The notes beneath the pieces are model-generated. The model saw nothing but the letters and a program-made list of their open reading frames with translations. It ran no database searches and was not told the DNA's origin. A stretch of DNA of 36,085 bases, taken from IMG/VR virus record IMGVR_UViG_3300034062_000768, positions 1 through 36,085 of that record. One strand, given 5' to 3'. This stretch comes from a virus. The position numbers were made by a program, and so were the translations under genes. Of this stretch, positions 1 through 36,085 are shown piece by piece (the first letter of the stretch is position 1; every line of letters starts with the position of its first letter).

Positions 1-80
1 CTGACGCGCAGCTTACGGTGGGCGACCACTGCCGGTTCTGCACCGCCAAGCCCATCTGCCCGCAGATGACAGGCGCTGCC
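1..80. repeat. Terminal direct repeat, left copy (circular overlap)
   Basis: The first 80 bases are identical to the last 80 (36006-36085). The reading frame of the nuclease gene continues exactly across the join, so the repeat is most simply the assembly overlap of a circular or circularly permuted genome with a 36,005 bp unit. A true short terminal repeat is less likely because it would lie inside a coding sequence. Confidence 0.95.
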
Positions 81-506
81 GACCGGGCGCTGGCCGTCAA
101 GCTGGACAATTTAGATGCGGGGAAAATCAGCACCTACTTAAAAAACGCGGATTTGTTGGAGACTTGGATTTCCAGCCTGCGGGAGTTGGCGCTCTCCATG
201 ATGGAGTCCGGGGCTAATCTGCCCGAGTACAAACTGGTCGCCAAACGGGCGATCAGACAATGGACTGACGAGGACAAGGCCAAGGTCGCCTTGTTTGCGT
301 TGGGCCTTGAAGAATCTGAGGTGATGGAGACATCAATCATGTCGCCAGCGAAGGTCGAGAAGGTGCTCAAAAAGCGCAAGATCGCCCTTCCTGCTGATGT
401 GGTCGTCGCCATCTCCTCGGGTAACACCTTGGCAAGCGTGGATGACCCGCGCCCCGAGGTACTGCTGTTGGGCAAACGACTTGCCCATCTTTCTAAACTA
501 TCCTAA
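1..506 (+). CDS. DUF2800 / Cas4-like PD-(D/E)XK nuclease, 3' part
   Basis: This is the C-terminal part of a 374-residue protein whose first part lies at 35387-36085. Bases 1-2 complete a codon begun at 36005, and the frame runs to TAA at 504-506. It carries three clustered cysteines in a C-x2-C-x5-C pattern (codons at 30, 39 and 57; C217, C220, C226 of the joined protein). Together with C18 at the N-terminus they match the four-cysteine iron-sulfur arrangement of Cas4/AddB-type nucleases. The remaining C-terminal half is helical and charged, with no further motif that I recognise. The next gene starts 9 bases downstream behind the ribosome site AAAGG, so they form one operon. The family is established from sequence pattern; substrate and role in replication or recombination are inferred. 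Confidence 0.88.
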   Translation, partial: DAQLTVGDHCRFCTAKPICPQMTGAADRALAVKLDNLDAGKISTYLKNADLLETWISSLRELALSMMESGANLPEYKLVAKRAIRQWTDEDKAKVALFALGLEESEVMETSIMSPAKVEKVLKKRKIALPADVVVAISSGNTLASVDDPRPEVLLLGKRLAHLSKLS

Positions 507-514
507 AGGTAATC

Positions 515-1141
515 ATGAGTAATCTTTCAGTGTTCTCCAAAGCTGGTCTGCCAGCTATCAGTACTCTTTCAACTGCGTTGAAGAGCATGGCCGTGTCGGC
601 GGCTGGCCCATCCGGTGTTGTCATCCTCAAGATGGACAAGACCGGCCATTGGGTGTTTGGCGCTGACCAGACCGAGGTCGAGGACGACTCGACCTGGGCC
701 GTCAATCCCTTCTCCTTTGTCCACGGCTTTATTGCCTGGGGCGACGGCGAGGTGTTAGGCGAGAAGATGGTCGCCGTCAGCCAGCCGCTGCCGGAGATTG
801 ACGACGTGCCGCCCGGCGCTAAGAAGGGCTGGGAGCAGCAGATCGGCATGAGCCTCAAGTGCCTAACCGGCGATGACAAGGGCATGGAAGTGCGCTTTAC
901 CACGACCTCAGTCGGCGGTAAGCGTAGCGTCCAGACCGTTGCTGCTGCGCTGGCCGAGCAGGTTGAGAAGGATCAAACCAAGCCCGTCGCCGTTGTCAAG
1001 CTGAAGAAGGATCACTACCAGCACAAGTCCTACGGCAAGATTTACACCCCGGTGTTTGAACTTGCCGAATGGATTAGCATGGACGGTGAGCCAGAGCCAG
1101 AGGCGCCGCCAGCCGGGCGCCGTCGTCGCGTAGCCGTTTGA
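515..1141 (+). CDS. Probable ssDNA-binding protein (DUF2815 position)
   Basis: This 208-residue protein has a predicted beta-rich core and an acidic, proline-rich then arginine-rich tail (ending in GRRRRVAV). I do not recognise a diagnostic motif. Its position is informative: in many phages a DUF2815-type ssDNA-binding protein lies directly between the DUF2800 nuclease and the family A polymerase, the place this gene occupies. A role as ssDNA-binding protein is therefore inferred mainly from context. The tail is basic rather than acidic at its very end, unlike typical SSB tails, which is a reason for caution. The start is set by AAAGG 8 bases upstream of ATG. Confidence 0.6.
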   Translation: MSNLSVFSKAGLPAISTLSTALKSMAVSAAGPSGVVILKMDKTGHWVFGADQTEVEDDSTWAVNPFSFVHGFIAWGDGEVLGEKMVAVSQPLPEIDDVPPGAKKGWEQQIGMSLKCLTGDDKGMEVRFTTTSVGGKRSVQTVAAALAEQVEKDQTKPVAVVKLKKDHYQHKSYGKIYTPVFELAEWISMDGEPEPEAPPAGRRRRVAV

Positions 1142-1148
1142 TTTTTTG

Positions 1149-1172
1149 ATGCCCATTCGCAAGAGTGGGCAT
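1149..1172 (+). promoter_or_regulatory. RNA hairpin with GCAA tetraloop before the HNH gene
   Basis: The 10-base arms ATGCCCATTC and GAGTGGGCAT pair with one G-U wobble around the tetraloop GCAA, a GNRA loop. It lies in the 49-base gap between the ssDNA-binding candidate and the HNH gene, just before the ribosome site AAGGAG. No T run follows, so it is not a classical terminator. It may be an mRNA processing or stability element, or an endonuclease-associated structure. Confidence 0.5.
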
Positions 1173-1190
1173 TGAAAAGGAGACCGTGCT

Positions 1191-1571
1191 ATGGAAATTT
1201 GGAAATTTGTGCCGGGGTATGACGGCGGATATGAAGTCAGCAATCAAGGGCGCGTGCGCTCTTTTAGACGTTATGCCGAAGGTCGCATTTTGCGTCCGGG
1301 TCGTATGCCTAGCGGTCATCTGAGTGTGGCTTTAGGACGGGAAAATAGTCAGTGTGTTCACAAATTAGTGTTGTTGACGTTTGTTGGCCCTGCCCCCGAT
1401 AAGTATGAGTGCCGCCATTTGAACGGAGACCCTGCGGACAATAGACTTGCAAATCTATGCTGGGGTACGCGCTCTGAAAATATTTTAGATGCAGTGAGAC
1501 ATGGTACTTGGATGACCTCAGCCCGTAAGGCCGGTGGTGACAAAGGCCGCGCCGTTCGTTGGGGCGTGTGA
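1191..1571 (+). CDS. NUMOD4-HNH homing-type endonuclease
   Basis: This 126-residue protein begins with a NUMOD4-like DNA-binding segment (residues 1-27: W4, PGYDGGYEVSNQGRVRS). An HNH_3-type nuclease follows: H57, then ECRHLNGDPADNRLANLCW (73-91) with H76, N78 and N84 in the usual places, then TRSEN. Such proteins are free-standing homing nucleases that cut a target site and promote their own spread. ATG is preceded by a strong AAGGAG site. The stop TGA (1569-1571) abuts the GTG start of the polymerase with no gap. It is unlikely to act in replication; it is probably a selfish insertion between two replication genes. Family assignment is from visible motifs; target site unknown. Confidence 0.9.
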   Translation: MEIWKFVPGYDGGYEVSNQGRVRSFRRYAEGRILRPGRMPSGHLSVALGRENSQCVHKLVLLTFVGPAPDKYECRHLNGDPADNRLANLCWGTRSENILDAVRHGTWMTSARKAGGDKGRAVRWGV

Positions 1572-3476
1572 GTGAGCAACATATATCTCGATTTCGAAAC
1601 CCGCTCAACCTGCGACCTCAAGTCAGCAGGCGTCTACAACTACGCGCAGGACGCAAGCACCGAGGTGCTGTGTATGTCCTACGCCGTCGACGATGGCGAG
1701 GTTGTGACTTGGCTCCCCGGCCAGCCACTACCTGACTTCACCGGCCATCGCATAATGGCCCATAACGCCGCCTTCGAGCGGCTGATCTTATGGTACGTCT
1801 TGCAGGTCAACATCCCGCTGGAGTCTTTCTGCTGTACCGCCGCGCAGGCCCGCGCCAACTGTGCGCCAGGTAGCCTTGAGGATGTGGGCCGGTTCATGGG
1901 CGCGTCCATGAAGAAAGACCACCGGGGCGCTGCCCTCATCCGCAAGATGTGCGTACCACCGTACCAGGAGTCGGCTGAGTTGACCGCTGAGCTGATCCAG
2001 TATTGCGAACAGGATGTCCGGGCCATGCGGGTCATCAGTCAGGCCATGCGCCCGCTATCGGACGAGGAACTACTGGACTACCATGTCAACGAGCGCATCA
2101 ACGACCGGGGCGTCCTGGTCGATGTGCCGCTCTGCCGCGCAGCGGTGTCCTACGCCGCCACAGAAGCCGCTGAGATCGCCGAGATCGTCAAGGAGGTGTC
2201 CGAGGGCGAACTGACCTCTGTACGGTCGCCTAAGATGCGCCAGTGGGTCTGGGACAGAGTCGGCCCCGAGGCCCGCGCCCTGATGACCAAGGACGATAAG
2301 GTCAGCATCGACAAGACCGTCCGCGCCAACCTGCTGAACTGCGACGGAGTGCCGCCCGACGTTCAGGAGATCATCCAGTGCGCCGACGACCTGTGGGCGT
2401 CCAGTGTAGCCAAGTTCGCCCGACTCGCCCAACTGGCCGACGAGGAGGACAGTCGCGTCCGGGGCGCGTTCGTGTTCGCAGGCGGCAGCGCTACTGGCCG
2501 CGCCAGCAGCTACGGCGCCCAGGTTCACAACTTCACCCGCAAGTGCGCTAAAGCCCCCGAGGATGTCCGCGCCGCCATGTGCCGGGGCCACGCCATCGTC
2601 CCTAAGTTTGGCAAGCGCGTCACCGACGTCTTGCGGGGGATGTTGCGCCCCGCGCTGATCCCGGCCAAGGGTCGGCAGTTCGTCGTCGCCGATTGGTCAT
2701 CCATTGAGGCGCGGGTTAACCCTTGGCTGTCTGGTAAGGGTCAGGCCAAGCTGGACGTTTTCGAGTCTGGCCTCGACCCGTACATCGTCAACGCATCCGG
2801 CACGTTCAACCGTACCTATGACGACATCAAGGCCGACTACGACCGTGACGGCGAGTCCGCGCAGCGCCAGATCGGCAAGGTTCAGGAGTTGGCCTGCGGC
2901 TTTGCTGGCGGTGTCGGCGCGTTCGCGTCGATGGCTCGCATCTACAGTGTGCGCCTGTCCGAGGCCGACTCTAAGCGCATGGTCGACGCATGGCGCCGCA
3001 ACAATCAGTGGGCTGTCGGCTTCTGGTCGCAGCTTGAGCAGCAGTACACCAGGGCGATGCGAAACCGGGGGCAAGAGTTCACCGCCGGGCGGATAACTTA
3101 CCTGTTCGACGGCCTGCATCTCTGGTATTCTTTACCCTCTGGCCGTGTGCTTTGCTACCCCTTTGCCCGGCTGGAGGACGACGGCATCAGCTACGCTAAG
3201 GCAGCGTGGAAGCCCGCGCAGGACGCCACCGAGTGGCCCCGCGCCCGGCTGTGGCGCGGTCTGGCTTGCGAGAACGTCACCCAGGCCGTCGCCAACGATC
3301 TGCTGCGCTACGCGCTGCGCCAGCTTGATGATGTGGTTCTGCACGTTCACGACGAGATCGTCGTCGAGGGCGGTACAGAAGAGGAAGTGCGTAGGGTGAT
3401 GACTACGCCGCCAGCATGGGCCACTGGCCTGCCGCTGGACTGTGGTATCAAGACGATGCCGCGTTACGGCAAATAA
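1572..3476 (+). CDS. Family A DNA polymerase with 3'-5' exonuclease
   Basis: This 634-residue phage replicative polymerase shows all key motifs. The exonuclease domain has Exo I DFE (D7, E9), Exo II HNAAFE (64-69) and Exo III YCEQD (Y144, D148). The polymerase domain has TGR (308-310), motif A VVADWSSIEAR with D374, motif B with R432, K436 and GFAGG, and motif C HVHDE (H593, D594, E595). Start is GTG, immediately after the HNH stop; an in-frame TGA at 1569 rules out an earlier start. No strong ribosome site is seen before it, so translation may depend on coupling to the HNH gene. It should copy the phage genome with the primase-helicase encoded next. Confidence 0.95.
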   Translation: MSNIYLDFETRSTCDLKSAGVYNYAQDASTEVLCMSYAVDDGEVVTWLPGQPLPDFTGHRIMAHNAAFERLILWYVLQVNIPLESFCCTAAQARANCAPGSLEDVGRFMGASMKKDHRGAALIRKMCVPPYQESAELTAELIQYCEQDVRAMRVISQAMRPLSDEELLDYHVNERINDRGVLVDVPLCRAAVSYAATEAAEIAEIVKEVSEGELTSVRSPKMRQWVWDRVGPEARALMTKDDKVSIDKTVRANLLNCDGVPPDVQEIIQCADDLWASSVAKFARLAQLADEEDSRVRGAFVFAGGSATGRASSYGAQVHNFTRKCAKAPEDVRAAMCRGHAIVPKFGKRVTDVLRGMLRPALIPAKGRQFVVADWSSIEARVNPWLSGKGQAKLDVFESGLDPYIVNASGTFNRTYDDIKADYDRDGESAQRQIGKVQELACGFAGGVGAFASMARIYSVRLSEADSKRMVDAWRRNNQWAVGFWSQLEQQYTRAMRNRGQEFTAGRITYLFDGLHLWYSLPSGRVLCYPFARLEDDGISYAKAAWKPAQDATEWPRARLWRGLACENVTQAVANDLLRYALRQLDDVVLHVHDEIVVEGGTEEEVRRVMTTPPAWATGLPLDCGIKTMPRYGK

Positions 3477-3480
3477 AAAC

Positions 3481-3500
3481 GCCGCCCGGTCAGGGGCGGC
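3481..3500. terminator. GC-rich hairpin between polymerase and primase genes
   Basis: GCCGCCC and GGGCGGC form a perfect 7-bp stem around a 6-base loop. On the top strand no T run follows, so it is at most an attenuator for the rightward operon. Read on the bottom strand it is followed by GTTTTTATTT, so it could stop leftward (antisense) transcription. Confidence 0.45.
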
Positions 3501-3515
3501 GCAAAGGATGACAAC

Positions 3516-5792
3516 GTGCAATTTTTAGATTTTATCACGGCTCTCGCGCCCGAGGGCGAGACAATGCTGTTTGTGCGCCAAAAACCACAGTTGCGTGGCG
3601 GCGAACGGCAGTATCACGCCGACGGGGCCATCAAGGCTACTTGGCCCTCGTACCTGCCGTCCCACGGCGTCCGTGATGGCGAGGCATGGTACGGCAATAC
3701 AGCGTCGTTCATCGTCGACCGTTTCGAGGACGGTCGCGTGTCGGCGTCGTCGGCCAATTGTGAGTACTGCGCGGTGATGGTGCTGGACGACATCGGCACT
3801 AAGTCCAAGACCCCGCCGCTGCCGCCAACTTGGATCATGGAGACCTCGCCCGGCAACTATCAGTACGGCTACGTCTTCAGCGAACAGCCGCCCAAGGGCG
3901 AGTTCGCCGCCGCCGTCAAGGCCATCGCCGCTGCGGGCTACACCGACCCCGGCGCCTGTAACCCCGTCCGCAACTTCCGCCTGCCGGGGTCGGTCAACAT
4001 GAAGCCTAATCGGGCCGAGTGGGGGTCGATTCTGACGGAGTTCCACCCAGACCGCGAGTTCACGTTGGCCGACATCTGCGCCGCCCTTGATGTGACGCCC
4101 GGCCCTGCCGAGTCCTCCGGCCCCCGCCCGATTCGGATGGCCGACGATGGCGCCGACGATGTGCTGGTCTGGTTGTCGGGTCAGGGGCTGCTGCTCAGTC
4201 GCCCTAACGCCGAGGGCTGGGCGGGGGTCATCTGCCCGAATAGCGCCGAGCATACCGACGGCAACCCAGAGGGCCGCTATATGCCCCTGAACCGGGCGTT
4301 CTGCTGTATGCACGGCCACTGCGTTGATCTGGACAGTAACACTTTTATGCAGTGGGTCGCCGACAACGGCGGCCCCCGCCACGCCCCCGGCCTGCGCGAC
4401 GAGTTGATGGCCGCGCATCTGGAACTGGCCCTCGCCAAGATCAAACCAAGCCCCGAGTACCCCGACGCCGCCGCCGAGGTCATCGCCGAAGTTGAACGCA
4501 AGGAATTAGGCAGGGTCGAGAAGTCTAAGTGGTATCAACGCTTCGCATATCTCCAGGATGACGAGGCGTTCTTCGATATGCAAGACCGCCGCGAGTTGTC
4601 CCGCAACACCTTCAACGCCTTGTTTCGGCACGTCAAGTGCGTGTCGGTTCACTCGACCGGCAAGTCGGCCCGCCGGGTTGAGGCCAGCGTATGCTTTGAC
4701 GAGAACCGGCAGGCGGCTGGCGCCAAGTCGCTGGTCGGTATTACTTATGCCGCTGGCGAGTCGGTGCTAGTCACCAAGGACGGGCTGGTCTACGGCAACC
4801 GCTGGCGCGACGCCCGCCCGCCGACTGTGGCCTGCGACATCAGCATCTGGCTTCGCCATTTGGAGCGCATGGTTCCCCTCGACTTCGAGCGTGAGCATCT
4901 GCTTAACGTGCTGGCCCATAAGGTTCAGTTCCCAGGTCACAAGATCAACCATGCCGTTCTGCTGGGCGGCAAGCCAGGCTCCGGTAAGGATACCCTTCTG
5001 GCGCCTTTTTTTTGGGCCGTCGGCGGCCCGGCCAAACTGAATTGTGCGCTGGTAAAAAATGAAGACCTGACTTCGCAGTGGGGCTACGGGCTGGAGTGCG
5101 AGGTCATGGAGATCGCCGAGTTGCGCCAGAGTGAGGCCCGCGACCGCCGGGCGTTGGAGAATCACCTCAAGCCAGTGATCGCCGCCCCGCCCGAGTACCT
5201 GCCCGTGAATCGTAAAGGACTGCACCCCTACATGGCCCTGAACCGGGTGCTGGTCGTGGCCTTCAGTAACGAGCGCGTGTCGATCTCGCTGCCCTCTGAT
5301 GACCGCCGTTGGTTCGTGCTCTGGGCGGCGGCTGAACGCCTGCCCGAGGTCGACGCCGTGGCCCTCTGGAATTGGTACACGAATCGTAACGGCTTCGCAG
5401 GCGTGGCGGCGTGGTTGGCCGCCCGCGACGTGTCGGCCTTCAACCCCGCCGCCCCGCCGCCGATGACCGAGGCCAAGGCCATCATGGTCGAGGCGGGGAT
5501 GAGTACTGCCGAATCGGTGCTGGTCGAGATGATGCGTGAGCGTCGCGGCCCGTTCGCCCAGGGCGTCATCGGCTCGCCGTTTCACATTATCTGCGACAGG
5601 GTCCAGGGGTCAGGCGCAGCGCCGCCGGGCGTCAAGATTGTCCAGGGCGCCCTGTTCCACGCCTTCCGCGAGGCCGGGTGGCTCGACATGGGCCTGATCC
5701 ATTCCCGAGACTTCAACAGCAAGAAGCATATTTTCGTGGCGCCTGAACTGGTCAGTATGACCAGGTCAGAGATGCGCCGGACGGTCGCGTGA
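3516..5792 (+). CDS. Primase-helicase (AEP-like primase plus SF3/VapE-like helicase)
   Basis: This 758-residue protein looks like a fused replication initiator. The N-terminal part resembles archaeo-eukaryotic primases of phage/plasmid type: VMVLDDIG (88-94, acidic pair D91/D92), ETSPGNYQ (109-116) and RNFRLPGSVN (152-161). A Cys/His cluster follows (C240, H246, C263, H266, C269), suggesting zinc binding. The C-terminal helicase has Walker A GGKPGSGKDT (484-493), a Walker B-like EVMEIAEL near 529 and a sensor-like VAFSNERV near 581, as in DUF5906/VapE-type enzymes. GTG is chosen because AAGGA lies 7 bases upstream; a later ATG at 3564 is the alternative. It would unwind and prime DNA for the polymerase. 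Domain types are inferred by motif. Confidence 0.87.
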   Translation: MQFLDFITALAPEGETMLFVRQKPQLRGGERQYHADGAIKATWPSYLPSHGVRDGEAWYGNTASFIVDRFEDGRVSASSANCEYCAVMVLDDIGTKSKTPPLPPTWIMETSPGNYQYGYVFSEQPPKGEFAAAVKAIAAAGYTDPGACNPVRNFRLPGSVNMKPNRAEWGSILTEFHPDREFTLADICAALDVTPGPAESSGPRPIRMADDGADDVLVWLSGQGLLLSRPNAEGWAGVICPNSAEHTDGNPEGRYMPLNRAFCCMHGHCVDLDSNTFMQWVADNGGPRHAPGLRDELMAAHLELALAKIKPSPEYPDAAAEVIAEVERKELGRVEKSKWYQRFAYLQDDEAFFDMQDRRELSRNTFNALFRHVKCVSVHSTGKSARRVEASVCFDENRQAAGAKSLVGITYAAGESVLVTKDGLVYGNRWRDARPPTVACDISIWLRHLERMVPLDFEREHLLNVLAHKVQFPGHKINHAVLLGGKPGSGKDTLLAPFFWAVGGPAKLNCALVKNEDLTSQWGYGLECEVMEIAELRQSEARDRRALENHLKPVIAAPPEYLPVNRKGLHPYMALNRVLVVAFSNERVSISLPSDDRRWFVLWAAAERLPEVDAVALWNWYTNRNGFAGVAAWLAARDVSAFNPAAPPPMTEAKAIMVEAGMSTAESVLVEMMRERRGPFAQGVIGSPFHIICDRVQGSGAAPPGVKIVQGALFHAFREAGWLDMGLIHSRDFNSKKHIFVAPELVSMTRSEMRRTVA

Positions 5793-5799
5793 GAATCAC

Positions 5800-5814
5800 G
5801 ATAGCCCGGCTATC
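5800..5814. repeat. 15-bp perfect inverted repeat
   Basis: GATAGCC and GGCTATC flank a single central C. It lies directly after the primase-helicase stop and five bases before the main terminator stem. It may be a protein-binding site or an accessory hairpin of the terminator. Confidence 0.45.
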
Positions 5815-5819
5815 ATGAG

Positions 5820-5844
5820 AAACGGCCCGTAAGGGCCGTTTTCT
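5820..5844. terminator. Rho-independent terminator between convergent operons
   Basis: AAACGGCCC and GGGCCGTTT form a 9-bp stem around the loop GTAA, followed by TCT on the top strand and by TCTCAT on the bottom strand. Because the A/T ends pair with the GC core, it can act in both directions. It separates the rightward replication operon from the leftward small-gene operon, which converge here. Confidence 0.85.
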
Positions 5845-5896
5845 ATAGGTTCAGCAGCAGCGCCAGCAGCGCCGCGAACAGTGCGGCCATCAGCAT
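5843..5896 (-). CDS. Possible 17-residue hydrophobic peptide
   Basis: A tiny frame encodes MLMAALFAALLALLLNL, almost entirely hydrophobic, long enough for one membrane helix. Its ATG overlaps the stop of the preceding gene (ATGCTGA), the same coupling seen between other genes of this operon, and its stop touches the terminator. There is no independent ribosome site. It is too short to judge by composition and may be chance, but the placement fits a membrane micropeptide. Confidence 0.3.
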   Translation of the reverse strand: MLMAALFAALLALLLNL

Positions 5897-6105
5897 GGCC
5901 GCCCCCAGGCGTCGGCTAGGGCCGTGAAGGTGACGCCCGGCCCAGCGGGTGGGGCGAACAGGCCCGGCCCCCGCCGGATGCGCCCCCAGGCGTCCAGGCG
6001 GTTCAGGTTGACGAGGTCGCCCCGCTTGACGGCGCCGTAAACCTGATCCCGAGTCCAGCCGTCGGCCAACAGTTCCCGCATAGTCTTAGGATCAGTCAGG
6101 CGCAT
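5890..6105 (-). CDS. Hypothetical 71-residue protein
   Basis: I do not recognise this protein. The N-terminal half (MTRELLADGW-like pattern, residues 8-30, TRDQVYGAVKRGDL) looks like a small helix-turn-helix or winged-helix fold of the kind found in short phage regulators, but no family is certain. The frame is open further upstream, yet the start at 6105 is preferred: GGAGAAGCT precedes this ATG, and the upstream part is covered by another gene in a different frame. It overlaps the preceding 57-residue gene by 10 bases. Confidence 0.6.
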   Translation of the reverse strand: MRLTDPKTMRELLADGWTRDQVYGAVKRGDLVNLNRLDAWGRIRRGPGLFAPPAGPGVTFTALADAWGRPC

Positions 6106-6269
6106 AGCTTCTCCGCATACGCCAGGGCGTCGGCTTCCAGGTTGAAGAGTCGCACCGATGGGCCTACGGTCTCGCCCGTGTCGTCGTCGCGCAGCGTGAC
6201 CTTCCACCAGCCATTCAGGGTCTGCATGACCTCGGCGCTGATCCCATAGTCGACATTCTGGATGATCAC
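6096..6269 (-). CDS. Hypothetical 57-residue protein
   Basis: A short gene starting with GTG that overlaps the stop of the gene before it (GTGA). It encodes MIIQNVDYGISAEVMQTL followed by a WWKVTL beta-like stretch and an acidic DDDTGETVG turn, ending in a helical AYAEKLCA. I recognise no family. The evidence for reality is tight coupling on both sides (4-base overlap upstream, 10-base overlap downstream) and a sensible mixed amino-acid composition, which the competing frame in the same DNA lacks. Confidence 0.6.
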   Translation of the reverse strand: MIIQNVDYGISAEVMQTLNGWWKVTLRDDDTGETVGPSVRLFNLEADALAYAEKLCA

Positions 6270-6583
6270 AGTTCCACCTCCATGCTATCTTCGCCCACAG
6301 GCACACTCAGGCGGTCGCTAAGGCCCGCGTAGAACCCGGCCAGGTTGTCGTCACCGTAGGGCGCCGCATGGTTTTTAAACAGGCGCCTCTCCGAGTTGAG
6401 TCCGTAGTACTGCGCGACATAAGCCGCCGTGCTGAGCGTGGCGCCGTGCTCCGGGTATAGGCGCCGCTCCGCGCCTTTGCTTTTTATGATCTTATGCTTA
6501 CCTGTAATTTTCAACAGTTCGCCCATAATGTCGCGGTCGTCGCGTACTTTGTACCGGGCGCGGCCAAGTGTGATTGTTTTCAT
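6266..6583 (-). CDS. Hypothetical 105-residue protein
   Basis: This unknown protein starts MKTITLGRARYKVRDDRD and is basic in its first half, with a conserved-looking IIKSKGAERRLYPEHG stretch and an acidic C-terminus (VGEDSMEVEL). ATG overlaps the stop of the upstream gene as ATGA; its own stop overlaps the GTG of the next gene. Basic surface and size would fit a nucleic-acid-binding phage accessory protein, but no motif proves this. It lies in a leftward operon of small genes, probably expressed early. Confidence 0.65.
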   Translation of the reverse strand: MKTITLGRARYKVRDDRDIMGELLKITGKHKIIKSKGAERRLYPEHGATLSTAAYVAQYYGLNSERRLFKNHAAPYGDDNLAGFYAGLSDRLSVPVGEDSMEVEL

Positions 6584-6801
6584 GCCTCGACTCCCAATTG
6601 AGCGGCCAGAGCCGGATTATTGCCGCGCAGCCACTTCGCGAATTTAAGGGTCTGCGCGGCTTTCGCGTAGCTGTTAGGCCATGCCCTAGACGGGGCGCGT
6701 AGGGGCGCAAAGTAGGGCGCGATATCCTCGCGGGGATACCATCGATTTCCGTTGTCAGTGCGCCCCAGGGCGCGTAGGTGCGGCCAGGATAAGGTTTTCA
6801 T
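6580..6801 (-). CDS. Hypothetical 73-residue protein, possible DNA-binding
   Basis: The protein begins MKTLSWPHLRALGRTDNGNR, then WYPREDIAPYFAPLRAPSRAWPNSY and a basic helical end. The pattern 'HLRALGRTDNGNRWYPREDI' recalls winged-helix or MerR-like small DNA-binding domains, in which a conserved W-Y-P-x-x-D/E-I follows the recognition helix, as in excisionase-like proteins, but the match is by eye only. ATGA overlaps on both sides tie it to its neighbours. If it binds DNA it could regulate this operon or act at the repeat region to the right. Confidence 0.6.
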   Translation of the reverse strand: MKTLSWPHLRALGRTDNGNRWYPREDIAPYFAPLRAPSRAWPNSYAKAAQTLKFAKWLRGNNPALAAQLGVEA

Positions 6802-7016
6802 ACTGTCGCCTCATTAGTGTTAAAAATCTGTTTGCCCACAATGTCGGACATATGGAATTGCTCCACAGTGCAGGGATACCCTCCCTTGTGCATACCTTGC
6901 GCCATGTCAAACGCTAAACGCTTTGCACGTTTCCAATCATCTGAAACCAAAATATCGTAATGAAATACCCGAATTTGCTTATTGGTTTTTTGGTCAAATA
7001 CAGAATAGCAACTCAT
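6798..7016 (-). CDS. Hypothetical 72-residue protein
   Basis: The protein starts MSCYSVFDQKTNKQIRVFHY and has a beta-strand-rich first half followed by a helix (WKRAKRLAFDMAQGMH). No family is recognised. The frame remains open to 7058, but the ATG at 7016 is preferred: GGAG lies 9 bases upstream and this ATG overlaps the stop of the small membrane gene before it as ATGA. It is part of the leftward accessory operon. Confidence 0.65.
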   Translation of the reverse strand: MSCYSVFDQKTNKQIRVFHYDILVSDDWKRAKRLAFDMAQGMHKGGYPCTVEQFHMSDIVGKQIFNTNEATV

Positions 7017-7108
7017 GGTTTCATACTCCAAAAATAGTAAGCAAAGGGTAAGCCCCATACGGCAGCGCCGATAAGTCCTTGGACTAGGGTCCAGAGTAGT
7101 TTTCTCAT
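7013..7108 (-). CDS. Small membrane protein, 31 residues
   Basis: A short gene encodes MRKLLWTLVQGLIGAAVWGL followed by PFAYYFWSMKP. It has a positively charged N-terminus and one hydrophobic segment (about residues 4-27), so an inner-membrane single-span peptide is likely. The start is well supported by AGGAG 4-5 bases upstream of ATG, and the stop overlaps the next gene as ATGA. No family is recognised. A 77-base gap precedes it, so a separate transcript start is possible. It could be a host-takeover or superinfection-exclusion peptide, which is speculation. Confidence 0.65.
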   Translation of the reverse strand: MRKLLWTLVQGLIGAAVWGLPFAYYFWSMKP

Positions 7109-7185
7109 ATCACTCCTAAAATGATAGCTATAAATTCTTACAGGGTAAGGGCTTGAGGGTTATTTGATTAAGTTTATGAACAAAT

Positions 7186-7461
7186 TCAATAACCGGCCAA
7201 AATATCAGTTTTGAATTCTGCAAGTGTCAGATTACGGGCAAAATAATCATCGCCCAACTTGTTAAAACAAGCGTGTACAGCTTGCCCGTTTTCATTGTGG
7301 CGAAGGGGTTCACCGACAAGAAAAGCCCCGCCACGTTGCGCCCTGGGTGGTACGCATTCCAGCATCTCCCAATACATGGCTTCGGTGGTCGGTATCCATT
7401 CGGAGGGCTTGGCGTCCATAGCTGCCCACAATGGCGACCATTCCAATGGGGTGGCGTTCAT
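7186..7461 (-). CDS. Hypothetical 91-residue protein (weak DUF1419 resemblance)
   Basis: The protein starts MNATPLEWSPLWAAMDAKPS and contains EAMYWEMLECVPPRAQRGG (residues 28-46) and AFLVGEPLRHNENGQAVHAC. The Y-x-E-M-L-E-x-x-P-P...GG-x-F pattern resembles DUF1419-type plasmid proteins, but the assignment is weak. The start at 7461 is chosen because its ATGA overlaps the stop of the upstream gene and GAAGGGG lies just before; the open frame extends to 7506 without support. It ends 77 bases before the small membrane gene. Confidence 0.65.
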   Translation of the reverse strand: MNATPLEWSPLWAAMDAKPSEWIPTTEAMYWEMLECVPPRAQRGGAFLVGEPLRHNENGQAVHACFNKLGDDYFARNLTLAEFKTDILAGY

Positions 7462-7745
7462 GCTGCGACCCCTTCGCGCTGAGTCAAACGGTTGATACGT
7501 TCGCACAGAGAATCAAGGCATCCGGCATATTCTTGAAATACGATACCGCCACCATATTGTTTGTTATGAAATTTTTTGCCGCCGATACTGTTAGCCAGTT
7601 TGCAGGCAATGGCGTAGCGATCTGACAATCCGATATTAGACTGCCACCCGTGAACGTCTAAATGTAGGAAATGGCAAACGTGGCGCGGGTTTCCATTTGC
7701 GTCATTATTTATCCGTGTGAAGTCATCAGGGGTTATTTGCTTCAT
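7458..7745 (-). CDS. Hypothetical 95-residue protein
   Basis: The protein starts MKQITPDDFTRINNDANGNP, then a short beta-rich stretch (RHVCHFLHLDV) and a helix beginning DRYAIACKLANSIGGKKFHN. I recognise it only as the kind of conserved hypothetical seen on proteobacterial phages and plasmids. The ATG is preceded by AGGAAAACACC. It overlaps the next gene by 4 bases. Function unknown. Confidence 0.7.
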   Translation of the reverse strand: MKQITPDDFTRINNDANGNPRHVCHFLHLDVHGWQSNIGLSDRYAIACKLANSIGGKKFHNKQYGGGIVFQEYAGCLDSLCERINRLTQREGVAA

Positions 7746-7777
7746 GGTGTTTTCCTGTTACCGGCACAATTGCCGCC

Positions 7778-7798
7778 ACTGCCCACAGTATGGGCAGT
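7778..7798. other. Hairpin in the gap after the SprT-like gene
   Basis: ACTGCCCA and TGGGCAGT form a perfect 8-bp stem around a 5-base loop, in the 65-base gap between the SprT-like gene and the next gene of the leftward operon. No T run follows on either strand. It could be an mRNA stability element or an intra-operon attenuator. Confidence 0.4.
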
Positions 7799-7810
7799 AG
7801 CTGAAACTGT

Positions 7811-8380
7811 TTAAACGCTTTCCATCTCGCCATGATCCGGGCAGTGAGGCGCGCCCATGTCGTTCAGCCATTTGCCAGCTACGCGCACGGTATAACCACA
7901 CTCGCGGCATACACACTTCAACATTCTGGTGCTTTGCTTTTTCTGCGCGTTTGCGGGGACTAGATCGGCATGGGGGTATGCGCCAAGTTGGGCGAGCACA
8001 GGCGACGCCCATGCGGTGAATTGTGGGCCTGCTACTGTCGCTGTCATCTTGCCAGTGAGGCCGATAGCAAGGGCAGTGCGTTTAAACGCTTTGCCGTGCC
8101 CGTCATTCGGGTGTGATGCGTGAATCATCTCATGCGCCAAAATGTCAAGCACTCGGGCGCTGTCGCTGATTGTGGGCGAGATGAAAATCTCGGCATGTTT
8201 ATCAGCACTGGCACGGGCAGACCAACATTCGCCAATTCTGCGGTTCTTGCTTGCCAGTGCTGATTTTGAAGGGAAGCCGCATGAGGCGCGCACTTGCAAG
8301 GGTAAGTCTACGCCACACTGTTTAAACAGTGCGCGCAGTTCAATGGTAGCTTGAGAGAGCCATTGTTCGCGTGTTTGCAT
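7811..8380 (-). CDS. SprT-like zinc metalloprotease
   Basis: This 189-residue protein has the zinc protease motif HEMIH (83-87) with a third ligand candidate H95 in the following HGKAF, then a C-terminal zinc ribbon (C158, C161, C180, H183). This order is that of SprT/Spartan-like proteins. Spartan homologues cleave proteins crosslinked to or tightly bound on DNA; bacterial SprT roles are poorly known. It is first gene of the leftward operon, with AAGGA before the ATG, and transcription probably starts in the repeat-rich region to its right. A role in clearing host proteins from phage DNA is inference. Confidence 0.85.
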   Translation of the reverse strand: MQTREQWLSQATIELRALFKQCGVDLPLQVRASCGFPSKSALASKNRRIGECWSARASADKHAEIFISPTISDSARVLDILAHEMIHASHPNDGHGKAFKRTALAIGLTGKMTATVAGPQFTAWASPVLAQLGAYPHADLVPANAQKKQSTRMLKCVCRECGYTVRVAGKWLNDMGAPHCPDHGEMESV

Positions 8381-8430
8381 GGTGTACTGTCCTTTACTGT
8401 TTGCTGGCTGAGTTTGCCAGTGCTTGCAGT

Positions 8431-8447
8431 GTAACCGATAAAGTTAC
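8431..8447. repeat. Small inverted repeat near the leftward operon start
   Basis: GTAAC and GTTAC flank a 7-base spacer, about 50 bases upstream of the SprT-like start. It sits where an operator for the leftward promoter would be expected. No convincing -35/-10 pair could be fixed with confidence. Confidence 0.3.
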
Positions 8448-8620
8448 AGTGTGACAAATTATTTAACTGATCGTTTGTACAGTGCGCCATTGTGGGTCAT
8501 GTGTGTCGGAGTGTGGGTTGACTGTGGGTAATGACGTTGACGTGATGCTCTCCAATGAAAATGGGCCTTTGTGTGTCATGTGTGTCAAGTATTTTTCAAT
8601 AAACAAAAAAAAAATGTCAG

Positions 8621-8632
8621 TATGTATACATA
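8621..8632. repeat. 12-bp perfect palindrome TATGTATACATA
   Basis: A perfect palindrome immediately after a run of ten A (8605-8614). Its symmetry suggests a dimer-binding site; its AT content also adds to local ease of melting. Confidence 0.4.
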
Positions 8633-8696
8633 GGGCTAGACTAGGCCCGTGCATACCATGCATACGTTTGTGCGGAGTTGGAGCGACTGAAAAGTG

Positions 8697-8752
8697 ATGG
8701 CACACACTGCCCACATGACCCACACGCCTAGATTGTGGGCAGTGTGTGCCAT
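8697..8752. repeat. 19-bp perfect inverted repeat with 18-base spacer
   Basis: The left arm ATGGCACACACTGCCCACA (8697-8715) is exactly matched by its reverse complement at 8734-8752. The decamer ATGGCACACA at the arm tip recurs as direct copies at 8762 and 8771. Such symmetry is far beyond chance and indicates a large cruciform/RNA hairpin or a binding site for an initiator or regulator. Confidence 0.75.
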
Positions 8753-8786
8753 GTTTGCCAGATGGCACACATGGCACACATCCCTA

Positions 8787-8952
8787 GTGCACTGCCTGCC
8801 GGTCGCCCTGGTGCACTGCCTGCCGGTCGCCCTGGTGCACTGCCCACATGGCACATGGCTGCCCGGCTGCTGGCTGCTGGCTGCTGGCTGCCTACCTGCC
8901 GGTCGCCTACCTGCCGGTCGCCTGCCTGCCGGTCGCCTGCCTGCCGGTCGCC
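8787..8952. repeat. Iteron-like array, six copies of a 13-mer
   Basis: CCTGCCGGTCGCC occurs exactly at 8795, 8819, 8895, 8910, 8925 and 8940. The first two lie in a 24-bp tandem unit (8787-8810, 8811-8834, then a 10-base partial copy); the last four are spaced exactly 15 bp. A short GGCTGCT tandem (about 8865-8889) lies between them. The spacing of one and a half and two and a quarter helical turns and nearness to AT-rich DNA fit initiator-binding iterons. Confidence 0.7.
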
Positions 8953-9024
8953 GAGGCCGGGGTGGGAGGGCCGAGCGCCGATGGTCACGGCTACGGAGCG
9001 TCCGCAAACAATTTTTATTTTTTA

Positions 9025-9033
9025 TGATATAAA
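9025..9033 (+). promoter_or_regulatory. Extended -10 promoter of the late operon
   Basis: TGATATAAA matches the extended -10 pattern TGnTATAAT with one mismatch. If 9033 is position -7, transcription starts at 9040, the A of the first late gene's ATG. No ribosome site precedes that ATG, so the message may be leaderless. No good -35 is seen (CAAACA at 9005), as is common for extended -10 promoters. It is placed at the edge of the repeat region. Confidence 0.5.
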
Positions 9034-9039
9034 CCGCGC

Positions 9040-9447
9040 ATGATCTCCTTTCCGCTATCAATTCGAGAGTTAAAAGCAACAGAGTCGCGCTTACAGGCCG
9101 TGTACGATGCAGCAAAGCTAGGCTTGCGCGGTGAGACACTCGCGCTTGCAGCCGGTATGCTGCCGCAAGAATTCATGACGCTGAGTAACTTTGATCCAGT
9201 TGTGAACATGGCCGCGATGAAGGGCAAAGCCGACGGCGAACGCGAGATGGCCGAGATTCTGCACAACGCCGCGCGGGGCGGCGACGCCAAGGCGGCGCTA
9301 GAGATACTGAAGCATCAACACGGCTGGGTCGCCAAGCAGGCTATCTCAGTAGAGATAGACCAACGCATATCCATAACCCAGGCGCTGGCAGAAGCCGAGC
9401 GGCGCATCGTAGAAATCATAGATGCAGACCACAATCTACCAGCCTGA
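9040..9447 (+). CDS. Probable terminase small subunit
   Basis: This 135-residue helical protein lies directly before, and overlaps by 26 bases, the large terminase gene. Residues 8-40 (IRELKATESRLQAVYDAAKL) resemble a helical DNA-recognition region, and AAGMLPQEF a helix-turn-helix segment; AALEILKHQHGW (90-101) is typical of small terminase subunits. It should recognise the packaging site and regulate the large subunit. No Shine-Dalgarno is visible before ATG 9040; the predicted transcript starts at the ATG itself. Assignment rests on synteny and pattern. Confidence 0.75.
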   Translation: MISFPLSIRELKATESRLQAVYDAAKLGLRGETLALAAGMLPQEFMTLSNFDPVVNMAAMKGKADGEREMAEILHNAARGGDAKAALEILKHQHGWVAKQAISVEIDQRISITQALAEAERRIVEIIDADHNLPA

Positions 9448-10945
9448 AGACGAACAAGAACTCATGGCGCGGCTGTGGAGTCCGGCGCTCAAAGACAACC
9501 CACTGGCGTTTGTGTTGTACCTGTTTCCCTGGGGGCGCAAGGGGACGCCGCTGGAACACTTCACCGGCCCGCGCAAATGGCAGCGCGAGGTGCTGCAAGA
9601 CCTTGCCAACCATATTAAGAAGAACAAGGGCGTTGTCGACTACTCGGTATTGCAAGAAGCAGTGTCCAGCGGACGGGGTATTGGTAAGTCGGCGTTGGTC
9701 AGTTGGCTAACTATATGGATGGCGTCGACAAGGATTGGCTCAACAACCATCATCTCAGCCAACTCGGAGAACCAACTGCGTTCAATCACCTGGGCAGAGA
9801 TAACCAAGTGGCTGGCTATGGGGCTAAACAGCCACTGGTTTGAAGTTAGTGCAACGCGAGTAGCCCCAGCCAAGTGGTTGACTGAGTTAGTCGAGCGCGA
9901 CTTGAAGAAAGGTACGAGGTATTGGGGCGTGGAGGGCAGGCTGTGGTCAGCAGAAAACCCGGATGCTTATGCTGGTGTGCACAATTTTGATGGTGTGCTG
10001 GTGATTTTTGATGAAGCCAGTGGTATTGATGATTCGATTTGGTCGGTCACTGGTGGATTCTTCACGGAGAACACGCCGAATCGTTTCTGGCTGGCGTTTA
10101 GCAACCCACGGCGCAACACGGGGTACTTTTACGAGACATTTCACTCAAAGAGGGATTTTTGGGCGACTAAGGTGGTGGATGCGCGGACGGTAGAGGGGAC
10201 GGACAAGGCGGTTTATGAGCGGATCATTGCGGAGTACGGGCCGGATAGTGCCCAGGCGCACGTTGAGGTGTATGGTGAGTTTCCACGGGCGGGGGATGAC
10301 CAGTTTATACCTAGCGACATTGTGGATGAAGCGATGAAACGGCCTAAGTACAAGGACAATTCAGCGCCTATCATCATTGGTGTGGATCCTGCGCGGTTTG
10401 GGGCTGATGCCACGGTGATTGCGGTCAGGCAGGGGCGGGATATTGTGTCTATAAAGAAGTATAGAGGTGATGACACCATGACGGTGGTGGGGCATATCAT
10501 TGAGGCAATGGAGGAGTACAAGCCTGCAATGGTTGTCATTGATGAGGGTGGGCTGGGGGCGGGGATTGTAGATAGGCTCAAGGAGCAGCGGTACAAGATC
10601 AAGGGGGTAAACTTTGGGAACAAGTCCAAAAACCCGATCATGTACGGTAATATGAGGGCGCAGATGTGGGGGGATATGAAAGACTGGCTCAAATCTGCTA
10701 GTATTCCGCAGGATAGGTTTCTTAAAACAGACCTAATTAGCCCCCTGATGAAGCCTGATTCACGGGGTACGATCTTCTTGGAGAGCAAGAAAGAAATGAA
10801 AGCACGGGGTTTAGCTAGTCCAGACGCTGCGGATGCGATATGCGTGACGTTTGCTTTCCCTGTGGCGCATCGGGAGTACCGTGAGGCAGCGCCGCGCAGG
10901 TACTCGGATCACTCGGCGGTGTCTACAGGTTGGATGGGTAGTTGA
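9422..10945 (+). CDS. terL: Terminase large subunit
   Basis: This 507-residue packaging motor has Walker A SSGRGIGKSA (82-91), Walker B VLVIFDEAS (D197, E198), a coupling-type motif near AFSNPRR (225-231), and an RNase H-fold nuclease with VDPARFGAD (D322), VVIDEGG (D374) and SPDAAD (D468, D471). Length matches P22 gp2 (499 residues). It cuts concatemeric DNA and pumps it into the procapsid through the portal. A P22-like genome would package by headful, consistent with the circular map. The ATG at 9422 has a weak ribosome site and may be coupled to the overlapping upstream gene; ATG 9464 is a possible alternative. Confidence 0.96.
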   Translation: MQTTIYQPEDEQELMARLWSPALKDNPLAFVLYLFPWGRKGTPLEHFTGPRKWQREVLQDLANHIKKNKGVVDYSVLQEAVSSGRGIGKSALVSWLTIWMASTRIGSTTIISANSENQLRSITWAEITKWLAMGLNSHWFEVSATRVAPAKWLTELVERDLKKGTRYWGVEGRLWSAENPDAYAGVHNFDGVLVIFDEASGIDDSIWSVTGGFFTENTPNRFWLAFSNPRRNTGYFYETFHSKRDFWATKVVDARTVEGTDKAVYERIIAEYGPDSAQAHVEVYGEFPRAGDDQFIPSDIVDEAMKRPKYKDNSAPIIIGVDPARFGADATVIAVRQGRDIVSIKKYRGDDTMTVVGHIIEAMEEYKPAMVVIDEGGLGAGIVDRLKEQRYKIKGVNFGNKSKNPIMYGNMRAQMWGDMKDWLKSASIPQDRFLKTDLISPLMKPDSRGTIFLESKKEMKARGLASPDAADAICVTFAFPVAHREYREAAPRRYSDHSAVSTGWMGS

Positions 10946-11197
10946 ATGAAAAACGTATCTCTATCAGTTGGGCGGGGCGAGAAATTGCCAACGTCCAAGG
11001 GCGCTGGTTTGACTGCCAAGGGTAGGGCTGTCTACAATGCAGCCACTGGCTCTAACTTGAAGGCTCCTGCGCCAAACCCCAAGACCAAGGCAGATCAGGG
11101 ACGCAAGGATTCATTTTGTGCAAGAATGGGCGCAGTAGCGGCCAACGCCAAAGATGGCGAACGCGCCAAAGCAGCCCTTAAACGATGGAAGTGCTAA
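10946..11197 (+). CDS. DUF6321-like small basic protein
   Basis: An 83-residue basic protein with GAGLTAKGRAVYNAATGSNL, KAPAPNP, then DSFCARMGAVAANAKDGERA and KRWKC. This pattern matches the small DUF6321-type proteins often found beside phage terminase and portal genes; their function is unknown. ATG follows the terminase stop directly (TGA-ATG). The lysine/arginine content would suit binding DNA or the packaging complex, which is inference. Confidence 0.75.
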   Translation: MKNVSLSVGRGEKLPTSKGAGLTAKGRAVYNAATGSNLKAPAPNPKTKADQGRKDSFCARMGAVAANAKDGERAKAALKRWKC

Positions 11198-11199
11198 TC

Positions 11200-11355
11200 A
11201 TGGCTACAAAGAAAATGAACCCGTTTGGCAAAGGCGAATCCAAAAAGATGGAGGCTGCTGAAAAGAAAATGGCTCCAAGCAAAAAAGCCTATGCCGCTAT
11301 GGAAAAGAAGATGGAACCTAGCCTCCACAAACCTATGGCAAGGAAGAAATCATGA
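11200..11355 (+). CDS. Small lysine-rich protein, 51 residues
   Basis: Encodes MATKKMNPFGKGESKKMEAA followed by two further K-K-M repeats (EKKMAP, EKKMEP) and a basic end. The K-K-M triplet recurs about every 10-14 residues, giving an internally repetitive, charged and probably disordered or helical peptide. It starts two bases after the previous stop and ends in an ATGA overlap with the next gene, so it is clearly in the late operon. Function unknown. Confidence 0.7.
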   Translation: MATKKMNPFGKGESKKMEAAEKKMAPSKKAYAAMEKKMEPSLHKPMARKKS

Positions 11356-11507
11356 AATCAGCTAAACCCGGCCTCTATGCCAACATCAACGCCAAGCAAG
11401 ACCGCATCAAGGCTGGCTCTGGCGAGAAGATGAACAAAGTCGGCAGCAACGCAGCGCCTAGCAAGCAAGACTTTGTAAATTCGGCTAAGACGGCGAAGAA
11501 GAAATAG
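11352..11507 (+). CDS. Small lysine-rich protein, 51 residues
   Basis: Encodes MKSAKPGLYANINAKQDRIK, AGSGEKMNKVGS and a basic tail TAKKK. The segment GLYANINAKQDRIKAGSGEKM is a pattern often seen in tiny phage proteins next to portal genes; no function is known to me. The start overlaps the previous stop as ATGA. Second of three consecutive tiny basic proteins. Confidence 0.72.
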   Translation: MKSAKPGLYANINAKQDRIKAGSGEKMNKVGSNAAPSKQDFVNSAKTAKKK

Positions 11508-11509
11508 CC

Positions 11510-11638
11510 ATGCCACTCAAAAAGTCACCTACGCCTGCGGCGTTTAAAGCCAATATCAGGGCCGAGGTCAAGGCAGGCAAACCTGTCAAACAGGCCGTGG
11601 CAATAGCTTATGCGGTCAAAAAGAAGGCAAAAAAGTAA
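11510..11638 (+). CDS. Small lysine-rich protein, 42 residues
   Basis: Encodes MPLKKSPTPAAFKANIRAEV, then KAGKPVKQAVAIAYAVKKKA. The AGKPVKQAVAIAYAVKKK ending is a recurring pattern in small phage proteins of unknown role. It starts 2 bases after the previous stop, and its TAA overlaps the portal ATG (TAATG). Third of the basic peptides between terminase and portal; a structural or DNA-condensing role is only a guess. Confidence 0.75.
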   Translation: MPLKKSPTPAAFKANIRAEVKAGKPVKQAVAIAYAVKKKAKK

Positions 11639-13806
11639 TGGCTGACTACACCGGCATTAACAAGGTTGGCAAGGTTGCCGATGTTGGTGGGGGCGACGAT
11701 AAAGAGTACGGCGATATGCTGTCCACCATGCGTTCGCGCATGACAATGGCGGTGGATGCTTACAGTGACTCGCGCAACAACGAACTGGATGACTTGCGGT
11801 TCATGGCGGGTAGTCCAGACAACCAGTGGCAGTGGCCTGCTGACGTACTGGCGACTCGCGGGGCCGTCCAGGGGCAGACCATTAACGCCCGTCCCTGCCT
11901 GACTATTAACAAGCTGCCGCAGCACGTTCGCCAAGTTACCAACGACCAGCGGTACAACAAACCTAGCGGCAAAGTGATACCTGCGGATGATGTTGCTGAC
12001 CCCGAGATGGCGGAGATATTCAACGGCATAGTGCGGCACATTGAGTACATCAGTGACGCTGACATTGCCTACGCGACTGCCTGCGAGAACCAGGTTACCT
12101 ATGGCGAAGGCTACATTCGCGTACTAACTGAGTACTGCGACGAGAACAGCTTTGACCAGGAACTGAAGATAGGGCGTATTCGCAACTCATTCTCGGTCTA
12201 CATGGATCCTGCTATCCAAGACCCGTGCGGTGCGGATGCCCGGTGGTGCTTTGTCACGGATGATGTACCCAAAGACGAGTACGAGCGCCTGTACCCAGAC
12301 GCTGCGCCTATCAGTAGTTTGCAGTCCCTTGGGATTGGCGACCAAGACCTACAGCAATGGCTACGTGATGAAACAGTGCGGATTGCGGAGTACTTCTATC
12401 GGGAGTACAAAGCCGAGACACTCAACCTGTACCCCAACAACATCACGGCGTTTAACAACACGCCTGATGACAAGCAACTCAAGATGCTCTACGGCAAGCC
12501 GTTGAAGACTCGGATTTCGCAACGGGAAAAGGTTTGCTGGGTCAAGACCAACGGCTACGAGGTGCTAGAAAAGCGCGATTGGGCGGGTAAGTACATACCC
12601 ATTGTGCGGGTGGTGGGCAATGAGTTTGAGGTTAATGGGCAGATTTATGTCTCTGGTCTGGTGCGAAACGCCAAGGACGCCCAACGGATGTACAACTATT
12701 GGGTGAGCCAAGAAGCAGAGATGCTGGCCTTGGCGCCTAAAGCCCCGTTTATTGGCTACGGTGGGCAGTTTGAAGGCTACGAGACTCAGTGGAAGACCGC
12801 CAACACCACCAACTGGCCCTATCTAGAGGTCAACCCAGATGTAACTGATGGTGCTGGTGCTACCCTGCCACTGCCCCAACGTGCCCAGCCACCGATGGCC
12901 TCAACTGGCCTTTTGCAAGCCAAATCGGGGGCGTCTGAGGACATTAAAGCGGCCACAGGGCAGTACAACGCTAGTCTGGGCATGGGCGGCAATGAGCGCA
13001 GCGGCAAGGCTATCCTAGCTAGGCAACGCGAGGGTGACGTTGGTACTTATCACTATGTTGACAACTTAGCCCGTGCCATCCGCTACGTGACCCGGCAACT
13101 GCTGGACATGATTCCCAAAATCTACGACACCCAGAGGATTGCGCGGATCATTGGTGAGGATGGCGACACTGAGATGGCAAAGATTGACCCGTCCCAAGAG
13201 ATGCCGGTTAAGCGGATCGTCAATCAAGAAGGCATTGAGATTGACAAAATCTACAACCCCAATGTTGGCAAGTACGATGTGGTGGTGACTACCGGCCCCA
13301 GCTACAGCACCAGACGCCAAGAGACACGGGAAGAAATGGCTCAGTTGCTGCAAGGCAACCCGGCGCTTATGCAGATTGCAGGCGACTTGTTTGTCAAGGC
13401 AATGGATTGGCCTGGGGCTGATGAGTTGGCTAAACGGCTGGCTAAGACCATTGACCCCAAACTCTTGAGCGACGATCAAGACCCAGCCCTGCAAGCTGCC
13501 AATATGCAGATGCAGGCTATGGGGCAGGAAATGCAGCAGATGCAAGAAATGCTGCAAAACGTCCAAGAGTCAATGGAAGCGCAGACTTTGGAGATCAAAC
13601 GGTTTGACTCCGAAGTCAAAGCCTACGATGTAGAAACCAAACGCATAACCGCAATGGCCGCTGCCATGACGCCTGACCAGATACAAGAGATTGTGCTGGG
13701 TACTGTGCAGGGCATGATAACCAGTGGTGATTTAATGAGTTCGATGCCGCAAGACCAAATGATGATGCCACCTGAAATGATGCCGCCACCAAACCAAGGT
13801 ATGTAA
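11638..13806 (+). CDS. Portal protein (P22 gp1-like)
   Basis: This 722-residue protein is almost the length of P22 gp1 (725). The N-terminal half has typical P22-type portal features: SRNNELDDLRFMAG near 45, an NQWQWP stretch, and RPCLTINKLPQHVRQVTNDQ (about 82-101). The C-terminus is rich in glutamine and methionine (about 620-720: NMQMQAMGQEMQQMQEML), matching the helical barrel that extends into the capsid in P22. Twelve copies form the ring through which DNA is pumped and later ejected. Start overlaps the stop of the preceding small gene. Confidence 0.93.
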   Translation: MADYTGINKVGKVADVGGGDDKEYGDMLSTMRSRMTMAVDAYSDSRNNELDDLRFMAGSPDNQWQWPADVLATRGAVQGQTINARPCLTINKLPQHVRQVTNDQRYNKPSGKVIPADDVADPEMAEIFNGIVRHIEYISDADIAYATACENQVTYGEGYIRVLTEYCDENSFDQELKIGRIRNSFSVYMDPAIQDPCGADARWCFVTDDVPKDEYERLYPDAAPISSLQSLGIGDQDLQQWLRDETVRIAEYFYREYKAETLNLYPNNITAFNNTPDDKQLKMLYGKPLKTRISQREKVCWVKTNGYEVLEKRDWAGKYIPIVRVVGNEFEVNGQIYVSGLVRNAKDAQRMYNYWVSQEAEMLALAPKAPFIGYGGQFEGYETQWKTANTTNWPYLEVNPDVTDGAGATLPLPQRAQPPMASTGLLQAKSGASEDIKAATGQYNASLGMGGNERSGKAILARQREGDVGTYHYVDNLARAIRYVTRQLLDMIPKIYDTQRIARIIGEDGDTEMAKIDPSQEMPVKRIVNQEGIEIDKIYNPNVGKYDVVVTTGPSYSTRRQETREEMAQLLQGNPALMQIAGDLFVKAMDWPGADELAKRLAKTIDPKLLSDDQDPALQAANMQMQAMGQEMQQMQEMLQNVQESMEAQTLEIKRFDSEVKAYDVETKRITAMAAAMTPDQIQEIVLGTVQGMITSGDLMSSMPQDQMMMPPEMMPPPNQGM

Positions 13807-13807
13807 C

Positions 13808-14266
13808 ATGGCTACTACATCTTTAGCCCCAACACCCAAGCTGCAATTCTTTGATGCCAACGGCGCACCACTGGCCGGTGGGCTGCTGTACACCTACGAG
13901 GCTGGCTCAACCACGCCACTAGCCACCTACACCGACAGCACTGGCGTCAGTGCAAACACTAACCCCATCGTCCTCGACAGCCGTGGCGAGGCCAATGTGT
14001 GGCTAGAAGGTGCTATCTACAAGTTTGCCCTGTACACCAGTGTTGGTGTGTTGATCTGGACAGTAGACAACATCAACGGCTCTACCTTTGCTATTGATGC
14101 TGATGGTGACGGAACAACAACTGCCTTTACAGTGGTCAATGGTTTTACCGCCATTTACATCAACGGTGTGTATCAAAACCGCAATACCTACACTGTTACC
14201 AGCGGCACGGTGACGTTTAGCGAAGCACCGCCTTACTCATCCATTATTGAAATTGTTTACGATTAG
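13808..14266 (+). CDS. Tail fibre/spike-associated structural protein
   Basis: The 152-residue protein begins with a head/tail-binding-type pattern: LAPTPKLQFFDANGAPLAGG, LLYTYEAGSTTPLATYTDSTG and NPIVLDSRGEANVWL (about 50-66). These occur at the N-terminus of many podovirus fibres and spikes. The C-terminal half is beta-rich (AFTVVNGFTAIYINGVYQNR). It is probably an adaptor or short fibre rather than a complete receptor-binding protein. It lies directly after the portal and heads a fibre cluster. Confidence 0.72.
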   Translation: MATTSLAPTPKLQFFDANGAPLAGGLLYTYEAGSTTPLATYTDSTGVSANTNPIVLDSRGEANVWLEGAIYKFALYTSVGVLIWTVDNINGSTFAIDADGDGTTTAFTVVNGFTAIYINGVYQNRNTYTVTSGTVTFSEAPPYSSIIEIVYD

Positions 14267-14274
14267 GAACCGCC

Positions 14275-14838
14275 ATGTTAAAAGTAGCAAATTCAGTCAT
14301 CAGTGCCAGCCAAATCACAGGCACACTACCAGTAGCCAACGGCGGCACAGGCGTTACCACCAGCACAGGAACTGGCAACACTGTACTGTCTAACACACCT
14401 ACGCTTACTACCCCGGTTATCGGCGCAGCTACAGGAACATCGCTTGTTACGACAAATCAAGTTACCTCGCAAAAAACTGCAACTACAACAAAAATTCAAA
14501 GTGTTGGATTGCAAACTTATTTTAATCCGGGAAATAGCACAACATTCACCATAACGCCAGGATCAGGTCTTGCGTGGGCGTTTGTAATTTCTGAGGGTAA
14601 TGGCGGCGGTGGAGCATTAGTATTTTGCTCATACAAAAACACCACGATTAACATCGTTTCAGCGTCTGTAGGCGCAAGAAGTTTTGTGGCGTCCAATTCG
14701 CCCGGTGCTCTTGAGCTAGGCATTTACAAATCGGCAGACAGCAGCGTAATTAACTTTGTCAGTGGCGCAACTTGGGGGGCTGCCGTAGCGGTTTGTTTGC
14801 TTGGCGACTATCTTGGCTCAGTAACCGACCCAGTTTAA
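14275..14838 (+). CDS. Tail fibre-like protein with NGGTG module
   Basis: The 187-residue protein has VANSVISASQITGTLPVANG, the module ANGGTGVTTSTGTGN and TTPVIGAATGTSL (about 45-57), all common in trimeric phage fibres. The remainder is a threonine/serine/glycine-rich beta region that could bind ligands at the tip. AGGAA precedes ATG. Similar modules recur in two other proteins of this genome (at 20599 and 22852). Receptor binding is inferred. Confidence 0.65.
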   Translation: MLKVANSVISASQITGTLPVANGGTGVTTSTGTGNTVLSNTPTLTTPVIGAATGTSLVTTNQVTSQKTATTTKIQSVGLQTYFNPGNSTTFTITPGSGLAWAFVISEGNGGGGALVFCSYKNTTINIVSASVGARSFVASNSPGALELGIYKSADSSVINFVSGATWGAAVAVCLLGDYLGSVTDPV

Positions 14839-14850
14839 AGGAAAATTATT

Positions 14851-15123
14851 ATGGACTTCAAATGGAACTTTAATCCAGTTTTGGTTATAGATCAAGACGG
14901 TCTAAAAGACGTAATTAAACAGGTAGATTTTGAATTGCAGATTAGTAACGATACACGCACCGCTAGCCGTGTAACAACTTATGGTCTGTCATCAGCAAAC
15001 AAAAATGAGTTTATTTCACTGCAAAATGTTACCGACAAGGATTTTGAACGCTGGGTCACCGAAAGCGGCTTGGCGCTAATCAATTCAATAAAGCAATCTT
15101 TGGTTGCTGAACTAAATAGTTGA
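14851..15123 (+). CDS. Hypothetical 90-residue protein (DUF7936-like pattern)
   Basis: The protein starts MDFKWNFNPVLVIDQDGLKD, then VIKQVDFELQISNDTRTASR and a helical C-terminus (ISLQNVTDKDFERWVTESGL). The first strand with W-N-F..V..D..GL.DVI..V.F.L resembles small DUF7936-type phage proteins near tail genes, but this is by-eye similarity. AAAGGAAAATT gives a good ribosome site. It could be a chaperone or cap for the spike encoded next; unproven. Confidence 0.6.
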   Translation: MDFKWNFNPVLVIDQDGLKDVIKQVDFELQISNDTRTASRVTTYGLSSANKNEFISLQNVTDKDFERWVTESGLALINSIKQSLVAELNS

Positions 15124-15130
15124 GATACAA

Positions 15131-16624
15131 ATGTCTCTTACCAAAGTCTCCAACTCAATGATTACGGGCGCTCCCATAAGCGTCTTTGATTACATGACTC
15201 CGGTTCAGATTGCTGCTGTCCAAACCGGAACCTATGGTTCTGTCACTGCTGCCGAAATCACAGCCGCTATCCAAGCAAGTTTGGATGCTGCGTCTACTGG
15301 AGGCGCTTTCATTTCAAACAAGTCATGGATCATGCCAGCGGGACAGTACAGTATCAATGATGTACTTCAATATCCACAAGCAGGCGTTACCGAGGTAAGT
15401 AAAAGCCAGTTGATATTTGAAGGAACAATTACGCAAACAGACAATACCAAATCTGTTTTGAGATTCAATAATCTTGGCGCTACAGGAATGTTTGATGTAG
15501 TGATCAAAGGGCCGCAAATCTTTGGCCCAAGTACGCAACAATATGCTAACGGCGCTGCTGCTGTAATTTTTGACGGAACAGTCTCCAACTGTGAAATTGA
15601 GTTTCCGTATATTTACGGCGGGTTTACATACGGCGTTGCTTTTACACCTAATGGCATTGGAAGTTGTTCATGGAACAAGATCACAATGGACGTTTGCAGG
15701 GGGCCGCAACACGGTTTCTATGTACGTTCAGATGGATCAGTCGGAAACTTCTTTAACGCAAATGCCATCTATGGTGGTGACTATGCTTGTCCGTTTTTAG
15801 TGGCTGCTAATGCTGCTGGATTTACGGTGTATGGAATCTATGGTACTGGCTACCAATATTCAAACACTTATTACTCTCCTGCATTTGCAATATTAAATGT
15901 TGATATTAGAGCGCGACAATGGGTAGGATGGGCAGTTGCATATCCCTACTTTGACACTCCAGGTTCAGGAGAAATTGCGGCTGATCTTACAGGTTGTTTT
16001 CAAGGTACTTGGATTCATGGATATACCAGCTTTACAGACTTAACTTTTATTAAGTCAACGGATACTAGGGCCAATACATTTATCAACACTGGGACTTACC
16101 CCTCCGGTGGCCCAAATATGTCGGTTGATTCTGATGGGATTGTTTTTACTTTTGCTGACGCGCCCACTTTACTGAATGGCAATACTCTTAATTATGTACC
16201 TACTAATTATTGTTTAAATTCTACAGATAATCAAGGTACAGCGCAAATTTTAAACAAAGGCGCAGAGGGAACATCTGCTACTCCTAGTTCTGGGTCATAT
16301 CGTCAAGGCGCTATTGTCTGGAATACGACTACGATTGCCGCTGGTCAGAGAATGGGGTATATGTGCAGTGCTGATGGCACGATGGGTACGTTATCTGGTG
16401 TTACTGGAGCAATCGACATTAACACTTCAACTCTATTTGTTAACAGCGCAACCAATTTGAAGTACGGGCAATACATAAGTGTTGCAGGCGCTGTAACGGG
16501 TCAGCTCATCACTGGAATTTCTGGAACCACAATTACCCTAAGTGGGGTTGCATCTGCATCTGTAGCGGGTGCTGCCGTGTCATTTTTCCCAGCTACTTGG
16601 GTTTCAATGCCCAATTTCACATGA
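15131..16624 (+). CDS. Tailspike protein (beta-helix type)
   Basis: This 497-residue protein has a spike-type N-terminus (VFDYMTPVQIAAVQTGTYG, residues about 18-36, then DAASTGGAFISNKSWIMPAG) as seen in pectate-lyase-fold spikes. The middle (about 90-350) is composed of short beta-strand repeats with aromatic and glycine turns. The C-terminus (about 385-497) is a distinct domain rich in T, S and G. It probably binds or degrades host surface polysaccharide. The DNA is visibly AT-richer than the replication genes, a common sign of exchange in spike genes. No catalytic residues can be named. Confidence 0.75.
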   Translation: MSLTKVSNSMITGAPISVFDYMTPVQIAAVQTGTYGSVTAAEITAAIQASLDAASTGGAFISNKSWIMPAGQYSINDVLQYPQAGVTEVSKSQLIFEGTITQTDNTKSVLRFNNLGATGMFDVVIKGPQIFGPSTQQYANGAAAVIFDGTVSNCEIEFPYIYGGFTYGVAFTPNGIGSCSWNKITMDVCRGPQHGFYVRSDGSVGNFFNANAIYGGDYACPFLVAANAAGFTVYGIYGTGYQYSNTYYSPAFAILNVDIRARQWVGWAVAYPYFDTPGSGEIAADLTGCFQGTWIHGYTSFTDLTFIKSTDTRANTFINTGTYPSGGPNMSVDSDGIVFTFADAPTLLNGNTLNYVPTNYCLNSTDNQGTAQILNKGAEGTSATPSSGSYRQGAIVWNTTTIAAGQRMGYMCSADGTMGTLSGVTGAIDINTSTLFVNSATNLKYGQYISVAGAVTGQLITGISGTTITLSGVASASVAGAAVSFFPATWVSMPNFT

Positions 16625-16884
16625 TCCGCACCGCCAAAGGTTTAATCCTGTTGTACATGAACCTGTGTGGGTTCAAGGGCTGGACTAGCTTTTGGAATAT
16701 GATTTACATGGCCCCCGGCTTTGAGCAACACGATGCGCTGATTAGGCATGAAATGACGCACTTGGAGCAGATGCGGCGGGATGGCAAGGTGCTGTACACC
16801 ATCAAGTATGGCTATTGGCTACTGCGCTATGGCTATAAAATGAATCCGTATGAAGTTGAGGCACGAGCCGCTGAACAACCTTGA
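16621..16884 (+). CDS. Small HExxH metallopeptidase-like protein (minigluzincin-like)
   Basis: The 87-residue protein carries RHEMTHLEQ (H43, E44, H47) followed 27-32 residues later by NPYEVEA, which offers a third glutamate ligand (E78 or E80). HExxH plus distant E in so small a protein is the layout of minigluzincins. The N-terminal part is hydrophobic (about 8-32), so membrane or hydrophobic-surface contact is possible. Its start overlaps the spike stop as ATGA; an upstream in-frame ATG at 16597 is less likely. It might process the spike or act on the cell envelope at entry; both are inference. Confidence 0.65.
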   Translation: MIRTAKGLILLYMNLCGFKGWTSFWNMIYMAPGFEQHDALIRHEMTHLEQMRRDGKVLYTIKYGYWLLRYGYKMNPYEVEARAAEQP

Positions 16885-16893
16885 AAGACAAAC

Positions 16894-17238
16894 ATGGCTA
16901 ACGAACAAACCGCATTTTTTCCAAACGGCCCAACCGTTGTGATTACCGCTAATTCAAGCGCCCCAACAGCCGCGCAGATTTTGCCGACTTTTACGGCAGT
17001 CACACCGCCCACCAACCAGTACCGAGTGGTTAACGTGGGGTCAGTAACCGCTTTCTTAGGCGTCGGCGCAACGGCGGCTATTGCGGTTACCAATGCCGCA
17101 GCGGTTACCACCACCGGCAACGGCATCCCTATTGTGGCTGGCGCTGTGGAAGTGTTCAACTTTCCACCAACCTCATTCTTCACCGCAACAGCGGCGTCTT
17201 CTTGTGTTCTTTACGTCACACCTGGACAAGGACTATAA
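16894..17238 (+). CDS. Small structural protein, candidate head decoration
   Basis: The 114-residue protein is rich in A, T, V and beta-strand patterns: FFPNGPTVVITANSSAPTAA, then QYRVVNVGSVTAFLGVGATA and FNFPPTSFFTATAASSC. The 'QYRV.N.G...F.G.GATA' pattern occurs in small phage virion proteins. It lies immediately before scaffold and coat, where decoration proteins are often encoded. No firm family. Confidence 0.55.
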   Translation: MANEQTAFFPNGPTVVITANSSAPTAAQILPTFTAVTPPTNQYRVVNVGSVTAFLGVGATAAIAVTNAAAVTTTGNGIPIVAGAVEVFNFPPTSFFTATAASSCVLYVTPGQGL

Positions 17239-17281
17239 TATTTGTACTGGCCCAATGACCAGGGAATCTTAGGATTCAAAA

Positions 17282-18019
17282 ATGTCAGATGTAGAGCAAG
17301 TAGCGGAATTAGCCCCCGCGCCGGAACTGGAAACCACGGCGGTTACTCCAGAACCTGTAGTTGAAACGCCGGAAGTAGCAGCTAAGACATTCTCGCAAGA
17401 GGAACTTGACGCCGCTATTGGTAAACGCCTCGCAAGAGAGCAGCGAAAGTGGGAACGAGAGCGACAGCCTGCGCCAGCAGTGGCAGTGGACTTACCTCCG
17501 CAAGATCAGTTTGAGTCGGTTGATGCTTACGCAGAAGCCAAGGCTTACAAGCTGATTGAGCAGCGGGAACTCCAGAAACAGCAAGCTGAGATTCTTGATG
17601 GGTATCACGAACGTGAAGAAACGGCTAGGTCTAAGTACAGCGACTTTGAACAAGTTGCCTACAACCCAAACCTGAAGATCACAACCGTGATGGCACAGAC
17701 GATTCAATCGTCGGACATTGGGCCTGACTTGGTTTATCACCTTGGCTCAAATCCGAAAGAAGCAGATCGTATTTCTCGACTAGCGCCTATTTTGCAAGCT
17801 AAAGAGATTGGACGGCTTGAGGCTAAGTTAGCCGAGAACCCCGTCCAAAAGCGCACTTCTGGTGCGCCTGAACCGATTTCACCAGTCACCGCCCGAGGGG
17901 TGGGTTCTGGGTCTTTTGACACAACTGATCCACGGTCTATCAAGACCATGAGTACCAGCCAGTGGATTGAGGCCGACAGAGCGCGACAAATGAAAGCGTT
18001 GCAGGCGCGAAAGTTTTAA
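17282..18019 (+). CDS. Scaffolding protein
   Basis: The 245-residue protein has an acidic, proline-rich N-terminus (about 1-37), then a charged helical region (FSQEELDAAIGKRLAREQRK, 37-56) and a long coiled-coil-prone middle (about 80-115). The end is basic (WIEADRARQMKALQARKF). Composition, position just before the coat gene and shorter length than P22 gp8 (303) fit a scaffold, which guides coat assembly then leaves the procapsid; basic C-termini of such proteins contact the coat. AGGA precedes ATG. Confidence 0.85.
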   Translation: MSDVEQVAELAPAPELETTAVTPEPVVETPEVAAKTFSQEELDAAIGKRLAREQRKWERERQPAPAVAVDLPPQDQFESVDAYAEAKAYKLIEQRELQKQQAEILDGYHEREETARSKYSDFEQVAYNPNLKITTVMAQTIQSSDIGPDLVYHLGSNPKEADRISRLAPILQAKEIGRLEAKLAENPVQKRTSGAPEPISPVTARGVGSGSFDTTDPRSIKTMSTSQWIEADRARQMKALQARKF

Positions 18020-18040
18020 TTTATTTTCTAAGGAAAAATT

Positions 18041-19252
18041 GTGGCTAACAGTATTCTTACCATTGACATGATTACTCGGAAGGCTCTTGAGATTCTTGAG
18101 AACAACCTGGTAATTACCCGCAACGTGAACCGACAGTACGACGACAGCTTTGCTGTTAGTGGTGCAAAAATCGGCTCTACCCTGCGTATCCGCCTGCCTG
18201 ATCGCGCTCTGGTGACTGACGGTGCAGCCCTGCAAGTGCAGGACGATGCCGAGCAAAGCACCACGCTGACCGTGGCAAGTCAGAAACACATCGGTGTGAA
18301 CTTCACCACCGCTGAGTTGACTTTGCAGTTGGATGACTTTGCAGAACGGGTTCTCAAGCCCCGTATCTCGCAGTTGGCATCCAGCATTGACGCTGACGTT
18401 GCTAATGCCTACAAAGCCATTTTCAACACCGTTGGCACTCCTGGCGTGTCCCCAGCTACCGCTTTGGTTCTGTTGCAAGCGCAGCAAAAACTCAACGAAT
18501 CGGCTGCTGGTATGGCTCCTCGCTACGCTACCGTCAACCCTGCTGCTAACGCTGGCTTGGTCAACGGCTTGTCTGGCTTTTTCAATCCTACCGACACCAT
18601 CAGCAAGCAGTTTAAGAACGGCATGATGGGTACTGGCGTGTTGGGCTTTGACGAAATCAACATGAGCCAGTCCATCAAGGTTCACACCACTGGCTCCCGT
18701 GCTGGTACGATTTTGGTTAACGGTGCTGTCAGCACCCAAGGCCAATCGACCATCAGCATTGACGGCCTTACGGGTGCGACTGACACGGTGACTGTTGGTG
18801 ATGTGTTCACAATTGCAAACGTGTTTGCAGTTAACCCACAGACCCGTGAGTCAACTGGTTCGCTACAGCAATTTGTTGTGACCGCTGCACAAACTGGCGT
18901 TAGCAATGCTTTGGCAAACATGGCAATCAGCCCACCGATCTACACCAGCACAAGCGCCTTGGCTACCGTTAACAGCTTCCCCGCTGATAACGCTGCCGTG
19001 ACCTTTGTTGGTACAGCATCTACTGCCTATCCGCAAAACATGATATACCACAAGGACGCAATCACATTTGCTACGGCAGATTTGGTCTTGCCAACCGGGG
19101 TAGATATGGCTGCTCGTGCGGTTCATAATGGCATCAGTTTGCGTATCATCCGTGATTACGACATCAACAACGACCGTATGCCTTGCCGTATTGACGTACT
19201 GTACGGTTTCAGCACTATTCGTCCTCAGATGGCTTGCCGTCTGTGGGGTTGA
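18041..19252 (+). CDS. Major capsid protein (P22 coat gp5-like)
   Basis: The 403-residue protein starts MANSILTIDMITRKALEILE and continues NNLVITRNVNRQYDDSFAVS, a hallmark of the P22 coat family. RLPDRALVTDG (about 51-61), QKHIGVNFTTAELTLQLDDF (about 81-100) and the C-terminal ISLRIIRDYDINNDRMPCRI also match. P22 coat is 430 residues. It has the HK97 fold and builds the icosahedral head around scaffold. The GTG start is preceded by AAGGA. The protein between strands 210-250 may be the inserted I-domain region. Confidence 0.95.
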   Translation: MANSILTIDMITRKALEILENNLVITRNVNRQYDDSFAVSGAKIGSTLRIRLPDRALVTDGAALQVQDDAEQSTTLTVASQKHIGVNFTTAELTLQLDDFAERVLKPRISQLASSIDADVANAYKAIFNTVGTPGVSPATALVLLQAQQKLNESAAGMAPRYATVNPAANAGLVNGLSGFFNPTDTISKQFKNGMMGTGVLGFDEINMSQSIKVHTTGSRAGTILVNGAVSTQGQSTISIDGLTGATDTVTVGDVFTIANVFAVNPQTRESTGSLQQFVVTAAQTGVSNALANMAISPPIYTSTSALATVNSFPADNAAVTFVGTASTAYPQNMIYHKDAITFATADLVLPTGVDMAARAVHNGISLRIIRDYDINNDRMPCRIDVLYGFSTIRPQMACRLWG

Positions 19253-19278
19253 TTTAACTCATTCAAAAGGAAATTATC

Positions 19279-19686
19279 ATGGCTCTCCCTAATGGTGCAG
19301 GCGGTCAACAACTTGGTGACGGCAACCTACTTGAAGCAGTAATGGGGGTTCAAACCATCCCAGCTACTTTGACTGCCGACACAACTTTGACTGCGGATCA
19401 AGTGGCAGTTGGTTTGGTTGTTTGCAAGAAAGCCTCGGATGCTACGTTGACTGTGACACTGCCTACCGCAGCGTTGCTTGACGCAGCTATCACAAGCGCA
19501 AAAGTTGGTTCGTCTTTTGATCTAACTATTTGCAACGACAACAACAGCGGTGCTTCGTCTACTGTTCCGGTCACAACCGGCACAGGCATCACAATTTTTG
19601 GTAGCGTAACTGTGGGTCGTCATGGCGCACACACTTACCGTTTCGTAAAAACTGGCGATGCTGCTTACTCGGCCTTTTTGAAGTAA
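19279..19686 (+). CDS. Small virion protein after coat, candidate decoration
   Basis: The 135-residue protein begins MALPNGAGGQQLGDGNLLEA, then beta-rich A/T/V repeats (LTADTTLTADQVAVGLVVCK) and ends with a HTYRFVKTGDAAYSAF pattern. The MALPNGAGG..LGDGN start is widespread in phage proteins encoded right after the coat gene. Its placement suggests a capsid surface or head-fibre protein. AAAAGGAAA precedes ATG. Confidence 0.65.
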   Translation: MALPNGAGGQQLGDGNLLEAVMGVQTIPATLTADTTLTADQVAVGLVVCKKASDATLTVTLPTAALLDAAITSAKVGSSFDLTICNDNNSGASSTVPVTTGTGITIFGSVTVGRHGAHTYRFVKTGDAAYSAFLK

Positions 19687-19691
19687 GCTAG

Positions 19692-19880
19692 ATGGCAGTC
19701 ATCTACCTACGTCACCCCGTGCATGGGAAGAAAGTCGCTTGCATGGAAGCAGAAGCCGTTTATGACGAAAAAAACGGCTGGGTGAGGTTTGATGTAGATG
19801 CAGAGCCTGTCACGGTGAACGAAATGAAACGTCCCCGTGGCAGGCCACCCCGAGTCGAGGTTGTTGACGTAGGAGCATAG
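19692..19880 (+). CDS. Small protein with AT-hook-like tail
   Basis: The 62-residue protein has a compact first half (MAVIYLRHPVHGKKVACMEA, then EKNGWVRFDV) and a KRPRGRPPR tail (46-54). The RGRP core is the AT-hook motif that binds the minor groove of AT-rich DNA. Such tails are common in small phage proteins between coat and connector genes. A virion DNA or connector contact is possible. It starts 5 bases after the previous stop with a weak ribosome site. Confidence 0.7.
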   Translation: MAVIYLRHPVHGKKVACMEAEAVYDEKNGWVRFDVDAEPVTVNEMKRPRGRPPRVEVVDVGA

Positions 19881-19882
19881 GT

Positions 19883-20596
19883 ATGACCACATCTGCTGGC
19901 GACCAGATAAACGGGGCGTTGCGCCTGATTGGGATGTTGGCAGAGGCTGAAACGCCTTCAGCCGCTACGTCTGCTGACGCACTGTCGGCAATGAATCAGA
20001 TGATCGACTCATGGAACACTGAGCGGTTGTCAGTGTTTACAACGCAAGACCAAGTGTTCACTTGGCCTGTAAATCAAGCTACACGCACGTTAGGCCCAAC
20101 AGGTAACTTTGTGGGCAACCGGCCTGTTTTGGTTGACGATGCTACTTACTATAAAGATACCTCAAACGGTACTTCGTATGGCATCAAAATAATCAACGAG
20201 CAGCAGTACAACGGCATTGCTGTCAAAAACACGACCAGCACCTACCCGCAAGTGCTGTATGTCAACATGGGCTACCCCGACATTACAATGACGGTGTACC
20301 CTGTGCCAACTTCACCGCTGCAATGGCACATCATATCGGTGGAAGAATTGACGCAGCCAGCAGTGCTGGCAACCACGCTGTCGTTTCCACCAGGCTACCT
20401 ACGAGCCTTCAGGTTCAACCTAGCCTGTGAAATTGCCGCCGAGTTTGGCGTCGAGCCAAGCCCGCAGGTGCAACGAATTGCTATGACCTCCAAGCGCAAC
20501 ATCAAGCGCATCAACAACCCTGACGATGTGATGGCAATGCCCTACGGCATTGTTGCCAATCGTCAACGCTACAACATCTACGCTGGGAACTTTTAA
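19883..20596 (+). CDS. Head completion / tail accessory protein (P22 gp4-like)
   Basis: The 237-residue protein has the P22 tail accessory gp4 pattern: GDQINGALRLIGMLAEAETP (6-25), SADALSAMNQMIDSWNTERL (30-49) and FRFNLACEIAAEFGVEP (about 179-195), with NPDDVM near the end. P22 gp4 is 166 residues. It binds under the portal after packaging and begins closing the DNA exit channel. GGAG lies before ATG. The protein is longer than P22's because of a central beta-rich part. Confidence 0.85.
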   Translation: MTTSAGDQINGALRLIGMLAEAETPSAATSADALSAMNQMIDSWNTERLSVFTTQDQVFTWPVNQATRTLGPTGNFVGNRPVLVDDATYYKDTSNGTSYGIKIINEQQYNGIAVKNTTSTYPQVLYVNMGYPDITMTVYPVPTSPLQWHIISVEELTQPAVLATTLSFPPGYLRAFRFNLACEIAAEFGVEPSPQVQRIAMTSKRNIKRINNPDDVMAMPYGIVANRQRYNIYAGNF

Positions 20597-20598
20597 TC

Positions 20599-21198
20599 AT
20601 GACTACCGTTGCCATCTCCGGTCTGCCCGTTGCTACCGTCATCAACGCTGCCGACATTGTTCCGTTTGTCCAAGCTGGCACAACCAAGAGCATTAGCAAG
20701 ACCCTGCTGTTTACCAGCCCTGCATTGGTAACGCCAGCGTTGGGTACGGTTGCCAGTGGCGTCATTTCAGCCTGCACATCGACCAGCATGGTCATGGTGA
20801 CACCAGTAATTGGTGCAGCCACCGGAACAAGTTTGGCAGCAACGGGCGCAATTACATCCTCTGGCACGGCTGGTGTGGGCTACGCAACAGGCGCAGGCGG
20901 TACTGTTACCCAAGCAACCAGCCGCACCACAGGTGTAACGCTGAACAAAACCACAGGCGCAATCACCTTATTTAGCGCAGCAGGAACAACGACTGCGGCA
21001 ACCTTTACCGTGACCAACAGCACCGTGGCGGCAACGGATGTGATCATCCTAAACCAAAAATCAGGAACTGATCTGTACGACTTGATGGTTACGGCAGTGG
21101 CCGCAGGAAGTTTCAACATCACATTCCGCACCACTGGCGGCACGGCCACAGAAACGCCTGTCTTTAATTTTGCTGTTATCAAAGCTGTAGCTGCTTAA
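20599..21198 (+). CDS. Fibre-module structural protein
   Basis: The 199-residue protein combines a short N-terminal head (MTTVAISGLPVATVINAADI, VPFVQAGTTKSISK), a TPVIGAATGTSLAATGAITS module (about 73-92) and a C-terminal beta domain (TLNKTTGAITLFSAAGTTTA, FNFAVIKAVAA). That C-terminal domain is recurrent in phage structural proteins. It lies between gp4-like and gp10-like genes, an extra gene compared with P22. It may be a small head or neck fibre. Stop and next start overlap (TAATG). Confidence 0.6.
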   Translation: MTTVAISGLPVATVINAADIVPFVQAGTTKSISKTLLFTSPALVTPALGTVASGVISACTSTSMVMVTPVIGAATGTSLAATGAITSSGTAGVGYATGAGGTVTQATSRTTGVTLNKTTGAITLFSAAGTTTAATFTVTNSTVAATDVIILNQKSGTDLYDLMVTAVAAGSFNITFRTTGGTATETPVFNFAVIKAVAA

Positions 21199-22850
21199 TG
21201 AAATCGCCTATCCTTGGTTCGGCCTATGTTGCCCGTAGCGTCAATGCTGCGGATAACAGAATGGTTAACCTGTTTCCTGAAATCGTTCCAGACGGAGGAG
21301 AGACAGGCGGGTTTCTAAACCGGGCGCCTGGGCTTGACTTGTTGGTGACGGTTGGGACGGGGCCAATACGGGGCTTGTGGACGTTTAACGGCGTTGCCTA
21401 TGTAGTTAGTGGCACGGAACTCTACAGCCTCACCACGGGCTATGTAGCCACCTTGCGTGGCACGGTAGCAGGCACTGGCCCTGTCAGCATGAGCGACAAC
21501 GGCACTCAGTTGTTCATTGCAGCCAACGGGCCAGGGTACATCTACAACAGCAGCACGGCAGTCTTTGCCCAAATCACTGACGTTGACTTTGCTGGCGCGT
21601 TGGTAGTTGGCTACCTAGACGGTTACTTTGTCTTCATCCAGCCTGACAGCCAGATATTCTGGGTAACGCAATTGCTGGACGGATCCTCCGTTGACCCGCT
21701 TGACTTTGCCAGTGCCGAGGGTTCGCCTGACGGTTTGGTCAGTATGATCATTGACCACGGGCAGATTTGGCTGTTTGGCACTAACTCAGTCGAGGTCTGG
21801 TACAACTCCGGCGCTGCCGACTTCCCCATGACCCGCATCCAGGGCGCTTTCAATGAGATTGGTTGCGCTGCGACCTTTTCTGTTGCCAAGCTGGACAACG
21901 GCATTTTTTGGCTAGGCGCAGATGCGCGAGGCCAAGGCATCGTTTACCGGGCCAATGGCTACACCGGCACTCGGGTCAGCACCCACGCCATTGAGTTTGC
22001 CATTGCCCAGTACGGCGACATTTCTGACGCTATTGCCTACACCTACCAGCAAGAAGGCCATGCTTTTTATGTGCTGACATTCCCCACTGGCAATGCTACT
22101 TGGGTCTACGATGTGTCTACGCAGGCGTGGCACGAACGGGCTGGGTTTGACAACGGCCTGTTTATGCGCCACAGGTCAAACTGCCAGATAGCGTTCAACA
22201 GCCAAATTGTGGTGGGTGACTACGTTAACGGCAACATTTACGCCTTTGACTTGGATGTGTACGCTGACAACGGCGGCATCCAAAAGTGGTTGCGTTCATG
22301 GAGGGCGTTGCCGTCAGGCCAGAACAATCTCAAACGCACGGCCCACCACACCTTGCAACTTGACGCTGAAACAGGCGTAGGGCTGGGCGTTACACCAGAG
22401 CAAACTGCTGACGGCATTCTTACTGAGTCGGCAAACGTCCCACCAGCAGGGCCAAGCTACCAACTGATTGCTGAGTTTGATTGGGAATATCTGGCAACCG
22501 AGTCGGGCCTTGAAATCATCACTGAACCGTCTTTGGGCTTGCTGGGTGAGAACTTGGTGACTTTTGCCTACACCGGCCCAGACATTGACGGCGCGGATAT
22601 TGTCACCGAATCATTCCTAGCCACACCAGGCTACGACCCGCAGGTTATGCTGCGCTGGAGCGACGATAGCGGTCACACCTGGTCAAGTGAGCATTGGACT
22701 AGCATGGGCAAGATTGGTGAGTTTGGATACCGCACGTTCTGGCGGCGGCTTGGTTCGTCTAGGGATCGGGTCTACGAGGTCAGCGGTACTGACCCAGTAA
22801 AGATCGCCATTATGGGTGCTGAGTTGGTGTTGAGTCCAACGTCAAGTTGA
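21198..22850 (+). CDS. Packaged DNA stabilisation protein (P22 gp10-like)
   Basis: The 550-residue protein starts MKSPILGSAYVARSVNAADN, with RMVNLFPEIVPDGG and FLNRAPGLDLLVTVGTGPIR, typical of gp10 tail accessory factors (P22: 472 residues). The body has beta-propeller-like repeats including GLWTFNGVAYVVSG and SDNGTQLFIAANGPGYIYN. It joins the gp4 ring and helps hold DNA in the head. An added C-terminal segment (about 400-550) includes LRWSDDSGHTWSSEHW, found in related podovirus proteins. Overlaps the previous stop. Confidence 0.9.
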   Translation: MKSPILGSAYVARSVNAADNRMVNLFPEIVPDGGETGGFLNRAPGLDLLVTVGTGPIRGLWTFNGVAYVVSGTELYSLTTGYVATLRGTVAGTGPVSMSDNGTQLFIAANGPGYIYNSSTAVFAQITDVDFAGALVVGYLDGYFVFIQPDSQIFWVTQLLDGSSVDPLDFASAEGSPDGLVSMIIDHGQIWLFGTNSVEVWYNSGAADFPMTRIQGAFNEIGCAATFSVAKLDNGIFWLGADARGQGIVYRANGYTGTRVSTHAIEFAIAQYGDISDAIAYTYQQEGHAFYVLTFPTGNATWVYDVSTQAWHERAGFDNGLFMRHRSNCQIAFNSQIVVGDYVNGNIYAFDLDVYADNGGIQKWLRSWRALPSGQNNLKRTAHHTLQLDAETGVGLGVTPEQTADGILTESANVPPAGPSYQLIAEFDWEYLATESGLEIITEPSLGLLGENLVTFAYTGPDIDGADIVTESFLATPGYDPQVMLRWSDDSGHTWSSEHWTSMGKIGEFGYRTFWRRLGSSRDRVYEVSGTDPVKIAIMGAELVLSPTSS

Positions 22851-22851
22851 T

Positions 22852-23556
22852 ATGGCAAACGTCACCCAAATCCCTGCGCCTCGGGTAATGTTTACCCAAG
22901 ACGGTCAGATCACAACCCAATGGTTTCGTTGGCTCAACAACGTCTACACCATCACCGGCTCTGGCCTTGGTATCACGCCGGTCATCAACGGCGGCACAGG
23001 TCTTGGCACTATCCCAACCAACGGCAAGCTGCTGATTGGCAACGGCACGGGCTACACGCTTAACACTTTGACTGCTGGCGCTGGCATCACCGTGACCAAC
23101 GGCGCCGGGACGATAACCGTGGCATCCAGCGGCCTGTTAAGTTTCAGCGCAGGCACAACTGGGTTTACGCCCAGCAGCCCAACAACTGGCGCGGTAGTGC
23201 TGGCAGGCACATTGGTAATAGCAAACGGCGGAACTGGCGCTACGACAGCCGCAGCAGCCCGAGCCAACCTGGGTGCTGGCACGGTGACCAGCGTAGGCGG
23301 CACTGGCACGGTCAACGGCATCACGCTGACAGGTACGGTCACCACTGCTGGCAACCTGACGCTTGGTGGGACGCTCAGTGGGGTGAGTCTGACTACGCAA
23401 GTCAGTGGTATCCTGCCCATAGCCAACGGCGGGACAGGCACTTCCACTGCTGGCGTTAGCGCCACAATCGTAACTGCTAAACTGACTGCACTCGGCGCAG
23501 ACGGCAGCATGACTTTTACAAACGGTTTGCTTACGGCGCAGACTCCTGCGACTTAG
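22852..23556 (+). CDS. Fibre protein in tail-needle (gp26) position
   Basis: The 234-residue protein has a conserved head TQIPAPRVMFTQDGQITTQW and FRWLNNVY (about 5-30), then Gly/Thr-rich repeats with three NGGTG modules (INGGTGLGT, ANGGTGATT, ANGGTGTST) and a LTAGAGITVTNGAGTITVA stretch. Such repeats trimerise in phage fibres. It follows gp10, where P22 has its needle gene 26. A needle or neck fibre role is inferred from position; the sequence is not a long coiled coil like P22 gp26. Confidence 0.65.
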   Translation: MANVTQIPAPRVMFTQDGQITTQWFRWLNNVYTITGSGLGITPVINGGTGLGTIPTNGKLLIGNGTGYTLNTLTAGAGITVTNGAGTITVASSGLLSFSAGTTGFTPSSPTTGAVVLAGTLVIANGGTGATTAAAARANLGAGTVTSVGGTGTVNGITLTGTVTTAGNLTLGGTLSGVSLTTQVSGILPIANGGTGTSTAGVSATIVTAKLTALGADGSMTFTNGLLTAQTPAT

Positions 23557-23579
23557 GTTGGGTAACAAGGAGAACGATT

Positions 23580-24380
23580 ATGGGTTGGGGTCAACTATTA
23601 GGCGCTGCGGCGGGGTATTTTCTTGGCGATGAATCAGCGGCAGGCACTGCTTTGGGCGCTGCCCTTGGCGGCGGTCTTGAGGAAGCCACAGGCGGCGGGG
23701 CGACGGGTGCTGCGCGTGAGGCGGCGCAGATTGCAAATGCTTCTAGTAGAGAGGCTTTGGCGTTGCAACAGCGTATGTACGACGAAAGCATTGCTAGACA
23801 GCAACCGTACTATCAAGCAGGCGTCAATGCGCTTCCAGGCTACCTAAAAGGCATAGCCGCAGGCGGCGAGTATGTTCGGCCCTTTACGATGGCTGATTTT
23901 AGAACTGACCCAGGCTATGCGTTTCGGTTGTCAGAAGGACAAAAGGCACTTGACCGGCAAGCTGCTGCCCGTGGCGGTTTAATTTCTGGTAGTGCTTTGA
24001 AAGCCGCCCAACGCTATGGGCAAGACATGGGTACGCAAGATTATGGCCGAGCGCTCCAAGATTTCTATGGGAGACAAGGCGTTGCGCGAAATGCCGCCGC
24101 TGATGTAGCTGGCTACGGCCCAACTTCCAATGCGCTAGCAGCCGCAGCAGGGGAAAGACTTGTAACTGGCTCTGCCCCACTTATGCAAAACCAAGGCTAT
24201 AACACTGCCAATGCTATGCTGGCGGGGGAACGAGCTAGGCAATCATCTTACGGCGACATAGGCACTGCATTTAGGTCTGGCGGCTTTAACAATATGTTTT
24301 CTCCTTACGGGCGTTCTCAAGGCCCAGTATCAATGCCAGGATACGGCGGTATGTACGATCCTGCTTACATGGGGCGTTAA
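23580..24380 (+). CDS. DNA transfer / injection protein, small
   Basis: The 266-residue protein starts with a glycine/alanine-rich hydrophobic segment (GQLLGAAAGYFLGDESAAGT), then a helix (SREALALQQRMYDESIARQQ), PYYQAGVNALPGYLKGI and DPGYAFRLSEGQKALDRQAA followed by RGGLISGSALKAAQRYGQD. This pattern belongs to the DNA transfer proteins of podoviruses. It should be an ejected virion protein, comparable in place to P22 gp7. Strong AAGGAG before ATG. Confidence 0.85.
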   Translation: MGWGQLLGAAAGYFLGDESAAGTALGAALGGGLEEATGGGATGAAREAAQIANASSREALALQQRMYDESIARQQPYYQAGVNALPGYLKGIAAGGEYVRPFTMADFRTDPGYAFRLSEGQKALDRQAAARGGLISGSALKAAQRYGQDMGTQDYGRALQDFYGRQGVARNAAADVAGYGPTSNALAAAAGERLVTGSAPLMQNQGYNTANAMLAGERARQSSYGDIGTAFRSGGFNNMFSPYGRSQGPVSMPGYGGMYDPAYMGR

Positions 24381-24382
24381 TC

Positions 24383-25903
24383 ATGGCACTTAATTTTGGA
24401 CTTCTTAACCAAGGCGGCCCGTCAGGGTTCTATGAAGGCTTCACGCAAGCCGGGGAAAAAATGCAGGCCAATGCAATGGCCCAGCAAAGAGCAGCGCAAG
24501 CCCAGCAAGAGTTTGGTATGCGCCAGCAGGAGTTTGCCGCTGGTCAGGCGGATAAGCAACGGGTTGCCAAAGCTGCGGTAGTCACACAAGGATTAGCTTT
24601 TTACAAAGACGCGCTACTGCGTTCAAAAGACCCTGCTGCTGCTCGTAGAGTTGTGCAGATGCAATATGCAGACCCAGACATTGGCCCAATTAGAAGCCGT
24701 CTTGGCCCGTTGGAACAGGCTTTAGCTGAAGTTCCGGATGAACCCACTGCATTTCAAAAATACCTAGAAGACGAGGCTATGGGTATGGACGCAGTGCTTA
24801 AACAACGAGCCAGCACTAGAGAATTTGCCACTGCTATGGGTGGTACTCAGGCCATGCCTCAAGCCAACGCCATGGCGCCTGCTGCACCAGCGCCAATGAC
24901 AAACGCTATGGCTGCACCAGCAGTATCAGGCGAACTGCAAAACTATCTCGGCCAACGTGAACGGTTAACGGCGATTGCAAACCAAACTCCCCAAATTAAA
25001 GCTACCATTGACCGGCTGGATAAAGAAATTGCTAGGTTGTCTCCTGCGGCCACTAAAAACATTGGAAACGTCAACCCTAACGATTTCACGCTTGCGTCTA
25101 TTGAGAAATTTAACGCTAGTGGCAAATACGGTGATTTGGTTCGTGTTCCTGTTGCTGCTGTTGCTGGCGTGGGCGGGGCTGGTGGAGCAGCAGGCACTGG
25201 GACAATAGAAGTTATTGATCCAAACGACCCAACAAAAATTATTGTTGTTACTAAACAAACGGCGGTGGAAAAACGCCTAACGCCAGCCAAAGCAATGGAG
25301 GGGTTGCCGATTAAAGAAAAGCAACGCCGCGAAAGTGTGTTTCCAAAAGTAAAACAGGCTATGACTACGGTAACTAACACCATGTCTACGATTGATGAAA
25401 CTATTAATCGTCTGTTGGCAAATACAAGCGGATTAAACGGTGTTACTGGGTTAATTTACGGCATTACCCCTGCGCTAACAGATGCAGCGCGACAAGCAGA
25501 TGCTGATTTAGAACAACTCGCTAATCTAGCTTTTGTACAAGGATTAACAGAACTTCGTAGTGCGTCTAGCACTGGCGCTGGCGTTGGAAACGTATCAAAC
25601 AAAGAAGGCGATAGATTTGAAAATTTAAAATCGTCGTTAAAACGAACCCAATCTTTTGGTGATATGAAGGCTTCGCTTATTCGGTTAAAAGCCCAAGCGC
25701 AAGCTACTAAAAATATCGTAAGCACTGAGTTTGAAGATATGTACGAATACCGGCAAGGACAAACACCATCAGCGCCAGCGGCTGATGTGGCTGCGCCAAC
25801 GCAAGACGCAGTTAATTTCTTGCGCGCAAATCCCGGCCTTAAAGCACAATTTGACGCAAAATATGGCGCTGGTGCTGCCGCCCGTATTCTTGGGGGCAAA
25901 TAA
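24383..25903 (+). CDS. Internal virion / DNA injection protein
   Basis: The 506-residue protein begins with a helical, glutamine-rich coiled-coil region (QQRAAQAQQEFGMRQQEFAA, about 34-53), a low-complexity A/M/P segment (about 153-175), and a long helical C-terminal half with two predicted helical bundles (about 310-420). No catalytic motif seen. By order and composition it matches the second P22-type ejection protein (gp20 position). It likely exits the head with DNA and helps build the channel across the envelope. Its stop overlaps the next start (TAATG). Confidence 0.75.
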   Translation: MALNFGLLNQGGPSGFYEGFTQAGEKMQANAMAQQRAAQAQQEFGMRQQEFAAGQADKQRVAKAAVVTQGLAFYKDALLRSKDPAAARRVVQMQYADPDIGPIRSRLGPLEQALAEVPDEPTAFQKYLEDEAMGMDAVLKQRASTREFATAMGGTQAMPQANAMAPAAPAPMTNAMAAPAVSGELQNYLGQRERLTAIANQTPQIKATIDRLDKEIARLSPAATKNIGNVNPNDFTLASIEKFNASGKYGDLVRVPVAAVAGVGGAGGAAGTGTIEVIDPNDPTKIIVVTKQTAVEKRLTPAKAMEGLPIKEKQRRESVFPKVKQAMTTVTNTMSTIDETINRLLANTSGLNGVTGLIYGITPALTDAARQADADLEQLANLAFVQGLTELRSASSTGAGVGNVSNKEGDRFENLKSSLKRTQSFGDMKASLIRLKAQAQATKNIVSTEFEDMYEYRQGQTPSAPAADVAAPTQDAVNFLRANPGLKAQFDAKYGAGAAARILGGK

Positions 25904-27915
25904 TGGCAACGAACCCGTTTGATCAATTTGACGCGCCGCAAGCCAATCCTTTCGATCAATTTGACGTAACGCCATCTAAAGCCCCAGAAAAGCAGCGCGG
26001 GTTTTTTGGGACAGTTGGTGCTCCATTTCAAGCCCTGTCTGAAGGCGTCATTAGTGGCGGCGGCAACGTCATGTTTGGTGGGCAGCGGCTTGTTGGACAA
26101 GGGTTGCAAGCTGTTGGGGCAACTCAAGCTGGTCAAGCCCTGATTACTGACGCCCAGCGCCGCCAAGCCGAGTCACAAGCGCGTGTTGCACCATTCAAGC
26201 AAGAATACCCAATGTCAACGGGTACTGGTGAACTTGGGGCTGAAGTAGCAGCGACGTATCCTGTGGGTGCTGGGCTTGGTTTTGTAGTTGGAAAAGTTGC
26301 GCCGGCAGCCGCACCGTTAGCTCAAGCCATCCGCACTGGCGGGTTTTCTACAGGCCGAACTGTGCAAGGTGGCGCAGCTCGGGCTGCTGATTTAGGTATC
26401 CGCGCTGCTGGCGGTGCAACTTTGGGCGGCGCGTCATCTGCAATTATTAACCCAGACGAAGCGGCAACAGGCGCCATGATTGGGGGCGCTGTCCCCGTTG
26501 TTGCACCTGTGCTAAATAGACTGGTGCAAACAGGCGTGTCAAAGATTGCCGATATTCGCCAGATGCCTAATCAACTTGCAGCCAAGATTGCCCGTGATTC
26601 GCTGGGCACACCAGAACAAGTAGCGGCGGCAAAAACAGCTTTGCAAGAGGCGCAAGCCAGTGGTTTGGATTTAACGGCGCAGCAAGCACTTGCCCGATCT
26701 GGCCTTGTTGCACCCTCTGCTCAAGCGACTATGGAACGCGCAATCAAGGGTGCTCAACCCAAAGGCGCAAGACCAACCGCAGACACTCGAATGTCTATTG
26801 AGGTTGCTCAGGAAGCTGCGCGTAAATCTACACTAAACGCAGTTACACCAGATTTGACAGAGGCAATTAACACCCGCCGCATAATGTCACAACCTTTGTA
26901 CAAGGCTGCGGATAACGCAGTTGTACCAATTGACACCGATCTCGTAGATGTAATTTCGCGTATGCCATCGGGTACGCTTAGTTCAGCCGCAAAGCTGGCT
27001 AAGATGGAAGGCCGCCCTTTTATCATGGGCAAAACATCCGCGCCAAGAATGGAGCCAACTGGCGTGCTTGATGCATCGGGCAACCCACTTATGCGGGAAA
27101 TTCCTGGCGAAGTTGCTGAAATTACTGGCGAGTCGTTGCACTACATTAAGCGATCTTTGGCTGACATTGCATACGGCCCAACTGCCACTACAGGTATTGG
27201 ACGCGATACGCAAATGGCCGCACGGGGGTTGTTAAACGATTTTGTCAATGTGTTTGAAACAAAGGTTCCTGCGTATGGTCAAGCACGGCGCACGTTTTCA
27301 GATTTGTCCGCGCCCGTCAACCAAGCGCAAGTGTTGCGTGAAATGGTGTCGGTGCTAGAAAAACCAGGTGGCGGCGAACGCATCCAGCCTTTTCTGAATG
27401 TTCTAGGTCGCGGTGAAGAAGCCATGCTTAAACGTGCTGGCGGTCGAGGCGGAGCGCGGTTTGAGTCACTGAGCGAAGTTCTTACCCCAGATCAAATTGC
27501 AAAAGTGCGCGAAGTAGCCAAACAACTAGAAACCGAATCAGCAATTGGTACTCAAATTACCGCTGGTCAACAACGGGCTTCAGATTTAATTAAAGAAGAA
27601 CTTGTTAACCACCGCATTCCAAACCCATTAAACAGTTTGATTTCGGTTGCAAATAGAGTATTGGAACAGATTGGCGCAAAAGTTGGCAAACAGACCGTTG
27701 CAAAATTGGCTGAGTCGTCCCTTTCTGCAAAAACCTTTGACGAGTTGTTGGCAACACTGCCAGCTAAAGAACGAAGCAACTTGCTTAAAGCAATGAGCGA
27801 CCCATCCACATGGGGCACAAAAGGCGCTACCATTACTCGCGCAGCAGCAATGCCTGCTGCGCCTACAAACGCCCTTGCCCCAACGCAACAGAACCAAAAC
27901 GCCATGACGCAGTAG
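25903..27915 (+). CDS. Large DNA injection protein with NPFDQFD repeats
   Basis: The 670-residue protein starts with two exact NPFDQFD repeats (4-10 and 15-21), a feature of large podovirus ejection proteins. A hydrophobic glycine/alanine-rich part follows (about 45-200, such as GAPFQALSEGVISGGGNVMF), which could insert into membranes, then a long helical half. It occupies the place of P22 gp16. I see no lytic transglycosylase motif. Expected role is channel formation or membrane passage during DNA entry. Confidence 0.8.
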   Translation: MATNPFDQFDAPQANPFDQFDVTPSKAPEKQRGFFGTVGAPFQALSEGVISGGGNVMFGGQRLVGQGLQAVGATQAGQALITDAQRRQAESQARVAPFKQEYPMSTGTGELGAEVAATYPVGAGLGFVVGKVAPAAAPLAQAIRTGGFSTGRTVQGGAARAADLGIRAAGGATLGGASSAIINPDEAATGAMIGGAVPVVAPVLNRLVQTGVSKIADIRQMPNQLAAKIARDSLGTPEQVAAAKTALQEAQASGLDLTAQQALARSGLVAPSAQATMERAIKGAQPKGARPTADTRMSIEVAQEAARKSTLNAVTPDLTEAINTRRIMSQPLYKAADNAVVPIDTDLVDVISRMPSGTLSSAAKLAKMEGRPFIMGKTSAPRMEPTGVLDASGNPLMREIPGEVAEITGESLHYIKRSLADIAYGPTATTGIGRDTQMAARGLLNDFVNVFETKVPAYGQARRTFSDLSAPVNQAQVLREMVSVLEKPGGGERIQPFLNVLGRGEEAMLKRAGGRGGARFESLSEVLTPDQIAKVREVAKQLETESAIGTQITAGQQRASDLIKEELVNHRIPNPLNSLISVANRVLEQIGAKVGKQTVAKLAESSLSAKTFDELLATLPAKERSNLLKAMSDPSTWGTKGATITRAAAMPAAPTNALAPTQQNQNAMTQ

Positions 27916-27924
27916 GAACCTGAT

Positions 27925-28704
27925 ATGTACTACCTCAATGCTTTCAACGAGATGCTGCGTAAGCGGCAGCGGCAGAACATGATGGGTGGCGAGGGCTACC
28001 AAGGTGATGCCGCACCATTTGGCCCAATGGGGGCAAGACAATCTGGCGGCGGCATGGCTGGTGTTCGCAATGCGCTTTCTAATCCATTTGTAAGTTTTGC
28101 TGCGTCAATGATTCCTGCTGCTCGCGCTCCGTTTGCGCTTGCAAGGTTAGGTGTGTCAGCGTATGACGATTCTCAACGTGCTTCTGAAAACGCAGCAATG
28201 GAAGCAGCTAGACAGGGGTTTCAGGCGAGGGAGAAAGGCTTGTACGATGCGCCAACCGTTGATAATTACGTTGACGACAGCGGCGACAGGCTAGGCTTTA
28301 GTGGGCCTGCCGTTGGTGGCCCAATGGAGCAACCAAGTATTACTGGGACGGGTTTGGCCCCTATGGCTTATGAAGCTATGAGTTCACCAGTGTCGCAGCC
28401 ATCTGTTACCGGAACGGCTTTGGACACTTTTGGCGGCGGATTTGGCGGCAGCCCTGCTGGCTTTGGTGGCGGTTTTGGTGGCGGCGTTGGCACTGGTGAA
28501 TTTGGCGGCAGTCCTGAATCTGCTTCTGATTTGGGTTACAACCAAGGCGGCATGGTCACACCCGACCGCCTGATGGGCCGCGCTCCTGCGCCGGACGATG
28601 GCTACGGGGCGCTACAGGGCGGTGAGTACGTCATCACTAAGGCGGCGGTGGAAAAGTACGGCAAGCGCCTGCTGGACGCCATCAACAACGGGACATTCAG
28701 ATGA
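27925..28704 (+). CDS. Structural protein with C-terminal GGEYVI motif
   Basis: The 259-residue protein has a basic N-terminus, a hydrophobic patch (about 50-75: NPFVSFAASMIPAARAPFAL), a long glycine/phenylalanine-rich linker (about 170-205) and a C-terminal motif QGGMVTPDRLMGR...LQGGEYVITKAAVEKYGKRL. That C-terminal motif is seen at the end of many phage virion proteins. It follows the injection proteins and may be a fourth ejected or internal virion protein. AGGAAC before ATG. Function not established. Confidence 0.65.
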   Translation: MYYLNAFNEMLRKRQRQNMMGGEGYQGDAAPFGPMGARQSGGGMAGVRNALSNPFVSFAASMIPAARAPFALARLGVSAYDDSQRASENAAMEAARQGFQAREKGLYDAPTVDNYVDDSGDRLGFSGPAVGGPMEQPSITGTGLAPMAYEAMSSPVSQPSVTGTALDTFGGGFGGSPAGFGGGFGGGVGTGEFGGSPESASDLGYNQGGMVTPDRLMGRAPAPDDGYGALQGGEYVITKAAVEKYGKRLLDAINNGTFR

Positions 28705-28955
28705 CAGATGATGATTTTCGTCGCTTAGAGAGTAAGGTAGACAAGCTGACCGATGCTGTTGGCAAGCTGATCTTGTTTGAGGAGCGCCAGGCCACGCAAG
28801 GCGAACGCATCGGAAACGTGGAGGTCAAGATTGGCATCCATGATGCTGCATTGCAGCGCGTTGACCGCAAAGTCGATCAGTGGGTTAACCGTGGCGTTGG
28901 CATTTGGGCTGCTGTTGCGGTGGTGTTCTCGCTTGTCCAATTCTGGAAAAAATGA
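28701..28955 (+). CDS. Coiled-coil plus C-terminal membrane helix (XhlA-like)
   Basis: The 84-residue protein has a heptad-like charged helix (RRLESKVDKLTDAVGKLILF and EERQATQGERIGNVEVKI) and a C-terminal membrane segment (GVGIWAAVAVVFSLVQFW). This layout is that of XhlA-like haemolysin/holin-helper proteins often found in lysis cassettes. Start overlaps the previous stop (ATGA), and its stop overlaps the next ATG. Likely helps hole formation or anchors the lysis complex; inferred. Confidence 0.7.
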   Translation: MTDDDFRRLESKVDKLTDAVGKLILFEERQATQGERIGNVEVKIGIHDAALQRVDRKVDQWVNRGVGIWAAVAVVFSLVQFWKK

Positions 28956-29407
28956 TTGACGTCACCAAAGCCATTGGAGCAGTTGCAGCCAGCATTGCAG
29001 CCATTGGCGGCGGTTACACCTTGGCAGACAAGTTTGGCTGGTTTGACCGGGCTATATTGGAGTGGGCGCCAGAGCATTTTAAGATCACAGCAGCCGCTGG
29101 ACAGCCCATCAACGTCACAGTGGCCCGAATCAAAAAGCGCGATGACTGCTCTGTTGAAAGTTTTACGCCAAGCATTAGGGATGCGGCAGGCATGGTGCAT
29201 GAGGCGACCACTACCGCCAGTAAGTTCAGCGGCCCAGCAGGGCCACAGATTGATACGTTTACCTACCAATTGACGATGGTGCGAAAAGAAAAGATTGCGC
29301 CTGGATCAGCAACTCTGTTGGCAACGATCAAGTACAAATGCCCAGAAGGGGAGCGTGTTGTTCAGTACCCCCGCCACGCAAACCTGTCATTTTTATTGGA
29401 GAAATAA
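28952..29407 (+). CDS. Membrane-anchored hypothetical protein of lysis region
   Basis: The 151-residue protein starts with one hydrophobic segment (VTKAIGAVAASIAAIGGGYT, 4-23) and continues with a beta-rich soluble domain containing two cysteines (RDDCSVE and KYKCPEGE) that could form a disulfide in the periplasm. It lies between the XhlA-like and holin-like genes. An envelope role in lysis is plausible, but it does not look like Rz, which would be a long helix. ATG 28952 is chosen because it overlaps the previous stop; an upstream in-frame ATG (28904) lies inside that gene. Confidence 0.65.
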   Translation: MIDVTKAIGAVAASIAAIGGGYTLADKFGWFDRAILEWAPEHFKITAAAGQPINVTVARIKKRDDCSVESFTPSIRDAAGMVHEATTTASKFSGPAGPQIDTFTYQLTMVRKEKIAPGSATLLATIKYKCPEGERVVQYPRHANLSFLLEK

Positions 29408-29892
29408 TGGACTGGCTCAAACAGATTGCACCGACTATCGCTACGGCTCTTGGTGGCCCACTGGCAGGCATGGCTGTATCGGCCATTTCAAAAGCCATTG
29501 GCGTAGATGAGGCAAAGGTTGGCGACCTAATCAGCAACAACAAGCTAACCGCCGACCAGATCGCACAAGTCAAGCTGGCTGAGATTGAATTGCAAAAGCA
29601 GGCGCAAGAACTCGGCCTGAACTTTGAAAAGTTGGAGGTTGAAGACCGCAAGAGCGCCCGTGATATGCAAGCTACGACGCGCTCAATGATGCCGCCATTG
29701 CTTGCTGGCGCTGTAACGCTGGGTTTTTTTGGCATTATGGTGATGATGTTCTTCAACCAGATCGACTCCAGCAACCCCGCTATTCTGATGATGTTGGGCA
29801 GTCTTGGTACAGCCTGGACGGGGATAATTGCCTACTACTTTGGTTCCTCTGCTGGGTCGCAGGCTAAGACTGATTTGTTGAGCAAAAAATGA
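29407..29892 (+). CDS. Holin (3-TM gene-transfer-agent type)
   Basis: The 161-residue protein begins MDWLKQIAPTIATALGGPLA and GMAVSAISKAIG, typical of GTA-type three-span holins, followed by a charged helical middle and two strong membrane spans (LLAGAVTLGFFGIMVMMFF and AILMMLGSLGTAWTGIIAYY). The first hydrophobic stretch may be the third span. It should form pores that release or activate the endolysin encoded next. Start overlaps the previous stop (TAATG); the frame is open further upstream without support. Confidence 0.85.
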   Translation: MDWLKQIAPTIATALGGPLAGMAVSAISKAIGVDEAKVGDLISNNKLTADQIAQVKLAEIELQKQAQELGLNFEKLEVEDRKSARDMQATTRSMMPPLLAGAVTLGFFGIMVMMFFNQIDSSNPAILMMLGSLGTAWTGIIAYYFGSSAGSQAKTDLLSKK

Positions 29893-30293
29893 CCCCGCAT
29901 TTCACACTTGAGGAACTGACGCACACTGACCACCGGCTGCTGGACAACACGCCAAACGCTACTGAGTTGGTTAACCTTAAACGGCTAGCTGAGTTTTTGG
30001 AGACTGTCAAAACTACGCTAGGCGGCAAGCCAATAATGATTTCCAGTGCCTTCCGCAGTAAGGCAGTCAATGACGCAGTGGGCAGCAAAGACAGCAGTCA
30101 GCATAGGCTAGGGTTAGCAGCAGATTTCAAAGTGCCTGGGATGGCTCCTGATGCCGTTGTGAGGGCGTTGCTGCACTTGCCCTATGACCAGATCATCCGC
30201 GAGTATGACGCCTGGACGCACATCAGCATCAGCGACAAGCCCCGGCGTCAGGCGCTAATCATTGACCGCAGCGGCACACGTTTGTTTGCGTAA
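29889..30293 (+). CDS. Endolysin, peptidase M15 (D-Ala-D-Ala carboxypeptidase-like)
   Basis: The 134-residue protein matches the M15_3 family: FTLEELTHTDHRLLDNTPNA (5-24), ISSAFRSKAVNDAVG, SSQHRLGLAADF with zinc ligands H72 and D79, and AWTHISI with H111. It cleaves peptide bonds in peptidoglycan to lyse the cell at the end of infection. There is no signal peptide, so it needs the holin. It overlaps the holin by 4 bases. Its last 39 bases overlap an opposite-strand gene. Confidence 0.93.
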   Translation: MTPHFTLEELTHTDHRLLDNTPNATELVNLKRLAEFLETVKTTLGGKPIMISSAFRSKAVNDAVGSKDSSQHRLGLAADFKVPGMAPDAVVRALLHLPYDQIIREYDAWTHISISDKPRRQALIIDRSGTRLFA

Positions 30294-30431
30294 TAGCTGC
30301 ATTGCATCCTTGAGGTCACCGCGCAACTGCTCCAACGCCTCTTGCTGGGCCTGTAGCCGTAGGTAAGCGTCCAGGGCGAACCTGTCCAGCGTCACTCGCT
30401 CCCAAGCCGAGAAGTTAGGCAGATCGTTCAA
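30255..30431 (-). CDS. Small coiled-coil protein, TTG start
   Basis: A 58-residue gene encodes MNDLPNFSAWERVTLDRFAL, then DAYLRLQAQQEALEQLRGDL, a heptad-like helix. The start TTG is supported by AAGGA 6 bases upstream. It overlaps the preceding gene by 17 bases and the 3' end of the endolysin on the other strand by 39 bases. No family recognised. It is the last gene of the long leftward operon; no terminator is visible after it. Confidence 0.6.
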   Translation of the reverse strand: MNDLPNFSAWERVTLDRFALDAYLRLQAQQEALEQLRGDLKDAMQLLRKQTCAAAVND

Positions 30432-30594
30432 TTTGATTCCTTATCCACTGCGGCCCACCGAGTTGTAGCAGCTTGACGCGCTGGCTCTTGGTCAGCCTCA
30501 GTGAGTAGACCACCATCAAGTCGGCGTCAGCTTTCTCTTTACGCCATTTGATCTCGCGCTCGATTCGCTCAAACTCGTCGTTTTCAGTGACCAT
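30415..30594 (-). CDS. Small hypothetical protein, possible DNA-binding
   Basis: A 59-residue protein: MVTENDEFERIEREIKWRKE, ending RLTKSQRVKLLQLGGPQWIR and NQIERSA. The pattern LTKSQ..KLLQLGGPQWIR.QI resembles short helix-turn-helix or ribbon-helix-helix tails seen in phage regulators, but is not diagnostic. ATG is preceded by AAAGGAG. It overlaps the preceding gene by 11 bases. Confidence 0.6.
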   Translation of the reverse strand: MVTENDEFERIEREIKWRKEKADADLMVVYSLRLTKSQRVKLLQLGGPQWIRNQIERSA

Positions 30595-31180
30595 TGTTGC
30601 GCTCCTTTAGTCTTGCCGCTGCCCAAGCTACGCCTTGATCAAACGCATCGGGCATATCTTCAATTTTGGCCCAATCCTCATCCGTCAGCCCTACCCATTT
30701 GCGCTGTGCTGCGGGTGTGGTGGTGTAAAGCGCATACGCAACGCAAGTACCCCCAATACGTTTTGCCTCTGCTTTTGCGTCAATCTCCGCAAACTCATCA
30801 CGCCACATTTTTGAACAGCCTTGCACCGCCCACGCCACAGGCTCCTGCTCTGGCTGTGCTACTGGCACTGGCAATGCCTTCGTGCTACCACAGTCTTTGT
30901 AATGACACGCATCACCATCTTGGCAGGGGCATCGCGGGTCTTTTCCTATGCACGGCTCCTGTTTTGGCGCTGCGGGTGGGGTGGTGTAGAGTTTGTCGCC
31001 CTCGTTCGGTATCCACCAGTCTGCCCAGCGCGTTGACAAAACACCGTTAACATCCTCTAAAATTTCCGCCGCAAACGCCACCGGCTCCTGCTCTGGCTGT
31101 GCTTTCTTGCCGTTTTCAAAACCAATCTCGTATGCAATCTTCAGGGCCGTTTCGATGCGGATGATGTCATCTTTAGTCAT
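30584..31180 (-). CDS. Phage accessory protein with internal duplication
   Basis: The 198-residue protein contains two similar units, QPEQEPVAFAAEIL...LYTTPPAA (28-71) and QPEQEPVAWAVQG...LYTTTPAA (109-158), around a cysteine cluster PCIGKDPRCPCQDGDACHY (76-94). 'EPVAW...LYTTPPAA' is a common signature of small phage proteins of unknown role; WVGLTDEDW (162-170) is also typical. The cysteines may bind metal. The start at 31180 overlaps the previous stop (ATGA). The repeat DNA is nearly identical (30834-30860 and 31077-31103), suggesting recent duplication. Confidence 0.75.
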   Translation of the reverse strand: MTKDDIIRIETALKIAYEIGFENGKKAQPEQEPVAFAAEILEDVNGVLSTRWADWWIPNEGDKLYTTPPAAPKQEPCIGKDPRCPCQDGDACHYKDCGSTKALPVPVAQPEQEPVAWAVQGCSKMWRDEFAEIDAKAEAKRIGGTCVAYALYTTTPAAQRKWVGLTDEDWAKIEDMPDAFDQGVAWAAARLKERNNGH

Positions 31181-31422
31181 GTGTTTCCCCTTGCTCTGAT
31201 GACACGGGCGAAATAGTCGCACCACACTTGACCATGATAGATAATTGTCTCCTTCGCTTTGTCATCACACAACTTCGCGCATTCCTCACGCTCATGCTCG
31301 GCAACAAGGTGGGCAAAGCGTTGAAGGATTTCCCATTCGTAATCCAGCAGTGTGTCAAGAGGTCCGCACACTCTCCCGAGGTCACACTCCCGCGCCATGC
31401 GGATGAGTTCTTCTTTGGTCAT
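31177..31422 (-). CDS. Hypothetical 81-residue protein
   Basis: The protein starts MTKEELIRMARECDLGRVCG, then LDYEWEILQRFAHLVAEHER and EECAKLCDDKAKETI. 'HEREECAKLCD..A' is a motif commonly seen in small phage proteins of unknown function. The start at 31422 overlaps the stop of the small membrane gene (ATGA), with GGGG upstream; earlier in-frame codons lie inside that gene. Confidence 0.72.
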   Translation of the reverse strand: MTKEELIRMARECDLGRVCGPLDTLLDYEWEILQRFAHLVAEHEREECAKLCDDKAKETIIYHGQVWCDYFARVIRARGNT

Positions 31423-31535
31423 ATCACATACCCCACAACAAAACCAACAACCAAGATCACACACATGACCGCGATGGCAACGGCAGTGTCACCCCAGCCC
31501 CATGCGAACAGGTCTTCAACTTCATCGTCTTTCAT
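31419..31535 (-). CDS. Small membrane protein, 38 residues
   Basis: Encodes MKDDEVEDLFAWGWGDTAVA, then IAVMCVILVVGFVVGYVI. An acidic N-terminus precedes one clear membrane span that runs to the C-terminus, a tail-anchored layout with the N-terminus probably in the cytoplasm. ATG is preceded by AGGAG at 8 bases and overlaps the previous stop (ATGA). No family recognised. Possible target is a host membrane process. Confidence 0.68.
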   Translation of the reverse strand: MKDDEVEDLFAWGWGDTAVAIAVMCVILVVGFVVGYVI

Positions 31536-31822
31536 TTCTTTGCTCCTATTACCGCCAATGCAATTGCTTTCTGTGGGATGTCTGCCACATTGTCTTTGTA
31601 GGTAAAAACATTCCAGCCGCGCTCTTCGGCGATCCTGAGCCGATAGGGAAATGCGTCATACCTCTCCGCAATCGGGCCGATCACGTTCCAGTCTCGGTGG
31701 TCAAAAACTCTACCCACAACCATAATATCGTTACTAACCCATACCTTCCCGTCACTGCTTCTCCACACAATAGGCCACCCAATAGCCAGCGCCAGCGCCT
31801 TGTCGATTTCAATGTCAGTCAT
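31532..31822 (-). CDS. Hypothetical 96-residue protein (weak NinX/DUF2591 resemblance)
   Basis: The protein starts MTDIEIDKALALAIGWPIVW, has RDWNVIGPIAERYDAFPYRL in the middle and a C-terminal hydrophobic helix (IPQKAIALAVIGAKK). The order 'D..LA.A.G..W....W..IGP..E.Y' recalls DUF2591/NinX-type phage proteins, but the match is weak. The start overlaps the previous stop (ATGA). Confidence 0.65.
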   Translation of the reverse strand: MTDIEIDKALALAIGWPIVWRSSDGKVWVSNDIMVVGRVFDHRDWNVIGPIAERYDAFPYRLRIAEERGWNVFTYKDNVADIPQKAIALAVIGAKK

Positions 31823-32043
31823 TTCAATTCTCCTTTGGCTATGGCTGCACGGGCTTTGCTCATGGCTTCTCGGCCATCGTCGCCATACCAATCGCAGTTT
31901 TCGTAAACGTCTTTCAACGCCGCTAGCATCTCCCGATTCAGCGCATGCAAGCGGCGCAGTTCGGCGGCGGCTGTCATGGTCACGCGGTATCCCTCAATGT
32001 TTTCAAGAATCTTTGCCAGCCGTAATGCTTCTGGTTGTGTCAT
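31819..32043 (-). CDS. Hypothetical 74-residue protein
   Basis: The protein is helical and charged: MTQPEALRLAKILENIEGYR, AAELRRLHALNREMLAALKD and SKARAAIAKGELK. It looks like the short helical hypothetical proteins common in proteobacterial phages ('AAELRRLH..N.EML.ALK'). No function known. ATGA overlaps with both neighbours. Confidence 0.72.
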   Translation of the reverse strand: MTQPEALRLAKILENIEGYRVTMTAAAELRRLHALNREMLAALKDVYENCDWYGDDGREAMSKARAAIAKGELK

Positions 32044-32321
32044 GTCAACTCCTTCAGTTGTGCCTGTAAACGTTTGTGAAAGCTATCCTCACCGTCATCA
32101 CAACTCAGCAGCCAATCAATGCGTTGTGCATAAACATAGGCCAGCTTCAACGCCTTCACTGCCTTCTCAAATTCAACGATGGTTTCATGGGTGTAGTGCC
32201 GACCAATGTCTGAACCCCATTCATCCTTCTCGGTACTATCGTTATTCAGGATGGCAGAGCCAATGCTGTCAGCCATGTCCAGCAGATGGTGCTGTGTGTA
32301 GTTAAAGTGTCCGCCGCTCAT
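32040..32321 (-). CDS. Conserved phage hypothetical (MSGGHFNY type)
   Basis: The 93-residue protein begins MSGGHFNYTQHHLLDMADSI and has AYVYAQRIDWLLSCDDGEDS followed by FHKRL. This combination (MSGGHF.Y ... RIDWLLS.DDGE.SFH.RL) is a well-recognised conserved hypothetical of phages; its function is unknown. ATG overlaps the previous stop (ATGA) and its own stop overlaps the next start. Confidence 0.8.
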   Translation of the reverse strand: MSGGHFNYTQHHLLDMADSIGSAILNNDSTEKDEWGSDIGRHYTHETIVEFEKAVKALKLAYVYAQRIDWLLSCDDGEDSFHKRLQAQLKELT

Positions 32322-32581
32322 GTCCGATGCCCTCTGCTTGGCAGGCTGAACGCCACAAGGCTACCTGCCCGTGGCACTTGCTGCGTATAGTCACCATCAC
32401 CAGTACGGTAGGTATCCCGCCGCCACAAGTCGTTGTCAGATGCTTGCACTTCGCCGGGTTGCTTCTCTCGCTCAACGTACTCGCCCATGATCCGCTTGGT
32501 CTGCTTTTGCAACTCAAACCCAGCAGGGCGCACCATGTGAGTCGGTGTGCGGTTAACTTTAATCTCTTCAAGGATACTCAT
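32318..32581 (-). CDS. Hypothetical 87-residue protein
   Basis: The protein starts MSILEEIKVNRTPTHMVRPA, has QKQTKRIMGEYVEREKQPGE and ends with RAGSLVAFSLPSRGHRT. No family recognised. A competing frame through the same DNA is rejected because this one overlaps both neighbours by 4 bases and starts behind GAGGAG. Confidence 0.68.
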   Translation of the reverse strand: MSILEEIKVNRTPTHMVRPAGFELQKQTKRIMGEYVEREKQPGEVQASDNDLWRRDTYRTGDGDYTQQVPRAGSLVAFSLPSRGHRT

Positions 32582-32679
32582 AGCGGACTCTCCTCATGGT
32601 TGTTCGGGTTGAAAGGCAGCTTGCCCATTGGCACGGCTGGTGGCAATTCAGTGGGGAAGGGCCAGACGTTCATGCCCAT
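32578..32679 (-). CDS. Proline-rich micropeptide, 33 residues
   Basis: Encodes MGMNVWPFPTELPPAVPMGK, then LPFNPNNHEESPL. It is proline-rich with no predicted helix. GGAG lies 8 bases before ATG, it overlaps the upstream gene by 10 bases, and its stop overlaps the next ATG. Proline-rich linear peptides often act as binding motifs. Function unknown. Confidence 0.58.
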   Translation of the reverse strand: MGMNVWPFPTELPPAVPMGKLPFNPNNHEESPL

Positions 32680-32978
32680 CGTTTAGTCTCCCAGTTATAC
32701 CGGCGGCTTAACACATAGGCCGCCATCTCGGCGTCGGTCATCGGAATGGTCACTGGCGCAACATAGGTTTCAATGCGTTCGGGGAATGGTTCTGTTCTGG
32801 CGTTCCACTCATCTGCTATCCGTTTGGCGTGTGGCTCAGTCGCCACAACAGCACCAGGTTTTTCCAGAAAATTCAAACAGTTGATGCCGTGCCGATTCAT
32901 CACAGCCCACCAAACTGGCCCAATCTGTTCAGCCCGGTACGGCCCAATACCAAAATACTTTGATGGGATAGCAGTCAT
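32670..32978 (-). CDS. Hypothetical 102-residue protein
   Basis: The protein starts MTAIPSKYFGIGPYRAEQIG, has PVWWAVMNRHGINCLNFLEK and EPHAKRIADEWN (helix), and ends LSRRYNWETKRWA. The 'A..IA..WN' helix after a short beta sheet is a frequent small phage protein pattern. No function known. ATGA overlaps upstream, 10-base overlap downstream. Confidence 0.7.
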   Translation of the reverse strand: MTAIPSKYFGIGPYRAEQIGPVWWAVMNRHGINCLNFLEKPGAVVATEPHAKRIADEWNARTEPFPERIETYVAPVTIPMTDAEMAAYVLSRRYNWETKRWA

Positions 32979-33175
32979 ACTGCCTTCTCCGCATCAGCCA
33001 AGAACTTCCGCAGGCGCTTAATCCTAGCGTCTTCGTAGCTGACCACACTGGTGGCGTACTCCACCGCACTGTGGGCTTCCAAGCGGTGCAGTTCAGCCTC
33101 TGCAAGTTCAGTAGCTGCCATCTCGACTGGCGTAAGCCGCCTACTCATCCTCTTAAATTGTTGCATTAGGGTCAT
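32975..33175 (-). CDS. Hypothetical 66-residue helical protein
   Basis: The protein is entirely helical: MTLMQQFKRMSRRLTPVEMA, ATELAEAELHRLEAHSAVEY, ATSVVSYEDARIKRLRKFLA. It resembles short coiled-coil phage proteins found near helicase genes. No known function. ATGA overlaps on both sides. Confidence 0.7.
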   Translation of the reverse strand: MTLMQQFKRMSRRLTPVEMAATELAEAELHRLEAHSAVEYATSVVSYEDARIKRLRKFLADAEKAV

Positions 33176-33360
33176 GGTCGTTTTCCTTCTTTTAGTATCT
33201 CCATCCGTTCCCGGCTGGCGCGTAAGGTGCAGTAGCGTTGGTGGATGCGCTCTAGCATCTTCACGCGCTTATGTACCGTCTTCTCTTCTTCCAACATAGC
33301 CAGCAGTTGCTCCTCGCCGTACTCGTTAGCTTCCTGATGAAATTTTCGCCAAGTTATCAA
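33172..33360 (-). CDS. Hypothetical 62-residue helical protein, TTG start
   Basis: A basic, helical protein containing ITWRKFHQEANEYGEEQLLA and RVKMLERIHQRYCTLRASRE. The start TTG at 33360 is preferred because GGAG lies 7 bases upstream; TTG at 33381 gives 69 residues with a poorer site. Either way it overlaps the preceding 56-residue gene in another frame (by 35 or 56 bases). No family known. Confidence 0.58.
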   Translation of the reverse strand: MITWRKFHQEANEYGEEQLLAMLEEEKTVHKRVKMLERIHQRYCTLRASRERMEILKEGKRP

Positions 33361-33496
33361 TTCTTTTCTCCAGTTCGGCAATGTGCGCCACCACCTTGTT
33401 GTAAGCCCGCGACGCGCTGTTGTGCGTCCGGGTGCGGATCAAAAGTTCGGCTTGCGCTACTTTAAGCCTTGCCTTCAGTTGTGTGATTCGGTTCAC
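33326..33496 (-). CDS. Hypothetical 56-residue helical protein, GTG start
   Basis: Encodes MNRITQLKARLKVAQAELLI, RTRTHNSASRAYNKVVAHIA and ELEKRIDNLAKISSGS, a charged coiled-coil-like chain. GGAGG lies 7 bases before the GTG, which overlaps the helicase stop (GTGA). Its 3' end overlaps the next gene. Function unknown; it may be a partner of the helicase. Confidence 0.6.
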   Translation of the reverse strand: MNRITQLKARLKVAQAELLIRTRTHNSASRAYNKVVAHIAELEKRIDNLAKISSGS

Positions 33497-34773
33497 TTCA
33501 GTGCCTCCAGTGCGATGTCAGAAATGGCGCGTTTGTCATGGAGCGCCGCCCATATCTTTTCGTCTACGGTCTTGTTCGCCACCATGACGTAACACCACAC
33601 ATCGTGCCGCTGGCCGCTGCGGTGCAGGCGCCCGATGGTCTGCTCGTACAGTTCCAGCGACCAAGGCAACGACAAAAAGATGATCTTGCTGCCGCCATGT
33701 TGCAGGTTCAGGCCGTGGCCTGCCGACTTAGGATGGGCCAGCAGCAGTTCGACCTTGCCAGCGTTCCAGCGTTCAATGGCGTCTGGCTCGTCCAGCGTCA
33801 CGGCGCGAGGGTAGCGGCGCTTGAGTTCGGCCAACTCTTCCTTGTAGGTGTACGCGATGATGGTGTTGGCGTGTTGGTTCTCGGCCAGCAGGTCGTCTAG
33901 GGCGTCAAACTTGGACGTGTCAAACCAGACGGTCGAGTCGCCGTAGACGAACCCGGACGCCATCTGTTGCAGCTTGGCCGTGACCACGCCAGCGTTGACG
34001 GCCACAGCTTGGGCGTCAGGGAACTGCGCTACGAACTCCTTCTTCATCTGGTCGTAGGGCTTGCGGTTGACCATATCGAACCGCACCGGCACAGTGTGCA
34101 GTTGGGGCAGCTTGTCCTTGTACTCGCCCGGCTCCAGCACGAACGTGGCTGGCTTGATCCGCTCCATGACCTGCTCCAGCGCACCTGGGCGCGGCTCCCA
34201 TTGGTTGAAGTCTTTGTTGATCAGGAAGAAGTACTGCTGCTGGAACGCGCCTTTGCTGCGGCCCAGCAGTGACTGATCGACGATCTTGCACTGGCCGAAT
34301 ACGTCCTCCAAGCCGTTGCTGGTGAACGAACCTGTCAAGCCCCACCTTACAGGGCAGTCCAGCATCTTGTTGAGCGCCTTGAACCTAGCCCCGCTGGGGT
34401 TCTTCAGCCGGGTCAGTTCGTCGAACACAATCCCGTCAAAACTTAGCGCAGGCAGGGACTGCAAATTGTCGTAGTTGGTCACCACCACCTCACTGTCTGA
34501 CCGGAACGCAGCCTCGCGCTGTTTAGGCGTCCCCACGGCCACGCTAACGCGCAGGGCTGGCGCCCACAGCCGCGCCTCGGTCGGCCAGACGCTGACGGCC
34601 ACACGCTTGGGGGCCAGTACGAGGAACCGACTGACATGGCCGCTGGTCAGCATGGCCTGCATGGCCGTCAACGTGATGGCGGTCTTGCCTGCCCCGACCG
34701 GCGCCAGGATCATGGCGCGGTCGTTAGCAAACAGGAAGTCCGCCGCCTCATTTTGGTAGGGACGTAAATTCAT
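33493..34773 (-). CDS. SNF2-family / superfamily 2 helicase
   Basis: The 426-residue protein has Walker A APVGAGKT (24-31), motif II DELT (118-121, an SNF2-style variant of DEAH), motif III GLTGS (145-149) and motif VI QTIGRLHRSGQ (378-388). It is shorter than host SNF2 proteins and lacks added DNA-binding domains, as in phage versions. It moves along or remodels DNA and may act with the VRR-NUC nuclease whose gene overlaps its start by 26 bases. Such pairs occur in phages with DUF2800 and family A polymerase. Exact substrate unknown. Confidence 0.92.
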   Translation of the reverse strand: MNLRPYQNEAADFLFANDRAMILAPVGAGKTAITLTAMQAMLTSGHVSRFLVLAPKRVAVSVWPTEARLWAPALRVSVAVGTPKQREAAFRSDSEVVVTNYDNLQSLPALSFDGIVFDELTRLKNPSGARFKALNKMLDCPVRWGLTGSFTSNGLEDVFGQCKIVDQSLLGRSKGAFQQQYFFLINKDFNQWEPRPGALEQVMERIKPATFVLEPGEYKDKLPQLHTVPVRFDMVNRKPYDQMKKEFVAQFPDAQAVAVNAGVVTAKLQQMASGFVYGDSTVWFDTSKFDALDDLLAENQHANTIIAYTYKEELAELKRRYPRAVTLDEPDAIERWNAGKVELLLAHPKSAGHGLNLQHGGSKIIFLSLPWSLELYEQTIGRLHRSGQRHDVWCYVMVANKTVDEKIWAALHDKRAISDIALEALK

Positions 34774-35014
34774 CTACTTGCTCCTTAGTCCACAGCACTG
34801 CGTACTTCTGCTTGAGCCGCGCCATGTCGGCGGCGAAGACCTTCTGGAGCGCGGACAGCCGACCGCCGATGGTCTTGACCTCCACGAACCAGACCGTGCC
34901 GTCGGGCAGGACGATGATGCGGTCGGCTGCGCCGCCGTGGCCGCGCCACTTGTACGCTATGCCGCCAAGCGCTTTGACGCGCTTGACAAGGTAGGCTTCT
35001 ATGTGTTTCTCCAT
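34748..35014 (-). CDS. VRR-NUC domain nuclease
   Basis: The 88-residue protein is a single VRR-NUC domain: E6 in the first helix, GGAADRIIVLPDG (27-39, catalytic D31), WFVEVKT (42-48, E45 and K47) and LSALQKVF (Q57). These fit a PD-(D/E)XK nuclease. Stand-alone VRR-NUC enzymes cut branched DNA such as Holliday junctions, so it may resolve replication intermediates before packaging. No ribosome site precedes the ATG; the predicted promoter would start the RNA next to it. First gene of the leftward operon. Confidence 0.92.
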   Translation of the reverse strand: MEKHIEAYLVKRVKALGGIAYKWRGHGGAADRIIVLPDGTVWFVEVKTIGGRLSALQKVFAADMARLKQKYAVLWTKEQVDEFTSLPK

Positions 35015-35021
35015 GCGACGA

Positions 35022-35051
35022 ACTTTAGCACAGAAAAAAACATTTGCACAA
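35022..35051 (-). promoter_or_regulatory. Promoter of the leftward VRR-NUC/helicase operon
   Basis: On the bottom strand TTGTGC (35046-35051) and TAAAGT (35022-35027), spaced 18 bases, with TG before the -10 (TGCTAAAGT). The predicted start is 35015, one base before the VRR-NUC ATG, giving an almost leaderless message. The -35 overlaps that of the rightward promoter. Confidence 0.5.
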
Positions 35052-35070
35052 AGTTATTTCGTGCTACTAT
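35044..35070 (+). promoter_or_regulatory. Promoter of the rightward replication operon
   Basis: TTGCAC (35044-35049) and TACTAT (35065-35070) lie 15 bases apart, with an extended -10 element (TGCTACTAT). The predicted start is near 35077, at the edge of a palindrome. A normal leader with AAGG precedes the first gene. Confidence 0.55.
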
Positions 35071-35075
35071 TCGTC

Positions 35076-35090
35076 TACCCAATCTGGGTA
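35076..35090. promoter_or_regulatory. Operator-like palindrome at the rightward start site
   Basis: TACCCA and TGGGTA flank the spacer ATC. Its place at the predicted transcription start makes a repressor site plausible; it could also be a 5' hairpin of the mRNA. Confidence 0.5.
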
Positions 35091-35109
35091 ACAACTAAGG
35101 TAAACGAAA

Positions 35110-35400
35110 ATGAAGATCAAAACCACAATCCACATCCATTTCCAAAAACACTCTTGGGAAACTGAGGGTAAGTTCATAGTGTTTTATGTCCAATTGGACG
35201 ACACCACGGATCGCACTTATGTCGGAGCGCAAGAGATTGAGATTGAAGTGCCTGACAACTACGACCCACGCGCGCAGCAGATTGCCGCGCTGGAGACACT
35301 AAAGCAAAAGGTCATGGCCGACTACCACAAGTCTGTGATGGAAATCAACGACCGCATCAGCAAACTGCAAGCCCTGGAGTACGACAATGCAGCACAGTAA
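35110..35400 (+). CDS. Hypothetical 96-residue protein, first of replication operon
   Basis: The protein starts MKIKTTIHIHFQKHSWETEG, has a beta-rich first half (KFIVFYVQLDD, EIEIEVPDNYDPR) and a helical second half (AALETLKQKVMADYHKSVME). It looks like a compact alpha-beta protein seen in phage early regions; no name known. AAGGT precedes ATG by 8 bases. It overlaps the DUF2800 gene by 14 bases, so it belongs to the same operon. Confidence 0.75.
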   Translation: MKIKTTIHIHFQKHSWETEGKFIVFYVQLDDTTDRTYVGAQEIEIEVPDNYDPRAQQIAALETLKQKVMADYHKSVMEINDRISKLQALEYDNAAQ

Positions 35401-36085
35401 GATCGTCGGCGGCTCGACCGCCAAGCGTGTGATGGCCTGCCCCGGCAGCGTGGCGCTGGTCGCCAAGATGCCGCCCCAGGTTGAGAACAAGTACATGGCC
35501 GAGGGTACGGCCCTGCACTCTGCCATCGACTACCTGGTCAACGACGGCGACGCCAGCCCGTACAGCCTGCTCGACAAGAACTTCAACGGTGTGGCGTTGA
35601 GCGAAGACCACTGCGAGAAGCTGATGTCGGCGCTGGCGCTGCTAAACGAAGTCGACCCCAAGGAGGAGATGAACTTTGCTACCGAGACCCGCGTCGGCTT
35701 TGGTGATCTGCTGCCGGGCGTGTTCGGCTCGACTGACCTGATCGGTCGAATCGGCAACCGGGCCATCGTGCTGGATTGGAAGTTCGGTGACGGCGTGATC
35801 GTTGACGCCGAGGAGAACGCGCAGTTGATGTTCTACGCTGCCGCCGCCATGCGGACGCAAGAGTCAGCCTGGGCGTTCGATGGCGCCACTGAGGTTGAGT
35901 GCGTCATCATCCAGCCGCCAGCAGCACGGAGGTGGGTGACGACGCCCGAGCGCATTCGGCAGTTCGAGCGTGATCTGGTGCAGGCCGTTAAGCTGTCGTC
36001 CTTCCCTGACGCGCAGCTTACGGTGGGCGACCACTGCCGGTTCTGCACCGCCAAGCCCATCTGCCCGCAGATGACAGGCGCTGCC
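35387..36085 (+). CDS. DUF2800 / Cas4-like PD-(D/E)XK nuclease, 5' part
   Basis: The first 233 codons of a 374-residue protein that continues at position 1 of the circular map. It carries C18 (MACPGS), GSTDLIG with D117, and VLDWKFG with D130 and K132, the nuclease core D...(D/E)xK, followed by NAQLMFYA, a QxxxY-like motif. With the three C-terminal cysteines this matches Cas4/AddB-like exonucleases with an iron-sulfur cluster, called DUF2800 in phages. Likely role is DNA end processing in replication or recombination. ATG overlaps the previous gene. Confidence 0.9.
   Translation, partial: MQHSKIVGGSTAKRVMACPGSVALVAKMPPQVENKYMAEGTALHSAIDYLVNDGDASPYSLLDKNFNGVALSEDHCEKLMSALALLNEVDPKEEMNFATETRVGFGDLLPGVFGSTDLIGRIGNRAIVLDWKFGDGVIVDAEENAQLMFYAAAAMRTQESAWAFDGATEVECVIIQPPAARRWVTTPERIRQFERDLVQAVKLSSFPDAQLTVGDHCRFCTAKPICPQMTGAA
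36006..36085. repeat. Terminal direct repeat, right copy (circular overlap)
   Basis: Exact copy of bases 1-80. See the left copy; removing one copy gives a 36,005 bp circle with the nuclease frame intact. Confidence 0.95.

Follow-up and report, generated by a model that had tools for sequence, protein, structure and literature searches.

The question raised by this locus is whether the repeats located upstream of the terminase genes of a virus belong to a replication origin and, if so, which of them would be read, and by which protein. The window, i.e. the whole stretch of 36,085 nucleotides analyzed, is a 36-kb viral contig. To the left of the repeats are found an exonuclease, an A-type polymerase gene (1572-3476) and a primase-helicase, followed by minus-strand genes, mostly without known function, the last of which is a SprT-like gene (7811-8380); on the right side follow terS (9040), terL (9422) and a P22-type portal gene. 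The repeats lie, therefore, between divergent transcription units. Two further genes are present on the left side: a NUMOD4/HNH homing-type endonuclease gene (1191-1571), directly before the polymerase gene, and a region (7458-7745) coding for a small protein which matches the Pfam family Phage_TreK, the terminal repeat-encoded protein of Staphylococcus phages, here in a freshwater phage.

Within the phage collection, the nearest record is the uncultured genome MW202483 (L088; primase 49%, TerS 56%). Plasmids contain distant primase relatives only; related primases were also found in freshwater MAG bins, one of them labelled Rhodoferax, bearing in mind that bins can be contaminated. In MW202483, which serves as an outgroup, the region upstream of terS (7600-8100) is dense in TGTTTAC repeats, partly arranged as 14-bp palindromes (TGTTTACRTAAACA), and a homing endonuclease gene is located between the origin region and terS.

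The repeats that first attract attention are six exact copies of a 13-mer, CCTGCCGGTCGCC, which an earlier note had proposed as the iterons of a plasmid-type origin. Their positions (8795, 8819, 8895, 8910, 8925 and 8940) are as claimed there, and the 24- and 15-bp periods were recovered by using Tandem Repeats Finder, which reports three arrays:

8782-8844, no strand: 24-bp tandem array (2.6 copies, 97%), containing the 13-mers at 8795 and 8819
8856-8891, no strand: 7-bp TGGCTGC tandem array, separating the two groups of 13-mers
8890-8952, no strand: 15-bp tandem array (4.2 copies, 97%), containing the 13-mers at 8895, 8910, 8925 and 8940

When up to 2 mismatches are allowed, just 3 further sites appear in the 36 kb. 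Since dinucleotide shuffles produce, even at this tolerance, a mean of 1.4 sites (maximum 5), chance is ruled out for the 13-mer copies. The GC content of 8787-8952 is 74%, and no conserved gene covers the region, which is intergenic as described. A coding origin of the repeats was considered and rejected: open frames span the array, but no gene is kept, and relatives swap in other periods.

Conservation was evaluated on at least 80 related viral loci, collected by a terS search. Among the matches listed, the 13-mer array is present only in L007 and L008/L011, near-identical to the window; the genome collection gave no match, and all contigs matched in the viral collection were near-identical. 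The 13-mer is absent from L012 and L022, whose primases are 98-99% identical to that of the window, and occurs as one copy each in L010 (primase 95%), L013 and L014 (97%, calculated on a partial primase); L010, L012, L014 and L022 retain the replication genes within the range covered by their contigs. In place of the 13-mer, relatives carry TGGCTGC (the dominant repeat in L010, L012, L014 and L028), GGCGGTCGGGC, CTGGCCGTGCTGGTG, 23-bp AT-rich units, or nothing, the periods being 7, 11, 15 or 22-24 bp, with other sequences. Of the 121 non-redundant upstream regions compared, about one half have a tandem repeat at this place, and the units are unrelated. The single copy abuts the conserved box preceding terS in L014 and is found at the far end in L010, positions which suggest that the window arrays resemble local amplifications of a pre-existing sequence.

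As judged from these comparisons, the 13-mer array is a hypervariable, fast-turnover minisatellite, located between the putative origin and the terminase box; it appears unneeded for recognition, and would act at most as a spacer. Six exact copies, a regular 15-bp pitch, an intergenic position and nearby AT-rich DNA are what would be expected of origin iterons bound by the primase-helicase or by a small phage protein, but this assignment is hardly tenable for an array that disappears, or shrinks to one copy, next to 95-99% identical primases (an outcome which the earlier note had itself named as decisive against it), is substituted by other repeats and, in wider searches, was matched by near-identical viral contigs only. 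It may also be supposed that the array is useful by its composition, as a GC-rich fork barrier, a terminator, or a recombination or packaging spacer, while its exact sequence drifts. The recurrence of unrelated tandem units at the same place would agree with such a role, which is nevertheless unlikely: many relatives have no repeat there at all, and the units range from ~33 to 94% GC, so that no common property is evident. Repeats similar to GTTAGTGAGTGCTTACTAACCTGG recur at the hypervariable spot upstream of terS in the distantly related phages L029, L035, L115, L213 and L215, and are possibly mobile or regulatory palindromes.

Origin-like iterons are present up to 300 bp upstream of the 13-mer array, where 14 copies of a 9-bp motif (about TGTGKGYMR, slightly degenerate matching) occupy 8491-8848, often at an exact 9-bp pitch. 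By using the strict pattern TGTGKGYCA, all 8 sites of the window fall inside 8491-8780, with 1.9 expected in 36 kb. The region is organized as follows:

8491-8587, plus strand: left iteron block, with iterons at 8491, 8500, 8512, 8523, 8570 and 8579
8588-8632, no strand: AT-rich stretch (82.5% AT in 40 bp) between the iteron blocks, presumed DNA-unwinding element
8698-8848, mixed strands: right iteron block, with iterons on the minus strand at 8698, 8707 and 8716, on the plus strand at 8734 and 8743, and again on the minus strand at 8763, 8772 and 8840

The left block is composed of TGTGGGTCA, TGTGTGTCG, TGTGGGTTG, TGTGGGTAA and two copies of TGTGTGTCA, and its all-plus orientation is found again in most relatives. 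The right block includes a 19-bp perfect inverted repeat (8697-8715/8734-8752), and its order of three minus, two plus and three minus iterons is kept in close relatives. An AT-rich stretch (72-88% AT) lies at the equivalent position in the majority of 45 listed relatives, and the entire layout recurs in dozens of relatives, covering most of those tested. No viral contig matched a 27-bp exact iteron pattern. Lineage-specific 9-bp iterons are present upstream of terS in almost every close relative having a window-type primase, and practically missing elsewhere in each locus. Depending on the lineage, the 9-mers are TGTGTGCCA, TGTAGTCAA, TGTGGGCTA, TGTTGGCTA, TGTAAGTCA or TGTGGACAA, and those of distant clades include TTTGGGTCA, TCTAGGCTA and others. 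In several distant clades (e.g. L153, L123 and L138) no iteron was found by the T-N-T 9-bp detector.

The 9-mers are thus a repeated short non-coding motif, adjacent to an AT-rich element and conserved together with the presumed initiator, as is typical of iteron origins. The earlier claim of an iteron-type origin holds in the sense that an origin-like iteron region is present; the 13-mer is not its iteron, and the AT-rich DNA at 9006-9034, which the note had pointed out next to the array, is part of a separate conserved box upstream of terS, the likely unwinding element being 8588-8632. AT skew changes sign within 8.5-9.0 kb and GC skew climbs from about 9 kb, but gene orientation also switches at this place and confounds the skews. 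Sub-threshold chance matches only were obtained from Rfam in the region, and no promoter-like pattern stood out in a promoter/terminator scan.

In order to discuss which protein would read the iterons, four further features are needed:

3516-5792, plus strand: primase-helicase, 758 aa, with RepB_primase and DUF5906/NrS-1-like helicase domains, proposed initiator
5505-5738 (residues 664-741), plus strand: predicted C-terminal winged-helix domain of the same protein (AlphaFold2 models, covariation)
8953-9035, plus strand: terS-proximal box, GGCCGGGGTGGGAGGGCCGAGCG...CACGGCTACGGAGCGT..GCAAACAATTTTTATTTTTTATGATATAAA, directly upstream of terS and including the AT-rich 9006-9034
9040-9447, plus strand: terminase small subunit (terS), used as control protein, with no iteron covariation once the primase is accounted for

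The RepB_primase domain (PF16793) of the primase-helicase was matched narrowly above the cut-off (E=1e-5), and the NrS-1-like helicase domain is supported by the best BFVD hits. AlphaFold2, run on 67 aligned C-termini, predicts a helix at 664-674, a strand at 684-686, helices at 689-699 and 710-720, and strands at 723-730 and 733-741, i.e. the order H1-S1-H2-H3-S2-wing-S3, with residue 731 at the tip of the wing; modelled alone, the domain reaches a pLDDT of 91. Foldseek found no significant match for it in the PDB, so that the winged-helix call rests on the order and topology of the elements; searching PDB profiles with the C-terminus returned chance hits only, and Pfam has no model for it.

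The sequence of the iterons follows the C-terminal ~40 residues of the primase-helicase, and not TerS. The iterons of L043 are TGTAGTCAA, those of its closest relatives, the sister clade, TGTGTGCCA; compared with this clade, the L043 primase has lineage-specific changes at 15 of the 58 residues in 701-758 and at 20 of the 700 elsewhere (Fisher p=3e-9), and its TerS differs by one residue. A search with the L043 C-terminus listed some twenty loci (L172-L191) which share the motif GRLTSRE and have TGTAGTCAA iterons; in those reaching TerL (e.g. L173, L178 and L187) no homologous TerS was found. L192 is a natural hybrid, with the LVHS half coming from one class and the FPTKKH half from the other; its iterons are TGTGGGCAG, in which base 4 is reverted to G.

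The association was quantified by Mantel tests on 53 non-redundant loci, taking residues 720-742 as the wing for distance calculation. Iteron distance correlates with wing distance after the rest of the primase is accounted for (partial r=0.42, permutation p=0.001); the corresponding values are 0.02 for the rest of the primase given the C-terminus, and 0.07 for TerS given both wing and rest of the primase. A scan of all columns of the 758-residue primase identified residue 729 as the top predictor of bases 4 and 6, and residue 727 as that of base 5. At residue 731, Arg is accompanied by G at iteron base 2 in 29 loci out of 29, and G is found in none of the 12 non-Arg loci (p=1e-10), where Gly, Ser or Phe go with T, and Thr, Val or Ile with C. 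Independent pairs were counted on a tree of the primase without its C-terminus, along which the 731/base 2 state changes at least 9 times. All 6 pairs were concordant for Arg/non-Arg at 731 and base 2 (p=0.03), as were all 7 for His/Lys versus Ala/Thr at 729 and G versus non-G at base 4 (p=0.016), the sample of these sign tests being 6-8 independent switches. Near-identical primases differing in the wing illustrate the same correspondence (L173/L192, L152/L163, L155/L115 and L171/L193). Since the base states of some distant clades were taken from 2-4 repeat units each, and partly assigned by hand, the table is firm for the Arg/G pair and provisional otherwise; in L213, L225 and L062 a standard wing is found, yet there are few or no tandem units.

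All the covarying residues (727, 729, 731 and 734) are within the wing (723-741), which suggests that variation in specificity is carried by the wing rather than by the presumed recognition helix. A plausible, still tentative reading is that the wing embodies a near one-residue-one-base iteron code (731 for base 2, 729 for base 4, 727 and 734 for bases 5 and 6), and that freshwater phages repeatedly switch both partners, founding plasmid-like replication-compatibility groups. The earlier note had indicated either the primase-helicase or an unknown small protein as initiator; by its covariation with the iterons, the C-terminus of the former points to the primase-helicase as the best candidate.

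The fate of the iterons where modules are exchanged points in the same direction. L046, L030 and L031 keep a window-type terS, together with terL, and the box of terS; upstream, they have no homolog of the window primase, and no iterons were found in them. L046 has instead genes for an SSB, a Cas4-type exonuclease and a helicase, plus a Sf6-type terminase small subunit gene upstream. As the iterons are missing where the primase is missing and terS is kept, they go with the primase and not with the terminase; the modules have apparently been exchanged exactly at the border between origin and terS. The box, with the group-wide pattern GGGCCGAGCG...GGCCA-CG..ACGGAG...CACAAACAAATTTTTTT-ATATAAA, stays in place also in phages whose replication module and iterons have been exchanged (L030/L046), and is probably a late promoter or a packaging (cos/pac) site, not part of the origin. 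In L053 and L081, a tRNA-like sequence (GGTTCGAATCC), not called as a tRNA by ARAGORN, takes the place of the box in the last ~110 bp upstream of terS. L030 also contains, between terS and terL, an ORF of 290 aa (4280-5152) whose family was not recognized.

These observations bear on two other explanations of the 9-mers. They could form a packaging site, bound by the TerS encoded directly downstream, as they sit just upstream of terS, and pac and cosB sites are often near this gene. This is very improbable, given the switch of iterons in L043 with a near-identical TerS, the TGTAGTCAA iterons of L173-L191 with no homologous TerS, the presence of TerS and box without iterons in L046, and the low partial correlation of TerS; moreover, the box at 8953-9035 is a better packaging candidate. 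Alternatively, the primase C-terminus could bind the 9-mers as a switch between early and late transcription, or as a control of copy number, rather than at an origin. The position between divergent transcription units would suit such a function, and in phage P4 the alpha protein has another target besides the origin, the control region crr. Against it, an AT-rich element flanked by iterons whose orientation is conserved is typical of origins, and the lack of an outstanding promoter-like pattern in the scan also makes the control function quite unlikely.

The preferred reading, to which a probability of about 0.8 is assigned, is that 8491-8848 is a P4-alpha-like replication origin, whose iterons would be read by the phage's own primase-helicase through its C-terminal winged helix. 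This domain would bind the 9-bp iterons, and its oriented binding to the left and right of 8588-8632 would melt the AT-rich DNA, on which primase and SF3-type helicase ring would be placed. After priming by the primase, extension would be carried out by the phage's own polymerase. Because the winged helix would place both helicase ring and primase, one protein would recognize, unwind and prime the origin. Specificity would be set by the wing, with residue 731 determining base 2 and residue 729 base 4, while bases 5 and 6 would be influenced by residues 727 and 734.

Such an arrangement may be compared with several known systems. The alpha protein of phage P4 is at once origin binder, helicase and primase, and its winged-helix domain binds the origin repeats, as stated in PMC4234260 with reference to Ziegelin & Lanka 1995 and Yeo et al. 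2002. The window protein is likewise proposed to unite the three activities; it has primase and SF3-like helicase domains, and a putative winged helix, seen as an AlphaFold2 topology for which no significant fold or sequence match was found. Unlike P4 alpha, with its bacterial-type Toprim primase, it contains RepB_primase/DUF5906, and its iterons are 9 bp long and of other sequence. As its primase domain belongs to a different type, the system would work in a P4-alpha-like way and is not filed as a member of that group. Proteins of the pRN1 ORF904 type join an archaeo-eukaryotic primase, a SF3 helicase and a C-terminal DNA-binding winged helix (PMC4234260), the same order of activities as in the window protein, where the winged helix is predicted. 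In the one relative studied, that paper found no iterons, and it proposed for proteins of this build an assembly at a stem-loop (PMC4234260), whereas the proposed sites in the window are double-stranded 9-bp iterons. The primase-polymerase of phage NrS-1, after which the helicase domain is named, shares this domain type; it recognizes TTTGGTTA, an 8-mer with two copies in the genome, via a helix-bundle domain for primer start (PMC8718748, PMC7102993), and, unlike the window, has no iteron array. As in iteron plasmid origins (RSF1010 RepC, RK2 TrfA and P1 RepA type), the iterons of the window are beside an AT-rich unwinding element; in the plasmids a separate Rep protein binds them, while in the window the presumed reader forms one polypeptide with helicase and primase, and the iterons are only 9 bp long, in mixed orientation.

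In a literature search of incomplete coverage, no paper was found that describes 9-bp iterons in the RepB_primase/DUF5906 family. For AEP primases with a C-terminal WH (PolpTN2, PrimQH and RepB'), origin recognition by this terminal domain had been speculated (PMC5862659), and no sites were known. By the features of the RepB' type, the window protein has the RepB_primase match close to the cut-off (E=1e-5) and a WH deriving from the model only; here, sites and their covariation with the wing are seen by sequence. In comparison with those primases, the sites are now visible and covary with specific residues across some nine evolutionary switches, so that the way in which such initiators find their origins becomes open to a direct single-residue test; the origins of many uncultured phages could be annotated from sequence alone, and the switched lineages possibly offer an orthogonal set of origin/initiator pairs.
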